64,000 nucleotides of DNA from Psychrobacter lutiphocae DSM 21542 (GTDB lineage: Bacteria; Pseudomonadota; Gammaproteobacteria; Pseudomonadales; Moraxellaceae): NCBI RefSeq assembly GCF_000382145.1, contig NZ_KB907624.1, positions 1,752 through 65,751 of the forward strand, in the 5' to 3' direction. Positions 1 to 64,000 of this stretch are shown here, in pieces. The notes below the pieces were generated by a model, which searched no databases, was not told the origin of the DNA, and worked only from the letters and a program-made list of their open reading frames with translations. Within the stretch, counting starts at the first letter, position 1, and each line of letters opens with the position of its first letter. Made by a program: the position numbers and the translations under genes.

Positions 1-258
1 TATTTTAAGCGCTTGTTGATTGCATCTCAGGCATGTACATTAGGGTGGCGTATTATGCAAGCATCGGATAAGCAGTCTCAAGAGTTTGCTTTGTTTCTTG
101 TGCGTCTGTCAGGTCGGCAAATGAAGCACAACAAACCGATAACTGCGCCTGCGCTAATGGCTGGGTTGTTCCAGTGGCTTAACTTTACCGAGCTTGTTAA
201 TCATTATCCCCCTGATAAGCTAAAGTACTTTGCTGATGCTGCTAGTAAATTTATGTAG
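1..258 (+). CDS. C-terminal end of an unknown protein (cut by window edge)
   Basis: An open frame runs in from base 1 and stops with TAG at 256-258, leaving about 85 residues of a protein whose start lies outside the window. The visible part is helical looking, with a conserved-looking stretch ending YPPDKLKYFADAASKFM. I do not recognise the family, and no motif or membrane segment is obvious. An internal ATG at 13 could be mistaken for the start, but the frame is open upstream, so a truncated gene is the simpler reading. Confidence 0.5.
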   Translation, partial: YFKRLLIASQACTLGWRIMQASDKQSQEFALFLVRLSGRQMKHNKPITAPALMAGLFQWLNFTELVNHYPPDKLKYFADAASKFM

Positions 259-430
259 ATACCTATGTTCTCAAAGGGGGGATTTAGGGGGATTTTGTGA
301 TATTTATTAAAATTAAAAATCCATCCCCAGCCCTTCCTTTGGAAAAGGAAGGGAGTCAAACCCTTCATGAGCCACCGCCTGCATTCTAAGTTGAGATTGG
401 TGTTATATAACCATCCAAATCCAACACATA
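259..430. other. Intergenic, half-palindrome and G-rich stretch, no gene
   Basis: No convincing gene. Around 275-300 there is a doubled GGGGGATTT-type motif, and around 320-350 an imperfect inverted pair (CCTTCCTTT / AAAGGAAGG). Bases 386-409 resemble one end of the long palindrome family at 733-865, so this may be a decayed half element. The dispersed repeat at 431 follows directly. Confidence 0.4.
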
Positions 431-646
431 TTGGAGCCAATCCCGCCATCCGCTCATATCTTGGCTTGCACAGGGGCAGGCGCTACCGGCTAGCGCCATT
501 CCTGCGCCACGAGACTGCCCCTAGCCAAGCGCCTGCAACCCTGTGCTTCACCAAGGATACCCGCTACTGTCGGGGCTAAACCGCATCCCAAGGCCACATT
601 CAAGACATCAATAAAGCACATTTCTTCCGATAAAACGTTGGGTATC
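431..646 (+). repeat. Dispersed palindromic repeat family A, copy 1
   Basis: This roughly 215-bp segment is nearly identical to 43602-43816, and its core is related to 21381-21530, 31811-31952 (inverted) and 35613-35758. The core has a conserved left end (CGCT.ATATCTTGG), long inverted arms at 468-485 and 528-546, and a conserved right end ending GGCTAAACCGC. Arm sequences differ between copies but stay complementary. Small open frames across it are repeat artefacts. Confidence 0.85.
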
Positions 647-692
647 GTACCTCGACAGCAAGCACAAATCGTGCAAACCTAAAACACCGCAA

Positions 693-728
693 CAAAAAAA
701 ACGCCTAACGGATTGCTAGGCGTTTTTT
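693..728 (-). terminator. Rho-independent terminator downstream of aroG
   Basis: Stem ACGCCTA (701-707) pairs with TAGGCGT (717-723). An A-run at 693-701 reads as a U-run on the minus strand, and a T-run at 723-728 serves the plus strand. It is probably bidirectional and would end aroG transcription from the right. Confidence 0.8.
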
Positions 729-732
729 GTTT

Positions 733-865
733 TATACCTAACCCCACTCTCAACTAATTACAATCCCATGTAGGCTGGTGCTTTTAGCCCAGCAAAACCT
801 AATTTTTAGCTAAATATGCTGGGCTAAAGCCACAGCCTACGCAAAGAGTTGAGATTGGGGTATAC
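733..865. repeat. Long imperfect palindrome, family D copy 1
   Basis: A 133-bp element bounded by TATACC / GGTATA. The arms (CCCCACTCTCAACT... and ...AGTTGAGATTGGGG; GTAGGCTGGTGC.TTTAGCCCAGC and GCTGGGCTAAAGC) fold back almost completely. A second copy lies at 35780-35910 with the inner arms swapped. It is non-coding and MITE-like, sitting directly downstream of the aroG stop. Confidence 0.75.
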
Positions 866-892
866 CTAATAAAGGTGTAATAAATTATCATC

Positions 893-1978
893 TTAGCGGT
901 TAGGTAACACATCCTTAATGGTATTACGCAAGTTGCGTAGCGAGGCCATAGTGCCTTCCCAGTCAAGACAACCATCAGTGATAGATTTGCCATATTCTAG
1001 CTGGCTTGGGTCGTCAGTGAGCTTTTGGTTGCCACCTTTTAGATGGCTTTCAATCATTAACCCCATGATCGACTTGTTACCGTTGCGGATTTGCTCAGCG
1101 ACGTTTTGGATGACCATAGGTTGTAAGTAGGGGTCTTTGCCTGAGTTGGCGTGGCTTGAGTCAATCATGATTTTGACTTTGGCGTTGCCTTTTTCCAGTT
1201 CATTTTCGGCTTTTTCAACAGAGGATTGGTCATAGTTGGGTTTGCCGTTACCGCCACGCAAGACGACGTGGGCGTATGGGTTGCCTTTAGACTTGATGAT
1301 ACACACTTGGCCATCGCTGGATAGACCTAAGAAGTTGTGGCCTGATTTAACCGCGTTCATGGCGTTGACAGCAACAGTCATACCACCGTCTGTGCCGTTT
1401 TTGAAGCCGACTGGACAAGATAAGCCTGAGCTCATTTCACGGTGAGTCTGGCTTTCTGTGGTGCGTGCACCGATGGCTGACCAACTGATAAGGTCTTGAA
1501 TGTACTGGGGCGTGTTAGGATCTAGTGCTTCTGTGGCACAAGGTAGGCCCTTTTCGTTCAAGTCGAGTAATAGCTTGCGGGCGATGCGTAGGCCTTTTTC
1601 GATATCAAAGCTGTCATTCATATCCGGGTCGTTAATCAACCCTTTCCAGCCGACTGTGGTGCGTGGTTTTTCAAAATAGACACGCATGACGATGTAGATG
1701 CTGTCTTTTAGCTCTTCGGCCAGTTCGACCAGTCTGTCCGCATATTCGTTGGCGGCTTTGACGTCATGGATAGAGCAGGGACCTACCACGACCAAGAGAC
1801 GTTTATCTGTACCGTCCAAGATGTTTTGGATGGTAGTACGACCTGTCAGCACAGTTTGATATGCCTTTTCTGATAAAGGGTACTCGGCTTTTAAGCTGGC
1901 AGGGGTGATTAGCGGGATAAACTTTTCAATATTCACGTCATCAATATCTGCTGTGTGGGTAGTCATATTTGTGGTCAT
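893..1978 (-). CDS. aroG: 3-deoxy-7-phosphoheptulonate (DAHP) synthase, class I
   Basis: Condenses phosphoenolpyruvate with erythrose 4-phosphate, the first committed step of the shikimate pathway, in the cytosol. The 361-residue product has the normal length for the AroF/G/H family and carries GPCSIHD (metal-binding Cys at about residue 68), the RVYFEKPRTTVGWKG substrate loop and the DSSHANSGK metal/substrate motif. Which aromatic amino acid inhibits it cannot be read from the sequence, so the symbol is a family assignment. Two in-frame ATGs lie at 1978 and 1966, and neither has a strong ribosome site. aroC, later in the same pathway, is at 13080 but not in an operon with it. Confidence 0.93.
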   Translation of the reverse strand: MTTNMTTHTADIDDVNIEKFIPLITPASLKAEYPLSEKAYQTVLTGRTTIQNILDGTDKRLLVVVGPCSIHDVKAANEYADRLVELAEELKDSIYIVMRVYFEKPRTTVGWKGLINDPDMNDSFDIEKGLRIARKLLLDLNEKGLPCATEALDPNTPQYIQDLISWSAIGARTTESQTHREMSSGLSCPVGFKNGTDGGMTVAVNAMNAVKSGHNFLGLSSDGQVCIIKSKGNPYAHVVLRGGNGKPNYDQSSVEKAENELEKGNAKVKIMIDSSHANSGKDPYLQPMVIQNVAEQIRNGNKSIMGLMIESHLKGGNQKLTDDPSQLEYGKSITDGCLDWEGTMASLRNLRNTIKDVLPNR

Positions 1979-2304
1979 AGTTATCAGTGCCTAGTTTAAA
2001 AATTTTGGTAAAAGTTTGAAGATTAATTATCGGTATATCCTTATGTTTATTTAGGATTTTTTTGGGCTATGCTTTTAATTTAAGTAATTTTTTAAGGACA
2101 TACAAGCCTTGAAAGTTAAAATTATCGATTGAATTAACTAATCTATCAGTTATTAAGTCAATTATTAACAGGTGGGCTTAGGTTAGTTACATCAAGTTAT
2201 TAAAACCAAATAGTGCTTAACTTTATTATGGGGGGTTCGTGTCAGATTGACAAGGGTTAGGCGCATCTTATTGCCTGATATAAGGAATGGATGGGCTAAA
2301 TTTT
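1979..2304. other. Intergenic between divergent aroG and lpxB
   Basis: AT-rich, no gene. It must hold the aroG promoter (minus strand) as well as upstream lpxB control. I see no convincing attenuator or leader peptide, and no palindromic operator that I would defend. Confidence 0.4.
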
Positions 2305-2313
2305 TGTTATACT
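2305..2313 (+). promoter_or_regulatory. Extended -10 promoter for lpxB-rnhB
   Basis: TGTTATACT fits an extended -10 (TGnTATACT; consensus TGnTATAAT). No good -35 stands 17 bp upstream, as is common for extended -10 promoters. The start of transcription would be near 2320, about 35 nt ahead of the lpxB start codon. Confidence 0.5.
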
Positions 2314-2354
2314 GGTTTTAATTTTCTATTTTTATCTAATAGTAGAGTTTGGTT

Positions 2355-3674
2355 ATGTTAGCAAGTGTGGCAAGTCAGTCAATGATCTTAAATAAAGTTG
2401 CAAACAAAGCAGTCAGTAATGACTTGGCAGCAGCGACTCAGTCAAAAAAGCCGTTGATTATCGGCATTGTGGCAGGGGAAGCATCAGGCGATAGCTTAGG
2501 TGCTGACTTTATGGCGCAAATGAATGAGTTGTCTGATGATGTGATTTGGATAGGAGTTGGCGGGCCAAAAATGCAGGCTCAAGGCTTGCAGTCTTTGTTT
2601 TCGTTAGAGCGCTTAGCAGTGATGGGACTAGTCGAAGTGTTATCACAACTACCAGATTTGCTCAAGGCACGCAAAGAGCTGGTAATGGCCTTTACTCAAG
2701 CTCGGATTGATTGGTTCATTGGGATTGACGCTCCTGACTTTAATTTAAGAGTGGCGCAAAAGCTAAAGCCAAAAGGCATCTTTTGTGTGCAATATGTCAG
2801 CCCGTCAATTTGGGCTTGGCGTGAGTCACGTATTAAGTCGATTAAGCAGGCAACGCATTTGGTTTTGTGTTTATTCCCATTTGAGCTTGAAGTCTATCAG
2901 CGTCATAATCACCCAGCAGTGTGTGTTGGTCACCCACTTTTACATAATTTGCCCAAAGAGTTGGTTGAGATATCTACCCAAGAGCAACGACGTGAGTTGA
3001 TCTGGCATAACTCTGAATTGAACCAGTTTTTTGTCAAGCGCAAAGAAGATATTAGTCTAATGATTTGCCTGATGCCAGGCTCACGGCGCTCTGAGATCAA
3101 TGCCATTTTGCCATTAATGTTAGATGCCATTACCCGTTTGCTGCATGTCGATGAGCATTTGTGCTTTGTGATTCCGACTGTCGACAAAAACCATCAATAT
3201 ATCGTCCAAGATTTGATAGACAGACAAAATGAGTCGCTGCGCCAAGCGGTGGCAGTGGCTTATGATGAATCGCAAACGCAAACCCATTTTAGCCAGTCAA
3301 TTATGGCCATGAGCGATATGGTGGTGCTGGCTTCAGGAACGGCCACGCTGGAGGCGATGCTGTTAAGCCGCCCTATGGTGGTGGTGTATCAGATGAATAA
3401 GATGACCTATGCCATTGCCAAGCGTTTGGTAAAAGTGCCTTTTGTGTCCTTACCCAATATTTTGGCACAGCAGCAGATAGTACCAGAGTTGATTCAAGAT
3501 GAGGCGACAGGGGAAAATATTTGTCGAGAGGTGACACGCTTGATGAACCCAAGAGCTTATGAAACACAGTTACAAAATCTTGAGGATACCAGTACTTGGT
3601 TAAAGCAGCAAAGTAGCCAAAGTCCAGTGTCAGCAGTGATTGATACTTGGTATGATTATATAAATCGTAGGTAG
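2355..3674 (+). CDS. lpxB: Lipid-A-disaccharide synthase
   Basis: Joins UDP-2,3-diacylglucosamine and lipid X to make the disaccharide of lipid A, at the inner face of the inner membrane. The family signature GIVAGEASGDSLGADFM lies near the N-terminus, followed by IGVGGPKMQAQGL, VSPSIWAWR, LMPGSRRSEI and ASGTATLEAML, in the order of glycosyltransferase family 19. The ATG at 2355 is chosen over a TTG at 2349 because a GAG ribosome site at 2345-2347 is well spaced from it. The protein carries about 30 extra N-terminal residues compared with typical LpxB; an ATG at 2385 would remove some of them. rnhB follows 107 bp downstream on the same strand, a pairing also known from other gammaproteobacteria. 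Confidence 0.95.
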   Translation: MLASVASQSMILNKVANKAVSNDLAAATQSKKPLIIGIVAGEASGDSLGADFMAQMNELSDDVIWIGVGGPKMQAQGLQSLFSLERLAVMGLVEVLSQLPDLLKARKELVMAFTQARIDWFIGIDAPDFNLRVAQKLKPKGIFCVQYVSPSIWAWRESRIKSIKQATHLVLCLFPFELEVYQRHNHPAVCVGHPLLHNLPKELVEISTQEQRRELIWHNSELNQFFVKRKEDISLMICLMPGSRRSEINAILPLMLDAITRLLHVDEHLCFVIPTVDKNHQYIVQDLIDRQNESLRQAVAVAYDESQTQTHFSQSIMAMSDMVVLASGTATLEAMLLSRPMVVVYQMNKMTYAIAKRLVKVPFVSLPNILAQQQIVPELIQDEATGENICREVTRLMNPRAYETQLQNLEDTSTWLKQQSSQSPVSAVIDTWYDYINRR

Positions 3675-3781
3675 AGGCGGCATAAGGCAACTTTTATAAG
3701 CAACAGCTTCTAAAAAATAGACCCTATACAAACCCTATGTAAAAATAATAAGCTAAAAAAGTAAAAATAATAAGCTAAAAA

Positions 3782-4789
3782 ATGACCCAAATTACACAAC
3801 AAATAAACAGTTTAGATCTCAATTTAGAGCCTAATTCAAATAAGCCAAACTCACTACAACAAGCCAGCTTGCCATTACCACTTGCTACTCCTATTTTGCT
3901 ATCTGGTCAGATAGACGATGAAGCATTGATGGCACAAATTAAAAACTGGCGAGGCAATACAGACAGTGTCAGAACAAAAGCAACAAACTGGCTAACCATT
4001 GGTGTTGATGAGGTTGGGCGAGGACCTTTATATGGTAGCGTGGTGGTCGCAGCTGTTATCTTGCCAGAAGCTTGGTCTGATGAAACTGATAAATTATGCC
4101 TGCAAGACACTGTATTGGCTAAGGTTGCTGACTCCAAAAAGCTGACCGAGGCTAAGCGTGAGCGTCTGTTTGAGCCAATCAAACAAAAGGCGCTGGCTTA
4201 TGTGATAGTGGATGTGCCAGCAGCGGTGATTGATGAGATGAATATTTTGCAAGCTACCCTGCAAGCGATGCGACTGGCCTGTGAGCAGTTGATGTTGGCG
4301 GTGGTCAAGCTAGTAGCAGCTCAGGATGCTTATGATAAACGGGCGCAAGCACAGGTAAATAAAGTGGCAACTAAAGCACCAATAATGGGCTTTAAATTGT
4401 TAATTGATGGCAATAAGCTACCAGAGTTTGACCGTCAAGGGTTGGCTGCGAATGGCATTAACAATGAGGACAAAGACCAAGACCAAGGAAAAGACAAAGA
4501 CAGTCATGCGCCTGTTTCGATGCAAACATGGGCATTAGAGGCTGAGGCTTGGGTCAAAGGGGATGGCCGTCATACTGCCATTGCCGCTGCCAGTATCTTG
4601 GCTAAAGTCACCCGTGACCGACAACTGATTGCCGATGGCGCACGCTATCCAGGTTATGGCTTAGAAAAGCACAAAGGTTATCCGACTAAGGCGCATTTGC
4701 AAGCCATTAATGAGCTGGGGGTGCTGCCAGAACATAGGCGTAGCTATAAGCCAATCCAAGAGGCGTTAAAGCAAGAGTCCTTAAAGTAA
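3782..4789 (+). CDS. rnhB: Ribonuclease HII, enlarged
   Basis: Cleaves the RNA strand of RNA-DNA hybrids and nicks at single ribonucleotides in DNA. The catalytic DE pair sits in GVDEVGRGPLYG (about residues 74-85) and DSKKLTEAKRE follows. The later active-site region is around AIAAASILAKVTRDR. At 335 residues it is much longer than the usual ~200: there is a polar N-terminal extension of about 65 residues and an internal Asp/Lys/Gln-rich insertion (NNEDKDQDQGKDKDS) between core strands. The start lacks a clear ribosome site, so part of the extension may be untranslated. A short duplication (TAAAAATAATAAGCTAAAA) directly precedes the start. Likely co-transcribed with lpxB. Confidence 0.93.
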   Translation: MTQITQQINSLDLNLEPNSNKPNSLQQASLPLPLATPILLSGQIDDEALMAQIKNWRGNTDSVRTKATNWLTIGVDEVGRGPLYGSVVVAAVILPEAWSDETDKLCLQDTVLAKVADSKKLTEAKRERLFEPIKQKALAYVIVDVPAAVIDEMNILQATLQAMRLACEQLMLAVVKLVAAQDAYDKRAQAQVNKVATKAPIMGFKLLIDGNKLPEFDRQGLAANGINNEDKDQDQGKDKDSHAPVSMQTWALEAEAWVKGDGRHTAIAAASILAKVTRDRQLIADGARYPGYGLEKHKGYPTKAHLQAINELGVLPEHRRSYKPIQEALKQESLK

Positions 4790-4814
4790 CCCAACCCAAC
4801 CCTTAGGTAAAGTA

Positions 4815-5023
4815 ATACCTTTTCTGAAAAATAACCTATCTTTGTCAAATTCGCTAAACCTATTACTTGTAGCGTTTGCACTCGTTTTCCTCGATATCTT
4901 AATTTTCATATAGTTGTAACCAGATAAATGAGTTACAAGGCAACCGAGTGCAAGTACTACTGAAGTAGGCTAAACGAGGTTAACGCTGTAACTCTTTTAT
5001 ATGGCTGTGACTATATTTGGTAT
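4815..5023. mobile_element. TIR element family B, copy 1, interrupted
   Basis: The left end ATACCTTTTCTGAAAA and right end TTTGGTAT match the 103-105-bp elements at 16402-16504 and 49572-49676. This copy is split at about 4909 by a 105-bp family C element (4910-5014); removing it restores a normal-length family B element. No coding capacity, so it is a MITE-like repeat that would have needed a transposase in trans. Confidence 0.8.
4910..5014. mobile_element. TIR element family C, copy 1, nested
   Basis: A 105-bp element with imperfect terminal inverted repeats (ATAGTTGTAACCAGATAAA.. / ..TTTATATGGCTGTGACTAT). It is inserted in the family B element around it. An inverted copy of exactly the same length is at 61730-61834, where it overlaps the end of the lipase foldase gene. 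Non-coding. Confidence 0.8.
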
Positions 5024-5041
5024 AACAGCAGTCTAAAACCT

Positions 5042-5084
5042 AAACAAGCCAATCTACATTTAATGTTGATTGGCTTGTTTTTTT
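5042..5084 (+). terminator. Rho-independent terminator after rnhB
   Basis: Stem AAACAAGCCAATC (5042-5054) with GATTGGCTTGTTT (5068-5080), followed by a T-run. It lies beyond the repeat element, about 250 bp after the rnhB stop, and also separates rnhB from the convergent lipase gene. Confidence 0.85.
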
Positions 5085-5102
5085 AAGCTGTATTAATAGC
5101 AG

Positions 5103-7700
5103 TTAATTGAGGTCATGGCGATCCAGTGGATGCTGACGTAAGTGTTGATGCAAAATCTTACGTAAAGTTAAGACCGCTTCAGGTGACTCTTGAATACTGT
5201 GACCACCAGAGATGATGGTCTCACTGGCAGCGCCTTCTAAATGCGAGCTACTATAAGGAACAATGCCATCTGAGATATGGGGGGATATAGATTGTGTAAT
5301 ACCCTCAGCTAGATTTTTATATTTAGCTTCTGCTTCATCAGTAGCCTCAGGATCTTCTGCAGTGCTCGCTTGGTTATCAGTATTATGAGTCTGGTTATTT
5401 GTTAGACCAACACCTGCCACTGATGGCTGATCTGACAATGATGTCTCGGGTGGAGAGGCAATACTGAGACGCATCAAACCTTGATACAAGTCAGAATCTC
5501 TATTGGCGATTATTGAGTGATAAGTTACGTCATCAGCAATTTTCAAGTCTGCAGTAAGCTGCATAAATGATGACTTGTCGCTAAGCTGACTGGCACCATT
5601 TTCAAAAATCAATGCCCCTAGTGGGTTGGCGACCAATTCCCCTTCAGTGACGATACTGGTTAAGTTGCCTTTAATGGTCTGGGCAAAGCCAAGTGGCAGC
5701 TGTACAATACGGCGCAATAGCTGGGTAAACCAGCGGTCTGCGAAGTCTGTGCCTCTAAATGGTGCTGAGATAAAGACAGCTGTATCAACGCTGGCAAGTT
5801 TGTGAAGATGCAGACGATTATTAATACGCAATTGACTAAACTGATCATGTAGCAATTGACTAACTTTTCGGTCTTTTTTGCTTTCTGCCATCTGATTAAA
5901 CTTAGCTTCTAAGTTGTCATTAGAGACCAGCATCCGCCCAATGACTGCCCCCATACTGTGACCGATCAACACAGTATTTTGACTGGCGATATGCTGTGCA
6001 TTAGGGTCATTTATTTTATATGCAGTTTCAATTAGTTCTTGGATCCGGTATCTATTTTCTAACATAGGGATATTGGTGGGATAAAATATCTGCCACACTT
6101 GATAGTTGTCACGTAGCTTAGGATCATTTGAGATATCGTTGGTAATGCTCACCCAAGTTGCTGGACTTGATGCTAGCCCGTGTAGCATGATAATAATACG
6201 TTTATTCGGGTCATACGGCTCAAGCATAAATAGCTGGGGTTGAGTAAGGCTTTGCTGTTTCGCCAATAAGTTAAAATAGCCCACATTGCTTAAACGGTTT
6301 TCAGCCAACCACATTCCATAGCTTGCCGAGAAGTTGGCAGCAAGATAATAGGGTTTACCTAAAATATCAATGACTTTGGTATGGTATGGATTATATAGAT
6401 GAATATCAAAGTTATGACTGTCTAGCACCTTTTGTAGTGTATTCCCTTCAGGTATGATGACAGACGTCAGTAACAAATTCCCAGTTGAATGAATACGATC
6501 TAGGGGGTCTTCAGAGTTAATGCCCTTATTACTAGAACGAATTAATCCAGTAACCGAGGTGTCCATTCTATCTTCAAACAAGGTGACATAACTAACGCCA
6601 AAACCCTCACGCTCACTGATGGTATTAAGCCCTGAAAAGCTCAAATCATGGCTAGCATACAACTCATCAATGCTTTTATTGTGAGTGTGGGTGTTTTGTA
6701 GATACTCAGGCTCGTTGGGTAAATAAACATCTAACGAAACCGTCTGTGAACCAAGTTTAAACTTAGCTTCATCTTGTTTAGCTTCGTCTTGTTTGGCCTC
6801 TGCTGCTATTTGGTTGGCGTCTTCTTCAGCCTCAGTGCTTTCTAGGTGCTCTAATAAGTCATTAAAATAGGGATCTTCCGTGATGGGCGGGAAGGTAAAG
6901 TTAATGACTTTTAGCTGTTGTCCGTATTTGCTGTTGTCTTTTTCTATGGCACTGGTCGACATGGCGCTCTTCGAGTCATCGATGAGCTTAGGGCTAATAT
7001 ATGAGGTCATTTTTGCCACTTGTTGACTGTGGTCTTTATTGGCATACAGTTGTTTGATCAGCGCATCTGTGGCTGCCTCATAGACATCTTGGGTTTGGAT
7101 GTCCAAATTGGTAATTAAATTACTGGGCTCTTCCTCTTTTTGATGGGCGCCACCTTTTGCGCTGTCATCGGCAGTTAGCTGATTGTAAAACAAATAGGCA
7201 TAGCTGTATTTGATCGCACTTAACAGGTTGTCTCGATAATCAGTATTACACTGGCGCAAATATTGCATTCGCTCTAGATTTTCTTCGGGAGTGATGGGCG
7301 CATTGGCATAATAAGGGTCTAATGGCGGGCGCAAAATCTTTTGTACACAGTCTTCAGAGGCTTTGATTTGTCTGGCTCTGGCCATATAAAGCTCAGCAAA
7401 GAGTGCCATAGATTCACGGCTGTCTTTATTTAAGATACCAGCATGTACTTTGGAGATACAGGTATCAAAATTATCATAGCACTGAATGGCTGGCACCCCC
7501 ATAGATACCAAGACAGAGGCGCTTTTATTACTCAAGCTGTTTTTGGTGACGATATTATCACGCTGCTTGACGATGGTTTTGTTGGCGCTTTTTTCAGTAA
7601 CAGAGACGGTGTTACAGGCCGTCATTAGGAGGCTTAGCGCTAAGGTAGAACTAAGGCGGTGTTTGAAGCGGCTCGCTGTTTTTTGGGTAGATTTTGACAT
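5103..7700 (-). CDS. Large lipase-like alpha/beta-hydrolase lipoprotein
   Basis: A predicted outer- or inner-membrane lipoprotein with an esterase/lipase domain. The N-terminus has a signal sequence ending in a lipobox (LLMTAC, Cys about residue 29). A long middle region of unknown function follows, with an Ala/Glu/Lys repeat (QDEAKQDEAK). The alpha/beta-hydrolase part begins near IIMLHGLASSPATW, with the nucleophile elbow GHSMG at about residues 577-581, like PGAP1/lipase-class-2 proteins. A C-terminal HSIQESPEA segment may supply the catalytic His. At 865 residues it is far larger than a simple lipase. Natural substrate unknown. Monocistronic between unrelated genes. Confidence 0.8.
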   Translation of the reverse strand: MSKSTQKTASRFKHRLSSTLALSLLMTACNTVSVTEKSANKTIVKQRDNIVTKNSLSNKSASVLVSMGVPAIQCYDNFDTCISKVHAGILNKDSRESMALFAELYMARARQIKASEDCVQKILRPPLDPYYANAPITPEENLERMQYLRQCNTDYRDNLLSAIKYSYAYLFYNQLTADDSAKGGAHQKEEEPSNLITNLDIQTQDVYEAATDALIKQLYANKDHSQQVAKMTSYISPKLIDDSKSAMSTSAIEKDNSKYGQQLKVINFTFPPITEDPYFNDLLEHLESTEAEEDANQIAAEAKQDEAKQDEAKFKLGSQTVSLDVYLPNEPEYLQNTHTHNKSIDELYASHDLSFSGLNTISEREGFGVSYVTLFEDRMDTSVTGLIRSSNKGINSEDPLDRIHSTGNLLLTSVIIPEGNTLQKVLDSHNFDIHLYNPYHTKVIDILGKPYYLAANFSASYGMWLAENRLSNVGYFNLLAKQQSLTQPQLFMLEPYDPNKRIIIMLHGLASSPATWVSITNDISNDPKLRDNYQVWQIFYPTNIPMLENRYRIQELIETAYKINDPNAQHIASQNTVLIGHSMGAVIGRMLVSNDNLEAKFNQMAESKKDRKVSQLLHDQFSQLRINNRLHLHKLASVDTAVFISAPFRGTDFADRWFTQLLRRIVQLPLGFAQTIKGNLTSIVTEGELVANPLGALIFENGASQLSDKSSFMQLTADLKIADDVTYHSIIANRDSDLYQGLMRLSIASPPETSLSDQPSVAGVGLTNNQTHNTDNQASTAEDPEATDEAEAKYKNLAEGITQSISPHISDGIVPYSSSHLEGAASETIISGGHSIQESPEAVLTLRKILHQHLRQHPLDRHDLN

Positions 7701-7937
7701 AAGGTTAAGGCTTTTGGTATTTATGAATCAATAACGACTCATGTAAATCAGAAATTAGAAACTAAAAATTAAAAACTACAAGTTATAAATTACAAATTAA
7801 AAAATAATACAGATGGCAAATAATATAACAGATTAACAACAATATAATTAAAATAAAATCAAAAAAGAGTGGCTAAAAAATAGAAATATAAAATCAATAG
7901 CTAGATTTAACGGCGGCATAAGGGGTAGATTAAAAAC
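7701..7937. other. AT-rich intergenic upstream of the lipase lipoprotein
   Basis: Bases 7745-7805 are a very A-rich stretch of imperfect short repeats (variants of AAATTAGAAACTAAAAATT). No gene. It should contain the promoter of the minus-strand lipase gene, but so many weak -10-like sequences are present that I cannot choose one. Confidence 0.4.
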
Positions 7938-7968
7938 AAGTAAAGCCACTATGATAGTGGCTTTACTT
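7938..7968 (-). terminator. Terminator of the TPR-like lipoprotein gene
   Basis: A perfect 15-bp stem (AAGTAAAGCCACTAT / ATAGTGGCTTTACTT) around a single-base centre, followed on the minus strand by a U-rich run. It is placed downstream of the gene at 8091-8987. Confidence 0.75.
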
Positions 7969-8017
7969 CCTTGTATCTTTGCTGCTAACACGCTTTTAGC
8001 AACATGCTTTTAACAAT

Positions 8018-8065
8018 ACATCAGGTTTAAATTACATCAGGTTTAAATTACATCAGGTTTAAATT
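8018..8065. repeat. Three tandem 16-bp units
   Basis: ACATCAGGTTTAAATT occurs three times in perfect tandem between the lipoprotein stop and its terminator. It would be transcribed as part of the 3' untranslated region. Copy number may vary between strains. Confidence 0.9.
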
Positions 8066-8090
8066 CAATGTTTTGTTAATGCTTCGTTGC

Positions 8091-8987
8091 TTAGTTGGCT
8101 GGCAAATCCCAGATATAGTATTTACCAGATTCAATAATTGCAATTTGTTTGGCAATAGTAGCATCGCCAGGATGTTTTTGCTGTAAGCGCTTTAAACGCT
8201 CTAATGCGGCAGGGCGGTTGTCGCTTAACAAGTCTGCTTGGGCAATACTTTGCTCTGCTTCTTTATAGCTTTGTTCGGCTGCTTTTAGCAAATACTTTCT
8301 ACCTTCTTTAAAGCCGCCGCCTTCAGATAGCATCATGCCATAGATAAAGTTGGCTTCAGCACTGTTTGGCTGTCTGTCGATGGCTTTGGCGATAAAGGTA
8401 CTGCCACGTACCGCATAATCTGAGCCTAAGTCTAGGTTGCGACCCATGCCGTTGAGCTTAGCTGCACGCAATAATACTTCATAAGAGGCGTCTGGGTTTT
8501 CTGCAAATGGACGCAGCCACTCTTCTAGCTCTTTTAGTTTTTCTTTGGCGTAGTAGCGCTCAGATGGTGATTTAAAGTTTGGTGGATAGTGGCGTGCATT
8601 GGGGCTAATAGAGTCAATAAAATCATCAAGTAAGCTAACGTCAAGTTGATCTAATGGGTTGTTTTGCATCTTTGGAATGATAACAGTTGCAATATAGCTA
8701 TTGTTGGCAACACTGACCATTGGGGTTGGAATGCCAGTTAAGCGGTTGGTGCTGATATCTGTGGCTTGATATAAGGGATCATTGGCTAGTTCATTTGGCT
8801 TGTATCTATCTTTATGGTCACCAGTTGAGACAGCGATAGCAGCTTGTGTTTGTTGCTCTGATGGGACGGCAACTGTACTAGTTGCTGTGCCAGTTGCACC
8901 TGGGATAGACAAGGTTTCACACCCTGTGGCAGCAAGTGCTAATAAAGTGGCACTTGAAAGAAGTTTAATAGAGACTTGCTTATTCAT
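8091..8987 (-). CDS. TPR/Sel1-like repeat lipoprotein
   Basis: A 298-residue predicted lipoprotein of unknown role. The signal peptide MNKQVSIKLLSSATLLALAA leads to a lipobox ATGC (Cys about residue 23). The C-terminal half has helical repeat character (ASYEVLLRAAKLNGMG; SAEANFIYGMMLSEGGG; AALERLKRLQQKHPGDA), typical of tetratricopeptide-like protein-interaction modules. An AAGGA ribosome site precedes the ATG. Its own terminator is at 7938-7968, so it is probably monocistronic. Confidence 0.75.
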   Translation of the reverse strand: MNKQVSIKLLSSATLLALAATGCETLSIPGATGTATSTVAVPSEQQTQAAIAVSTGDHKDRYKPNELANDPLYQATDISTNRLTGIPTPMVSVANNSYIATVIIPKMQNNPLDQLDVSLLDDFIDSISPNARHYPPNFKSPSERYYAKEKLKELEEWLRPFAENPDASYEVLLRAAKLNGMGRNLDLGSDYAVRGSTFIAKAIDRQPNSAEANFIYGMMLSEGGGFKEGRKYLLKAAEQSYKEAEQSIAQADLLSDNRPAALERLKRLQQKHPGDATIAKQIAIIESGKYYIWDLPAN

Positions 8988-9317
8988 AATAAGTTCCTTG
9001 TTATAACCTCATAGCACAACACAAATAGTCAAATAGGATTGACTTATATTATAGAAATGGCTACGAGTGTTATGAGTGGTTTAAAACTGTGATTTGTTAT
9101 TGTGTTATTGGATAAAAAATTTCAGCCCATAAGATAACAATTTTATAATCAGGATAAAAGAGGCAGGTTGTAAATGGTCATCGTCTTGACAGGCTATGAT
9201 TAGCCACTATGAGCATTTTACTGATATCTTTTAGCACATCAATCTTCAGAGTAGCAATTAGGTTGGAGACATATAGGATAAAGATATGCCTAAAGACAAG
9301 CTCTGATTATGACTAAA
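8988..9317. other. Intergenic, nothing recognised
   Basis: About 330 bp without a gene, repeat copy or clear terminator. It should hold the promoter of the lipoprotein gene to its left (minus strand) and the 3' end of the coq7 transcript. Confidence 0.4.
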
Positions 9318-9959
9318 CTAAAAATGATAAGCCACAGCTTTCATCTGATTGGCCATCCAGCGCATACTTAGCCTAACTGGAGTGGATAGCGCTTTGCCAC
9401 CATAGTCTAAGGCGGCTTGGCGATGCTCAAGTTCTTCGATATTCATTTGTGCCAAAATTTCTTTGCTACGGTTGTCTTGTTCAGGCAGTTGGGCGATATG
9501 ATCCTCTAAATGCTCACTGACCTGTGCTTCTGTCTCAGCGACAAAACCTAAGCTAAACTCATCTGAGATCAAGCCAGCAATAGCACCTAACCCAAATGAC
9601 AGGCCATACCATACAGGAGTGAATACGCTTGGATGACTGCCTAGCTCATCAAGACGAGTTTCGCACCAGACCAGATGATCTATTTCTTCATCGGCTGAAT
9701 GCTGCATGGCATGTTTAACATGTGGATTTTTGGCAGTTAACGCTTGACCATGATACAAACCCTGCGCACATACTTCACCTGTGTGGTTAATTCGCATCAA
9801 GCCAGCAACATGGCGTGACTCATTGATAGACAATTGAGGCAAGCTCTCTGAGCTGACTGGCAATGGGCGTGTGCTAGGGTTAGAGTGTGGTATGATGGCA
9901 CGTAAGCTGCTATCAAATCCGACAATTGCTTTATCAATTAAGGTTAGTTTTGTTGCCAT
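9318..9959 (-). CDS. coq7: 3-demethoxyubiquinol 3-hydroxylase
   Basis: A di-iron carboxylate enzyme that performs the late ring hydroxylation of ubiquinone synthesis at the inner membrane. The ferritin-like fold shows its metal-binding glutamates and histidines in INHTGEVCAQGLYHGQ, SADEEIDHLVWCE, AETEAQVSEHLEDH and NIEELEHRQAAL. The length of 213 residues is normal for the bacterial Coq7 used instead of UbiF. The ATG follows an AGGG ribosome site. Confidence 0.95.
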   Translation of the reverse strand: MATKLTLIDKAIVGFDSSLRAIIPHSNPSTRPLPVSSESLPQLSINESRHVAGLMRINHTGEVCAQGLYHGQALTAKNPHVKHAMQHSADEEIDHLVWCETRLDELGSHPSVFTPVWYGLSFGLGAIAGLISDEFSLGFVAETEAQVSEHLEDHIAQLPEQDNRSKEILAQMNIEELEHRQAALDYGGKALSTPVRLSMRWMANQMKAVAYHF

Positions 9960-10047
9960 AATACACGCCCTTTAAGTTACTGATTGGCTGATTTTTATGT
10001 AGGAGGTCTTAATTATATCAACAGTTAAAATTAAGGTGTCAACCCTG

Positions 10048-11382
10048 TTATTTTAGCTCAACAGTTGCGCCTTTTTCTATGTTAGCGTATAGCTCAAGTA
10101 CGTCCCAGTTGGTTAAGCGTACACAGCCAGCAGAGGCTTGACGACTAATGCCTTCTGGTACAGGTGAGCCATGAATACCATAGGAGGGTTTAGATAAACC
10201 CATCCATACCACGCCGACAGGGTTGTTTGGTCCTGGTGGCAGCATAAAGACTTGTTTTTTATCTGTACCTTTATTGACGGTTGAGCGATACCAAGGCATT
10301 TTAACTTTATTAACAATTTTAAAGGTGCCTGTGGGTGATGGGGTGGCGGTGCTGCCCACTGTGGTTGGATAGGTGGCAACCAGTTTGTCACCGGCATAGG
10401 CATATAAGGTTTTGTCTGCTTTGTTGGCCACCACTCGGTTTACTTTGGCTTTTAGTGGCTCACCAACATTGATGACCGTAATGGTTTCACCTTCAACGAA
10501 GCGTTTGCCTTTATTGAGCTTATTTAGATAGCGGATGTCCATATGAAAGCGTTCACCAAACATCTCTTGGATACTTTGGTAATATAAGCCTTTTACTTTT
10601 GATTTGGCTTCAGATCCAGATGGTGTTGGTGCAAAAGTGGTTTTGACATCGTCTTTGGTAATGGTGTATTCAACCAATACAGGCTGTTTGGGGTCGATAT
10701 TTTTGGTCAGCTCTGTCCAAGTAGCACTGTCCATTTTGCCAGTGGCTGGTAAGCCACGCATGGTTTGGAAGTTGGCCAGTGCTTTGATGCTATTCATACC
10801 CCAGCCACCGTCAATCGGACCTGGTGAGGCGTGATTCCAATCTAGCAGGGCTTGCATTTTGACAGTCATAGCAGTATTTTTGCGCATATTTGGGGACCAA
10901 ACAGCGCTGTTAACTGCTCTAGCATAGCTTGATAGATTGGTGGTGGTATATATTTTACCATTTTTATTTTCTATGCTTTTGATAGAGCCTTCATCTATAT
11001 CTAAAGCTGTACCTGCAACGGCTTGACCCGCATCTTCTTCTGTATTGTTTTGAGTTGCTATCTCTTGATCAACTTGTTTATCAACTGCGGTACTGTCAGC
11101 CGTTATTTTGTCAGTATCAAGGTTGTCAGTGCTTGCTTGTTGAGGGTTGGTTTGTTGTTGTCTGGCTTGAGTATCGGCAGTAGCTTCGGTTTCATCAATG
11201 AGCTGTTGTAGCCTATCAACAGCTCCTGTGTCATTGTTGAGAGACGCAGGATCTTCATTGCTTGTCGTGCTGCTTTGTTGTGCCAGTGCAGGACTGCTAA
11301 AAGCAAGTAAGCCACTGGCTACGCCTGTTACTAGAAGTCTGGTAAGATAGTTTGGGGTAGAGTTTTTTAAAATCATAGTCAT
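10048..11382 (-). CDS. L,D-transpeptidase with peptidoglycan-binding domain
   Basis: A periplasmic enzyme predicted to form 3-3 peptidoglycan cross-links or attach proteins to the wall. The ATG at 11382 is preferred to an upstream ATG at 11439, because it puts a signal peptide (ending SSPALAQ) at the true N-terminus. A Gln/Thr/Asp-rich linker follows, then a PG_binding_1-like segment (MQALLDWNHASPGPIDGGWG) and a C-terminal YkuD catalytic domain. That domain carries the HGSPVPEGISRQASAGCVR signature holding the catalytic His and Cys. Divergent from prmB. Confidence 0.9.
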   Translation of the reverse strand: MTMILKNSTPNYLTRLLVTGVASGLLAFSSPALAQQSSTTSNEDPASLNNDTGAVDRLQQLIDETEATADTQARQQQTNPQQASTDNLDTDKITADSTAVDKQVDQEIATQNNTEEDAGQAVAGTALDIDEGSIKSIENKNGKIYTTTNLSSYARAVNSAVWSPNMRKNTAMTVKMQALLDWNHASPGPIDGGWGMNSIKALANFQTMRGLPATGKMDSATWTELTKNIDPKQPVLVEYTITKDDVKTTFAPTPSGSEAKSKVKGLYYQSIQEMFGERFHMDIRYLNKLNKGKRFVEGETITVINVGEPLKAKVNRVVANKADKTLYAYAGDKLVATYPTTVGSTATPSPTGTFKIVNKVKMPWYRSTVNKGTDKKQVFMLPPGPNNPVGVVWMGLSKPSYGIHGSPVPEGISRQASAGCVRLTNWDVLELYANIEKGATVELK

Positions 11383-11439
11383 ATCAGGTTCACTATTATA
11401 AAGTCCTGCTATTATGCGATGAATTTGGCTAACAGGCAA

Positions 11440-11663
11440 ATATTTGCCACAAAATCAAAAATAAGTGTAACATTTGTGCCATTTATCGCAGCTAAAAGTG
11501 CAAATAAGTATAAGATAATATAAGTTAAGTATAAGACAATATAAGTAAGGGTAAGTTCGTAAGATATAAAGTGGTTGCTGTATATAAAAGTGGTTAAAAT
11601 GTACTTTAAAACCAATTATCTAATAAAACAACTAACGAATAAATCAAATAACAGGCTAATACT
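11440..11663. promoter_or_regulatory. Divergent promoter region, transpeptidase / prmB
   Basis: AT-rich 224-bp interval between divergently transcribed genes. It contains a run of near-repeats of AAGTATAAGA/ATATAAGT between about 11500 and 11560. Both promoters must lie here, but no pair of boxes is clearly best. Confidence 0.35.
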
Positions 11664-11735
11664 ATGTCAATAAATACTAATACTATGTCAACAAATACTA
11701 TGTCAATAAATACTAATACTATGTCAACAAATGAT
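11664..11735 (+). repeat. 36-bp in-frame tandem duplication at the prmB start
   Basis: Two nearly perfect 36-bp units, themselves made of ATGTCAATAAATACTAATACT-like and ATGTCAACAAAT blocks. Because 36 is a multiple of three, gain or loss of units changes the N-terminal length without a frameshift, and adds or removes start codons. Confidence 0.9.
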
Positions 11736-12911
11736 ACAGAATCAAGGTCAACAAACAATATAGATGATCAATCAACTTTATCAACCAATATAGATCCACA
11801 AGCGCTATTGGCACAAATCCAAGGCAGTAGTGCGACAGTAGATGATGTCATCAGCTTACAGCAAGATGGTCAGTTTGATGCTTTGATTGCCGATTGTGAT
11901 GAAGCGCTTAGCTCATTATTGACCATACGTGATTTTATTCGCTTTAGTGTTACACAGCTACGTAACTATGATGTGGTGGTGGCACAAGGCACTAATGATG
12001 TATTTGCTGAAGCAGCCGCCATAGTATTGCATAGCTTATCGCTAGATTGGTCGGCTGAAGAGCAGATTTTGGATTGTCGATTAACCCCATCTGAAAAAGG
12101 CGAGGTGCTGTCTTTATTACAGTCACGCATTATTTATCGTAAGCCATTAAGCTATTTGGTGAATTTGGCTTATTTTTGTGATCTGCCTTTTTATGTCGAT
12201 GAGCGGGTGCTTATTCCAAGATCTCCGATTGCAGAGCTGATTCGCCAGCAGTTTTATCCTTATTTTGAAACCAATGAAGCAGCACAGCCATTAGCGCCAG
12301 AGTCAACTACCGATATTCCGCTATTTTATTTGCATGGTTTAGAAGATAAGCAGTTATATCAGCCTGAGCGGATATTGGATTTATGCACAGGTTCTGGTTG
12401 TATTGCTATTGCGCTTGCTAGTCGCTTTAAAGATGCCTTGGTCGATGCCGCAGATATTGATAGAGAAGCGTTGGAGGTAGCTGCGGTAAATGTCGAGCAC
12501 CATGGTATGGAGCACCAGCTAAATCTCATAGAGTCTGATTTGTTTAGTAAAATTCCAGCAGAAAATCAATATGAACTGATCGTCACTAACCCGCCTTATG
12601 TTGATGCTGCAGCTATGGCAGAATTACCACCTGAGTTTATCCATGAGCCAGAGCATGCGCTGGCAGCAGGACAGGATGGGTTGGATTTGGTACACAGAAT
12701 ATTGTATGAAGCTCCTGATTATTTAACTACTGAAGGTTTGTTGGTTTGTGAGGTTGGGGATAGCGAATGGGCATTGCGTCAAGCCTATCCTGAGATTCAA
12801 TTTGACTGGCTAAGTTTTGTGCATGGTGGTCATGGGGTATTTGCAATAGATCGTGGGGCTTTGATGAATTATCGCGAATTGTTTGCTGAGCAAGTTGCTC
12901 AGTTACGCTAA
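11664..12911 (+). CDS. prmB: Ribosomal protein L3 glutamine methyltransferase
   Basis: Methylates a glutamine of ribosomal protein L3 using S-adenosylmethionine. The Rossmann methyltransferase signature ILDLCTGSGCIAIALA is followed by the N5-glutamine methyltransferase motif NPPY (residues 309-312). FYVDERVLIPRSPIAELI favours PrmB over PrmC. At 415 residues it exceeds the usual ~310 through an N-terminal extension. Its first 24 residues come from a 36-bp tandem duplication (11664-11699 and 11700-11732), giving in-frame ATGs at 11664, 11685, 11700 and 11721. The first is best placed after the ACAGG ribosome site at 11650-11654, but initiation at the others is possible. Confidence 0.92.
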   Translation: MSINTNTMSTNTMSINTNTMSTNDTESRSTNNIDDQSTLSTNIDPQALLAQIQGSSATVDDVISLQQDGQFDALIADCDEALSSLLTIRDFIRFSVTQLRNYDVVVAQGTNDVFAEAAAIVLHSLSLDWSAEEQILDCRLTPSEKGEVLSLLQSRIIYRKPLSYLVNLAYFCDLPFYVDERVLIPRSPIAELIRQQFYPYFETNEAAQPLAPESTTDIPLFYLHGLEDKQLYQPERILDLCTGSGCIAIALASRFKDALVDAADIDREALEVAAVNVEHHGMEHQLNLIESDLFSKIPAENQYELIVTNPPYVDAAAMAELPPEFIHEPEHALAAGQDGLDLVHRILYEAPDYLTTEGLLVCEVGDSEWALRQAYPEIQFDWLSFVHGGHGVFAIDRGALMNYRELFAEQVAQLR

Positions 12912-13079
12912 TTGTAAGGGTGAATGAGATCTGTTAAACATTGATGATGCAAATTTACATACTGTATGTATGACAACTTGCATGTATTACGATGTGTATG
13001 TATTACAATATGTATGTATTGCAACGTTCAATAGACCCTAGTCAAAAAAAATTAATCACATAAAAATAGAGCATAAGAT
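12912..13079. other. Spacer between prmB and aroC with ATGTAT repeats
   Basis: 168 bp containing loosely repeated TGTATGTATTACAA-like units at about 12960-13025. No terminator is seen, so aroC may be read from prmB or from a promoter here. Confidence 0.4.
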
Positions 13080-14195
13080 ATGGCAGGAAATAGTATCGGG
13101 CAGGCATTTACCCTTACCACTTGTGGTGAGTCACATGGCCCAGGATTGTTAGCAATTGTGGATGGCGTACCACCTGGACTTGAGCTGACAGCGGCTGATT
13201 TGCAATTGGACTTGGACAGACGTAAGCCTGGGACTTCAAAGTTTGCCACCCAACGCCGTGAGCCGGATGAGGTGGAGATAATCTCTGGTGTCTTTGAAGG
13301 TAAAACTACAGGCACTTCAATAGGTCTTTTAATTCGAAATACCAATCAAAAATCAAAAGATTATAGCGATATTAAAGACACCTTTCGTCCAGGTCATGCT
13401 GATTATACTTATAGTATGAAGTATGGGTTTCGTGACTATCGTGGTGGTGGTCGTTCTTCAGCACGCGAAACAGCCATGCGGGTGGCAGCGGGTGCTATTG
13501 CTAAAAAGTATTTACAACAGCAGCTAGGTATCAGCATTCATGGTCATGTGGTGCAAATTGGTAATGAGTTTGCCAAGGCGCAAGACAGCAGTCAGATTGA
13601 TTGGCAGTTTGTGAACAGTAACCCATTTTTTTGTGCCGATGCCGATGCCATTCCACGCTTTGAGGACTTAATTACCAGACTTCGCAAAGAGGGCAGTAGC
13701 TGTGGTGCTAAGCTTGAAGTAATTGCCTCTGGTGTACCAGTGGGTTTGGGTGAGCCTGTCTTTGATCGGTTAGATGCCGATATTGCCCACGCTATGATGA
13801 GTATTAATGCGGTTAAAGGTGTAGAAATCGGTGATGGTATGCAAGTTGCTGGACAGTTCGGTCATGTTGCCAGAGATGAGCTTACCCCTCAAGGGTTTAG
13901 CGCCAATCACTCAGGCGGTATTTTAGGCGGTATTTCTTCTGGTCAAGATATTCAAGTAAGCATTGCACTAAAGCCAACCTCAAGTATTACCACTGCTGGC
14001 AATAGTATTGATAATCAAGGTAATCCAGTACAGATGCTGACCAAGGGGCGTCATGATCCTTGCGTTGGAGTACGTGCTACACCGATTGCTGAGGCGATGT
14101 TGGCGATTGTACTGATGGATCATTATTTGCGTCATCGTGGTCAAAATGCAGATGTCATCCAACCACTTGCGCCGATTGCCCCCGTTAAAAGCTGA
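13080..14195 (+). CDS. aroC: Chorismate synthase
   Basis: Converts 5-enolpyruvylshikimate 3-phosphate to chorismate with reduced FMN, the last common step of aromatic synthesis. Diagnostic segments are CGESHGPGL near residue 15, [25 protein letters not shown] and [17 protein letters not shown] near the C-terminus. The 371-residue length is typical of the bifunctional-size bacterial enzyme without a fused flavin reductase. Confidence 0.97.
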
Positions 14196-14300
14196 GATTG
14201 TAGCAAGCCGTCTAACAAGATAACAATTAAAAATAGGATAGCCGTTAGTATAGAATAGTCATTTTTAAATAGAATAACCATTCAAACAGGATAAGAAGGG

Positions 14301-14933
14301 ATGAAGCAGCAGGCAACCGATTTAATAAATCATAGCAGTAGCTCCATGGCAGTCACTGATGAACAAGTGATCAATTGGATAAAATCTCGGCGCAGTATTG
14401 GCAACTTAACCATTCCAGCACCCAAGCCAGCGCAATTACAAGCAGCCATTGAGTGTGCCATGAGCGCACCAGATCACAAGAAGCTAACTCCTTGGCGCTT
14501 TAGTGTGGTGCAAGGACAAGCGCGTCACGCTATGGGCCGAGCCCTGTTAGAAGCTGCTCAAGCCAAAGCTGAGCGTGATGGGGAGGTGCTTGATGAGCGC
14601 ACACAAGACAAGACTCTAAAGATGCCACTACGCGCACCGATGATTATTACCGTTACCACACGTATGCGCTATCATGAAAAAGTGCCACCATTTGAGCAGT
14701 TGTTAAGTGCAGGGGCGGCCGTTCAGAATTTGATTTTGGCGTTACAAGCTCAAGGTTATAGTAGTGTTTGGCGTACAGGGCCTTTGGCCAATGAGCCAGC
14801 AGTAAAGCGCTATTTTAATGTGAGCGCAGAAGATTATATTTGTGCTTTTGTTTATGTCGGCAGCAGCCACTGTGCGATGCCGACACGTAACGAGATAGAT
14901 ATTAGTGATTATGTGAGCTATTTAAGTGAGTAG
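14301..14933 (+). CDS. Nitroreductase family protein (YdjA-like)
   Basis: A probable FMN-dependent oxidoreductase of the small YdjA subgroup. SRRSIGNLTIPAP and APDHKKLTPWRF contribute FMN binding in this family, and AGAAVQNLILALQAQGYSSVWRTG is the characteristic C-terminal flavin segment. A strong AAGGG ribosome site precedes the ATG. Physiological substrate unknown. It lies in the same direction as aroC and gpsA, with spacings of 105 and 157 bp. Confidence 0.85.
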   Translation: MKQQATDLINHSSSSMAVTDEQVINWIKSRRSIGNLTIPAPKPAQLQAAIECAMSAPDHKKLTPWRFSVVQGQARHAMGRALLEAAQAKAERDGEVLDERTQDKTLKMPLRAPMIITVTTRMRYHEKVPPFEQLLSAGAAVQNLILALQAQGYSSVWRTGPLANEPAVKRYFNVSAEDYICAFVYVGSSHCAMPTRNEIDISDYVSYLSE

Positions 14934-15090
14934 CAAGAATTAAGACAGATACACTCACAACAGGTTGATTGTTTATTACCTCAATTTAGGTTAACTTAAA
15001 GACAACCTTCGTAACAATTAATTATGCCAAACAGTTGCAACAAAGAATCACAACAATCAATGAATTTATAAAAAAGATGAGAAACAGTCA

Positions 15091-16374
15091 ATGAAAGACA
15101 AACAGTTTAAAAACAACAAGGATAAGGTTCAGGATAATGCTGCGCTTGATACCGATAATCAGACTTCTGAAGAAAAGCCAATATTCAATGCAGGTATCTT
15201 AGCTAGTTTGTTTGAAAAAGTAAGTAAAGGCAAACGTGCACCAGCTTTTGATCCTGTTGCAGTAGATGATGTGGTCAGTCATATGCATGAACCACAAGTG
15301 CCTCAAACCATGTATAACTTGCGTTTGGCATTTTTAGGCGGTGGTAGTTTTGGTACAGCCATGTCAAACCTAGCGGCTCGTAACGGATGTGATTCTACTT
15401 TATGGGTACGTAACAAACGCACTGTTAAATCACTACAAAGAACACGAGTAAATAAAAAATACCTACCTGATTATACCTTAGATGAACGATTAAAATATGA
15501 GTATGATTTAAAGGCGGCAGTATTAAATAAAGATATTATTTTTGTGGCTGTCCCCAGTTCTGCGTTTCGTGAAACCCTGCAAAAGATTCGCCCTTATTTA
15601 ACAGGACAAGCAGTCGTTTCTTTGACCAAAGGAATGGAAAAAGATACTTTTAGCTTGATGAGTGATATTATCAGAGAAGAGCTACCAGAGGTCAATTATG
15701 GTGTGATGTCAGGCCCTAACTTGGCAGTAGAAATCATGCAAAATATGCCATCAGCCTCAGTGATTGCCAGTGATTCCGAGCATTTACGTCATGCGGTACA
15801 ATCTGCTCTACATAGTGCCTTCTTTAGAATATTTGCCTCAGATGATGTCAAAGGTGTTGAGCTTGGCGGTGCCTTAAAAAACATCTATGCTATTGCGATG
15901 GGGATGGCCGCCTCTTATAACGTGGGTGAAAACACTAAGGCGATGTTGCTAACCCGTGCGCTGGCTGAGATGAGTCGTTTTGGTGCCGCATCTGGTGCCA
16001 ATCCGTTAACTTTTTTAGGCTTATCTGGTGTGGGTGACTTGTATGCCACTTGTAACTCGGAGCTCAGCCGTAACTACCGCATTGGTAATATGCTGGGTAA
16101 AGGCATTAGCTTAGAGGCGGCCATCAAAAAGTTAGGCCAGACCGCAGAAGGGGTAAACACCATTCAGCAAGTACACGAGAAGGCAACCCAGCAAGGTATT
16201 TATATGCCCATCACTCATGCGTTATATGCGGTTATTTTTGAGGATCAGGCAGCCTTGGGTGTGGCGCTAAATCTAATGGAGTCTGGTTTTAGGAGTGATG
16301 TGGAGTTCGTTATGCCGCATGAATATAGCAATGAAGCACTCAATGAACAGATTGCTGCGGCAACCCGTAAATAA
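15091..16374 (+). CDS. gpsA: Glycerol-3-phosphate dehydrogenase [NAD(P)+], N-terminally extended
   Basis: Reduces dihydroxyacetone phosphate to sn-glycerol 3-phosphate for phospholipid synthesis. The Rossmann start AFLGGGSFGTAMSNLA only begins near residue 80, where standard GpsA begins at residue 1. A polar, Lys/Asp/Gln-rich leader of about 75 residues precedes it. Later motifs are SGPNLAVEI, ELGGALKNIYAIAMG (catalytic Lys) and GLSGVGDLYATC. The first ATG has a GAG ribosome site at suitable distance, so the extension looks translated. Confidence 0.95.
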   Translation: MKDKQFKNNKDKVQDNAALDTDNQTSEEKPIFNAGILASLFEKVSKGKRAPAFDPVAVDDVVSHMHEPQVPQTMYNLRLAFLGGGSFGTAMSNLAARNGCDSTLWVRNKRTVKSLQRTRVNKKYLPDYTLDERLKYEYDLKAAVLNKDIIFVAVPSSAFRETLQKIRPYLTGQAVVSLTKGMEKDTFSLMSDIIREELPEVNYGVMSGPNLAVEIMQNMPSASVIASDSEHLRHAVQSALHSAFFRIFASDDVKGVELGGALKNIYAIAMGMAASYNVGENTKAMLLTRALAEMSRFGAASGANPLTFLGLSGVGDLYATCNSELSRNYRIGNMLGKGISLEAAIKKLGQTAEGVNTIQQVHEKATQQGIYMPITHALYAVIFEDQAALGVALNLMESGFRSDVEFVMPHEYSNEALNEQIAAATRK

Positions 16375-16401
16375 GTAGCGTATAACGACTTTATATAACT
16401 A

Positions 16402-16504
16402 ATACCTTTTCTGAAAAATAGCCTATGCTTGTCAAACTCGCTAACCTACTATTTGTAGTGTTTGCGCTCGTATTCCTCGATATCTTAATTTTCAGATTTG
16501 GTAT
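16402..16504. mobile_element. TIR element family B, copy 2
   Basis: 103 bp with terminal inverted repeats (ATACCTTTTCTGAAAA / TTTTCAGATTTGGTAT) and an internal CTCGATATCTTAATTTTCAG shared with the copies at 4815 and 49572. Uninterrupted, non-coding, between gpsA and sixA. Confidence 0.85.
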
Positions 16505-16552
16505 AACAACTCCATATGACCCCTAATCAATTTTAAACATAGAGGTAGGGCA

Positions 16553-17113
16553 ATGCAGCTTATCTTAATGCGTCATGGGCAGGCAGGTTATTATAATGCC
16601 GATAACACCCCAGTTAATAGTGATGCCGAAAGGCAACTGACGGCAGTGGGCAGACAACAAGCGCAACAAACAGCGGAAGCCATTTTTAAGCATTATCAGC
16701 CAGATTTGTATGTGGTTAGCCCTTATATTAGAGCCAAACAGACCCTAGAAGCATTTACTTTAAACCAGCCACAAGTGCCTCATGCTTCTAGCGTTGAGTT
16801 GGCACTAAGTGCTAATTTCACCCCTGTGATTGAGCTAGAAAGCATTACCCCTGATGCCAATCCGCTAAAAGCCTTGCACGCCTTGCTAAACTTAACCTTA
16901 GAGGCGAATGAGATATACAAAGCGCAGGATCTTAGTCCATTGCAGTGTGTGCTGGTAGTCTGCCATATGCCTATCGTGGCCAAAATGGCTGGATTGTTAA
17001 CCGCTCAGTCGGCAGAAGCCTATGGACTGGCAGAGGCTAGAGTATTTGAAACTGAGCTGATAGCTGCGGATATGGGCATCGAGATAGATCGTGTTGAGCC
17101 TATCGCGCGTTGA
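16553..17113 (+). CDS. sixA: Phosphohistidine phosphatase SixA
   Basis: A small histidine phosphatase of the phosphoglycerate mutase fold, known to dephosphorylate phosphohistidine on HPt or PTS proteins. The catalytic RHG is at residues 7-9 and the second His lies in VVCHMPIVAKM at about residue 142. The 186 residues are slightly longer than E. coli SixA. A GAGG ribosome site precedes the ATG. The membrane-protein gene follows after 43 bp and may be co-transcribed. Confidence 0.88.
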   Translation: MQLILMRHGQAGYYNADNTPVNSDAERQLTAVGRQQAQQTAEAIFKHYQPDLYVVSPYIRAKQTLEAFTLNQPQVPHASSVELALSANFTPVIELESITPDANPLKALHALLNLTLEANEIYKAQDLSPLQCVLVVCHMPIVAKMAGLLTAQSAEAYGLAEARVFETELIAADMGIEIDRVEPIAR

Positions 17114-17156
17114 GTCAACTGGCTGAGTGACTAATTGATAATAATGATGGATACCT

Positions 17157-17819
17157 ATGACCGCTAACAATGACAACAACAGCTATAAACAGCAAGACTC
17201 TCAATTGCAGCCTGAGCGCAATCCGCTTGAGCCACCAGATGCTTTTAAAGCAGTAGGTTCTATTAACTCAGCAACCACACACACCACTCGCTTCAAAGAT
17301 GCGGACTTGACCACTTCCGATCCATTCATGCTGATAAAAGAGCAAGAAGTAGAACGGCAGCGACTACATCAGTTGTCTATACTAAACCAGCAATCTGTAT
17401 CCGCATCTAACAAGCAACTGACGCTCAAGCAACAAGCCTCTTTAGTGCGTTATAACCATCTGAGCTATTTGCTATACGCTCTTAGTCTATTCTCAGCTGG
17501 CTTACTATGGATTGTGCCAATTGTTATGAATTATGCCCGCCGTGGTGAGGCAGAGCAAAGCTGGCTAGCGACGCACTTTGATTGGCAGATAAAAACTTTT
17601 TGGTATAGCCTGATTTTAGTCTATGGTGGCTTATTTGTTGCGCTGTTAGGCTTAGGTGGTTTAGGTATCGGCATTTTTGCTGACAGCAGTGGCGTGGCGA
17701 TTGGCTCAGTGCTGATGAGTGTGGTCGGTGGTGCAATGTTTTTATTTTCTTTTGTTTGGTATATTTATCGCATTGTTAAAGGTTGGATTGCGTTAACAGA
17801 TCATAGACCTGTCGCTTAA
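17157..17819 (+). CDS. DUF4870-like membrane protein
   Basis: A 220-residue protein with about 95 polar N-terminal residues rich in Gln, Asn and Ser, then three hydrophobic segments: YLLYALSLFSAGLLWIVPIV, SLILVYGGLFVALLGLGGLG and a third around VLMSVVGGAMFLFSFVWYIY. A short RIVKGWIAL tail ends it. This pattern resembles the Tic20/DUF4870 family of small membrane proteins of unknown function. Probably in an operon with sixA. Confidence 0.65.
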   Translation: MTANNDNNSYKQQDSQLQPERNPLEPPDAFKAVGSINSATTHTTRFKDADLTTSDPFMLIKEQEVERQRLHQLSILNQQSVSASNKQLTLKQQASLVRYNHLSYLLYALSLFSAGLLWIVPIVMNYARRGEAEQSWLATHFDWQIKTFWYSLILVYGGLFVALLGLGGLGIGIFADSSGVAIGSVLMSVVGGAMFLFSFVWYIYRIVKGWIALTDHRPVA

Positions 17820-18014
17820 TCTGTGTGAAGTACAGCTTTATTGCGACTTTTTAGGTTATTTTTTGTTATGACAAACCAATGAATTGCATCAGTTATGCTG
17901 TTATAATCGTCTGTGTTTTAGTATCGTCTTTGCGTGAGTAGCGCAAATAGCATGATTAACTTGATCTGAGCTGCTCCTTATAAATCACTTATCCATAACA
18001 GGTTACCCAACGTT

Positions 18015-19049
18015 ATGTCTTATGCCTTATTACGTCCTTTTTTATTCAATTTAGATCCAGAGCACGCCCATGACCTAACATTAAAATTACTTGACAAAGC
18101 CCATAAAGCGCATGCGCTTGGCTTTATTTATTCTCAGCAGTCATTGCCGACTCAGTGTATGGGTATTCAATTTTCCAACCCAGTCGGGTTGGCGGCAGGT
18201 CTGGATAAAAACGGGGATTATATTGATGCCTTAGCCGAGCTGGGTTTTGGCTACCTTGAAATAGGCACAGTCACTCCAAAGCCACAAGCAGGTAATGACA
18301 AACCGAGATTGTTTAGAATAAAAGAGGCTGGTGCGATTATCAACCGTATGGGGTTTAATAACTTAGGCGTTGAGCATCTGGTTAACAATGTAAAAAAGTG
18401 CAAATATCAAGGGGTTATCGGTATTAATATTGGAAAAAATGCTGTGACACCCGTTGAAAATGCAGCTAATGACTATATATATTGTCTTGAGCGTGTTTAT
18501 CCATATGCCTCGTATATCACCATAAATATCTCATCACCAAATACCAAAAATCTACGTGATTTACAAAGTGGTGATGCATTAACCGAGCTGTTAGATGCGA
18601 TCAAAACTCGTCATAACCAGTTGGCAACCGAATATGGCTTTTATGTGCCTATGGTGCTAAAAGTTGCGCCAGACTTAACAACCGAGCAAGTAGATTATAT
18701 TGCCCAGCAACTGATTGATTTTGATATTGACGGCTTGATTGCAACCAATACCACTTTAAGTCGTACGGGTGTTGAAGACTTACGTTATGGTGATGAAGCT
18801 GGTGGATTATCTGGTCGTCCTGTGGGGCATCTAAGTAACCAAATTATCGAACAATTTGCCGAACGATTGGAAGGTAAGTTACCAATTATAGGCGTTGGTG
18901 GTATTGATAGTAGTGATAAGGCAGTACGCAAAATTAAAGCAGGCGCACAAATGATACAACTGTATAGCGGTATGATTTATAAGGGGCCAAAATTGGTACA
19001 ACAATGTATCGAAGCCATTGCCAGTCATCGTGACAGTCAGCAGAGATAG
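18015..19049 (+). CDS. pyrD: Dihydroorotate dehydrogenase (quinone), class 2
   Basis: Oxidises dihydroorotate to orotate with FMN and passes electrons to the quinone pool at the inner membrane. The N-terminal helical segment ([21 protein letters not shown]) is typical of membrane-associated class 2 enzymes. [15 protein letters not shown] binds [17 protein letters not shown] holds the catalytic Ser, and GVGGIDS is the phosphate-binding end. Length 344 is normal. cvpA starts 3 bp after the stop, so the two genes are co-transcribed. Confidence 0.97.
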
Positions 19050-19052
19050 ATT

Positions 19053-19592
19053 ATGGGTGCGATAGATATCATTATTGCCCTAATTGTTTTATTTGGATTG
19101 TGGCGAGGCTTTGCTGCCGGCTTTATTCGTAGCTCTATCTCCTTAGTGGGTTGGTTTATCGCCTTATTGGCGGCCACCCGTTTGGCAGATGATGTGGCAC
19201 CGCATTTGGCAGGGGTTGTACAATCACCTGTGTTGCAAATGGGCGCTGGGTTTTTAGTAGTGGTGCTGGTAGTGTTACTGGTCATCCAGCTATTTACCTT
19301 AATAGTATCTGGCATAGTTAACAGCCTAAAACTTGGCTTTGTCGACAAGTTTTTGGGTGGTATTTTGGGTGCTGCCAAAAATATTTTAGTGGTGTTGGTA
19401 TTGCTGAGTGTCTCAGCGCCAGCACTGATGACAACCTCCATGTGGCAATCATCAATTATGGCACCAGAGCTAATGCCATATGCTCCTTTTGCCCAAGAAT
19501 TTGCAGCTGACGTATTAAGCGGTGCATGGGAACAAATTGACATGCCCGAACAAGACGTTGATGCAATAGATGACCAAGCTAATACTTATTAA
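19053..19592 (+). CDS. cvpA: CvpA family membrane protein
   Basis: A 179-residue inner-membrane protein with four predicted hydrophobic segments starting IDIIIALIVLFGLWRGFAAGF, followed by the CvpA-type FIRSSISLVGWFIALLAA. The family is linked to colicin V export and biofilm phenotypes, with no settled molecular role. purF follows 159 bp downstream, the cvpA-purF neighbourhood known from enterobacteria, which supports the call. Confidence 0.9.
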   Translation: MGAIDIIIALIVLFGLWRGFAAGFIRSSISLVGWFIALLAATRLADDVAPHLAGVVQSPVLQMGAGFLVVVLVVLLVIQLFTLIVSGIVNSLKLGFVDKFLGGILGAAKNILVVLVLLSVSAPALMTTSMWQSSIMAPELMPYAPFAQEFAADVLSGAWEQIDMPEQDVDAIDDQANTY

Positions 19593-19751
19593 ACGCAGTG
19601 CTTTATGTTAGGCATAGCGCCACATCACATAAAGAAAGCGTGTCCGTATAGCCGGTCTCAGTTACAAGCTGATAACCTCAGTAATAAGTTTGATTTAGCC
19701 ACCACTAAATTAATCTTCTAACCAATAAAGACTTTTTTAAAAGGATAGAGT

Positions 19752-21296
19752 ATGTGTGGAGTTGTAGGTATCGCAGCGCACGAACCAGTCAATCAGATGT
19801 TATACGATGCTTTGACAGTACTACAACACAGGGGTCAAGATGCCGCTGGTATTGTGACCATGAAAGATGGGCGTTTTTTCCTACGTAAAGACAACGGCAT
19901 GGTGCGTGATGTATTTATGACGCGCCATATGGTGCGATTGGTTGGTGATTTTGGCGTTGGCCACGTTAGATACCCCACCGCTGGCACCTCAAGTAGCGCA
20001 GAGGCACAGCCCTTTTACGTCAATTCTCCTTATGGCATAACGCTGGCGCATAATGGCAACCTAACCAATGCCGAAACGCTTGCCAAAGAGCTATATCAGG
20101 ATGACTTGCGCCACCTTAATACCAACTCAGACTCAGAGGTACTATTAAATGTATTGGCGCATGAAATTCAAGCACTGGGTAAAACCAAACCAACCCCCCA
20201 AGACATTTTCACTGGCATAAGCTCCATGTATAAGCGCATCGAGGGTGCCTATGCAGTCGTGGCCTTGATCACCGGTCAAGGCTTGATTGCCTTTCGAGAT
20301 CCTAACGGCATTCGCCCACTCATTTATGGTGAACGCCTAGCAGCAGATGGTGGCACAGAATATATGGTCGCCTCAGAGTCAGTTGCCTTAACTGGCTCAG
20401 GCTTCAAAGTCGTGCGTGACGTCAAGCCTGGCGAAGCCATCTTTATTGACTTAGAAAACAACCTACATACCCATCAGTGTATCGAACCCAAGGAACACAC
20501 CCCATGTATGTTCGAGTATGTATATTTTGCCCGTCCAGACTCCATCATCGACAACATCTCCGTCTATAAAGCCCGCCTACGCATGGGCGAAAAACTAGCA
20601 CAAAAAATTCGCCATGAATGGGGTGAAGATCACGATATAGACGTCGTCATCCCCATACCAGACACCTCACGCACCTCAGCAATGGAGCTAGCGCTCAACT
20701 TAAATATCAAATATCGTGAAGGCTTTATGAAAAACCGCTACATTGGCCGCACTTTCATCATGCCAGGTCAACAACAGCGCAAAAAATCAGTACGTCAAAA
20801 GCTAAATGCAGTACCCCTAGAATTCAAAAACAAAAACGTTTTATTGGTCGATGACTCAATCGTCCGAGGCACCACCTGCCAAGAAATCATCCAAATGGCA
20901 CGTGACGCTGGCGCCAACAAAGTATTTTTTGCCAGCGCAGCACCACCAGTCAAATTCCCCAATGTTTACGGCATCGACATGCCAGTACGCCAAGAGCTCA
21001 TCGCCTCAGGACATAGCGTAGAAGAAGTACGCCAGATTATCGGTGCTGACCGCCTTATTTTCCAAGAACTAGACGACCTAGTTGACGCAGTACAAGACAC
21101 CAAGCACAGCAAAGTCGAAGGCTTTGACTGTGCCGTATTTGATGGAAAATACATCACAGGTAATATCACCGAAGAATACTTACAATACCTACAACAACAA
21201 CGCAACGACAAAGCCAAAAACAAACAAGGCAACGTCCAAGTCATCACTGACACTCCAGTCGATATGACTGGCGTACCAGAAGACGAAGCCTCCTAA
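19752..21296 (+). CDS. purF: Amidophosphoribosyltransferase
   Basis: Transfers ammonia from glutamine to PRPP, the first committed step of purine synthesis. The N-terminal Ntn glutaminase starts MCGVVGI with catalytic Cys2, with [10 protein letters not shown] after it. The phosphoribosyltransferase domain has the PRPP loop [16 protein letters not shown]. At 514 residues the size is normal. An AGGA ribosome site precedes the ATG and a strong terminator lies at 21326. Confidence 0.97.
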
Positions 21297-21325
21297 ACCA
21301 CCCCCAAACACTTATCATCACAAAC

Positions 21326-21357
21326 AACCTGTCTTGAGATCAAGGCAGGTTTTTTTA
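21326..21357 (+). terminator. Rho-independent terminator of purF
   Basis: AACCTGTCTTG (21326-21336) pairs with CAAGGCAGGTT (21341-21351), followed by a T-run. It separates purF from the CRISPR region. Confidence 0.9.
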
Positions 21358-21380
21358 AACCTAACCAAATATAACAAGAG

Positions 21381-21530
21381 CCAATCTCGCTTTTCGCTAT
21401 TATCTTGCGCACCCACTGGCGCAGTGACTACTCGCTAGGCATGTTCCAACATTCGAGCGACCACACCTAGCTAAGTCACTGCAAGCCAGTGGTCACCCAA
21501 GGATAACCGCTACAATCGAGGCTAAACCGC
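21381..21530 (+). repeat. Dispersed palindromic repeat family A, copy 2
   Basis: Ends match the other copies (ATCTCGCTTTTCGCTATTATC at left, ATCGAGGCTAAACCGC at right). The arms CCACTGGCGCAGTGACT (21413-21429) and AGTCACTGCAAGCCAGTGG (21474-21492) have a sequence unlike copies 1, 4 and 5 yet remain complementary. It lies between the purF terminator and the distal end of the CRISPR array. Confidence 0.85.
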
Positions 21531-21587
21531 ACCTTCAATTCACACTCAAAGCCTCAACATAAAAGGTCACAGAGTATCCAAACGAAC

Positions 21588-21615
21588 GCAACCAGCCACC
21601 TGTGCGGTGGTTTTA
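21588..21615 (-). repeat. Isolated remnant CRISPR repeat beyond the array
   Basis: Seventeen central bases (GCCACCTGTGCGGTGGT, 21595-21611) match the array repeat exactly, while both flanks have diverged. It lies 170 bp beyond the last array repeat, past an interval far too long for a spacer, so it looks like the eroded original end of the array. Confidence 0.75.
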
Positions 21616-21785
21616 TTTTATCAAGTTTAGCTGGGTGTTAGACTCTTTGGAAATCCTATTCAAAGGATTTCCCTTGCGTGAGCGAGGAATAGCAAGTATG
21701 TGGGGCATACTTGCCCGATGCGCAAGACGTAGAGCTATGCTCGAAGTTAAATTGCAGTGGCTAATTTCAAGTGGTTTTAACGGCT
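21616..21785. other. Palindrome-rich insert between remnant repeat and array
   Basis: Contains GGAAATCC (21649-21656) facing GGATTTCC (21665-21672), and GCAAGTATG (21692-21700) facing CATACTTGC (21706-21714). The first palindrome recurs, inverted, at 33895-33922 beside the tRNA genes. The open frame across it (21602-21811) runs into CRISPR repeat sequence and is not credible. An inserted repeat element splitting the array end is the likely explanation. Confidence 0.5.
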
Positions 21786-23556
21786 CTCATAAGCCACCTG
21801 TGCGGTGGTGAAGTAACTTCTCAAAGCTAGATTCACTTTCTAAGCATTTCTAAGCCACCTGTGCGGTGGTGAAGCTTAAAAAAATACAAAGTCCCTGCTG
21901 ACGTGTTTTCTAAGCCACCTGTGCGGTGGTGAAGATTGTTATATCAAAGTCTAATGCACTGATTGAATTTCTAAGCCACCTGTGCGGTGGTGAAGCTGGA
22001 CAGACTGGGTAATAGCAACAACAGATGTTTCTAAGCCACCTGTGCGGTGGTGAAGTCGTCTTTGTGAAGGTCACTAAATTCAAAGCATTTCTAAGCCACC
22101 TGTGCGGTGGTGAAGAATTCCAAGCTATCAAACCAAAATCAACTCATTTTCTAAGCCACCTGTGCGGTGGTGAAGAGGAATATAATATTCATATCAACTA
22201 AGGGTAATTTCTAAGCCACCTGTGCGGTGGTGAAGGGTTTAGAGCGACTGCTTTTCGTATGCTGGTCTTTCTAAGCCACCTGTGCGGTGGTGAAGGCTTG
22301 CGTTTGATGCGTTCTTGCTCGTCGATATTTCTAAGCCACCTGTGCGGTGGTGAAGATGATAGTGAGAGTGAAGGTGTTTATTCGTTTTTTCTAAGCCACC
22401 TGTGCGGTGGTGAAGTCTGTATTTGCAATCGCCACCAATTCGCTTGATTTCTAAGCCACCTGTGCGGTGGTGAAGCCAAGTTTGTGATATTAACAATTAT
22501 GAATACTTTTCTAAGCCACCTGTGCGGTGGTGAAGGAATAAACGTCGCTTACAGCCCTGAATCAGGTTTTCTAAGCCACCTGTGCGGTGGTGAAGTGGAA
22601 GGCTCGCCCATGTTTTAAATCCACGTTTTTCTAAGCCACCTGTGCGGTGGTGAAGTGGACACTACCATTGCTATCAACAACCTCAAATTTCTAAGCCACC
22701 TGTGCGGTGGTGAAGAAGGTGAATTCGATAAGGTCTATCACACGATTTTTCTAAGCCACCTGTGCGGTGGTGAAGTACAGTAGTTGTGCTAAGCGCATCG
22801 TAAAACTTTTCTAAGCCACCTGTGCGGTGGTGAAGGATGTGAAAGCTATTAAGACTCTAGGGGCATTTTTCTAAGCCACCTGTGCGGTGGTGAAGCTACC
22901 GCTTTCCAAGCGTTCCAGCTTGCGAGTTTTCTAAGCCACCTGTGCGGTGGTGAAGGACTTTGCTCAGTATGAGCTATATCCTCAGGATTTCTAAGCCACC
23001 TGTGCGGTGGTGAAGCAAGAAACCCTATCTAAAATCATCACGGTAGATTTCTAAGCCACCTGTGCGGTGGTGAAGTGGGAGTAATAGATTATGAGAATTA
23101 TAGAACATTTCTAAGCCACCTGTGCGGTGGTGAAGTCAAGCAGTGTTTGCCCCATTTGCTTGCTGTGTTTCTAAGCCACCTGTGCGGTGGTGAAGAAGGT
23201 TCAAGGAGTAGTATTAATAAACAGTTATTTCTAAGCCACCTGTGCGGTGGTGAAGCAGAATCCCTCGAACAGTTGGTAGCTGTTCGGGTTTCTAAGCCAC
23301 CTGTGCGGTGGTGAAGATATAATATAATTATAAGCATAAAGTGATTAATTTCTAAGCCACCTGTGCGGTGGTGAAGATATAATATAATTATAAGCATAAA
23401 GTGATTAATTTCTAAGCCACCTGTGCGGTGGTGAAGAATCAACTTGGTTTTGAGTTGGTATGCCGTGATTTCTAAGCCACCTGTGCGGTGGTGAAGCTAC
23501 ACACAGAGAGAAGATGCCGGAAGACGTATTTCTAAGCCACCTGTGCGGTGGTGAAG
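21786..23556 (-). CRISPR. Type I-F CRISPR array, 30 repeats
   Basis: Thirty 28-bp repeats at 60-61-bp period give 29 spacers of 32-33 bp. Read on the minus strand the repeat starts CTTCACCACCGCACAGG and ends GGCTTAGAAA, the type I-F form with a 5-bp hairpin (CCACC/GGTGG) for Cas6f. The leader-distal repeat (21786-21813) has decayed at its first bases, which fixes the direction of transcription from right to left, away from csy4. The spacers at 23317-23348 and 23377-23408 are identical, so one unit was duplicated. Apparent open frames through the array are repeat artefacts. Confidence 0.99.
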
Positions 23557-23677
23557 AGGAATTATACCTCAAAAAAGTGAGTTATGACAATGCTTAGAGG
23601 GTAAAAACCCTGTTTTTACCCTCTTTCTTTGACTATATCATAACTCTTTGATTCTATTACAAGTTTTTAAATAGGTC
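23557..23677 (-). promoter_or_regulatory. CRISPR leader
   Basis: AT-rich interval between the newest repeat and the cas terminator. On the minus strand it contains a match to the IHF consensus (AATCAAAGAGTTA, 23641-23653; WATCAANNNNTTR) about 85 bp from the first repeat. IHF bending of the leader is established for spacer integration in type I-E and I-F systems. A perfect 13-bp hairpin also lies at 23596-23624. The array promoter should lie here, but its boxes are not certain. Confidence 0.75.
23596..23624 (+). terminator. Perfect 13-bp hairpin inside the CRISPR leader
   Basis: AGAGGGTAAAAAC and GTTTTTACCCTCT flank a 3-nt loop. The T-rich tail (TTCTTTG) lies on the plus-strand side, so as a terminator it would stop antisense transcripts running towards the cas genes rather than the array RNA. 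It could instead be a structural part of the leader. Confidence 0.5.
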
Positions 23678-23706
23678 AAAAAGAGGGTTTTTTACATCCT
23701 CTTTTT
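23678..23706 (-). terminator. Terminator at the end of the csy operon
   Basis: AAAAAGAGG (23678-23686) pairs with CCTCTTTTT (23698-23706). It lies 44 bp beyond the csy4 stop and just ahead of the CRISPR leader. Its symmetric A and T runs make it usable in both directions, so it would separate cas mRNA from pre-crRNA. Confidence 0.7.
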
Positions 23707-23749
23707 GGGTCATTCGTCATTACCTAGTTTTATAACTATAAAAGCTATT

Positions 23750-24346
23750 TTACCAATGTGGTACAGTGATATTATCACTCATGCCATTCATACCATAAGT
23801 ATTAAACTCTCCCAGTGTTGGTTTGTCAGCAGGTTGTTGTAATACCTTAAGCATATATGGCGATTTATTGGTTTCGCTCATTAGCCTAATGTAGGGCACT
23901 GGCTTTTCGGGCTTTCGTTTAGCGATTGTTGCCATCGCATCATCTAAACTAATTCCTAATTTTTTAGCCAATGACCTTGCTTGTATTTCAACTGGTTTAA
24001 AGCGGTAGCGATGAACGCTTAAGTAACCCTCTATTTTATCAGGCACATCTTTTATGGGCTTAATATGCACATAGTCAGTCAAACGCTCAAGCCATTTGTT
24101 AAGGTTAAGATTCTCTAAACCCTCCTTATTAGGCGCAAACACACGCAGTTTATTACCCAGTTTAGATGATTTACCGTTTTTACTATCAAAGTAATAGTCA
24201 GGGAAGCTTACGCCAATCGTCTCAATTTTATGTGTGTTTTTAATATCTGCCAGTGCGATATGAAGCTGGTTATACAGCTTACTCCAGATAAAGTAGCCAC
24301 TGATTTCAGGATCAGGGAGAATAGTGAGTTCTTGATAATATTTCAT
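23750..24346 (-). CDS. cas6f: CRISPR RNA endonuclease Cas6f (Csy4)
   Basis: Cuts pre-crRNA at the base of the repeat hairpin and stays bound as the head of the Csy complex. The 198-residue product aligns by eye with Pseudomonas Csy4: YYQELTILPDPE at the start, catalytic His29 in LHIAL, GVSFPDY and the C-terminal YGMNGMSDNITVPHW. The Arg/Lys-rich helix (QARSLAKKLG..IAKRKPEKP) would enter the RNA groove. The start overlaps the csy3 stop by one base and has an AAGGTGG ribosome site. Confidence 0.97.
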   Translation of the reverse strand: MKYYQELTILPDPEISGYFIWSKLYNQLHIALADIKNTHKIETIGVSFPDYYFDSKNGKSSKLGNKLRVFAPNKEGLENLNLNKWLERLTDYVHIKPIKDVPDKIEGYLSVHRYRFKPVEIQARSLAKKLGISLDDAMATIAKRKPEKPVPYIRLMSETNKSPYMLKVLQQPADKPTLGEFNTYGMNGMSDNITVPHW

Positions 24347-25317
24347 TAATCGCCACCTTTACTAAACACACCACCTCTGATTAAGTTAGCGACGATATAA
24401 GCTTTATCCTCATCAGCTAATTCAGCATCATTTACCCATGCAACCATTAAAGTATATAAGTCATTTTTGCTTTTACGATAAGCTTGTCCACGTTGGGTCA
24501 CTGCACCAAAAGGTTCTGCGGCAATAGGAAATTCAGCATCTGCAAACCAATCATCAACCGTACGTAAAGCATTGCCAACTTTGACATTATGCATAGCGGC
24601 TTGGTCATTAATCTTAAATAATACTTTGCGTTTTTCACCCATGTTCATTTCTTGAGATGGAAATACACGCTGTCCGCTACCAAGTTCAACAAACGCATCG
24701 ACGGCAATAAAAACAAACGTATCGCTAGCAAGACCTTCTTTGATAGCGTCTGCTAATTTAGTTATTTTTTCATCAGCATCGTTGAAATTATTTAAACTAT
24801 AATCGTAAGCATTAAATCTTAAAGATTCGCTTTGCCCATCACTATCTTGTCTATCAATCGTAACTTTAATAGTAATGTTCTTAGCACCGACACGGTTACG
24901 CCATAAAAAGCGACCATTTGCTATATTATAAGCATAGCGTTTGGCAAGCTCATCTAGCATATCTGTTTGTTTAAATTCATCAACTTTTTGCTTAATTGCG
25001 GTCTCAAACTCGGGGCTATTACAAGCAAAAGGTAATCCTAGATTACCGATAAGGCGTAGGGTGAAGCTAACCTTTAAAGTATCATGCTCTAAAGGTAGGT
25101 TTGCATCATCGTTACTTGATGCAACAGGGTTGGGGCGAGTCTTTTTATCATCACTAATGCCTTGAGCACTTTGCGTAGAACGGTTTAAACGAGGAATGAT
25201 TTTGATAGGTTGCCAATCGTTAGCATCTTTGTCATCCCAGTTTCCTGAAAACATAAGCGCATCAGAATTTTCAAGCTTGCGCTCAAATGATAGTAAGTTT
25301 GGTAGGTCGATATTCAT
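24346..25317 (-). CDS. cas7f: Csy complex backbone protein Cas7f (Csy3)
   Basis: Forms the six-subunit helical filament along the crRNA guide in type I-F interference. The 323-residue length and the sequence features (NLLSFERKLENSDALMFSG at the start, NGRFLWRNRVGAKNI, FPSQEMNMGEKRKVLF and QRGQAYRKSKNDLYTL) match Csy3. It lies between csy2 (18 bp upstream) and csy4 (one-base overlap). A GGAG ribosome site precedes the ATG. Confidence 0.97.
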   Translation of the reverse strand: MNIDLPNLLSFERKLENSDALMFSGNWDDKDANDWQPIKIIPRLNRSTQSAQGISDDKKTRPNPVASSNDDANLPLEHDTLKVSFTLRLIGNLGLPFACNSPEFETAIKQKVDEFKQTDMLDELAKRYAYNIANGRFLWRNRVGAKNITIKVTIDRQDSDGQSESLRFNAYDYSLNNFNDADEKITKLADAIKEGLASDTFVFIAVDAFVELGSGQRVFPSQEMNMGEKRKVLFKINDQAAMHNVKVGNALRTVDDWFADAEFPIAAEPFGAVTQRGQAYRKSKNDLYTLMVAWVNDAELADEDKAYIVANLIRGGVFSKGGD

Positions 25318-25335
25318 AATTAAATCTCCAGTAAG

Positions 25336-26484
25336 TTAAATCAAGTAAGGGTCGATATTGTTATCTACTTTAGGTTGATAGTTTTGCTTACATAAATACC
25401 AGTTAGGTTGGTAGTCATAGCACCATAATGATTGTTGTAATTGCTTTAAATCTTCAATGCGGTGTACACTTTGCCATTCACCAATGCTATGTACGGCTTC
25501 TACAAAGCAAACGTCTGTACTAGCATCGCGAGTATTGTCAACGTCATCATTTTTATAAACAGGACTAATGGCTTTATAACCTGTCATGATAGGGACTAAA
25601 TATCCCGAAGCAGGTTTGGGTACATACTCCCAATCTGCCACCGTTTTATTATCAGGATTGATATAATCTTGCCATTGTTTTAAGAGTTTTTTTAGTGATT
25701 TATTATCTTCAAGACCGTCGAAATATTGACTAATAACGGTTGGTATTTCAGTATTGTGATAGGGTGTTGATAAATATTTTTGCCAGGTTTGCCAGAGAGA
25801 GACATCTTCTAAGTACTCTAGGTGTTTATCAAGTAACGTATGCTCAGGTCGAGCAGATTGCTTTAGCGAGGCAAAGTCAATCCAAGCAGTTAAGGTATCA
25901 AGCCCTTGCTCTTTGGCATGAGAGGCAAGTAAGTCACCACGCTCATATAATACAAAGCCGGGGAGCAATGAGCGTACAAGTTGTCTCAATTGTCGTTTTT
26001 GAGTCGCATCGTCACTGGCATTAATCGATATTAAATCAATGTTATCAATATCTAAGATACTACCGCCAGCAATACGCAATAAACGGCAATGCGTATTTAA
26101 CCAGCTAATAACATCGTCACTATCAATAACAAAACCTTCGTATGCAATTAACAATGATAAATTCACATTCATCTTGCCCTCTTCAATGACAGAGGCGGTA
26201 CTGCGTTTTTTCTCATCCGTCAATCCATGTAAATAAGGTGAGTTACGTGATTGAGTGAATTTGATTGCGCCATTGTCGTTTCTAAAGGTGTGCTGATGGT
26301 GTTCATGCACTATCATTGCTGTGCCTAATAACTCTAAGGAGTCATCTTTGAAATGGTCATCCATTTTTCGTTGTAGCGCATGAGTAACCCCCATAATAGC
26401 AGTAGGACTAATCGACCCTGTAGTCAGACCAGCTACCGCATTAGCATTTTGTACTTTAATGCGATTAAGACATATCAGCTTCAT
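25336..26484 (-). CDS. cas5f: Csy complex subunit Cas5f (Csy2)
   Basis: Holds the 5' handle of the crRNA together with Csy1 at the tail of the type I-F complex. The 382-residue protein has the Csy2 landmarks: the N-terminal strand LICLNRIKVQNANAVAG, TGSISPTAIMGVTHALQRKM, and the later GWLVPI-like stretch ASGYLVPIMTGYKAISP. It overlaps csy1 by 4 bp (ATGA), which implies coupled translation. Confidence 0.95.
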   Translation of the reverse strand: MKLICLNRIKVQNANAVAGLTTGSISPTAIMGVTHALQRKMDDHFKDDSLELLGTAMIVHEHHQHTFRNDNGAIKFTQSRNSPYLHGLTDEKKRSTASVIEEGKMNVNLSLLIAYEGFVIDSDDVISWLNTHCRLLRIAGGSILDIDNIDLISINASDDATQKRQLRQLVRSLLPGFVLYERGDLLASHAKEQGLDTLTAWIDFASLKQSARPEHTLLDKHLEYLEDVSLWQTWQKYLSTPYHNTEIPTVISQYFDGLEDNKSLKKLLKQWQDYINPDNKTVADWEYVPKPASGYLVPIMTGYKAISPVYKNDDVDNTRDASTDVCFVEAVHSIGEWQSVHRIEDLKQLQQSLWCYDYQPNWYLCKQNYQPKVDNNIDPYLI

Positions 26485-28004
26485 ACCGTAGCCTCCTGTT
26501 GCATACTAGAGTCATTATTTTGAACATTCTTCCAATCACCACTATCTTCATTTATAACCTCCATGTGTTCTCGTAGTATATTTGCAAAAATATCACGCCA
26601 AACACGGCTATGCTCACTACTGGCAATAAATTCGTTATTTTTTCCTTTAAGAGCTTTGTTAAGCCAGACCACGAAATCTTTAACCAATTGCCCTTGCCAG
26701 TCGCTTTGTTGTTTTAGCTTCACAAACTCGTCATCCTTTCTATCAAAGTCTAAGAATATTTGCTGGGCTATAGGCAAATTACATTCTGAGTCATTCGTCC
26801 AGCCAGCAGGTAATATGGCAAGGGTCTGCGAGTAATCAATGACATTATGAGCGATAGCTTTCACCCAATTACTGATACCTTTTAATCTGTTGGGGTCTTT
26901 AAAGCTAATATCTGCATTCTCAAAAGTCATTAACATTTTTCGAAGCGCTACAATATTGTCCCAAGCGTAACGGTTTAGTAGGCGAGCATTGAACATACTT
27001 TTTAATTTTATTGGTGGGTTTAACTGACTTTGCCAAACTGGAGGTGCACTGTTAAACAAACGAATGTTACCGCCCCGACTGCCATTATTCACCGATACGT
27101 TTTGAGGTTGGCTCATTACAGTTGATAAAGTGACGATGTTTGGTAGGCTTTGTAATATGTCGGCGCTGTATTTACCTTTTTCTTTTTGTTTGTAAACTTT
27201 ATCTCGCTCTTTTCTAATATCTTTAAAGAAATAGTTGTCATAAATAGCTTGTATCAATGAGGATGGTTTTAATACCACCAGTAAATGATAGTCGTCATCG
27301 ACAGGGTAATAGACTTGTTTGGCAAGTGAGTCAGCTTTAGGTTTAGGATTTAATTTATTTTTAAAACCAGTTATTAGCTCGTTTAACTCATCCTCTTTTA
27401 GAATATTTTGAAAAGGTACGCTATTGCTAGCTTTCAACAGTTTACCTAAGGGTTTGTCGTCTATAGTCAGTAATAGAAATTTAGCTATTTTGGATAAACT
27501 GGCATTAGGATAAGCACCATCATAGGTAATATTATTTAATGAACTAGTAGTAAGATATTCAGCTTTAACATCATCAACTTCATCCATAATTGATGAGCCA
27601 CCACTGCTAGAATGGGTAAGCTTGGCGACATGAGTCGCTGGAGTGACATAGTCGATTTGTAACAAAGCATAGCGTAACCATATATGATGATAATCAGTCA
27701 TCGACCTTAATTTGTTGAGTGTGTCATCAATGGACGTGATCCATTCATTATCAATAAAATCCTGATACATTTTTTCGATTTTGGGTAAACTTCTTTCATT
27801 AAGCGACATCTTGTTCAGTCTATTAAGCTCTTTTTGCAACGCTTTATTCTGCTTAGTGTCATCAGCCTTGGCGGTAACTAAATGATTGAACAAAGCGGTC
27901 GCAATAATTGCACCTTTCATTTTATCGATTTTGTTTTGTTCACCTAGGTCATCGATGTATTGAGTTATGACGTCTCGCCAAGATTTTTTCGCTTCGGATG
28001 ACAT
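26481..28004 (-). CDS. cas8f: Csy complex large subunit Cas8f (Csy1)
   Basis: Recognises the CC PAM and recruits Cas2-3 in type I-F systems. This 507-residue protein is first in the csy operon. It is weakly conserved, as expected, but has Csy1-type segments (VTLSTVMSQPQNVSVNNGSR, GGNIRLFNSAPPVW, LLNRYAWDNIVALRKML). An AAGGA ribosome site precedes the ATG. A predicted promoter (28047-28075) and a probable crRNA-guided repression site (28079-28112) lie immediately upstream, so its expression may be controlled by the complex it helps to build. Confidence 0.95.
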   Translation of the reverse strand: MSSEAKKSWRDVITQYIDDLGEQNKIDKMKGAIIATALFNHLVTAKADDTKQNKALQKELNRLNKMSLNERSLPKIEKMYQDFIDNEWITSIDDTLNKLRSMTDYHHIWLRYALLQIDYVTPATHVAKLTHSSSGGSSIMDEVDDVKAEYLTTSSLNNITYDGAYPNASLSKIAKFLLLTIDDKPLGKLLKASNSVPFQNILKEDELNELITGFKNKLNPKPKADSLAKQVYYPVDDDYHLLVVLKPSSLIQAIYDNYFFKDIRKERDKVYKQKEKGKYSADILQSLPNIVTLSTVMSQPQNVSVNNGSRGGNIRLFNSAPPVWQSQLNPPIKLKSMFNARLLNRYAWDNIVALRKMLMTFENADISFKDPNRLKGISNWVKAIAHNVIDYSQTLAILPAGWTNDSECNLPIAQQIFLDFDRKDDEFVKLKQQSDWQGQLVKDFVVWLNKALKGKNNEFIASSEHSRVWRDIFANILREHMEVINEDSGDWKNVQNNDSSMQQEATV

Positions 28005-28046
28005 AGCAAGTCCTTATAGTTTTTAGTTAATTAATCATTAAATAAG

Positions 28047-28075
28047 ATAATACATTAAGATTTTTAAAAAAACAA
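28047..28075 (-). promoter_or_regulatory. csy operon promoter
   Basis: On the minus strand, -35 TTGTTT (28070-28075), a 17-bp spacer and -10 TATTAT (28047-28052). Transcription would start near 28040 and leave a leader of about 36 nt before csy1. The -35 box begins 3 bp from the CC PAM at 28079-28080. Confidence 0.7.
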
Positions 28076-28078
28076 TAA

Positions 28079-28112
28079 CCGTAGTAGCTTATTAATAGAA
28101 AATATATATTTT
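28079..28112 (+). promoter_or_regulatory. PAM and partial protospacer for the mini-CRISPR guide
   Basis: CC (28079-28080) is followed by GTAGTAGCTTA (28081-28091), identical to the first 11 nt of the mini-array guide at 28169. Position 12 differs, 13-15 match, 16 differs, 17 matches and 18-20 differ. Positions 12 and 18 are sixth-position bases, which type I complexes flip out. Csy binding here would cover DNA next to the csy1 -35 box. Confidence 0.75.
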
Positions 28113-28138
28113 ACAGTATATGATTTTTAATCTATTAT
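28110..28138 (+). promoter_or_regulatory. Promoter of the mini-CRISPR RNA
   Basis: -35 TTTACA (28110-28115), 17-bp spacer, -10 TATTAT (28133-28138). The predicted transcription start, near 28145, falls at the foot of the first repeat hairpin, so the RNA would begin almost directly with the Cas6f recognition stem. It is divergent from the csy promoter. Confidence 0.7.
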
Positions 28139-28140
28139 GC

Positions 28141-28216
28141 ACCTATCACCGCTAAGGTGACTTAGAGAGTAGTAGCTTAGTAAAATTCTTTTACCACCGC
28201 ACAGGTGGCTTAATAT
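28141..28216 (+). ncRNA. CreR-like Cas-regulating RNA (degenerate two-repeat mini-CRISPR)
   Basis: Two degenerate I-F repeats in the sense orientation on the plus strand flank a 20-nt guide (28169-28188). The first (28141-28168) matches 19 of 28 bases of the array repeat. Its hairpin TCACC..GGTGA keeps pairing because the outer C-G became T-A, and it keeps the handle CTTAGAGA. The second (28189-28216) matches 23 of 28, including the whole 20-base core with the hairpin. Cas6f cleavage would give a roughly 48-nt RNA with handle, 20-nt guide and 3' hairpin. The guide matches the csy1 promoter next to a CC PAM. Known analogues are CreR RNAs and CreA antitoxins; the function here is inferred. Confidence 0.8.
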
Positions 28217-28228
28217 AAAGATATCGAG

Positions 28229-31200
28229 TCATTGTTCTTGATATAAGCCTAACTGATACTGATAAATAAAGGGTACGTTATCATTTTGATAGGGTGATGG
28301 TTTTATTTCACCAAACTTCTGACTGATACTCTCTAAATCGTAGTTTTTATCTTCATTAGAGAAATCTTCAATAAGCTTTTGATAAACAGATAAAGGGTTT
28401 AAATCAAACCAGAATTTATTACCAGCACCTTTTAATAATTCGTCATTATCTTTAATATGAAAAGTAACACCTACGTTTTTAGCTGGATGAAAACGTTTGG
28501 TAGGGTCATGCTCATCAGGGTTAGCCCATTTAAAGGTAGGCTTAATAAACGTATCTGTTAACCATAAGTGATATGAATCACTTTTAACTGACTTTCTAAA
28601 ACGCTGTTGGCGTTGGATTTCACCACTCCAATGCGGATGATGTTTCCACCAGTTAGAAGCATGTTGATGAGTTTGTGTATCATGAAGCAGTTGTCTGTGT
28701 AATGCTTTGTGTTCAAGTTCATCAAGATACTGGGTTTTAGGATTGTTAGGTTGGAAATTAACAGGATTAATAATTTTCGAAGTTGAATCAATGCTTAAAT
28801 AATTGGCTTCTTGTAAAACATTGCTTAAATCGTGGTCAGTTAATTTTAATTTTTTTTGCTCGAATCCAGGTTTAACAAAACATTTTTCTTCGTTTTTTAA
28901 GGCTCTAACATTTTTATTGAGCAAGCTAATATTAGCAGATGTAGGATGGTGGTCTCGATGACGCAATACTCGACCAGCCAACTGCACCATTGAGCGAATA
29001 GAGCTAGGCTCAACTATCGCCCAATCATAATCATGGTCACGTCCAACTTCGGCAACAGGCGATGCTAAAACGACAAATACATGATGTGTATGCGAGCTTG
29101 AATTGATGTTTGCGCCAACTCCTTTATCAATAGTCCAAATTTGCTTAGGGTCTTTACGCTTCAATATGGTATCAAGGTTTTGTTCAATGTGAGAGCGAAT
29201 AGCTAGGGGAAAACGACTGTGATAAATACAATAATGAATGATGGTATCTTTGGGTGCATCCTTTGCCAATAGATATTTAGCAACTTGTATCAAGGGATCA
29301 ATATTTGCCATACGAACCAACCCGATTGAGACATGCTTGTTATCTTTGCTTAGATGATGAGCTTGGTGAAGCTGGCTAATTTCATCATAGATTGTATTTG
29401 CCATATTTTCATGAGCAGTTAAAGTAGCATCTTCATTTATAATTGCGATTTTACCAATACGCTTTGGCGGTAGCTTTTTTAGAGCGTTTATACGAGTAGT
29501 AACAAATTTTTCATGGGCAGTCTTAAATCCTTTGAAATTATCAAATTCAATCAAAGCTTCAATTGGCTTTTGGGTTTCGTCAAACCAAGCGCATTGAATG
29601 TTATTGTCCCAATCCGCAATATTTGCTTTCGCATATTCTTTCCAACCACTTTTATAAGCTTCAAAACAGGCAAAAACTAGAGCAGGGGGCATGGTAGCGG
29701 TTGATAAAAGCACACGGCTACCTAGCATTGCCGACCAGTGGATAAGTCTACATAACGCTGGTAAATCGCTTAATCCAAAGTCATCAGGTTCATCGAGGAT
29801 TAAGTCACTAGTTAGAAGTCGAAGCATGGGGGCAATTTGTTGCCCGCCTCTAATGCCTTCTGTAGCAGGAATTAAATGGTCAATGGTACAAACTAAAACT
29901 GGAGGTAATAATAGCTTATTGATACGAGGTTTATTTTTAGTCCATTTGGTTAAAGGATGATTGGTTACTTTACCTTGATAGTCGAGATAAAGCTCTGCAT
30001 TAATAAAATCATCAGCAGATTCACTGCCTAGCGTTTCAGTGTCTTCTTTCTTTACAGAATCTTGATGCTTATTTTGATTTTTCTCAAATAAAGCTTTTAC
30101 TGTAATACCGCCTACGGCAATAGATAAATCTTCTTCAGTTAGTTTCATGACTTCTTGAAACTCTTTACCAGTCTGTAAGGTTAGAGTTCTAAGTCCAAGC
30201 GCAACATTAAAGCGAACCCGTCCTGTTTGTTGTCCGATAGCATAGAGGATTTTAGCGTTACAAAGCGTTTTACCACTACCAGTAGACGCCATATTGATGC
30301 CAAAAAACCCATTTTTATCTGTGTTACTACCTATTGATTTAGCGAGCTTTTGTGCATCGTCTTGCCAGCTAAACTTTTCAACCAGTAGCTTTGCTTTATC
30401 TTTAGTTAGATTTTGCTCCTTAAGGTTATCTTTAAGTAAGTTTGCCAAAAAGTCATTATCGAGTAAGCCGTTTAACTCACGCTTTAGGCGAGGTAGGTTT
30501 TTACTAATTTCTTCAGCTTCTCGACCCACGCCGACGAGGTGCTGGTCAAGCTGTTGTTTATAAACTTTGGTGTCATTTTCATCCCAATCGGTATTGGCGT
30601 AAACGCTATATCTATCATCTTTATATTTACCTAAATGCCGAGCGCTCTTACTGGTTTCAATATCTAATGAGGAAACATAATGGTCTGCCATCATCAAAGC
30701 CAAACGTGATAGGTGAGTGCTAAATAATCTATCATGTAATAGGCTAAGTTTAGGTGTGGCATCTTCCCGATGAGTTAGACTATTTAGGTAGGGTTGTAAT
30801 TCACCTTTTGCTTCACTTGCTATTAAGCAGGCATGAGAGCGCCATTGATGACTATGATAAGGTAGAGTATTTTCATTAAATGACCAATTGTCTTTGATAC
30901 GTGATGCTTGCTCATCATCAACACAATTAGGTGAGTTCCAAAAATCTTTAAAATACTTAAACCACTTAGGTATATCCTCAAATAGTGGTAGAGGGTCTTT
31001 AAGATTGTTTTTATTTTTATTTTCAAGGTTGTTTTTGTATTGAGGATAAATAGGCAGTTTATGATGCGACACAATCAGCCATGCGACCAGTTGAGCAAAA
31101 GGAGGTAATCTATTAAATGGATTACGATTTTCTATTGAAATTTTATCAATACCATCACGGTATATATTAGTCGTATTCTCAAAGTGACCATTCGCTAATT

Positions 31201-31717
31201 TATTTAGCCATGTTTCATCGTCGTTATCTCTAACAAAAGCCTCAAATAATCTTAACGACACCCACTCATGGCGATAAGGTTCAAAAGTCTCTGTTTTAAG
31301 ATTAGGATTTATTTTATCTTGAAATAATTTATTAGCTTTGCCAAAATCATGGAATAAACCTGCTATAGCACTGGCATATTGAATTAGGGGTAAACTTTTC
31401 CACTCAAAACTGTCTTGATAAGCCGTTATATCATCTTCGGTCCAGTTAACCGGCACAATCCCCACTTCATTAAATTTACGTTTATTACCCACAATCCAAA
31501 CCAGCTCAGTACGTTGGCGGGTACGCACTCGGTGGCAACTAACCGCCGTTGAGCGGGTTGCTGATTGTCTTAATAGCTTTTTAACTGTAACCAAACCCTC
31601 TTCGGTAATCGCCGTTTGCCACACATTATCGCCAATACGATTGGCAAAGGCATCCAAAATACGCCGAGTACGCTTTAAGGCTTTTTTCTCACATTGAGAG
31701 ACGAGGGTGACGAGCAT
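28229..31717 (-). CDS. cas3: Cas2-Cas3 fusion nuclease-helicase (type I-F)
   Basis: A single 1162-residue protein joins a Cas2 domain (about residues 1-95, beginning MLVTLVSQCEKKALKRTRRILD), used with Cas1 in adaptation, to the Cas3 effector. The HD nuclease is marked by GLFHDFGKANK (HD at 123-124). The SF2 helicase has Walker A MASTGSGKT (about 476-484) and a DExx-type DEPD (about 637-640), then ASPVAEVGRDHDYDW and QLAGRVLRH as later helicase motifs. No truncation is seen. An AAGGA ribosome site precedes the ATG. The 288-bp gap from cas1 holds a family A repeat, so cas3 may have its own promoter or read through it. Its 3' end faces the CreR-like RNA, whose longer transcripts would be antisense to it. 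Confidence 0.97.
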   Translation of the reverse strand: MLVTLVSQCEKKALKRTRRILDAFANRIGDNVWQTAITEEGLVTVKKLLRQSATRSTAVSCHRVRTRQRTELVWIVGNKRKFNEVGIVPVNWTEDDITAYQDSFEWKSLPLIQYASAIAGLFHDFGKANKLFQDKINPNLKTETFEPYRHEWVSLRLFEAFVRDNDDETWLNKLANGHFENTTNIYRDGIDKISIENRNPFNRLPPFAQLVAWLIVSHHKLPIYPQYKNNLENKNKNNLKDPLPLFEDIPKWFKYFKDFWNSPNCVDDEQASRIKDNWSFNENTLPYHSHQWRSHACLIASEAKGELQPYLNSLTHREDATPKLSLLHDRLFSTHLSRLALMMADHYVSSLDIETSKSARHLGKYKDDRYSVYANTDWDENDTKVYKQQLDQHLVGVGREAEEISKNLPRLKRELNGLLDNDFLANLLKDNLKEQNLTKDKAKLLVEKFSWQDDAQKLAKSIGSNTDKNGFFGINMASTGSGKTLCNAKILYAIGQQTGRVRFNVALGLRTLTLQTGKEFQEVMKLTEEDLSIAVGGITVKALFEKNQNKHQDSVKKEDTETLGSESADDFINAELYLDYQGKVTNHPLTKWTKNKPRINKLLLPPVLVCTIDHLIPATEGIRGGQQIAPMLRLLTSDLILDEPDDFGLSDLPALCRLIHWSAMLGSRVLLSTATMPPALVFACFEAYKSGWKEYAKANIADWDNNIQCAWFDETQKPIEALIEFDNFKGFKTAHEKFVTTRINALKKLPPKRIGKIAIINEDATLTAHENMANTIYDEISQLHQAHHLSKDNKHVSIGLVRMANIDPLIQVAKYLLAKDAPKDTIIHYCIYHSRFPLAIRSHIEQNLDTILKRKDPKQIWTIDKGVGANINSSSHTHHVFVVLASPVAEVGRDHDYDWAIVEPSSIRSMVQLAGRVLRHRDHHPTSANISLLNKNVRALKNEEKCFVKPGFEQKKLKLTDHDLSNVLQEANYLSIDSTSKIINPVNFQPNNPKTQYLDELEHKALHRQLLHDTQTHQHASNWWKHHPHWSGEIQRQQRFRKSVKSDSYHLWLTDTFIKPTFKWANPDEHDPTKRFHPAKNVGVTFHIKDNDELLKGAGNKFWFDLNPLSVYQKLIEDFSNEDKNYDLESISQKFGEIKPSPYQNDNVPFIYQYQLGLYQEQ

Positions 31718-31810
31718 GGGGGTTTCCTTGAGCGATGTCTTCGATTATTTATGTTTTTTTGGATTTAGATGTTAAAGCTCTGTATTTCAAAATAAGTTTG
31801 AATATATAGA

Positions 31811-31952
31811 GCGGTTTAGCCCTGACAGTAGCGGATATACTTGCTTGACCACTTGGTTGCGGTGACTTAGCCAGAAGGGGTATCGAGATAACAGGAACAC
31901 TGCTGGCTATTAGTCACCGCCCAAGTGGCAAGCAAGATAGTAGCGTATGGCA
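31811..31952 (-). repeat. Dispersed palindromic repeat family A, copy 3, between cas1 and cas3
   Basis: Inverted relative to the other copies: GCGGTTTAGCC at 31811 and TAGTAGCG at about 31941 are the conserved ends. Arms CCACTTGGTTGCGGTGACT (31849-31867) and AGTCACCGCCCAAGTGG (31912-31928) are complementary but again differ in sequence from other copies. It fills most of the cas1-cas3 gap and lies in the transcript if the two genes are co-transcribed. Confidence 0.85.
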
Positions 31953-32005
31953 GGATAAGCTACAAAACGAGCTGTTCAACAAGTAGCAGTTTAAAAGCTA
32001 GCGGC

Positions 32006-32995
32006 TTAATTCCAATCGGTTTTTAATGCCAATCCCTTAACCACATCGAACATCTCATCAAGCGCCTTATATTGAGTAAAGTAGTTTAAGCACTCTTGGC
32101 GAAACTCTTGCTCGCTGCGGTTTTCGCTAGCGCAAATAAAGGACAGTGGTAACACCAGCGCATCCTTCACAATGTCAGCGATATCAAATACCAATGCGCC
32201 ACGTCTGGTTTTACCATGCATCACCGCAAAGCCATGGGGGATGCCGAGCACCCAAGCAGTGGTTGCGCCAAGCCCGTAAGCTAGATAATTGCCATGATTT
32301 AGGAATGCATTGGCTTTATCAAGTCCGTCGTGCTCTCTGCTAAAGCCATTATAATTGGTATTTTCTGCGGCCACTTTGTACAAAGATTTGGTTAAGCGGG
32401 CCTCTAGTTGCAGTAGGTGCATGACGCTATTTTGCAACGAAATTTGGCTTTGGTGCTTATCTAGTAAGCTTGTGATATCTGGTTGCTGGCTGTCAAAGCC
32501 ATGTTGTTTGAATGCTTTGTTGCGCTGCCATACGGAGCGTAAAAATTCGATGCGTGCCAGTTGCATGAGTTGAGCCGCTTGCAGACGTTTGTCATCATCA
32601 AACCACCAGCTCATCCAGCCTTGAATGTATTCAGTAGGTCGGTATTCGCTTTGTGGGGTCAGCCATTCGACAAAGATTTCTTTCTCGCTACCCATAAACA
32701 GCGGCGTACCACCACCGCCACAAAAACCGACGAGTACGCCAGCTTGTGATAGCAAGCGCATGGCGGCTTGGGTGATGGAGGTGCCTGTGCCGAGAAGTAG
32801 GGAGGTGGTGTTGGCGATGGGGATGTTAAAGTATTGATTGGCTTTGTCTTCTTCGGTGAGGTACAGCACCCTACCATCTTTCTGAAGGATGCGACAGTGA
32901 GATAAATAGTAGATATTGGCACGTTTGGAGTGCAAGATGGTCTTTAGATCTGAGGAGACAAAGCTGGTGTCAAGGTAGGGGTTTTTGGCTGGCAT
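32006..32995 (-). CDS. cas1: CRISPR integrase Cas1 (type I-F)
   Basis: The spacer integrase, working with the Cas2 domain of Cas2-3. The 329-residue sequence has the type I-F pattern: a short N-terminal beta domain (ILHSKRANIYYLSHCRI, VLYLTEEDKANQYFNIPI), TTSLLLGTGTSITQAAMRLL, VGFCGGGG, and a helical C-terminal domain with catalytic Glu in LLQLEARLTKSLYK, His in IPHGFAVMHGKTRRGALVFD and a following acidic residue. An AAGGA site precedes the ATG. It is the promoter-proximal gene of the locus. Confidence 0.97.
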   Translation of the reverse strand: MPAKNPYLDTSFVSSDLKTILHSKRANIYYLSHCRILQKDGRVLYLTEEDKANQYFNIPIANTTSLLLGTGTSITQAAMRLLSQAGVLVGFCGGGGTPLFMGSEKEIFVEWLTPQSEYRPTEYIQGWMSWWFDDDKRLQAAQLMQLARIEFLRSVWQRNKAFKQHGFDSQQPDITSLLDKHQSQISLQNSVMHLLQLEARLTKSLYKVAAENTNYNGFSREHDGLDKANAFLNHGNYLAYGLGATTAWVLGIPHGFAVMHGKTRRGALVFDIADIVKDALVLPLSFICASENRSEQEFRQECLNYFTQYKALDEMFDVVKGLALKTDWN

Positions 32996-33001
32996 GAGTC
33001 G

Positions 33002-33362
33002 TCCTTGAAGTCACTTTTTAATTAACATCTTTATTAATATCTGCATTAATTGATGATAAACAAAAAGTGACACACAGACAATAGCAACCAACACAATAGG
33101 CGACAGTAATTGTCGTCCAAATTACAGCCTCAGTTAAATGATGGTGTTAGTTAAATTATAATATCAGTTATCGTTTAAATATCACATTGAGTCAGTCTTG
33201 TTATAAAGCTGAGCGTAACTCCTCTTATTAGTAATGCTAATTAGCCAATAATCAGTTCTAGTGAATATCAAAGCCTATAAGAATCCACAAAATAAATAGT
33301 AATGTTTATTAGTTATAGCCTAAAAACTACGTATTATAAGGCTAAGCAAAACCACCACCCAC
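33002..33362. other. Intergenic upstream of cas1
   Basis: AT-rich, no gene. It should contain the cas1 promoter (minus strand). I searched it by eye for CRISPR-repeat-like hairpins or copies of the mini-array guide and saw none, so the crRNA-guided control appears limited to csy1. Confidence 0.4.
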
Positions 33363-33396
33363 AAAAAAAACCCTAAGCAAATGAACGCTTAGGGTT
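33363..33396 (-). terminator. Terminator of the tRNA transcript
   Basis: CCCTAAGC (33371-33378) pairs with GCTTAGGG (33387-33394). The eight A bases at 33363-33370 form the U-run on the minus strand, after tRNA-Asp. Confidence 0.85.
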
Positions 33397-33438
33397 GAAA
33401 CTTTGTACTTAATTAAAAGATAACTTAAGTTTTAAATA

Positions 33439-33515
33439 TGGCGCAGCGGACGGGACTCGAACCCGCGACCCCCGGCGTGACAGGCCGGTATTCTAACCAA
33501 CTGAACTACCGCTGC
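33439..33515 (-). tRNA. tRNA-Asp (GUC)
   Basis: Seventy-seven bases on the minus strand with acceptor GCAGCGG/CCGCTGC, D arm AGTTCAGTTGGTTAGAA, anticodon loop CCTGTCACG (anticodon GTC), T arm GGTTCGAGTCC, discriminator G and encoded CCA. Downstream of tRNA-Val in the same transcript. Confidence 0.96.
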
Positions 33516-33573
33516 TAGTCGCTTTAGAATATTTAGCCACTTTCTAAAATAAGTGGTTTACTCAATAAAAGAG

Positions 33574-33649
33574 TGGTGGGTGATGACAGGCTCGAACTGC
33601 CGACATTCTGCGTGTAAGGCAGACGCTCTACCAACTGAGCTAATCACCC
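33574..33649 (-). tRNA. tRNA-Val (UAC)
   Basis: Seventy-six bases on the minus strand with acceptor GGGTGAT/ATCACCC, D arm TAGCTCAGTTGGTAGAG, anticodon loop CCTTACACG (anticodon TAC), T arm AGTTCGAGCCT and encoded CCA. It precedes tRNA-Asp by 58 bp; both probably come from one precursor. Confidence 0.96.
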
Positions 33650-33686
33650 TGAGCAAGGATACAGATGAAGCACTGCTTCATCCCTT

Positions 33687-33731
33687 GCGCAAGAGAAAAT
33701 CCCTTAGAGGGGATTTTCTGATAACTTAAAT
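33687..33731. repeat. 45-bp hairpin repeat, copy 1
   Basis: Identical to 33835-33879. It contains AGAAAATCCC / GGGGATTTTCT around a 5-base loop. It lies directly upstream of the tRNA-Val gene, in or near its promoter region. Confidence 0.9.
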
Positions 33732-34353
33732 ACCTTTAATGACTATAAAGAGTCACTACCTTTTTAGCTTCGCAAGAGCCAAGCTGTGCTTGGCTAAAAG
33801 CCAAATACCTTGCAACATCTATTAAAGATAGATTGCGCAAGAGAAAATCCCTTAGAGGGGATTTTCTGATAACTTAAATTCCTGCTAGATCTTACAAGGG
33901 AAATCCTTTAAATAGGATTTCCAAAAAATCTAACTTACAACAAACAAAAGAACCATATATCCTCTGAATGTAGGTGCGTATTATATAGGCTAAATTTTTG
34001 TTGTCAAATTTTTTTTTGAAATTACTTTGAAAAAAGTGGCTTTTAAATTTTTATAAGTAATCCGACAAAATTAAACAGATATAGTTTTAAACTCCCCAAA
34101 GTTCATAAAAAGGCATTACCTTCTGTTTAAACTGCTCTTTATACGCAATAAATAAAAACACCAACTGTAAAAGCACCTTCTAATATTTTAGTAACTCCTA
34201 GCAAACAATTATTAGATTCTCTAAGCCAACTCATCCCTATTATAAACAGTTATCAAGCTCAAGCCATGCCCGAGTTATGATAAACTAAGCATTATCAGGT
34301 TTTATATCAACCAAACCATCACTTTATAATCATAAACCTAACAAGAGACGTCC
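33732..34353. other. Repeat-rich, then AT-rich intergenic before ftsY
   Basis: No gene. It holds an inverted pair (AGCCAAGC / GCTTGGCT, about 33778-33795), the second 45-bp hairpin copy (33835-33879) and a palindrome at 33895-33922 that matches 21649-21676 in inverted orientation. Bases 33990-34350 are very AT-rich and should contain promoters for the tRNAs (minus) and ftsY (plus). Confidence 0.4.
33835..33879. repeat. 45-bp hairpin repeat, copy 2
   Basis: Exact second copy of 33687-33731, 148 bp away in the same orientation; a recent duplication of a hairpin-bearing segment. Confidence 0.9.
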
Positions 34354-35571
34354 ATGAACAATACAAACAACCCAACTCGAGTCGTCATAGATTTAGATGG
34401 TAGCTTAGATGAGCTAGATGACGATGACATCACCTTACCGAGCCTGCCAGTAACGCCAGACATTGGCATTATCGAGACCCCACGAGTGGCACAGTCGCAA
34501 CAGCCAGAAACCAAATCAGGAGCAGTACCACAAGCGCAATCACAGCCAACTGCTGAGCCTGAGCCTACCCAAGCGATCACGCCAGCCCCTGAATCACAGC
34601 CTAAGCCACAAGATGCGTCTGAGCAATCAGCACAGAACAAAAAGCGTGGCGGTTGGTTTGCACGCATGAAGTCAGGACTGACAAAATCACGCAAAAACCT
34701 AGCCGAAGGGGTCGCCAACATCCTTATCGGCGGCAAAGAGATTGATGATGAGCTGTTAGAAGAGGTCGAAGACCAGCTACTGGTTGCCGATATTGGGGTA
34801 GATGCAACCAATAAAATTATCAAAAGCCTCACTGAGCAAGCCGCCCGTGGCGACTTGATTTACTCCCACTCTTTATATAAAGCACTTCAAAAAGAGCTGG
34901 TAGAAATATTAGAGCCCAAAGTTGCGCCACTGATTATTGATACCAGCAAAAAACCCTTTGTAATCCTAGTGGTAGGGGTCAACGGTGTCGGCAAAACGAC
35001 CACTATTGGTAAGCTTGCCAAGCGTTTACAAGCAGAAGGCAAGTCAGTGATGCTTGCCGCAGGTGACACCTTCCGTGCCGCTGCCACCGAGCAGTTACAG
35101 GTCTGGGGCGAGCGCAATAACATTCCTGTGGTAGCGCAAGGTCATGGTGCCGATAGTGCCTCAGTGGTATTCGATGCGATGCAATCTGCCAAAGCCAAAA
35201 ATATCGATGTGCTCATAGCCGATACCGCAGGACGTCTACAAAACAAAACCTACTTGATGGACGAGCTAAAAAAAGTGGTGCGTGTTATGCGCAAAGCCGA
35301 CCCTACCGCACCGCACGAAGGCATGATTGTGCTAGACGCTGGCACCGGTCAAAATGCCATCAATCAGGTGCAAATTTTCAATGACGCCGTACCTTTAACT
35401 GGCATCACTATTACCAAACTTGACGGCACTGCCAAAGGCGGTGTGGTGTTCAATATTGCCAATACCACCGACATTCCCATTCGCTATATTGGCGTTGGCG
35501 AGTCGATTGATGACCTACGCGCCTTTAGTCCCAAGCAATTTGTTGCCGCCTTATTTGAGACTGACGAGTAA
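34354..35571 (+). CDS. ftsY: Signal recognition particle receptor FtsY
   Basis: The SRP receptor GTPase that delivers nascent membrane proteins to the translocon. An acidic, then Pro/Gln/Glu-rich A domain covers about residues 1-95. The N domain follows (FARMKSGLTKSRKNLAEGVANILIG), and the G domain has GVNGVGKTTTIGKLA (G1), DTFRAAATEQL, DTAGRLQNK (G3), TKLDGTAKGG (G4) and the closing GVGESIDDLRAFSPKQFV. At 405 residues it is a typical gammaproteobacterial FtsY. An AAGAGA ribosome site precedes the ATG. Confidence 0.97.
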   Translation: MNNTNNPTRVVIDLDGSLDELDDDDITLPSLPVTPDIGIIETPRVAQSQQPETKSGAVPQAQSQPTAEPEPTQAITPAPESQPKPQDASEQSAQNKKRGGWFARMKSGLTKSRKNLAEGVANILIGGKEIDDELLEEVEDQLLVADIGVDATNKIIKSLTEQAARGDLIYSHSLYKALQKELVEILEPKVAPLIIDTSKKPFVILVVGVNGVGKTTTIGKLAKRLQAEGKSVMLAAGDTFRAAATEQLQVWGERNNIPVVAQGHGADSASVVFDAMQSAKAKNIDVLIADTAGRLQNKTYLMDELKKVVRVMRKADPTAPHEGMIVLDAGTGQNAINQVQIFNDAVPLTGITITKLDGTAKGGVVFNIANTTDIPIRYIGVGESIDDLRAFSPKQFVAALFETDE

Positions 35572-35612
35572 CGCATAACAAAGCGTATAATAAAGATGGA
35601 TAAATAGTAGCT

Positions 35613-35758
35613 CATCTCGCTTTTCGCTACTATCTTGGTTTGCACAGGGGCAGGCGCTAAGGCTAGATGTGTTCCTGACTCAGCGATACCACCTCTAGCC
35701 AAGCGCCTGCAACCCTGTGCGTCACCAAGTATATCCGCTACAATCGAGGCTAAACCGC
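35613..35758 (+). repeat. Dispersed palindromic repeat family A, copy 4
   Basis: Left end CTCGCTTTTCGCTACTATC and right end ATCGAGGCTAAACCGC. The outer arms at 35642-35658 and 35702-35720 match those of copies 1 and 5, but the inner apical part differs (GGCTAGATGTGTTCC..CTCTAGCC). It sits 41 bp after the ftsY stop. Confidence 0.85.
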
Positions 35759-35779
35759 ACCTTCAGTCCACCCTCAGCT

Positions 35780-35910
35780 TATAAAAACCCCACTCTCAAC
35801 GCTTTGCGTAGGCTGGTGCTTTAGCCCAGCATATCAGCTTAATAAATACATTTCGCTGAGCTAAAAGCGCCAGCCTACACCGGATTGTAATAAGTTGAGA
35901 GTGGGATATA
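35780..35910. repeat. Long imperfect palindrome, family D copy 2
   Basis: Bounded by inverted CCCCACTCTCAAC / GTTGAGAGTGGG, with inner arms GTAGGCTGGTGCTTTAGC / GCGCCAGCCTAC. Related to 733-865. An open frame with a TTG start at 35895 begins inside it, one reason to prefer a later start for ogt. Confidence 0.75.
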
Positions 35911-35969
35911 TAAAACCTTTATCAATACAGCCTATATCCATACAATCACCAAACATTCACGATAAACCC

Positions 35970-36578
35970 ATGCTAATCCTTACCAGTACCACTTTTGCCA
36001 ACCACTCCTTACTGCTTGCAAGCCACTCTCATGAGCCAAGCGGCAAGCCCGTACTGGTGTTTATCAACTGGCTAAACGATGACCACTGGCAACGCTCAAA
36101 ATCATTAAATAAGATAAAAATCCACTATCAGCTAGCCGATAGCCACATTTCATTCATTAATAAAAATAGCCTAAGCAAAGATAACCCCGCCCAATTACTC
36201 TTATTAACCGCCATTCATCAACTTAGCCAATACGAAACTGGTAAGCGCTGTCAATTTGATTTACCGTTAGATTTATCAATGGGCACAGCTTTTCAACAAA
36301 GCGTGTGGCAAGCATTGAGACAGATTGCTTATGGTGACACCATCAGCTACGCCACGCTTGCACAACATATAGGCAAACCGACAGCGTATAGAGCGGTTGC
36401 CAATGCCAATGGCAAAAACCCATTTAGCATTGTTATTCCTTGTCATCGGGTCATTGCCAGTGATGGTGGGCTAGGGGGATATACCGGTGGATTGGACAAA
36501 AAGCGCTGGTTATTGCAGTTAGAATGGCAGTCAAATCAGGACAATAGCAAAGAGGGCAATCAAAGAGAAAGAGGGTAA
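35970..36578 (+). CDS. ogt: Methylated-DNA-protein-cysteine S-methyltransferase
   Basis: Repairs O6-alkylguanine by transferring the alkyl group to its own Cys in a single-use reaction. The C-terminal domain carries FQQSVWQALRQIAYGDTISY, the helix-turn-helix Arg segment (PTAYRAVANANGKNP) and the active site IPCHRVI with Cys at about residue 158. The ATG at 35970 is chosen over a TTG at 35895, which lies in repeat DNA. The stop codon falls inside a 19-bp tandem repeat, so the last residues are repeat-derived. Confidence 0.9.
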   Translation: MLILTSTTFANHSLLLASHSHEPSGKPVLVFINWLNDDHWQRSKSLNKIKIHYQLADSHISFINKNSLSKDNPAQLLLLTAIHQLSQYETGKRCQFDLPLDLSMGTAFQQSVWQALRQIAYGDTISYATLAQHIGKPTAYRAVANANGKNPFSIVIPCHRVIASDGGLGGYTGGLDKKRWLLQLEWQSNQDNSKEGNQRERG

Positions 36579-36605
36579 TCAAAGAGAAAGAGGGCAATCA
36601 AAGAG
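36549..36605 (+). repeat. Three tandem 19-bp units across the ogt stop
   Basis: Units of AAAGAGGGCAATCAAAGAG. The second has TAA where the others have CAA, and this creates the ogt stop codon. Copy-number change would alter the C-terminus. Confidence 0.85.
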
Positions 36606-36684
36606 AGAGCAACAAGTAAAAGAGTAACAAGCAAAATATAGTCAACAATCTACAAGGGCGGCATAGAACGACAGCACAGCTATC

Positions 36685-36725
36685 AAAAAAACAGCCCACC
36701 AGTTTTTGCTTGGTGGGCTGTTTTT
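36685..36725. terminator. Bidirectional terminator between ogt and yebC
   Basis: ACAGCCCACCA (36691-36701) pairs with TGGTGGGCTGT (36711-36721), flanked by an A-run and a T-run. It serves the two convergent genes. Confidence 0.9.
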
Positions 36726-36758
36726 CAGGGTTTAATAGCTTAATAGGCTAAAAAAGAT

Positions 36759-37505
36759 TCAACTTAACTGCTCTAAAATCTCATCAGGGAAGTCCACGTT
36801 AGTATAGACATCTTGAACATCATCGAGATCTTCTAGCATATCAATCATCTTCATTACTTTTTCAGCATCCTCAATATTATCAATGAGAGCTGTGGTCGAG
36901 GGTGACATGGTGACTTCTGCATTACTTGATTCAAAGCCAGCTTCGGTCAGAGCATCTTTTACTTTACCAAAGTTATCAGGCTCAGTGACCACCAGTAATG
37001 ACTCACCATCGTTTTCGATATCTAGCGCGCCAGCATCTAATGCAACCAGCATAATGTCATCTTCTAAAGACACATCATCAAAAATAATTTCACCACGTTT
37101 GCTAAATAAGTATGCTACCGAGCCCGCTGTACCCAAATTTCCATCAAACTTAGTGAAAGCATGACGCACCTCACTGACGGTACGGTTGACGTTATCGGTC
37201 ATGGTCTCAACCAATACTGCCACACCGCCAACGCCGTAACCTTCATAGGTCAGCTCATCCATTTCACCGCCTTCGGTGTTACCAGCACCACGTTCGATGG
37301 CACGCTTGATGGTGTCTTTGGTCATATTTGCTGACAGCGCTTTTTCAACAGCAGCACGCAGACGTGGGTTGGTTTCTGGGTCTGGATCGCCTTGCTTAGT
37401 TGCTGATACCAGCTCACGAATAATTTTGGTAAAGATTTTGCCACGCTTGGCATCTTCTTTGGCCTTCTTGTGCTTGATGTTTGCCCATTTAGAATGACCT
37501 GCCAT
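36759..37505 (-). CDS. yebC: YebC/PmpR family protein
   Basis: A conserved cytosolic protein of the YebC family, described both as a DNA-binding regulator and, for some members, as a translation factor acting on difficult peptide motifs. The family start [22 protein letters not shown] is intact, followed by [18 protein letters not shown], the acidic middle domain and [14 protein letters not shown] at the end. At 248 residues it is full length. An AAGGA ribosome site precedes the ATG. Confidence 0.96.
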
Positions 37506-37752
37506 AATGAATTATCCTTATTAAAATTAATAGTTAACAGTGTATGGGTTAAGTGAGTGTATGGGTTAAGTGAATAACAATCTACAATGAATAACAATCT
37601 ACAAAACTAAGCCTAAAATCAAAAAAATGAATTCTATATAATCTCTAAGGCAACAAACAACTACTGAGTAACAACAAAGTTGGGGTAAGTGATAACATTG
37701 CCAATATATTCACGTATAATGAGTAGCTATTATAGACCAGTTACCTATATTT

Positions 37753-38583
37753 ATGAAAAAACTCTCTAAGAACACGCTAAATAACTTACGCGATCGTATT
37801 CATGTTGTCATTGAAGGTACGGACACGCCGTTAGGTAAGTTTTTTGATATTTTCTTATTGATTGCCATTGCTGCTAGTGTTGCGGTGGTAATGCTTGATA
37901 GTGTGCTGTATTTGCGTTTGCAATACGGAAGAATATTTTTTTACGCAGAATGGTTTTTTACCATTTTGTTTACCTTAGAGTATATCTTACGCCTCTTCTC
38001 AGCACCAAATCGTTTTCGCTATGCGTTTAGCTTTTTTGGTGTGGTTGATTTATTATCAGTACTGCCCAGCTATTTAAGTTTGATATTTGGTGGTGTTCAG
38101 TATCTGATTGTCGTACGAATTTTACGTATTCTTCGTGTGTTTCGGGTATTAAAGCTAAAGTCTTATATGCAGCAAGCTGGTTTTTTAGCATCTGCATTAA
38201 AGACTAGCCAGCACAAGATTACCGTATTTTTCTTATCTTTAGTATTGCTAGTGATGATCTTTGGTTCGGTGGTATATGTGGTTGAAGGTCCAGAAAATGG
38301 CTTTACCAGCATACCTGTATCGATTTACTGGGCAACAGTAACGTTGACTACGGTAGGTTATGGCGATATGTCACCCAAAACCCCACTAGGTCAGTTTATT
38401 GCAACCATGGTGATGATGACGGGTTACTCTATCATTGCGGTACCAACGGGTATCTTTACTGCGGAACTAACCAAAAGTATGCGCCCGCAGTTGCATCCTG
38501 TAACTTGTCCCAATTGTGGTAAGTTTGGCCATGCTTCTGGTGCACAATTTTGTGATCGCTGCGGTCATGATTTACATATTTAA
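37753..38583 (+). CDS. Voltage-gated potassium channel with zinc-ribbon tail
   Basis: A six-helix voltage-gated cation channel subunit in the inner membrane. S4 has regularly spaced arginines (RILRILRVFRVLK, from about residue 122), and the pore has the K+ filter TVGYGD at residues 200-205. The S6 segment follows. The tail ends in two CxxC pairs (CPNCGKFG..FCDRCGHD), a small zinc-ribbon, as in some bacterial Kv-like channels. Gating signal unknown. Confidence 0.9.
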   Translation: MKKLSKNTLNNLRDRIHVVIEGTDTPLGKFFDIFLLIAIAASVAVVMLDSVLYLRLQYGRIFFYAEWFFTILFTLEYILRLFSAPNRFRYAFSFFGVVDLLSVLPSYLSLIFGGVQYLIVVRILRILRVFRVLKLKSYMQQAGFLASALKTSQHKITVFFLSLVLLVMIFGSVVYVVEGPENGFTSIPVSIYWATVTLTTVGYGDMSPKTPLGQFIATMVMMTGYSIIAVPTGIFTAELTKSMRPQLHPVTCPNCGKFGHASGAQFCDRCGHDLHI

Positions 38584-38727
38584 TTAGAGACTGTATGTGA
38601 GAGTTTGTGTTCATAAGTTATGCATGTCCTAATGGTAATAAATAGTGAATACAAGCTCTTAAAGCCAGGTGTGCTAAGATAGTCGCTGTTCAAGCAGAAT
38701 TTCGATGAAATAAATACGGATAACCCA

Positions 38728-40035
38728 ATGCCCAATTTATTAAAAAAATCCTTTAATGTTGCCAATCGTGTGCGCCAGACTGCCAGTGTAGTCGGCCTAT
38801 CCGCATTACGAGTAGCAAAAGGTGAGCGCCCAGATGCGGTGCTATTGCGTGAGACCTTTGAACAACTGGGTACCACCTATATAAAAATTGGTCAGTTTAT
38901 TGCCAGCACTCCTTCATTATTCCCACGTGAGTACGTGATCGCCTTTCAAGGCTTTTTAGATCAAACAACACCGCTACCTTATAAATATATCGAGCAAGTA
39001 CTCAAAGAAGAGCTGCTACAAGGCAATCAAAGCTTGGATGATCTGTTTGCTCATATTGAGCGCAAGCCATTGGCCTCAGCCAGTATCGCCCAAGTACACG
39101 CTGCCACCTTGCCAGATGGCCGTGAAGTGGTATTAAAGGTACAAAAGCCAGATGTCGATGTCATCATGCAGATAGATCTTGGGGTGCTACACGCTGTGAC
39201 TCGCTTGCTTGAGCGCTTAATGCCACAGATGCGTTTTGCCAGTTTGTCACCTGTAATTGATGAGATACGTACCCGCATGTTGGCAGAGACCGATTTTATC
39301 GCAGAAGCGGCTAATATTCGTGATTTTCAGCAGTTTTTACAGGCAACTGGCAATACCAGAGTAGTGGCACCGGATGTGATAGAGACGCTGAGCACCAAGC
39401 GGGTTTTGACCATGAGCCGTTTGCATGGTATTTCTATGGTGGATGAGGTGGCGATGCGCCAGTATTGTGACGATCCAGCTCAGATAATGGCGGATACTTT
39501 AAATACGTGGTTTGCAAGCTTGATGTTTGCCAATAGCTTTCATGCGGACTTGCATGCTGGCAACTTAATGTTACTTAATGATGGACGTATTGGTTTTATT
39601 GACTTTGGTATCGTCGGTAAGCTGGCGCCAGAGAGCTGGCAGGCGTGTATGGGGATGATGCAAGCGCTACAAGAAAGCGATTATGTCACTATGGCTGGCT
39701 GTATGATAGACATGGGCATGACCCATGAGCGTAGCAAAGTAGATCAAGCGCAGTTGGCGGGTGATTTGGCAAAAATGATTACCCGTATTATGGCTGAGGA
39801 TAAGACCTATACCAGCGGCAAGCCCTTTAATAGCAAAGAGCAAGCTGATGAGCTAAATAAGATGATGCTAGAGATTGTGGAAGTGGGCAAGCGTCATGGT
39901 ATTCATTTCCCACGTGATTTTGCGTTATTAACCAAACAGATGCTATATTTTGATCGCTTTATGCGTACGTTGGCACCAGATATGGATATGTTTAATGATG
40001 CTCGAGTAAGCTTGTTAGGGCAGGCAACCGCTTAA
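38728..40035 (+). CDS. ABC1/UbiB-family atypical kinase
   Basis: A member of the ABC1/UbiB/COQ8 protein-kinase-like family, generally tied to isoprenoid lipid or quinone homeostasis. It has KIGQFIASTPSLFPREY (family motif in place of the usual nucleotide loop), SIAQVHAATLPDGREVVLKVQKP with the ATP-binding Lys, HADLHAGNLML (catalytic Asp-like) and IDFGIVG. At 435 residues it is shorter than UbiB (about 540) and I see no C-terminal membrane hairpin, so it may be a paralogue rather than UbiB itself. Confidence 0.88.
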   Translation: MPNLLKKSFNVANRVRQTASVVGLSALRVAKGERPDAVLLRETFEQLGTTYIKIGQFIASTPSLFPREYVIAFQGFLDQTTPLPYKYIEQVLKEELLQGNQSLDDLFAHIERKPLASASIAQVHAATLPDGREVVLKVQKPDVDVIMQIDLGVLHAVTRLLERLMPQMRFASLSPVIDEIRTRMLAETDFIAEAANIRDFQQFLQATGNTRVVAPDVIETLSTKRVLTMSRLHGISMVDEVAMRQYCDDPAQIMADTLNTWFASLMFANSFHADLHAGNLMLLNDGRIGFIDFGIVGKLAPESWQACMGMMQALQESDYVTMAGCMIDMGMTHERSKVDQAQLAGDLAKMITRIMAEDKTYTSGKPFNSKEQADELNKMMLEIVEVGKRHGIHFPRDFALLTKQMLYFDRFMRTLAPDMDMFNDARVSLLGQATA

Positions 40036-40111
40036 TCTTGAGTTAGTCTAAGAATGAGCCTACAACAGCTCTAACTCTACCAAAAGATAACACGCTAAAA
40101 AGTAGGGAATA

Positions 40112-40801
40112 ATGATAACCAAATTACCTCGCTGGATATTAATTGGTGGCGCTATTTTAGCCTTTAGTGCAGGCTGTGTGAATATTATTGCACTGAGTGG
40201 CTTTACCAACTTATCTGTCTCACACGTCACCGGCAATGTTAGTTTGTTTTCAGCAGCACTTGCTAGATTAGATTGGCCAACAGTGTTGTTTATTGGCGCC
40301 TCTTTGCTGTCTTTTTTGGCAGGGGCTATTTTAAGTGGTTTGTTAATTGGACAACGCTCGTTAAGTCTTGGTCGTCAATACGGTGTGGCATTAGTGGTAG
40401 AAGCTGCCTTATTGGCTTTAAGTTGTTTTTTATTTTTTCATCACGACTATTTTGGTCAACTATTAGCAGCAGCAGCTTGTGGCCTGCAAAATGCAATGGT
40501 TGCAACTTATAGTGGTGCGGTTATCCGTACAACTCACTTAACTGGATTGACTTCAGATATGGGCGCTGCTATTGGTAATTGGCTAGCAGGGCGTCCCATT
40601 AATAAAATGACTTTAGGATTTCAAGCTATTATTTGGTATTGTTTTTGTGGTGGTGGCGTGGTGGGCGCTTACGGTTATTTTAAGTTTGGCTATGCAGCGA
40701 TGTTAATTCCCATTAGCATTGTATTATTGGCAGCTATTTTTTATCAAACGGCATCAAATCGTTTGCCCGCCAAACGTACGGATATTAGTAACACAAACTA
40801 A
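40112..40801 (+). CDS. YoaK/DUF1275 family membrane protein
   Basis: A predicted inner-membrane protein with about six hydrophobic segments. The family-typical first part (AGCVNIIALSGFTNLSVSHVTGN) and ACGLQNAMVATYSGAVIRTTHLTG in the middle are well matched to DUF1275. The transported compound, if any, is unknown. It follows the ABC1 kinase by 76 bp on the same strand. Confidence 0.88.
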   Translation: MITKLPRWILIGGAILAFSAGCVNIIALSGFTNLSVSHVTGNVSLFSAALARLDWPTVLFIGASLLSFLAGAILSGLLIGQRSLSLGRQYGVALVVEAALLALSCFLFFHHDYFGQLLAAAACGLQNAMVATYSGAVIRTTHLTGLTSDMGAAIGNWLAGRPINKMTLGFQAIIWYCFCGGGVVGAYGYFKFGYAAMLIPISIVLLAAIFYQTASNRLPAKRTDISNTN

Positions 40802-40840
40802 AGGTATTGTGTAATTAGCTTGTGATACAGCCCCTAATAT

Positions 40841-40889
40841 ACTATTGATAGCTAAATACTATTGATAGCTAAATACTATTGATAACTAA
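40841..40889. repeat. Tandem 17-bp units
   Basis: ACTATTGATAGCTAAAT occurs almost three times between the convergent DUF1275 and Lrp-family genes; the last copy has diverged. Confidence 0.85.
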
Positions 40890-40939
40890 CAGCTGTTTAC
40901 TAAGCTATAAGTTGATGACAACTATAAGCGACTAAAGAC

Positions 40940-41476
40940 TTAACAGAGTACGCTACGGTTAAAGACCTGTCGCAGCTCAAAGCTTGTGTGTACTTGACTG
41001 ACGCCTTCAATACGATTAAGGCGATGCAACAAAAACTCTTCATAATGTGCCATATCACGTACCACTACCTTTAACAAATAATCCTCAGTACGTCCAGTGA
41101 CAATGCTGCAACTAATGACTTCCTCAAAGCTTTGAATCTTTTGTTCAAATTGAGCAAAGCGCTCTGCGGTGTGCCTGTCCATGCTAACCGAGATATACAG
41201 TGCTAAGCTAAACCCCAGCTTTTGCGGATTAACTAGGGTGTGATAGCCCATAATAATACCAGCATCTTCAAGGCGTTTGATACGGCGGGCGCAGGGTGTG
41301 GCGGACAAATGCACTGCCTCAGCAATATCAGTAATGCTCATGCGAGCATCTTGTTGAAGTAGCTCGAGTATATGTCGATCTGTGGCGTCCATTTCATAAG
41401 CGTCAAGCGCATCATTTTGTGTGGTACTTGTACGAGTGGATAGACTTGGAGTTTTACGTATTGCTGGTTTGGTCAT
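40940..41476 (-). CDS. Lrp/AsnC family transcriptional regulator
   Basis: An N-terminal winged helix-turn-helix (DRHILELLQQDARMSITDIA, followed by the recognition helix LSATPCARRIKRLEDAG) and a C-terminal ligand-binding RAM domain (VTGRTEDYLLKVVVRDMAHY). It has about 25 extra N-terminal residues. It lies divergent from leuA, so control of leucine synthesis or of itself in response to amino acids is a reasonable guess, but whether it is the global Lrp cannot be judged. AAGG ribosome site. Confidence 0.9.
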   Translation of the reverse strand: MTKPAIRKTPSLSTRTSTTQNDALDAYEMDATDRHILELLQQDARMSITDIAEAVHLSATPCARRIKRLEDAGIIMGYHTLVNPQKLGFSLALYISVSMDRHTAERFAQFEQKIQSFEEVISCSIVTGRTEDYLLKVVVRDMAHYEEFLLHRLNRIEGVSQVHTSFELRQVFNRSVLC

Positions 41477-41596
41477 ATATGATGCCTTTATTACAATAAT
41501 TAGAGGTTTTCACTAGTAATTAATTAAAAATTAGAGCTATTCGCTAATTATACGCCAAAAAAGGATGTTTTTTGCAGGAATGTTTTTTAAAAACTT

Positions 41597-41605
41597 TGCT
41601 ATGAT
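41597..41605 (+). promoter_or_regulatory. Extended -10 promoter for leuA
   Basis: TGCTATGAT fits an extended -10 (TGnTATNAT). The start would be near 41612, giving a leader of about 125 nt before leuA. No leader peptide with leucine codons or T-box was recognised in it. Confidence 0.4.
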
Positions 41606-41737
41606 AGTAACAAGTTACACCAGCGTAGCTTGTTAAGCAGGTATGTTTGGTTTTATCGCTAATATTTATCGCAAAAAAACCATAAATTAACCCAATCATT
41701 CATTCAATAACCGACAACAGATCGAAGAGGACAGTCC

Positions 41738-43486
41738 ATGAGCCAGGTAGAACCCAAAATTAAGCCAAAGTTTGATGCCTTTGATTTTCGTAAATATCGT
41801 CCGTTTGCCTTTGCACCAAACCTGCCAGACCGCACTTGGCCAGATAAAACCATTGAAAAAGCGCCAATGTGGGCCAGCGTCGACTTACGTGATGGTAACC
41901 AAGCGCTCATTGACCCAATGACTCTTGATCAAAAAATGAATTTTTTTAAACTCTTGGTCGATGTGGGCTTTAAAGAAATTGAAATCGGCTTTCCATCAGC
42001 CGCACAAGTTGAATTTGACTTTGCCCGCAAGTTGATTGAAGAAAACCATATTCCTGACGATGTTACGATCCAAGTCTTGGTTCAAGCTCGTGAGCATCTT
42101 ATTGAGCGTACCTTTGAGGCGCTAAAAGGTGTACGCCGTGCTGTGGTTCACGTCTATAACTCGACCAGCCGTGTGCAACGTGACAAGGTCTATGCCAAAA
42201 ACCTAGAAGAGATTAAGCAAATTGCGATCAAAGGCGCAAAAATGCTACAAGATCATGCAGCCAAGCACCCAGAGACAGAGTGGGTGTTCCAGTATTCACC
42301 AGAAAGCTTTAGCCAAACTGAGCCAGATTACGCCATTGAAGTGGTCAATGCGGTCAATGAGGTGTGGAAGCCAGAAGAGGGGCAACAAGTGATTATTAAC
42401 TTGCCGGCCACCGTTGAGTCATCGATGCCAAACGTCTATGCCGACCAAGTGGAATACTTCTGCCGCAATCTAAAAAATCGTGAACACGTCATTATCAGCT
42501 TGCATACCCATAACGACAGAGGCAGTGCGGTAGCCGCCGCTGAGCTGGGTGTCTTGGCCGGCGCAGATCGGATCGAAGGTACGCTACTGGGCAATGGTGA
42601 GCGCACGGGTAACATGGACATCATGATCATGGCGATGAACTTATACAGCCAAGGCGTCGATCCTGAGCTAGATCTAAGCGACATGAACCGCATTGTGCAA
42701 GTGGTTAGCGAGTGTAACAACTTACCGGTACACCCACGCCATCCCTATGTTGGTGAATTGGTATTTACCGCCTTTAGTGGCTCGCATCAGGATGCTATCA
42801 AAAAATCACTGGACTACAACGAAAAACACAGCGAAGAGACCAAAAATGTCTGGGATGTGGCCTACTTGCCGATTGACCCTGCGCACATTGGCCGTGGCTA
42901 TCAAGACGTGGTACGCATCAACAGCCAGTCTGGTAAAGGTGGTGTCGCCTATATCCTACAGCGCAACTATGGCTTTAACTTGCCACGCTGGATGCAGATC
43001 GACTTTAGCCGTGTGGTACAACAAAAAGCAGAAGATGTGGCACGTGAGCTAAAAAATGAGGAAATCTTAGAGACCTTTGAAAACACCTATCTACAAAACA
43101 CAGGTTATGAGCTACTAGATTACAGCGTGAATAATGTTAGCGGAGAGGTAGAGTTTAAAGGTCAAATTACCTTGCATGGCGAGCCCGTCAGTGTCTCAGG
43201 CAAAGGCAACGGCCCATTATCGGCCTTTATCGATGGTGTAGCCGCTCACACTGGCAAACAGCTACACATCATCAACTATGCCGAGCACGCCATCAGTCAG
43301 CCTGCACAGGATGTTAAGAGCATCGCCGATGACAATGATGAAACCTCGGACAAAACCAATGCCAGTGCTGCCGCCTATATCCAGCTTAACGTTGATGGCG
43401 AGATTTACTCTGGCATCGGCACCCATACCAGCACGGTATCTGCGATGTTAAAAGGTGCTTTATCGGCGCTATCGCAAGCTGTGTAA
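41738..43486 (+). CDS. leuA: 2-isopropylmalate synthase (long form)
   Basis: Condenses acetyl-CoA with 2-oxoisovalerate, the first step of leucine synthesis. The TIM-barrel start WASVDLRDGNQALIDPM and SLHTHNDRGSAVAAAE carry metal-binding residues. A C-terminal LeuA dimer regulatory domain (leucine feedback site) follows. At 582 residues and with RKYRPFAFAPNLPDRTWPDK at the start, it is the long class found in actinobacteria and some gammaproteobacteria. GAGG ribosome site; terminator at 43518. Confidence 0.96.
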   Translation: MSQVEPKIKPKFDAFDFRKYRPFAFAPNLPDRTWPDKTIEKAPMWASVDLRDGNQALIDPMTLDQKMNFFKLLVDVGFKEIEIGFPSAAQVEFDFARKLIEENHIPDDVTIQVLVQAREHLIERTFEALKGVRRAVVHVYNSTSRVQRDKVYAKNLEEIKQIAIKGAKMLQDHAAKHPETEWVFQYSPESFSQTEPDYAIEVVNAVNEVWKPEEGQQVIINLPATVESSMPNVYADQVEYFCRNLKNREHVIISLHTHNDRGSAVAAAELGVLAGADRIEGTLLGNGERTGNMDIMIMAMNLYSQGVDPELDLSDMNRIVQVVSECNNLPVHPRHPYVGELVFTAFSGSHQDAIKKSLDYNEKHSEETKNVWDVAYLPIDPAHIGRGYQDVVRINSQSGKGGVAYILQRNYGFNLPRWMQIDFSRVVQQKAEDVARELKNEEILETFENTYLQNTGYELLDYSVNNVSGEVEFKGQITLHGEPVSVSGKGNGPLSAFIDGVAAHTGKQLHIINYAEHAISQPAQDVKSIADDNDETSDKTNASAAAYIQLNVDGEIYSGIGTHTSTVSAMLKGALSALSQAV

Positions 43487-43517
43487 GCTATATATCAACA
43501 CCTATCTTCATATCAAT

Positions 43518-43543
43518 AAGGTCTGCAATTGCAGGCCTTTTTT
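43518..43543 (+). terminator. Rho-independent terminator of leuA
   Basis: AAGGTCTGC and GCAGGCCTT flank a 4-base loop, followed by a T-run. Confidence 0.9.
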
Positions 43544-43601
43544 ATCCCCCTTATATCAGTGATAATGGCAAATCACATACTTGAATCACATCCAGCACAT
43601 T

Positions 43602-43816
43602 TTGGAGCCAATCCCGCCATCCGCTCATATCTTGGCTTGCACAGGGGCAGGCGCTACCGGCTAGCGCCATTCCTGCGCCACGAGACTGCCCCTAGCCAAG
43701 CGCCTGCACCCCTGTGCTTTACCAAGGATATCCGCTACTGTCGAGGCTAAACCGCATCCCAAGGCCACATTCAAGATGCAAATAAAACACATTTCTTCCG
43801 TTCAAATGTTTGGTGT
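43602..43816 (+). repeat. Dispersed palindromic repeat family A, copy 5
   Basis: Nearly identical to 431-646 over more than 200 bp, including flanks beyond the palindromic core, so these two copies share a recent origin. The arms match copies 1 and 4. It lies between the leuA terminator and the end of ilvD. A short iteration of TGGCTG follows at about 43878-43902. Confidence 0.85.
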
Positions 43817-43967
43817 CGCAAACTCTATCCAACCTACAAATTGTGCAAGTGGCGAATAACGAAAACCCTTGTAAGATATGGCTGTGGCTGTGGCTGTGGC
43901 TGGTGTGGAGGTAACGACACCCAGCACATTTGCATCAAAGGAAGAACGTAGCGAGGGTGTAATACCC

Positions 43968-44005
43968 AAAAAAAATGACTTGCCTTAAATAAATAAAGAC
44001 AAGCC
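43968..44005 (-). terminator. Terminator of ilvD
   Basis: On the minus strand GCTTGTCTT pairs with AAGGCAAGT (one G-U), followed by eight U bases. Confidence 0.75.
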
Positions 44006-44058
44006 ACTTTAACCGATTCAGTTTGGCGCATTAACGCAACGCATTGACCATTAACGCA

Positions 44059-45963
44059 TTAACGCTCAACTTGACTCACATCACGTACCGCACCAGTATC
44101 GGCACTGGTGGTCATGGCCGCATAAGCACGCAGCGCAACACTGACTTGACGATCACGGTTGACCGGTTTCCACGCTTTGCTACCACGTGCTTCCATCTCT
44201 TCACGGCGGCGTGCCAACTCGCTGTCAGAGACATCCAAATGGATGCTGCGATTTGGAATGTCGATATGAATGGTGTCGCCTTCATTGACCAGACCAATGG
44301 CACCGCCTTCAGCAGCTTCTGGGCTAGCATGACCGATAGACAGACCTGACGTACCGCCAGAGAAGCGACCATCAGTGAGTAGGGCGCACTCTTTGCCTAA
44401 GCCTTTTGATTTTAAATATGAGGTTGGATAAAGCATCTCTTGCATGCCAGGACCACCTTTTGGACCTTCATAGCGGATAATAACGATATCGCCAGCAACC
44501 ACTTTGTCAGCCAAGATGGCGTCAACCGCATCATCTTGTGACTCAAATACCCGTGCACGACCAGTAAAGGTGAGGATACTATCATCAACGCCAGCCGTTT
44601 TTACCACACAGCCACGTTCAGCAATATTACCGAATAATACTGCTAGTCCACCATCTTTTGAGTAGGCGTTTTCAACGGATCGAATACAGCCAGACTCACG
44701 GTTGATATCTAGGTTCGACCAAGCTTTATTTTGTGAAAAGGCTTGTGTGGTGCGTACGCCACCTGGGGCAGCTATATATAAGTCACGGGCGGCTTGATGG
44801 TTTGGATGATCCGTATTCATCACATCCCACATATCAAGCGCTTCTTGTAAGGTTTTGGCATGGACGGTGGGCAGGTCAGTGTGCAATAGACCAGCACGAT
44901 TGAGCTCGGCCAAAATACCTAATACGCCACCAGCACGGTGCACATCTTCCATGTGATATTTTTGAGTGGCTGGTGCCACTTTTGATAGACAGGGCACGCG
45001 GCGACTTAATTGGTCAATGTCTGCCATTTTAAAGTCAACTTCCGCTTCATGAGCCGCTGCCAATAAGTGCAAAATGGTGTTGGTTGAGCCACCCATGGCG
45101 ATATCTAGGCTCATGGCATTTTCAAAGGCCTGCTTGGTGGCGATAGAGCGTGGCAGTACCGACTCATCGTCTTGCTCGTAACGGCGCTTGGCTAGATCAA
45201 CAATGCGGCGACCGGCTTCTAAAAATAGTTCTTCACGCTTGGCATGGGTGGCTAATAATGAGCCGTTGCCTGGCAGTGACAGACCCAGCGCTTCGGTTAA
45301 GCAGTTCATAGAGTTGGCGGTGAACATCCCTGAGCAGGAGCCACAGGTTGGGCACGCTGAGCGCTCAATTTCTAGTACATCGGCATCACTGACATTATCA
45401 TCAGCTGCATCAATCATGGCATCGACTAAGTCAAGCTTACGGATTTTTTTGCCATTTTCGTTGACTGGTGCATCAAGGTTGTGACTAGGCGCTAAGTCTT
45501 CAGCGAGTACTTTACCCGCTTCCATAGGCCCCCCTGAAACAAAAATGACAGGAATATTAAGACGCATGGCTGCCATTAACATACCAGGGGTGATTTTGTC
45601 ACAGTTTGAAATACACACCAAGGCATCTGCGCAATGGGCATTGACCATATATTCTACTGAGTCAGCGATTAGGTCACGACTGGGCAGCGAGTACAGCATG
45701 CCGCTGTGACCCATGGCGATACCGTCATCAACAGCGATGGTATTAAATTCTTTGGCAACACCACCCACACGTTCAATTTCACGGGCAACTAATTGCCCCA
45801 TGTCTTTTAAGTGTACATGACCAGGCACAAATTGGGTAAAGGAGTTGGCAATGGCGATAATGGGTTTGTCAAAGTCGCCATCTGTCATCCCTGTGGCGCG
45901 CCAAAGAGCACGAGCGCCTGCCATGTTACGGCCTGAAGTGGAGGTTTTAGAGCGATATTGCAT
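44059..45963 (-). CDS. ilvD: Dihydroxy-acid dehydratase
   Basis: Dehydrates dihydroxy acids to the 2-oxo acids of isoleucine and valine synthesis and also feeds leucine synthesis; an Fe-S enzyme. Cluster ligands appear in [10 protein letters not shown] and [30 protein letters not shown] and the C-terminal [13 protein letters not shown] with its catalytic Ser are present. At 634 residues the length is slightly above the usual ~615. An AAGGA ribosome site precedes the ATG. It converges with leuA, from the same branched-chain pathway, about 570 bp away. Confidence 0.97.
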
Positions 45964-46147
45964 AGTGTTTCCTTTTTTACCTTAAATACGGGCTTTTTAT
46001 TTCGTAAGCTTTTTATTTCGTAAGTAGCTTTTTATCTCGTAAGCAAATAGTGTTTAGAGCCTTAGTGAGCTATAAGTTATTATAACCTATAAAAGCTATT
46101 TGGGTTAAAGCAAAAAATCTTTGGTATATATAAGTTTAAATTATGAT

Positions 46148-46846
46148 TTAGAGTAAGCGTTGCTCAATGGTCTCGGTTAGCTGCGGTAAATGTTGCTTTT
46201 GTTGTTCTAATAACACTAAAGTCGCCAGTGAGTATTGTGCTGGTAATAGCTGATAGCCATCTAAACTAGGTATGCTCAGCCAGTCATCATCAAGGGTCAT
46301 CACTAATGGGTGATTGCCTTTATATAACACAAACACCTCACCATAAAAGTGCCAGTTTTGTAGTGCCAGCTTTAGTGCTTGTTCTTGGGTTTTGCTATAA
46401 ATAGGATCGAGTGTCTTAGCAGTATTGGTAAACTTGAGCCGTAACGCTAGCTGTAAACGCTCACAAAACATCACCAAGGTACCGGTAACTTTAGCCTGCC
46501 AAGGGGTTGGGGTGAGTTTGGGGTCTAGCGTTAATAGCTGGGCGGCTTCGCTGGCGTACATCGGCGTTTGAAACTGTTTTAATAGCTCTGGAGTTAGCGG
46601 GCGCACTGCTTTGAGCTCATCTGTTAGGGCGTCATAATGATAAATAAAGGGTAGCTTTTCATCTTGGGTGACGAGCTTGTCGATAATTTTGCAGTTATGA
46701 ATCTGCCAAGGGATAGTTTGATCACTAATAATATGATCCAGATGCAAGATATTTGGATCGGTTAGTAGGTTCGGATCAGTTGCATCAGTATGAGACTCTG
46801 GTGTCGGCTGAAAAGAGGGGTTGTCCGTCATCTGGGCTGTGGTCAT
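46148..46846 (-). CDS. Unrecognised 232-residue protein
   Basis: I do not recognise this family. There is no signal peptide or membrane segment. The first 40 residues are polar; then come FIYHYDALTDELKAVRPLTPELL and a C-terminal half with alternating hydrophobic strands (WHFYGEVFVLYKGNHPLVMTL; DDDWLSIPSLDGYQLLPAQ) and a helix at the end. It starts downstream of lipB (117-bp gap, same strand), so the two may be co-transcribed. The codon usage looks like that of the neighbours. Confidence 0.7.
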   Translation of the reverse strand: MTTAQMTDNPSFQPTPESHTDATDPNLLTDPNILHLDHIISDQTIPWQIHNCKIIDKLVTQDEKLPFIYHYDALTDELKAVRPLTPELLKQFQTPMYASEAAQLLTLDPKLTPTPWQAKVTGTLVMFCERLQLALRLKFTNTAKTLDPIYSKTQEQALKLALQNWHFYGEVFVLYKGNHPLVMTLDDDWLSIPSLDGYQLLPAQYSLATLVLLEQQKQHLPQLTETIEQRLL

Positions 46847-46963
46847 ATTGTTGCTCTTAGTATATTGCTTGCAGTGTATGGCTGGCTCTTAGCATATGGT
46901 TTTTAGGGTATGGCTTTTAGTATAGTATGTTGCTTTTATTTGGTTCGGTTAGCGCCTGGTCTA

Positions 46964-47827
46964 TTAGCGCTTGCTATCAGGCGCACGGCGTAGGGCAATA
47001 TTACCTGCTTCGCGCTGTCTGATATTAGCTAATAAATCATGGGTAACTTTTAGCATTGTGATGCTGTTAGTATTGCTGTCTAGCTTGGAAGCATAGGTAT
47101 TTGGCTCAGAAGTAGAAACGTCAAGTCTTGGCGAATCTTCTGTTTCATTGAGTTTAAAGTTGCTGTCTAGCTTGACCAAATCAACAAAATCAGCCAGTCT
47201 TAGCATCTGCATTCCAGCATATCCACAGGGGTTAATAGCGTTAAAAGCACTCAAGTCACAGGTCAAATTTAATGCAATACCATGGTAGCTAAAACCATGC
47301 TTAATTTTAAACCCTAGCGAGGCAATTTTTCCTAGCATTAAGTGATCTTGATTATAAATATAGACTCCAGGTGCGTCTTGACGAGCTTTGGCATAAAACT
47401 GAGACTGATTTGGCTGGTTTGAAGGCTGTACTGCTTGCAAGTAGTCATTGAGTACATCCTCGATGCTTTGCTCAGCATGGGACACTAAGTCACGTACTGA
47501 CCAGCCAAGATTATTAAGGTCTATTAGCCAGTAGATAACCAGTTGCCCTTTGCCGTGCCAAGTGACTTGTCCGCCACGGTCTGTTTGGATAATGGGGGTG
47601 TCTGTGTGTTGCAAAATATGTTCTTTTTTGCCTGCTTGACCTAAGGTATATACGTCATTATGCTCAACAATCCACAGTTCATCTGCGGTGATGATGCCTT
47701 GCTTTTTTTTGTCAATACGTGCCAGTGTTTTTTGCAGCATTTGCTGATGGGTGCTTTCATAATCGGCATTGAGTAAGGTGCGGACGATAAGGGTGTCTGC
47801 TTTTGGGTGCTGGGTTATAGGTTTCAT
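46964..47827 (-). CDS. lipB: Octanoyltransferase LipB
   Basis: Transfers octanoyl from acyl carrier protein to lipoyl-dependent enzymes. Signature motifs are TDRGGQVTWHGKGQLVIYWL, the catalytic Lys in MLGKIASLGFKIKHGFSYHG and the catalytic Cys in NPCGYAGMQML. At 287 residues it is longer than the usual ~215 because of an insertion around SNQPNQSQFYAKARQD and a C-terminal extension rich in Ser, Asn and Asp. Confidence 0.94.
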   Translation of the reverse strand: MKPITQHPKADTLIVRTLLNADYESTHQQMLQKTLARIDKKKQGIITADELWIVEHNDVYTLGQAGKKEHILQHTDTPIIQTDRGGQVTWHGKGQLVIYWLIDLNNLGWSVRDLVSHAEQSIEDVLNDYLQAVQPSNQPNQSQFYAKARQDAPGVYIYNQDHLMLGKIASLGFKIKHGFSYHGIALNLTCDLSAFNAINPCGYAGMQMLRLADFVDLVKLDSNFKLNETEDSPRLDVSTSEPNTYASKLDSNTNSITMLKVTHDLLANIRQREAGNIALRRAPDSKR

Positions 47828-48151
47828 AGTCGACTATTGTTTTTTTTGAGGGATATAGCATATCATGAGTCTGTGAGTGCCGCCATAGCTTAGAGTTTGT
47901 CTTAGCCTATGATTGCTGTATGGTATCATTTAAACCAAAAGTTGTATTATTATAAAGTTGTTTAAATGACGCCACTATTTTATTACGGGGGTTTATTGGT
48001 TTTTTATCATATTGCCCTTAATTTAAATTATTGATTTAATACACACTAAAGCTACTTTTTATGTTAATTTGTTAAGTTACAAAAATTTCAACTTGCCAGC
48101 AACAAAAATTTCAATTCACCATCGTAAGCAACATACTAAAAGGATATTTGT
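47828..48151. promoter_or_regulatory. Divergent region lipB / aldehyde dehydrogenase with inverted repeat
   Basis: No gene. It contains a perfect 10-bp inverted repeat, TCATTTAAAC (47926-47935) and GTTTAAATGA (47960-47969), which could be a split operator or a chance AT-rich match. The region must supply both divergent promoters. Confidence 0.35.
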
Positions 48152-49564
48152 ATGAGTCAAAGTATTATCACCACTATTGATCAGTTACAGTCACAATTTA
48201 ATCATATGCAGGGATTAACCCGCAAAAATCCACTCAACTCTTGGATTGATAGAGAGGCGTTACTTGATAGTCTAGAAGCGATGTTGGTGGAGTATAAACA
48301 AGATTTTGCCGATGCAATTAGCCAGGATTTCGGTCATCGCAGTCAAGATGAAACCAACTTTGCTGAGCTTTTTCCAAGTTTTCAAGGAATTCGTCATGCT
48401 AAAAAGCATGGTAAATCCTGGATGAAAACTCGTAGAGCTGGTATCTCAACTCTATTTCGCCCAGCTTATAATGAATTACAGCCGCAGCCATTGGGTCTGG
48501 TTGGGGTGATTGCGCCTTGGAATTATCCAATATTTTTATCAATCGGTCCCATGATAGATGCCCTGGTTGCTGGTAACCGAGTAATGATCAAGATGAGTGA
48601 ATCAGCGCCATTGTTTGCTGAAGCCTTTGCTCAAGCAGTAGCCCAGCACTTTTCTCCAGATATGGTATCGGTGGTAGTCGGTGATGTTGATATTGCTGCT
48701 GCCTTTAGTAGCCTGCCTTTTGACCATCTACTTTATACTGGTTCAACCGAAGTTGGCAAAAAAGTAATGGCGGCCGCTGCACCAAATTTAACCCCTGTTA
48801 CCTTAGAGCTAGGCGGTAAGTCACCAGTCATAGTACTCGATGATGCTGACCTTGATAATGTGGTTAATCGGGTAATGATGGGCAAAACCTTAAATGCTGG
48901 TCAGACTTGTATTGCACCAGATTATGTGCTGATACATTCATCATTACATAGTAAATTTGTCAAGATGGCAAAAGAGTGGATGATAAAACATTATCCTAAT
49001 ATCAGTGACAACCCAGATTACACCCGAATAATTAATGATGCTAATTTTCAGCGTTTGCAGGGTTATCTTACATCCTTGCCAAAAGAGCAAGTAATTCCTT
49101 TAACAGATGTGGCAGCAGACACTGAGACGCGTTTAATGCCACCTGTGATTGTGCTTAATCCAGAGCCTGATACCCAAGTTATGCAAAATGAGCTGTTTGC
49201 GCCGATTTTACCTTTAGTTCATGTCAATGGTTTGCGTGATGCAGTAGAGTTTGTTAACAGTCGCCCACGTCCATTGGCGTTATATATCTTTGGTGATAAT
49301 AGCAAAGATATTGACTATGTTCGTACTCATACGGTATCTGGTGGAGTTGCCATCAATGAAGTAATTATGCACGTAGCACAGCATGAGTTGCCATTTGGTG
49401 GGGTGGGCGCTTCTGGTATCGGCGCCTATCATGGCAAATGGGGCTTTGAGCGTATGAGTCACATGAAGCCTGTGTTTGTGCAGTCCAAGCTAAACGCAAT
49501 GAGTATTATGTTACCTCCGTATAGCAGATTATTTAAAAAGGGCTTACAGTATTTGACTAAATAA
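48152..49564 (+). CDS. Aldehyde dehydrogenase (coniferyl-aldehyde type)
   Basis: NAD(P)-dependent oxidation of an aldehyde to the acid. The family order is intact: GVIAPWNYPIFLSIGPMIDAL, the LELGGKSPV catalytic Glu (about residue 219), GQTCIAPD with nucleophile Cys at about residue 253 and PFGGVGASGIGAYHG near the end. The 470-residue length and sequence favour the CalB/class-3-like subgroup acting on hydrophobic or aromatic aldehydes. The real substrate is not evident. AAGGA ribosome site. Confidence 0.9.
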   Translation: MSQSIITTIDQLQSQFNHMQGLTRKNPLNSWIDREALLDSLEAMLVEYKQDFADAISQDFGHRSQDETNFAELFPSFQGIRHAKKHGKSWMKTRRAGISTLFRPAYNELQPQPLGLVGVIAPWNYPIFLSIGPMIDALVAGNRVMIKMSESAPLFAEAFAQAVAQHFSPDMVSVVVGDVDIAAAFSSLPFDHLLYTGSTEVGKKVMAAAAPNLTPVTLELGGKSPVIVLDDADLDNVVNRVMMGKTLNAGQTCIAPDYVLIHSSLHSKFVKMAKEWMIKHYPNISDNPDYTRIINDANFQRLQGYLTSLPKEQVIPLTDVAADTETRLMPPVIVLNPEPDTQVMQNELFAPILPLVHVNGLRDAVEFVNSRPRPLALYIFGDNSKDIDYVRTHTVSGGVAINEVIMHVAQHELPFGGVGASGIGAYHGKWGFERMSHMKPVFVQSKLNAMSIMLPPYSRLFKKGLQYLTK

Positions 49565-49571
49565 GCATGTA

Positions 49572-49676
49572 ATACCTTATCTGAAAAATAACCTATCTTT
49601 GCCAAACTCGCTAAACCTACTACTTGTAGTGTTTGCACTCGTTTTCCTCGATATCTTAATTTTCAGATATTGGTAT
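49572..49676. mobile_element. TIR element family B, copy 3
   Basis: 105 bp; ATACCTTATCTGAAAA facing TTTTCAGATATTGGTAT gives the clearest terminal inverted repeats of the family. It starts 7 bp after the aldehyde dehydrogenase stop. Confidence 0.88.
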
Positions 49677-49740
49677 AATAAGTGTGTACCTTTAGCAGGC
49701 GCACACAGTCTATGCACTCTCCAGCTATTATGTACAGTGC

Positions 49741-49835
49741 AGTATAGATGGAAAGTGTTCTGTATATATGGAAAGTGTTCTGTATATATGGAGAGTGTTC
49801 TGTATATATGGAGAGTGTGCAGTATGGATGAGGAG
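49741..49835. repeat. 20-bp tandem repeat, four copies and a partial
   Basis: Units of TGTATATATGGAAAGTGTTC with A/G changes in later copies. The array lies between the aldehyde dehydrogenase and mnmA 3' ends; the frames across it are artefacts. Confidence 0.9.
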
Positions 49836-49878
49836 ATATTGCACACTCACTTTAGAGATGATGTTGATTGTAAGTCTG

Positions 49879-51090
49879 CTATGCAAATGACTCAATCACA
49901 CCACCACCCAAGCAGACCTCACCGATATAAAATACCGCAGACTGTCCAGGTGTTACTGCGCGCTGTGGCTCATCAAAGATAACCTTAACTCGACTTGCGT
50001 CTTTAGTATCTGCAAATACTGTACAACATTGGTCAGGTTGACGATAACGAGTTTTGGCCATGCATCTTAAACCTTTTTCACTAAAGATAGCTGCAGGCGC
50101 AACCCTTTCTACCCAGTCTAGCTTATAAGCAATCAAGCTTTGACTTAGTAGCATCGGGTGATCATGACCTTGACCGACAATGAGCTGATTGTTGGTCAGA
50201 TCTTTTTGTAATACAAACCAAGGCTCTTCAGGGCGATCTTTGACACCACCAATGCCAATACCACCACGTTGACCCAAGGTGTAATACATCAAGCCATCAT
50301 GTTTGCCAATAGTGACACCGTCATCCGTGATGATATCGCCAGGCTTGGCTGGCAAGTATTGCTGCAAGAAGTCTTTGAATCGGCGCTCACCTATAAAGCA
50401 GATACCCGTAGAGTCCTTTTTCTTTGCGGTAGCTAAGTCATGTTGTTCTGCAATTTTACGTACTTCTGGTTTTTCTAACTCACCGACTGGGAATAAGGTT
50501 TTGGCTATTTTGTCACCACCAACAGCGTGCAAGAAGTAGCTTTGATCTTTATTATTATCCAGTCCTCGCATTAAGTGCGCTACCTCAAGCCCATCTTCAC
50601 GCTGATAATTCACGCTACGGCGGGTATAATGACCTGTGGCAATATAGTCTGCACCGAGGGTCAGCGCATAATCTAAAAAGGCCTTAAACTTAATCTCTTT
50701 GTTACACAAAATATCTGGGTTTGGTGTGCGTCCAGCTTGGTATTCGGCCAAAAAATGCTCAAATACGCGGTCCCAGTACTCCATCGCAAAGTTAGCAGTA
50801 TGTAGTTTGATACCAATTTTGTCACACACGGCTTGTGCATCGGCTAGATCTTCCATCGCCGTACAGTATTCGGTACCATCATCTTCTTCCCAGTTTTTCA
50901 TAAACAGGCCTTCAACCAAAAAGCCAGCTTGTTGTAATAACACTGCAGAAACTGATGAATCCACACCACCAGACATACCCACAATCACTCGAGTTTGTTC
51001 TGGGTTTTTGATGTCGTTTAATTTAAGTGGTGGTAAATTATGCTGTAAATTTGTTTTTAAGTTAGTCATATTTAGATTACAAGCCATCAT
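49879..51090 (-). CDS. mnmA: tRNA-specific 2-thiouridylase MnmA
   Basis: Adds the 2-thio group to the wobble uridine of tRNA-Glu, -Gln and -Lys. The PP-loop [15 protein letters not shown] (from about residue 38), [12 protein letters not shown] and [12 protein letters not shown] carry the catalytic cysteines, and the C-terminal beta domain ends in [13 protein letters not shown]. The N-terminal 35 residues before the PP-loop are longer than usual; an ATG at 51069 is an alternative start. Divergent from ispF with only 66 bp between. Confidence 0.96.
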
Positions 51091-51156
51091 AAAAGAAGAA
51101 ATATGTGCTAGAATTTGTGCAAATTATAACATTAACCTGACTGATATGGGCTGATA

Positions 51157-51717
51157 ATGATTAGAATCGGACAAGGTCTAGATGTACATGCATTTTATGA
51201 CAAAAATAAATCACAACACCAGGATGCCCCACAAGCCAATAAGCACAATGGACACCAAGGTGCTTTGCTATATGATAACAAGCAGCAGTATGTGGTATTA
51301 GCAGGAGTCAAAATCCCTCATGATTACAGCCTAAAAGCCCACTCTGATGGTGACGTGGTACTGCATGCGCTAGCAGATGCGCTATTAGGTGCATTGGCAC
51401 TGGGTGATATTGGTCAGCATTTTCCAGATACAGATGAGGCAAATGCTGGATTGGATTCACGGGTGCTATTACGCCATGTTTACACCCTTGTACAGCAGCG
51501 CGGATTTAAGCTAATTAATGCTGATATCACCGTCATTTGTGAGCATCCGAAGCTTGCTAAACATAATTTTGCGATGCGCAGCAATATAGCTGAAGATCTA
51601 GATACCAATGTAGAAAATATTAGTGTTAAGGCCACCACAAGTGAAAAGCTAGGCTTTACAGGTCGTGGCGAGGGTATCGCTGCAAGTGCTATCGTATTAA
51701 TTGCTAAAGACAGCTAG
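51157..51717 (+). CDS. ispF: 2-C-methyl-D-erythritol 2,4-cyclodiphosphate synthase, with insert
   Basis: The fifth step of the non-mevalonate isoprenoid pathway; a metal-dependent trimer. [13 protein letters not shown] gives the metal-binding Asp and His, [25 protein letters not shown] and the C-terminal [17 protein letters not shown] complete the family pattern. Between residues 14 and 44 there is an insertion of about 25 polar residues (Gln/Asn/His/Lys) where others have a short hairpin, making 186 instead of about 160 residues. Confidence 0.96.
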
Positions 51718-51914
51718 CTTATGATGAAGTAGGGAGAGATACGCCCTAGTGGTGTGAATTGACTTTTAAATTTTAACCCCCACATTAAAGACTAATCTTA
51801 TTCAAAAAAGTAGGTTTAGTACATAGCCAGTTTTAGTACATAGCCAGTTTGTCAAAAAACAGGTTCATTAAACCCAAAACTAAAACCAAAACCCATCAAA
51901 ACTAAGGATCTAAT

Positions 51915-52250
51915 ATGACAGACCAAGCACAAGATATCGAAACCTTAATTCGTAACCAGATTAAGGAAAACCCAGTACTGCTATACATGAAAGGTACGCC
52001 ACAATTTCCACAGTGCGGATTTTCTGCCCGTGCTATTGAAGTATTGACTCAAATTGGTCGTCCTTTTGCCTTTGTTAATATTTTAGAAAACCCTGACATT
52101 CGTGCGACTTTACCAAAAGTTGCCAACTGGCCAACTTTCCCACAATTGTGGATTAATGGTGAGTTGATGGGCGGTTCTGATATTATTTTAGAAATGTATC
52201 AATCAGGTGAATTAAAGCCATTGGTAGAAGAGCACAGTCCTGCCAGCTAA
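51915..52250 (+). CDS. grxD: Monothiol glutaredoxin (Grx4 type)
   Basis: A CGFS-type glutaredoxin that binds and hands over [2Fe-2S] clusters. KGTPQFPQCGFSARA puts the active Cys at residue 34; WPTFPQLWINGELMGGSDII is the glutathione-binding part. At 111 residues the length is typical. AAGGA ribosome site. Confidence 0.96.
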   Translation: MTDQAQDIETLIRNQIKENPVLLYMKGTPQFPQCGFSARAIEVLTQIGRPFAFVNILENPDIRATLPKVANWPTFPQLWINGELMGGSDIILEMYQSGELKPLVEEHSPAS

Positions 52251-52487
52251 TACCGTTAAAGAAGTTGATGTTAAAGAGCTTTAGTATCATGCTAAGGCTT
52301 TTTTTATTGGTTATATTTTTTTCTTGGCTATGGCATTAGAGATGCTCTCTAAGATGGTCTTAAGTTAGGCCTGTTATGTTTTTGTATATGATCACTTTAT
52401 AAAATCATCATAAGCACCACATATAGTCACAACTGGGCGATAAGAGCCGTTTTTCTATCGCTTTCGCTTTATAAACATTAGGAAAAA

Positions 52488-52976
52488 ATGATGAGTAACG
52501 ACAAACAATTACAACAACGCCAATTACTTGAAGCACAATCAGAAAAGATTATCGCTATTGCTGACAAAGAAGAGCAATCCTCACTTAAATGTATTCATTT
52601 ATTACGAGTGGCAGGTGGAGCAACCAGTGAAACTTATACAGCTATTGAGCGGCGCATTATGGATGATGAAGATCCGCATGGTGCCTATCATTTAGCACTG
52701 TTGGCACAGACTACGCCAGACTTACCAATTGACGCCCGTCAGCTCATTGAACTGGTGGTTACCAAAGGTAATGATGAACAGTTGCTGTCGCTGTTAAAAA
52801 ATCTGCCTGTGCCACCAGTAGAGATGATCAAACAGCGCATATTAGCCAACGATAATGCAGAGAGTATCGCTGAAATGAGCGCTTATTTACAAAGTAATCC
52901 TGAAGGGGTAGGCAGTCATGGCATTATCGAAAGCGGTCAAAAAGAGCGTATTGTACCGTTAAGTCAAGGTGACTAG
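52488..52976 (+). CDS. Unrecognised helical 162-residue protein
   Basis: I do not recognise the family. The sequence is soluble and almost entirely helical in character, with repeated short helices (SLKCIHLLRVAGG; GAYHLALLAQTTPDLPIDARQLIELVV; QLLSLLKNLPVP), reminiscent of HEAT-like scaffolds, and it ends in a Gly/Ser-rich tail. A strong AGGA ribosome site supports translation. Two adjacent ATGs (52488, 52491) could serve as start. It lies alone between grxD and the convergent creC. Confidence 0.65.
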   Translation: MMSNDKQLQQRQLLEAQSEKIIAIADKEEQSSLKCIHLLRVAGGATSETYTAIERRIMDDEDPHGAYHLALLAQTTPDLPIDARQLIELVVTKGNDEQLLSLLKNLPVPPVEMIKQRILANDNAESIAEMSAYLQSNPEGVGSHGIIESGQKERIVPLSQGD

Positions 52977-52989
52977 TCATTGAAGTTAG

Positions 52990-53034
52990 GAAACTCAGTT
53001 GTTTGAAACTCAGATGTTTGAAACTCAGTTGTTT
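52990..53034. repeat. Three tandem 15-bp units
   Basis: GAAACTCAGTTGTTT occurs three times (one substitution in the second) in the spacer between convergent genes. Confidence 0.85.
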
Positions 53035-53067
53035 AAGGTAATGCTAAGGTTAAACGACCAGTCAGAC

Positions 53068-55047
53068 TCAGACGGATTGAGCAGGCGCAATAGGTAGTAA
53101 AATGACAAGCTCAACTCCTGTTTCTATTGGTAGTTGGGCTTGTTTTTTGACTTGTTGTTGCTGATGAAGGTGTTTTTGTTGCTGATGAAGGTGTTTTTGG
53201 TGCTGATGATGTGTAATAGATGAGTCAGTGACAAGATGGTGGTGATGCTTATCTATAATAGTCTTTTTGACATTTTCAGCTTCAGCAGATGTTAAGTTAT
53301 GAATACTGACTTGACCGCCATGGCGCTCTATGACCTGTTTTACAAGCGTTAAGCCCAGTCCTGTGCCTTTTTTACCTTGCGTATTGGGTGCTGGCGAGTG
53401 TAAGCGAGTGCTAGGTTGATTGTTTTGCTGTCCACTCTGGCTGTATTGTGATGAGCCTTGCTGGTACTGATGCGACAGACTAAAATAACGATCAAACACT
53501 TTATTTAATGCATAATCTGGGATTAAATTACCATCATTGATGACAGATAACTTTATATAAGGGGTCTTGTCTAGATGCCATGATGACAAACAGATTAACA
53601 CCTTGTTATGAGCAAAATACAAGGCATTATCCAGCACATTTTGCAGTGCTTGAGTGAGCCAAAACTCATCGGCAAGTATCATACTATGTTCTGGCAGATC
53701 CAGTGTACTTTGATAGTCAATTTCCAGATGCTGGTATTGGCGTTGCATTTTACACCCAGCAACCAAGGTTTTAATCAGAGCGTCAGGATGAATGGGTTGA
53801 ATTGCTAGTCGAAAGTTAGGCTGTTCAATTTTTGCCAATAGCAATAAACGATCTATTAATGAGTGCAGTTTGATGCTTTGTTCAGTGATGGTTTGACTTA
53901 GCATCTGCCGATCTTCACTGTCTAAGTCAGTTTCTTCTAATAGCTCACCACTGGCACGGATGGCGGTCAGCGGGCTTTTTAGCTCATGGGTTAAGGTGTG
54001 CACATAATCGGTGACATAAGCTCGATTTTCAAGTCGGTGTTTCATGCTTTCAATGGTATCGGTCAACTCGTTAAGCTCACGACCCAAATAAAAATAAGGC
54101 TTTTTGGTATCTTGTGCCAAAGACTGAGTGTAGCGAGTAACCAAAAGTGTGCTTTGACGCAACCACCAAGCTACCAAACCAGCCATAATTAAGGTCACTA
54201 TACTAATGATTAGCGATGCACTTAGCATTCGCTTGCGAGTGGCATCTAAATAAGGCAATACCGTTACGGTTGGTTTTCCAACACTGACCACAGCGATGAT
54301 ATTATGATGACCATCTGAGCTATATATGGGCTGAGCTACATACATCACAGAAGAGGCGGAATCTTCTGGATCTGTTCGAGTGGTACGAGCACCGTATTTG
54401 CCTTGCAAGGTTAGGTTGACATCATTCCAGTTTGAGTAGTCGTCACCTTCAGCATTGCCCTTAGGATTGATGCTATCACCTTGCTTGGGTAGTGAATCAT
54501 AAATAACAATGCCGTGGTTATCGGTAATATAAACGCGAAAGCTACTGTGGGTTTTTTGGTGGTACCAAGTGTCGCTATTTAAGCTGCTTAAAGCGCTGTT
54601 ATCAGGATTTTTAGTCGGTAGCGATGGGGTAGTGAAGGCTTGATCTAGCATGGCTTGATAGCTAGGGTTATAGATGTCACCAGACTCTACTGCAGACTGC
54701 AAGCTGGCAGACAGTAGCTTAGAGGTATCGACTAGGGTGTCTTCAATCACCTGCTGAGTAATGGGACGCACATAGGTAAACAGTTGGTTAAATACCACAA
54801 TGCCTGAAATAATGACAATGATTCCAACCGCAATCCAGATTCTAAAAAATAGACTTAAATTTAGGATTTTTTTGGGTTTGTTATCCGTGCTGTGGCTGCT
54901 GCTGTCTTTGCCAATCGGGTGTAATTTGGCATACCAGTTTGGGGTTGTTGGTTGCTGGCTACTGCTATTGCTACTATGAATACTATTGCTACTATAAATA
55001 CTATTGCTACCATTACTGCTATTGGGGTCAATAGGATGCTTGCTCAT
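53068..55047 (-). CDS. creC: Sensor histidine kinase, CreC-like, with His/Gln-rich insert
   Basis: The membrane sensor of a two-component pair. Transmembrane helices flank a periplasmic domain: IWIAVGIIVIISGIVVFNQL near residue 75 and LSASLIISIVTLIMAGLVAWW near 285. A HAMP-like segment, the H-box HTLTHELKSPLTAIRAS (very close to E. coli CreC) and N and G boxes (NVLDNALYFA; GTGLGLTLVKQ) follow. Start 55047 is chosen because it gives the 4-bp ATGA overlap with creB. About 660 residues, against 474 in E. coli: Ser/Asn repeats at the N-terminus and a His/Gln-rich stretch (about residues 605-640) before the last kinase strand account for part. Confidence 0.82.
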   Translation of the reverse strand: MSKHPIDPNSSNGSNSIYSSNSIHSSNSSSQQPTTPNWYAKLHPIGKDSSSHSTDNKPKKILNLSLFFRIWIAVGIIVIISGIVVFNQLFTYVRPITQQVIEDTLVDTSKLLSASLQSAVESGDIYNPSYQAMLDQAFTTPSLPTKNPDNSALSSLNSDTWYHQKTHSSFRVYITDNHGIVIYDSLPKQGDSINPKGNAEGDDYSNWNDVNLTLQGKYGARTTRTDPEDSASSVMYVAQPIYSSDGHHNIIAVVSVGKPTVTVLPYLDATRKRMLSASLIISIVTLIMAGLVAWWLRQSTLLVTRYTQSLAQDTKKPYFYLGRELNELTDTIESMKHRLENRAYVTDYVHTLTHELKSPLTAIRASGELLEETDLDSEDRQMLSQTITEQSIKLHSLIDRLLLLAKIEQPNFRLAIQPIHPDALIKTLVAGCKMQRQYQHLEIDYQSTLDLPEHSMILADEFWLTQALQNVLDNALYFAHNKVLICLSSWHLDKTPYIKLSVINDGNLIPDYALNKVFDRYFSLSHQYQQGSSQYSQSGQQNNQPSTRLHSPAPNTQGKKGTGLGLTLVKQVIERHGGQVSIHNLTSAEAENVKKTIIDKHHHHLVTDSSITHHQHQKHLHQQQKHLHQQQQVKKQAQLPIETGVELVILLPIAPAQSV

Positions 55048-55844
55048 GATGCACAAAGTCCATAGCCTAGCCCACGATGGGTGTGGATAATTTCCACATC
55101 TTGTTGGTCGCTGATTTGTACTAATTGTTTGCGAATTGATTTGACGTGGCTGTCAATAGTACGCGCCAGCCTGTGATCTGGATAATCACTGATGGCATTA
55201 AGTAGCTGTTCACGGCTAAATACCCGATCTGGATTGGCTAATAACGCCAATAGCAGCTTGCGTTCAGTGTTACTAAGCTCAAGCTTATGATCATTCCAAT
55301 ATAAGGTATAGGTCAGTGGCTCATAACGCCAAACACCTGAATCTAAGACAAATTGTTGAGGCTTGGTATCTAGCTGCTGTTGGTTATCTAAGGTCGCATT
55401 GGCCGTTAATTGCTCACGGCGCCAAATAGCCTTGAGTCTTGCAACCAACTCTCTTGGGCTAAAGGGTTTTGGACAATAATCATCTCCGCCCATCTCCAGC
55501 CCCAATATTCTGTCTATTTCATCGCTTCGTGCGGTTAAGAAAACTATGGGTAGTTGGTTAAAGTGACCTATATCTTCGTTGCGGCGGATATCTTGGCATA
55601 GAGTGAGCCCATCACCATCAGGTAAGCCCACATCTAATACAATGCCTGATAAAGGCTGTTGTTGTTGATAGTAATGATTTAAGGTTGGGATCACGCTACT
55701 GGCATTATCTAACCAAGTTACTTGCCAGCCTTCACGCTTAAAGGTGACACGCAATGAAGTGGCGATGGCGGGATCATCTTCAACGATTAAAATATGCGGC
55801 GGAGTTGTAGTTCCTGATTGAGATAGTGGCATGGATAAAGTCAT
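55044..55844 (-). CDS. creB: Response regulator, CreB-like
   Basis: An OmpR-type regulator: receiver domain with ILIVEDDPAIA, phospho-acceptor Asp in VLDVGLPDGDG, FLTARSDEIDRILGLEMGGDDY and KPFSPREL, which are close to E. coli CreB, then a winged-helix DNA-binding domain (LSNTERKLLLALLANPDRVFSREQLL; RTIDSHVKSIRKQL). The ATG at 55844 is preferred to one at 55868, which lacks a ribosome site, though the evidence is weak for both. Translationally coupled to creC. No creA or creD gene is seen in this window. Confidence 0.82.
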   Translation of the reverse strand: MTLSMPLSQSGTTTPPHILIVEDDPAIATSLRVTFKREGWQVTWLDNASSVIPTLNHYYQQQQPLSGIVLDVGLPDGDGLTLCQDIRRNEDIGHFNQLPIVFLTARSDEIDRILGLEMGGDDYCPKPFSPRELVARLKAIWRREQLTANATLDNQQQLDTKPQQFVLDSGVWRYEPLTYTLYWNDHKLELSNTERKLLLALLANPDRVFSREQLLNAISDYPDHRLARTIDSHVKSIRKQLVQISDQQDVEIIHTHRGLGYGLCAS

Positions 55845-55868
55845 AGTAAACGCCAGATAAAATACCAA

Positions 55869-56170
55869 AAAAATTTCATTAGTATGAAACTAGGAGGCTG
55901 TATAGGATTGATAAAATAGGAGTGATAAATGTCACTGACAGAGACCTTTTTCGTCAATACACAGCAAGACTAGTCACACTTAGTCATTGTAAGTGAATAA
56001 GCTCCTAAAACATCAAAGGTTAAATAAAAGCTAAGCGATGAAAACGGATTGTAAACAGAATTTTAGCACATTCTTTTATTTTAAATATGTGATAAACAAG
56101 GGTAGTTGATGGAAAGTTGATGAAGAAGTTGCTCGGTATTTGCGATGGTTTGTTACAAGATAGGTTGGGT
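55869..56170. other. Intergenic upstream of creB
   Basis: About 300 bp, no gene or repeat copy recognised. It should contain the creBC promoter (minus strand). I saw no doubled TTCAC-type cre tag. Confidence 0.35.
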
Positions 56171-56947
56171 TTAAGTTAATATTAGATCTAGGTTTTTGAC
56201 AATCATTAGCATGCCACTGACACTCATTAACACCAACAAGGCAATACGAAATTGATGAATACTCATTCCTGCTAAAAAACGCTTACCTATGATATTACCA
56301 ACAATGGCGCCAATGCCTAGTGCCAGGCCATAGACCCAAAGCTGGGTGGTTAACACGCCAAAAAAAGTATAACTGCCTATTTGAGCAATACCCACAAAAA
56401 ATGAGTTGGCGGTTTTGGTGGCAATTAAGTCTTCTTTTTTAAGGCCTGAGTTCATATAAAAAGGATTTAATACAGGACCCAGCCCGCCCACTAAAGTGCT
56501 TATAAAAGCAACTAAAAAACCTAAAGGCGCAAAACCCAGCTTTGGCATATAAAAGGTCTTATCAACTTTACCAAACTTGTATTGGAATAAGGTGGATACC
56601 AAGAAGATACCGACTACAAGCTGTATCCAGCTGGCATTTAATCGGCTAAATAACAGTCCTGATAGCCAAGCACCAGCAATGGCGCTAGGCACATAATATT
56701 TGCTTAGGCGCCAATCAATATCATGCCAAAATAATAGCATACGTGATGGACGTGATAAAAAAGTGCCAAGGTTTATAATTGGAGGTGCTGATGGTGCACC
56801 AGTTAACCAAGATACAGCAGGGATTAACAACAGCGCACCACCGCCACCTGAGATTGTAGAAATCACAAACGCCATCACTCCTAGCACAAATAAAGAGACT
56901 AGGTGCCAAAGAGGTGGGCTTGAGATAAGATCTAAGATTGTTGCCAT
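56171..56947 (-). CDS. TauE/SafE (TSUP) family transporter
   Basis: A predicted inner-membrane permease with about eight hydrophobic segments (LVSLFVLGVMAFVISTISGG at the start, then GFLVAFISTLVGGLGPVLNP, a duplicated family motif). TSUP proteins move sulfur-containing or other organic anions such as sulfite, sulfoacetate or taurine. The substrate cannot be told from sequence or neighbours. 258 residues is normal. Confidence 0.88.
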   Translation of the reverse strand: MATILDLISSPPLWHLVSLFVLGVMAFVISTISGGGGALLLIPAVSWLTGAPSAPPIINLGTFLSRPSRMLLFWHDIDWRLSKYYVPSAIAGAWLSGLLFSRLNASWIQLVVGIFLVSTLFQYKFGKVDKTFYMPKLGFAPLGFLVAFISTLVGGLGPVLNPFYMNSGLKKEDLIATKTANSFFVGIAQIGSYTFFGVLTTQLWVYGLALGIGAIVGNIIGKRFLAGMSIHQFRIALLVLMSVSGMLMIVKNLDLILT

Positions 56948-56980
56948 GGTGTGCCATTATTGGGCTAATGATGATCAGGC

Positions 56981-57025
56981 TGATTGTTATGAATATGCTG
57001 ATTGTTATGAATATGCTGATTGTTG
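56981..57025. repeat. 18-bp tandem repeat, two and a half copies
   Basis: TGATTGTTATGAATATGC units just upstream of the transporter gene start, in its promoter region. Confidence 0.85.
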
Positions 57026-57059
57026 CAAGCTTTCGTTTAACATTCAGCCTGTATTTATT

Positions 57060-57191
57060 AGGACTTACGCAAAAATACGATTTCAAGGCTTTAAAAGCGG
57101 CTGGTTATTATGTATGCAGCGTCTGGCTCTACCTTCAGAAGATTCATAAATGATTAGCAGTTGCCATCATATCTACTCGTGCGTAAGTTCT
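57060..57191. mobile_element. 132-bp TIR element, family F
   Basis: Ends AGGACTTACGCA (57060-57071) and TGCGTAAGTTCT (57180-57191) are inverted repeats differing at one position. The inside has no credible gene. It could be a MITE or the collapsed remnant of an insertion sequence. It ends 8 bp from the stop codon of the glycerophosphodiesterase gene. No target duplication is clear. Confidence 0.6.
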
Positions 57192-57199
57192 ATTTTTTA

Positions 57200-58546
57200 T
57201 TATAGTCCTTTGCAATTGGCATAGTAAGTAACAGTTGCTGGCCAATCAGAAAAAATGGCTTTCACTCCAACTTGTTGCGCCAATACGTCAATAAAGTTAA
57301 ACATATCGCCATCATTATTGATGGCATCTTCAAGCCCAGTGTAATACCAGCCGCCACCTTTGGCCAGAGGTCCTGAACGCTCAAGAGACCAAGTAATCAT
57401 CTCCAGTCCAGCAGCCTGAGCTTGCTTGGCGTAATTAGATGGTAACATATTGCCATGACCATCGCTGCTGACTAATAGCCAAGTAGCTGGTGCAATAATA
57501 TTAATTCCCATGGCTTTTAACTGCTGTGGTGAATGCTTCCATGTTGTTGGATCATCTTTATCAAAAGTTTTGTTGGTAGCTGTTTCGTTACTATCATCAA
57601 TCAAATATACTGCATTTTCACCAAAATCTGGTGTCTCTTCTATCCATGCACGTATATCTGATAGATTAAAAGACTGTGGAAAGACCTCTTTTGCAGAGAT
57701 CCCCGCATTTTGGTATGCATGAATAAGCTGTTGGCGATAATCTGCTTGGGTATATGGATTACCATTAGCGTCAATATGAGGCATGGCGACACTGGGAGCT
57801 TTAAGCTCAGGCGTATGTTTGAGACCTAATGACTTGGTTAATGCAATATGCTCTTCTAAACTTAGTAGCTGCCCATTTTGGCTGTATAAGTCTGTACGCC
57901 ATGCAGGCGTTGCATTCATATAGTCAGTGAGGTTGGTGGCTTCTTTGTTGGCAGCATCCATTTTACCTTGCAAGGATTTGAATTCTGCTAAGCTGATATC
58001 AGAGGTGCGACACTCTATTTGACTGGCATTGGTCAAATTACCCTTGGCATCAAATTTAGGTGGCTGGGTACATTGATTGGCCAGTGGTGTGGCTAAAATA
58101 TTGGTTGTGCTATGTAAGTCGTTTTGAGCGTGGCGACAGACCAGTTGATGATCTTTAGTAAAAGCGACGTCACACTCTAAAACGCCTGCACCCATGTGGG
58201 CAGCTGCTAAATAGCCATCATAAGTATGTTCTGGATATTGCAATGGTGCGCCACGATGTGAAATAGAAAAATCTGTTTTTTGTGGAGTTTGTCCTAAGCA
58301 AGATTGCAACTCTTTTTTTAGTGGCCCTTCATCCATATCATTTACTAAGTAAAATGGGCGTGTGCCATAACTGTAACTGACTTGTGTTGACGTTTTATCT
58401 GACCTATTATCTTTAAGTTGATAGATATGAGTTGGCTCATCTTTAGCCTTGATGGGAGGAGATGAAATGCGATTGCTTTCAGTTTGGCATCCTGTCAATA
58501 TGAGTGCTATTAGTGAGATATATGTAAGGTTACAGTGATGCTTCAT
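57200..58546 (-). CDS. Glycerophosphodiester phosphodiesterase lipoprotein
   Basis: Hydrolyses glycerophosphodiesters to glycerol 3-phosphate and an alcohol, outside the cytoplasm. The ATG at 58546 is preferred to an upstream ATG at 58645, since it starts a lipoprotein signal (MKHHCNLTYISLIALILTGC, lipobox Cys residue 20). The catalytic domain shows SHRGAPLQYPEHTYDGYLAA (HRG and Glu), LECDVAFTKDHQLVCRHA (Glu, Asp and His) and a late IIAPATWLL / MITWSLERSG region, as in GlpQ-like proteins. 448 residues from this start. Confidence 0.9.
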   Translation of the reverse strand: MKHHCNLTYISLIALILTGCQTESNRISSPPIKAKDEPTHIYQLKDNRSDKTSTQVSYSYGTRPFYLVNDMDEGPLKKELQSCLGQTPQKTDFSISHRGAPLQYPEHTYDGYLAAAHMGAGVLECDVAFTKDHQLVCRHAQNDLHSTTNILATPLANQCTQPPKFDAKGNLTNASQIECRTSDISLAEFKSLQGKMDAANKEATNLTDYMNATPAWRTDLYSQNGQLLSLEEHIALTKSLGLKHTPELKAPSVAMPHIDANGNPYTQADYRQQLIHAYQNAGISAKEVFPQSFNLSDIRAWIEETPDFGENAVYLIDDSNETATNKTFDKDDPTTWKHSPQQLKAMGINIIAPATWLLVSSDGHGNMLPSNYAKQAQAAGLEMITWSLERSGPLAKGGGWYYTGLEDAINNDGDMFNFIDVLAQQVGVKAIFSDWPATVTYYANCKGL

Positions 58547-58778
58547 AGTAGATGCGGTTGTATATTGAAATTTAGATATATATGGTTTGAGTTGAGGCTG
58601 AGTAGACCTAAGTAATAAGGATGATAGTGAGGGTAACATAAACAAATCCTAAGAAATATATTTAGTCAGGTATTAGATGTTAAACTAACCTAAGTAGTTG
58701 ACAATCTAATGACAACCTTGATAATAAAAATGATAAAAATATTGATAAACTTATACTATGAATAAAGAAGGAAAAAAT

Positions 58779-59450
58779 ATGACAACCTATTTGGACTGCG
58801 TTATTGTTGAACACAACCCTACAAACAAGACAATTGATAAAGCGGTGATCTGGCTTCATGGCCTTGGTGCTAGTGGTCATGACTTTGAGCCAGTGGTACC
58901 AGAGCTAGGGTTAAGTTCAGAGCTGGCAGTACGCTTTGTATTTCCGCATGCACCACAAATCCCAGTGACCATTAATGGTGGCATGGTGATGCCAGCTTGG
59001 TATGATATCTTAGAAATGAGTCTTGAGCGCAAAGTGGATGTTGAGCAAATTAATAAGTCAGCAAACGCCATTAATGATTTAATTGAACGTGAAGTTGCGC
59101 GTGGCGTGGCTCCAGAGGATATTGTGATTGCAGGGTTCTCACAAGGGGGCGCTATTGCTTATCAAGTGGCATTAACCCATCCTAAAAAGCTGGCAGGTTT
59201 ATTAACTTTGTCCACTTATTTGGCAGTCGATGACGCATCTAAATTCAGTGACGCCAATAAATCATTGCCAATTAAAATAGATCATGGTACTCAAGACCCT
59301 GTTGTTCCAGTAATTTTAGGTCAGCGTGCCAGCGAGCAGCTAAAACAACTCGGTTATGCGGTTGAGTTTACGACTTACCCGATGGCGCATCAAGTTTGTA
59401 TGCCACAGATTAAAGCGATTGGCGCATGGCTAAATAAGCATCTGTCTTAG
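58779..59450 (+). CDS. Carboxylesterase / lysophospholipase family hydrolase
   Basis: A small cytosolic alpha/beta hydrolase of the phospholipase/carboxylesterase (acyl-protein thioesterase-like) family. AVIWLHGLGASGHDF begins the core; the Ser nucleophile is in IAGFSQGGAIA, Asp in DHGTQDPVVPV and His in YPMAHQVCMPQ. The ATG at 58779 is chosen over one at 58758 because AAGGA sits 7 bp before it, inside the longer frame. The lipase gene follows 9 bp after the stop, suggesting an operon. Confidence 0.9.
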   Translation: MTTYLDCVIVEHNPTNKTIDKAVIWLHGLGASGHDFEPVVPELGLSSELAVRFVFPHAPQIPVTINGGMVMPAWYDILEMSLERKVDVEQINKSANAINDLIEREVARGVAPEDIVIAGFSQGGAIAYQVALTHPKKLAGLLTLSTYLAVDDASKFSDANKSLPIKIDHGTQDPVVPVILGQRASEQLKQLGYAVEFTTYPMAHQVCMPQIKAIGAWLNKHLS

Positions 59451-59459
59451 TCATATGAG

Positions 59460-60590
59460 ATGAGTACTGACAGTATGAGTTGCATAAAAAGTTGGGTTTG
59501 CCATCACAAGCAAGCAAGGCATCAAGCAAGCAAGCTGTGTCTGCTTACAATATTTAGTGCCATTATAGTCGGCACAGTTAGCACATTTGGCGTTATCAAT
59601 AGTGCATCTGCCGCTGAGTATTACAACTGCTCCAATCCAAGTGGCTGTGTCCTAGTAGCCAATGCTTATGCTGATAACGACTTAACCGCGACAAAATATC
59701 CAGTGGTGTTGGTACATGGATTGGGTGGCTTTAATGAGATGTTTGACAGCCTCAGCTACTTTAACGGTATTCCAGAAGCCTTGATGCAAGGTGGCAGTGA
59801 TGTTTATGTAACTAAAACCTCATCGATGCAAGATGCAGAATTTCGTGGCGAGCAACTATTGCAGCAAGTGCGCACTATTATAGCGGTGACTGGTAAAGAA
59901 AAAGTCAATCTAGTGGGGCACAGCTTAGGTGGTATTGATATTCGTTATGTGGCAGCCGTAGCACCCGAGACAGTCGCTTCGGTGACGGCTGTTGCTAGCC
60001 CTGAGCAAGGCTCAAAGATGGCTGACTGGTTACTGTCTGTGGTATCCAAAAAAAATCCTGCTTCAGAAGCACCGAAGGATAGATTTAATCTATTTGGACG
60101 GGCTTTAATAGCTTTTCATAATTCAGTGGGGCGATTGTTCGATTATGGCTCAGGCATTAGTATGGAGCAGCTACAACATCAAGATTCAATAAAGGCAGTA
60201 ACAGGATTGACCACTGAGTATATGACTGAATATTTTAACAAAAAATACCCAGAAGCCATGCCCAGCGAATACTGTGGTCAGCCTCCTACTGAATATATCG
60301 TCAATGGTATTCCATACTATTCTTTTTCAGGAGTAGGAGCGATAACCAATGGCTTTGATCCCAGTGATTATATCTTAGCATTGACTGCACTGACCTTTGA
60401 CAAAAATGATGCTAATGATGGCCTTGTTTCTGCTTGCTCAAGCCGTATTGGTTATGTCATTCGAGATGACTATAAAATGAACCATTTAGACTCGGTCAAT
60501 CAGATATTTGGTCTGGTTTCTCGCGGTGAAGTGGATCCCATATCTGTCTATCGCAGTCATATTAATCGTTTAAAAAACGAAGGCTATTAA
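59460..60590 (+). CDS. Secreted triacylglycerol lipase (family I, foldase-dependent)
   Basis: An extracellular lipase. A signal sequence (core LLTIFSAIIVGTVSTFG, cut after INSASA) is followed by the oxyanion-hole segment YPVVLVHGLGGFNEMFD, nucleophile elbow GHSLGGID with Ser at residue 155, and a late Asp/His region (NDGLVSACSSRIGYVIRDDYKMNHLD). These are the features of Pseudomonas/Burkholderia family I lipases, which leave the cell by type II secretion after folding with a dedicated foldase. That foldase is the next gene. The start might be the ATG five codons later. Confidence 0.93.
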   Translation: MSTDSMSCIKSWVCHHKQARHQASKLCLLTIFSAIIVGTVSTFGVINSASAAEYYNCSNPSGCVLVANAYADNDLTATKYPVVLVHGLGGFNEMFDSLSYFNGIPEALMQGGSDVYVTKTSSMQDAEFRGEQLLQQVRTIIAVTGKEKVNLVGHSLGGIDIRYVAAVAPETVASVTAVASPEQGSKMADWLLSVVSKKNPASEAPKDRFNLFGRALIAFHNSVGRLFDYGSGISMEQLQHQDSIKAVTGLTTEYMTEYFNKKYPEAMPSEYCGQPPTEYIVNGIPYYSFSGVGAITNGFDPSDYILALTALTFDKNDANDGLVSACSSRIGYVIRDDYKMNHLDSVNQIFGLVSRGEVDPISVYRSHINRLKNEGY

Positions 60591-60612
60591 TCGCTTTTTT
60601 CTAAGAGGGTAT

Positions 60613-61764
60613 ATGCCAAATCCGCACAACCAATCGGCCAAAATACCGATGCGTATCCGAGTGTTGTTTTTTGCACTGTCCCTATTCGTGATGGCAGGTG
60701 TATTTTTGCTGATAGCATATCTGCTGTCTGGCACTGCCAGTAATAGTGTGGAACAAACGCCACAAATGGCAAGATCTATGCCGAATGTGACAAATAAAAA
60801 GGAGGTTGATACAGATACAGATGTTGTTGAAAATTTAGACTATACTCCAGATGCTCTGACCACTGGGATTGAAGACTTACCAAGATCTTTGCAAGGCACA
60901 CAAGTTGACGGTGATATTATTGTTGATGCACAGTCCGAGTTGATCGTCACCCGCGGCTTGCGTCGGTTGTTTGATTACTTTTTGTCAGCACAAGGAGAGG
61001 AAGACAGCGCTTCCATTAATAGGCGTGTGGAGTCTTACATAAGTAGCCGAACCCCTGAGCCAGCGGCCTCTCATGCCACCCAATTGTATTATCAATATCT
61101 GGCATATTTGCAACAAGTAGCACGCATAGAAAGTAAGTATAGCTCAATGTCTGCCACATTAATTGATAGTAACAACCAGGTTGGTAAGTTAGACTTAGCA
61201 GTTATTGAGAAGCAACAACAAGAGATAAAAAAGCTTAGAGCACAGCTGTTTAACCTGCAGACGGAGGTTGCTTTTTTTAGTGATGATGATGCCTTGTCTG
61301 ATTATAATCTAGCTATATTACAGATTGCTCAAGATAAGTCGTTAACTCAATCTCAAAAACAACAAGCACAGCAAACCTATATTGAGCAACTACCAGATTC
61401 TTTGCTCAAAGAGCAGGCCAAGCATCAAGCCAAAATTGAGCAGTTGGTAACTCGCACTCAGCAGATGCAGGGGAGTAGTAAAGATGAGCTGTTTGCAATG
61501 CGAGCTGAGACGGTCGGGGAGGATGCCGCTAAGCGTCTGGCTGAAATGGATGCTCAAAATGCAGAGTTTGAGGCACGATTTGTAAAGTATCAGCAGGCCA
61601 GAGATAAGATATTAGACTCGTCAGCATCAGCACAGTCGCAGCAACAACAGATATCTGAGCTACAACATCAGCTCTTTAGTAAGACAGAACAAAAGCGATT
61701 AGCTGGTTATGAGCAGTTTAAACAGCAGTATAGTCACAGCCATATAAAAGAGTTACAGCGTTAA
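60613..61764 (+). CDS. lifO: Lipase-specific foldase (lipase chaperone)
   Basis: A steric chaperone anchored in the inner membrane that folds the lipase encoded just upstream. One N-terminal transmembrane helix (VLFFALSLFVMAGVFLLIAY), a variable linker, the family motif around residues 115-130 (LRRLFDYFLSAQGE, matching RxxFDYxLSAxGE) and a long helical Gln/Lys-rich domain that would wrap the lipase. A GAGGG ribosome site precedes the ATG. The last 11 residues and the stop codon lie inside a mobile-like repeat (61730-61834), so the natural C-terminus has been replaced or extended. Confidence 0.93.
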   Translation: MPNPHNQSAKIPMRIRVLFFALSLFVMAGVFLLIAYLLSGTASNSVEQTPQMARSMPNVTNKKEVDTDTDVVENLDYTPDALTTGIEDLPRSLQGTQVDGDIIVDAQSELIVTRGLRRLFDYFLSAQGEEDSASINRRVESYISSRTPEPAASHATQLYYQYLAYLQQVARIESKYSSMSATLIDSNNQVGKLDLAVIEKQQQEIKKLRAQLFNLQTEVAFFSDDDALSDYNLAILQIAQDKSLTQSQKQQAQQTYIEQLPDSLLKEQAKHQAKIEQLVTRTQQMQGSSKDELFAMRAETVGEDAAKRLAEMDAQNAEFEARFVKYQQARDKILDSSASAQSQQQQISELQHQLFSKTEQKRLAGYEQFKQQYSHSHIKELQR

Positions 61765-61834
61765 CCTCGTTTAGCCTACTTCAGTAGTACTTGCACTCGA
61801 TTGCCTTGTAACTCATTTATCTGACTACAATTAT
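61730..61834. mobile_element. TIR element family C, copy 2, overlapping lifO
   Basis: 105 bp, inverted relative to 4910-5014 and identical or nearly so over most of its length (including the TTAACCTCGTTTAGCC segment). The left end starts within the lifO reading frame and supplies its final codons (YSHSHIKELQR) and TAA stop. Confidence 0.85.
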
Positions 61835-61952
61835 AGTAGAGGCTTTATAAATTGAAAAATGCCATTGGCAGAGACTGTTTTTTAGACAATAGGCAGTGAT
61901 ATTTAAGTTTTAAGCCTTAACTTTAGGCTTTAGCCTCTGTTACAGCTAAGTT

Positions 61953-62363
61953 TTAATACAGAAGTTTCCAATAAAACAGTCCTGTTAATATAGCGCAAAT
62001 AATTAAAATAATTAGTATGCGTTTTGCCCAATAGGGGATAAGCGGTTTTTTGTAGCCCATTGTATTTAATTGACTGTCAACACTGTTATAGAGTTTTTCA
62101 GCACTATTCGTTAGTTTGTTAGTCAGCGGTTTGTTTTGTTTTTTGACGATGGCTTGCGTTTTTTTAGCGTGTTGCTGCTTTAGTTTGGCCTCATACGCAT
62201 CAATTTGTACTTTAGCATCACCCATACTAATGCCTTGCTCAGAGGCCAGTTCTTTAATAGCCAGTACCAGATTATTTTTTTCAACCATTTGAGCGATGTG
62301 CTTTGGCAGTTTGCCTGATTGTGGTCGGGATGGGGGTTGTGAGTGTGGCATAGGCGCTCTCAT
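61953..62363 (-). CDS. Small tail-anchored-like membrane protein, unknown
   Basis: 136 residues; a basic, polar N-terminal part with a helix containing IKELASEQGISMGDAKVQIDAY, a Lys/Gln-rich stretch and one C-terminal transmembrane segment (RILIILIICAILTGLFYW) ending three residues from the C-terminus. This layout suggests a tail-anchored inner-membrane protein. I do not recognise the family. Monocistronic. Confidence 0.65.
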   Translation of the reverse strand: MRAPMPHSQPPSRPQSGKLPKHIAQMVEKNNLVLAIKELASEQGISMGDAKVQIDAYEAKLKQQHAKKTQAIVKKQNKPLTNKLTNSAEKLYNSVDSQLNTMGYKKPLIPYWAKRILIILIICAILTGLFYWKLLY

Positions 62364-62415
62364 TGTCTGGTATTAAATGTTTGAGTTATTTTACATCGAT
62401 AATGTCTTAAACTAC

Positions 62416-62448
62416 AAAAAGCACTTTAATTGACTTAAAGTGCTTTTT
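62416..62448 (-). terminator. Terminator downstream of ppa
   Basis: A 14-bp perfect stem (AAAAAGCACTTTAA / TTAAAGTGCTTTTT) with a 5-base loop; U-runs are built into both arms, so it works in either direction. It lies 118 bp after the ppa stop. Confidence 0.85.
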
Positions 62449-62500
62449 TATATGGTGTAAAGTGACAAGCTGATAGAGTTAGTATTTGATGGTAACAGTC

Positions 62501-62538
62501 AGTGATGGTTTATCAATATCAGTGATGGTTTATCAATA
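62501..62538. repeat. Two tandem 20-bp units
   Basis: AGTGATGGTTTATCAATATC and an almost complete second copy, in the ppa 3' untranslated region. Confidence 0.85.
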
Positions 62539-62566
62539 ACTGCTGTTAATCATGAGCTCATCAAGA

Positions 62567-63097
62567 TTACTTGTCTTTCCAACGCTGGATAGCTTCTTTA
62601 ATGACGTCTTTGGCTTCAGCGACATCACCCCAAGATTGAACCACAGTAGTGCCTGCTTTTTTTAAGTCTTTATAGTGGCTGAAGTGGAACTCAAGCTGTT
62701 CAATTAAGCGCTTTGGCAAATCTTCTAAGCTATTGTAAGCGTTGCCGTTGTTACGGTCATCGGCTGGCACCACAACGATTTTGTCATCAACTTCGCCATC
62801 GTCAACAAACTTCATCACTCCGATGACTTTCGCTTTCAAAAAAATACCTGTTGTTAATGGTTGTTCAGTAATGATGAGTGCGTCTAATTCATCACCGTCT
62901 TCATCAAGTGTTTGTGGAATAAAACCGTAGTTGCAAGGCTTAGCAAAAATAGCGGGCTCAACACGGTCTAACTCAAATACCGCTAACTCACGGTTCCATT
63001 CAATTTTGTGGTTGCTGCCGGTTGGGATTTCTACTACAACGTTAATCTCGCCGCCGTCAACATCGCCTGCATCTAAAATTACGTTAAAATCTGCCAT
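62567..63097 (-). CDS. ppa: Inorganic pyrophosphatase (family I)
   Basis: Hydrolyses pyrophosphate to phosphate and drives biosynthesis. NYGFIPQTLDEDGDELDALI holds the signature Asp triad, with EIPTGSNHKIEWNRE ahead and VVPADDRNNGNAY after. 176 residues is the standard bacterial hexameric size. A GGAG ribosome site precedes the ATG. Confidence 0.97.
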   Translation of the reverse strand: MADFNVILDAGDVDGGEINVVVEIPTGSNHKIEWNRELAVFELDRVEPAIFAKPCNYGFIPQTLDEDGDELDALIITEQPLTTGIFLKAKVIGVMKFVDDGEVDDKIVVVPADDRNNGNAYNSLEDLPKRLIEQLEFHFSHYKDLKKAGTTVVQSWGDVAEAKDVIKEAIQRWKDK

Positions 63098-63289
63098 TTT
63101 TTACTCCAATAAGGGTCAATAAGAGCGCAGTTATAAGCACTCAGAGTTATAAGCACTCAGAAAGGGTGGTTATTTAAAAAGGATAATTATAAAATCATGC
63201 TGATTATAACAACTTTTGACCAATTGCCAAGTTATGACAATATTCCAAAATAACATTTGTCACATCTTTTGGCTTTAGTTAACCAAAAT

Positions 63290-63325
63290 AAAAAAAGCAA
63301 ATAGCGTAATGCTATTTGCTTTTTT
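63290..63325 (-). terminator. Terminator of the entericidin-like gene
   Basis: AAAAGCAAATAGC and GCTATTTGCTTTT around a 5-base loop, with A and T runs on both sides; placed 46 bp after the small lipoprotein gene. Confidence 0.85.
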
Positions 63326-63370
63326 GTGCTAAACCTTATGTTCAAGGCTTAGTATATTGACGAGTTCAGC

Positions 63371-63511
63371 TTATAGTTTCTCTTGAACTTTTTCAGCAGA
63401 GTTAGAAACACCTTCGCCTGCTTTAGAAACATCTTGGCCAAAACCTTTGAACGTGTTGCAACCAGTTAATAGGATTAGTGCAGTTAAAGATGCAAGAGTT
63501 AATTTCTTCAT
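63371..63511 (-). CDS. Entericidin-like small lipoprotein
   Basis: A 46-residue lipoprotein precursor. Signal peptide MKKLTLASLTALILLTG with lipobox Cys at residue 18, then the mature part NTFKGFGQDVSKAGEGVSNS and a Glu/Lys end. The G-x-D-V/I-x-K-x-G-E pattern is that of the EcnA/EcnB family of small envelope lipoproteins. AAGGA ribosome site, own terminator. Whether it has the toxin-like role of enterobacterial entericidin B is not known. Confidence 0.9.
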   Translation of the reverse strand: MKKLTLASLTALILLTGCNTFKGFGQDVSKAGEGVSNSAEKVQEKL

Positions 63512-63950
63512 GTGAAGTCCTTAGTGTTAATGAAATAAAAAAGTTTGGGGTGTTCAAAATATTGGTAGGTGATTTGGCAGTCTTATACTTATAAAAATAA
63601 ATAAAACACTGATACTTATAAAAATAAATAAAACACTGATAATCAATAATAAAATAACTACCAATAAAATAATATTATATTGCAATATGTTATTTAAACC
63701 ATTTTAAAGTTAAGTAGTTTAAGTGGTTATTTATGCGTTAATTATTACCTGTAATTTAAATTAACCGCTAATTAAGTTAATTATTAAATGGGTAATAATT
63801 ACAATGTCGCAATAATAATATTAATACTACCTAGTATATTAATTTTTATGAAAACAACAACATAGAAATGTGTGTAATTTAAGCAAAACTGTCATAGAAT
63901 TGTAAACCAAAATTTCATTGTAAATAGCAGTTGTCAAAAAGGGCAAAAAA
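63512..63950. other. AT-rich divergent region with a 27-bp tandem repeat
   Basis: Two perfect 27-bp units lie at 63585-63611 and 63612-63638. The rest to about 63850 is very AT-rich with many TTAATTA-type palindromic words. No gene. It should contain the divergent promoters of the entericidin-like gene and of trmL. Confidence 0.5.
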
Positions 63951-64000
63951 ATGACCATTCACATCGTTCTTGTACATCCAAAAATTCCAAACAATACTGG
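63951..64000 (+). CDS. trmL: tRNA (cytidine/uridine-2'-O-)-methyltransferase start (cut by window edge)
   Basis: Only 16 full codons are visible: MTIHIVLVHPKIPNNT followed by a GG start of a Gly codon. The pattern hIVLxxPxIPxNTG is the N-terminus of SPOUT methyltransferases of the TrmL type, which modify the wobble base of certain tRNA-Leu species. A GGG stretch lies 8 bp before the ATG. Confidence 0.75.
   Translation, partial: MTIHIVLVHPKIPNNT

Follow-up and report, generated by a model that had tools for sequence, protein, structure and literature searches.

The window, the 64,000-nucleotide stretch of the Psychrobacter lutiphocae genome analyzed here, contains a complete type I-F CRISPR-Cas locus, which encodes Cas1, Cas2-3 and Csy1 to Csy4 and carries an I-F repeat. 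The genes are located on the minus strand in the order cas1f, cas2-3, csy1, csy2, csy3, csy4, followed by the CRISPR array:

32006..32995, minus strand: cas1f (TIGR03637)
28229..31717, minus strand: cas2-3 (Cas3f; TIGR02562)
26481..28004, minus strand: csy1 (Cas8f; TIGR02564, PF09611), 507 aa, first gene of csy1-csy4 and the predicted regulated gene
25336..26484, minus strand: csy2 (TIGR02565)
24346..25317, minus strand: csy3 (TIGR02566)
23750..24346, minus strand: csy4/cas6f (TIGR02563, PF09618), predicted processor of the mini-array RNA
21769..23565, minus strand: main CRISPR array with the 28-nt repeat CTTCACCACCGCACAGGTGGCTTAGAAA and a 60-nt period (28 + 32)

Copies of this repeat with array-like 60-nt spacing were also found on two further contigs of the genome (C51 and C24). 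Past cas1, the window contains two near-identical 51-nt copies (98%; 33685-33735 and 33833-33883) located 148 nt apart, in which an inverted repeat can be recognized by eye. Further on, 19-nt tandem repeats (36549-36624) span the end of the reading frame 35895-36578.

Between cas2-3 and csy1, a gap of 224 nt houses a two-repeat mini-array on the plus strand (28141-28216), preceded by a predicted promoter:

28110..28138, plus strand: predicted mini-array promoter TTTACA-17-TATTAT, 10/12, found by the promoter scan
28141..28168, plus strand: degenerate repeat psiR1, 18/27 identical to the array repeat
28146-28160, plus strand: hairpin of psiR1 with the 5-bp stem TCACC/GGTGA, present in the minimum free energy (MFE) fold
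28161-28168, plus strand: 8-nt 5' handle CTTAGAGA within psiR1
28169..28188, plus strand: 20-nt guide GTAGTAGCTTAGTAAAATTC, its length set by alignment of psiR1 and psiR2 with the array repeat (28 nt)
28189..28216, plus strand: degenerate repeat psiR2, 23/27 identical to the array repeat, with a hairpin at 28194-28208 (fold)

The 5-bp stem is retained in both degenerate repeats, the outer pair in psiR1 being T-A instead of C-G. The MFE fold of the mini-array RNA contains both hairpins, and the RNA as a whole folds mildly better than its shuffles (z -1.63; 15 of 200 shuffles were as good). An immune array would have 32-nt spacers and intact repeats, whereas here a 20-nt guide is flanked by degenerate ones. 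Such a mini-CRISPR with degenerate repeats within a cas locus is a feature shared with the CreR regulators discussed below.

The guide resembles a site upstream of csy1, next to a predicted csy1 promoter:

28079..28080, plus strand: CC PAM 5' of the protospacer, reading GG on the csy1 strand (sequence)
28081..28100, plus strand: partial protospacer of the mini-array guide, matching at positions 1-11, 13-15 and 17
28070..28075, minus strand: predicted csy1 -35 box TTGTTT, 3 bp from the PAM (sequence; similar geometry in relatives)
28047..28052, minus strand: predicted csy1 -10 box TATTAT, 17-nt spacing (sequence; relatives)

An earlier note on this DNA had drawn attention to an 11-nt repeat, and GTAGTAGCTTA is indeed found at 28081-28091 and at 28169-28179, the start of the guide; the CC that it took for the PAM stands at 28079-28080, 5' of the protospacer, which is the correct side for type I-F. 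Guide and target are identical at 15 of 20 positions. Mismatches occur at positions 12, 16, 18, 19 and 20, of which the note had given 12 and 18 and omitted 16, 19 and 20. In type I complexes, every sixth base is flipped out and not read. CC followed by the 11-nt seed occurs only once in the 3,174,532-base assembly, and a backwards control pattern does not occur at all. If positions 6, 12 and 16 may take any base, only the csy1 site in the genome matches without mismatch; looser genomic sites (three mismatches) are about as frequent as in the control. Shuffles of the guide matched at most 11 of the 15 read positions after a CC, compared to 14 for the actual guide (0 of 200 as good). The region is A+T-rich, a composition that could produce a chance similarity, but this explanation is refuted statistically by the shuffles, by the single site in 3.17 Mb and by the periodic mismatches in relatives described below, and we consider it extremely improbable. 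The guide-target pairing in the window is not coincidence.

The target sits between divergent predicted promoters, those of csy1 and the mini-array (28081-28138), 9 nt from the mini-array -35 box. As the earlier note had stated, the PAM lies 3 bp from a predicted csy1 -35 box; the pair TTGTTT-17-TATTAT is present there, but it scores only 8/12 and was absent from the promoter scan; this predicted promoter gains weight only because relatives show like geometry. The guide is partly complementary to this predicted cas promoter, beside the PAM of the subtype, which is again as in CreR.

Relatives were surveyed across the family, presumably Moraxellaceae. At E <= 0.001, Csy1 was detected in 19 of the genus's 105 genomes and in 70 of the family's 348. 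The weakest of the 72 matches in these 70 genomes (G249, covering residues 9-114 only) was omitted, leaving 71 loci in 69 genomes with start codons assigned by script, and pairs of array-like repeats with a hairpin were sought upstream of csy1 in each. Three of the 27 repeat pairs found were removed before the pairing statistics: the first pair of L104 and that of L116 are ordinary spacers (32 nt, between array-like repeats), and one pair of L087 has a spurious first repeat. In all 24 remaining mini-arrays, the best match over read positions 1-17 is preceded by CC (the first-found best, with ties left as they were). None of 200 shuffles of the own guide was as good in 22 loci, including the window; 2/200 and 3/200 were as good in L056 and L087, respectively. 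By plain identity, with no PAM required, CC precedes the best nearby site in 23 of the 24; in the exception, L104, a different site located after TC is favored. One or two foreign guides scored equal to the own guide at 10 of the 24 loci, and we take these for related guides.

A second scan demanded only the repeat handle and the read seed in the 1 kb preceding csy1. At 10/10 read seed positions it returned 17 matches, 16 of them after CC. At 9/10, CC preceded 32 of 62 matches, distributed across 30 loci, while any other dinucleotide occurred at most four times, so a few of the CC matches may be due to chance. Six loci were added in this way (L078, L092 and L116 at 10/10; L071, L076 and L077 at 9) and are not counted in the statistics of the 24 pairs. 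A guide-target pair is carried by 30 of the 71 csy1 loci, with many different guides, and by 11 of the 19 csy1-bearing genomes of the window's genus. The guide is only 12-16 nt long in L057, L087, L101 and L112, according to repeat alignment. The guide sequence varies between clades while the pairing is kept. Selection on the guide-target pair is supported by this comparative evidence.

The promoter geometry was assessed at 19 loci, comprising 11 from the window's genus, 7 from genus g14 (probably Moraxella, by our guess) and 1 from g2 (which we take to be Acinetobacter), by scoring, out of 12, those -35/-10 pairs that begin 0-5 nt beyond the PAM. The mean score was 8.47/12, compared to a mean of 6.77 for single-base shuffles (sd 0.25, maximum 7.53 in 1000), and the spacing between the boxes is 17 in 17 of the 19 loci. 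No convincing -35 box beside the PAM was found in this test for L102, L115 and L125. A variant with 18 loci (L079 included; L092 and L116 excluded) and a slightly different score gave 8.81 versus 7.56. In the g2 loci L071, L076, L077 and L079, which the 19-locus test omits, the PAM lies 12-22 nt from csy1 and the target covers the 5' leader, not the -35 box.

The earlier note had also proposed that mismatches at every sixth position are not read by the complex, and the concentration of mismatches at positions 6, 12 and 18 in relatives agrees with it. Mismatches were found at position 6 in 15/24 pairs, at 12 in 16/24 and at 18 in 11/20, where free drift would give about 75%. No mismatch was found among the 24 pairs at any of positions 1-5 and 7, and positions 8 (6/24) and 16 (6/21) rank next. 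Taken together, positions 6 and 12 are mismatched in 31 of 48 cases, compared to 26 of 327 at the other positions from 1 to 16 (Fisher p 6.5e-18); for the 20 guides that differ from one another over bases 1-12, the figures are 23/40 and 22/271 (p 2.7e-12). These p-values are too small because the rows are related, although the effect size is large. The initial choice of targets ignored positions 6, 12 and 18 and could have favored mismatches there; when targets were re-chosen by plain identity, the site was identical in 23 of the 24 and the counts were 30/48 versus 26/327.

The same survey bears on the possibility that the mini-array is a decayed ordinary array whose immune spacer resembles the promoter by accident. 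Its repeats are array-like, and the viral contig L135 (4748-4768) carries CC followed by guide positions 1-17. Since the backwards control pattern gave 14 viral matches, this single one is within chance. The unique PAM-flanked target in cis, the CC-flanked best cis match in 23 of 24 mini-arrays including the window, and a guide of 20 nt, too short for I-F1 interference as described in PMC7296934, all speak against an immune origin, which appears most improbable. By eye, the frame holding the L135 match resembles phoH. A phage-borne copy of the handle and seed was also sought; the sole viral match (L126), located within a long coding frame lacking CRISPR-like repeats, was taken as chance.

Two relatives were set beside the window: Psychrobacter immobilis 1184, the one match of a csy1 scan of named genomes that picks up close relatives only, with a Csy1 74% identical to that of the window, and genome G330. 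The target TAACCGTAGTAGCTTA, the predicted mini-array -35 box ATATATTTTACAGTA and the handle with the seed start CTTAGAGAGTAGT are identical in P. immobilis 1184, while guide position 6 is altered and a 10-base insertion, about one helical turn, separates the target from the mini-array promoter. G330 has a different, 12-nt guide, ATATTACATTTA, matching its own PAM-flanked target at 12/12. The Csy1 of the window groups with those of P. immobilis and G330 in a single clade (100/100); all three members carry a pair, and the clade is separate from the other mini-array clades. On the Csy1 tree, which leaves out one of the 71 rows (under 330 aa), the mini-array label changes 9 times (7 forced by well-supported branches) compared to 22.8 in shuffles. 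The trait is clustered on the tree, yet it has been repeatedly gained or lost, and deep placements are unsure because of long branches. The gap before csy1 is at least 176 nt in all 24 mini-array loci; among the other loci the gap could be measured in 43, and it is at most 41 nt in 31 of them, some with overlapping genes, and longer in 12. Five of these 12 (L071, L076, L077, L092 and L116) later gave pairs. A separate csy1 promoter and the mini-array seem to arrive together.

For 20 of the 30 pairs, the csy1 start follows the PAM at a distance of 12-86 nt, and no Shine-Dalgarno (SD)-led small ORF lies in between. The remaining 10 include six with an ORF called in between and four with the target in the opposite orientation; in the latter (L073, L078, L080 and L082), the CC-flanked target is on the opposite strand and points away from csy1. 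Between target and csy1, L069, L072 and L074 share the 10-codon SD-led ORF MFSTHL[IV]RRV, consistent with the 33-bp creT ORF of Acinetobacter (PMC10097628). An 8-codon frame of L071 overlaps the csy1 start, and this target is probably directed at csy1. In L119 and L122, both of the window's genus, a gene for a 77-aa DUF2188 protein (Pfam, on the L119 copy) lies between the target (20/20 and 19/20) and csy1; it may represent a cargo gene that heads the regulated stretch.

The published I-F creT raises the question of whether the window contains a CreTA module, in which the mini-array would be the antitoxin creA and its target would control a small toxin RNA, creT, making the cell dependent on Csy. 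The position between cas3 and csy1, the 20-nt guide and the CC PAM match the I-F CreTA described for Acinetobacter (PMC10097628), the 10-codon ORF of L069, L072 and L074 resembles creT, and the window does have a mini-array in this gap with a PAM-flanked partial target. However, only 74 nt separate the PAM from the csy1 ATG, a space largely filled by the predicted promoter and ribosome-binding site, and no SD-led mini-ORF or toxin gene was found there downstream of the target. The corresponding segments of P. immobilis 1184 (76 nt) and G330 (60 nt) likewise lack an SD-led mini-ORF. Because no toxin ORF was found, the window is not classed as CreTA, a reading we regard as very unlikely. As with CreR, the guide appears to control no toxin gene, judging by the absence of an SD-led ORF between the PAM and csy1; a non-coding toxin is possible.

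Very probably, the crRNA-like RNA of the mini-array directs the Csy complex to the promoter of its own operon and represses it, being unable to license cutting by Cas2-3. The earlier note's interpretation as autorepression is supported by the CC in 23 of 24 pairs, the periodic mismatches and the promoter-adjacent targets found under other guides. The promoter at 28110-28138 would produce a short plus-strand transcript, which Csy4 would cleave after both degenerate hairpins. The product, composed of the 8-nt handle, the 20-nt guide and a 20-nt 3' hairpin, would enter the Csy complex, and the complex would locate CC and the 11-nt seed at 28079-28100, abutting the csy1 -35 box. With this box occupied, RNA polymerase would be unable to initiate the csy1-csy2-csy3-csy4 operon. 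A guide 12 nt shorter than an immune spacer, pairing only in part, would form an R-loop too short for Cas2-3, leaving the chromosome uncut. Binding without cutting, as the note had suggested for short pairing, agrees for a 20-nt guide with the guide length of the I-F CreA (PMC10097628) and with published work on I-F1, in which removing 6, 12 or 18 nt from the spacer gives complexes whose R-loops are shorter and leave Cas2/3 untriggered (PMC7296934). Shortening 32 nt by 12 gives the 20 nt found here, which would explain harmless self-targeting. Repression would be stronger the more Csy complex is free, and weaker once ordinary crRNAs or anti-CRISPR (Acr) proteins consume it, relief by the latter being proposed by analogy with CreR.

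Several observations count against autorepression. The csy1 promoter, at 8/12, was missed by the scan, and guide position 16 is mismatched in the window, while each of positions 13-17 is required for repression by Acinetobacter CreA (PMC10097628). The I-F CreA target described in the same paper is located downstream of its promoter, whereas that of the window is upstream of the -35 box. Read-through from cas2-3 could also reach csy1. In addition, the mini-array RNA folds only mildly better than its shuffles, and 10 of the 24 loci have foreign guides that score as high as the own one.

Activators can bind upstream of a -35 box. From this geometry, the bound Csy complex might activate csy1 or block another regulator instead of repressing. 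Against this, the PAM-side edge of the target adjoins the -35 box in most of the 19 loci, and the characterized crRNA-like regulators repress (CreA, PMC10097628; CreR, according to the reviews cited below). Activation is highly improbable, and repression remains our preferred reading.

On a wider scale, it is possible, if somewhat doubtful, that Psychrobacter and a related genus, probably Moraxella, harbor a large, fast-diversifying family of I-F autorepressors abutting promoters, in which guide and target change together and positions 6, 12 and 18 drift, and that bound Csy in the window may hold down the mini-array as well as the csy operon. If the autorepression is real, the locus would set its own Csy level and refill a pool depleted by anti-CRISPR proteins or many crRNAs; given the further repeat copies on C51 and C24, the regulatory RNA may face competition from many crRNAs. 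The roughly 30 natural guide-target pairs would offer an in vivo read-out of the positions read by the type I-F complex, and their 12-16 nt cases would also inform the minimum guide length.

Related regulation is known from other systems. Cas9 is said to repress its own expression via a long-form tracrRNA (Workman et al. 2021, 2024); the likeness is that an effector represses itself, while that system is class 2 and based on tracrRNA. Its repression is described as relieved by Acr. Shmakov et al. (2023) reportedly described standalone mini-arrays partly complementary to cas8 promoters, one of which, of type I-F1, was tested as a regulatory guide; the window similarly has a mini-array partly complementary to the predicted promoter of csy1, which encodes Cas8f. 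Among the matches listed in the open-access literature (titles and abstract starts), none concerned a csy1-directed mini-array in Psychrobacter.

RNA-guided cas autorepression has already been published as CreR, so the prediction of the earlier note is less new than it was rated. According to reviews (PMC13131331, PMC12737573, PMC12948488), CreR (Liu et al. 2023) is a mini-CRISPR RNA mediating autorepression through partial complementarity to a cas promoter, and repression is relieved by crRNA competition and Acr proteins. The window likewise has a mini-CRISPR whose guide is partly complementary to a predicted cas promoter; it differs in being I-F, with a PAM 3 bp from the predicted csy1 -35 box, while CreR is given for I-B, I-E and V-A in one review and for type I and V-A in another. 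The Acinetobacter I-F CreTA (Wang et al. 2023, PMC10097628) is described with a toxic small RNA, a target downstream of the creT promoter, a gap of about 400 bp and a 33-bp ORF, none of which was found in the window. Its CreA has a 20-nt guide with an 8-nt 5' and a 20-nt 3' handle, is processed by Csy4, and depends on the Csy complex, while Cas1 and Cas3 are dispensable. The reported mismatches are at positions 6, 11 and 18, compared to 12, 16 and 18-20 in the window. The two systems share the cas3-csy1 gap, two degenerate repeats, the 20-nt guide, the CC PAM and partial pairing. A toxin guard and a cas autorepressor at one genomic spot would make a case for conversion between the two designs.
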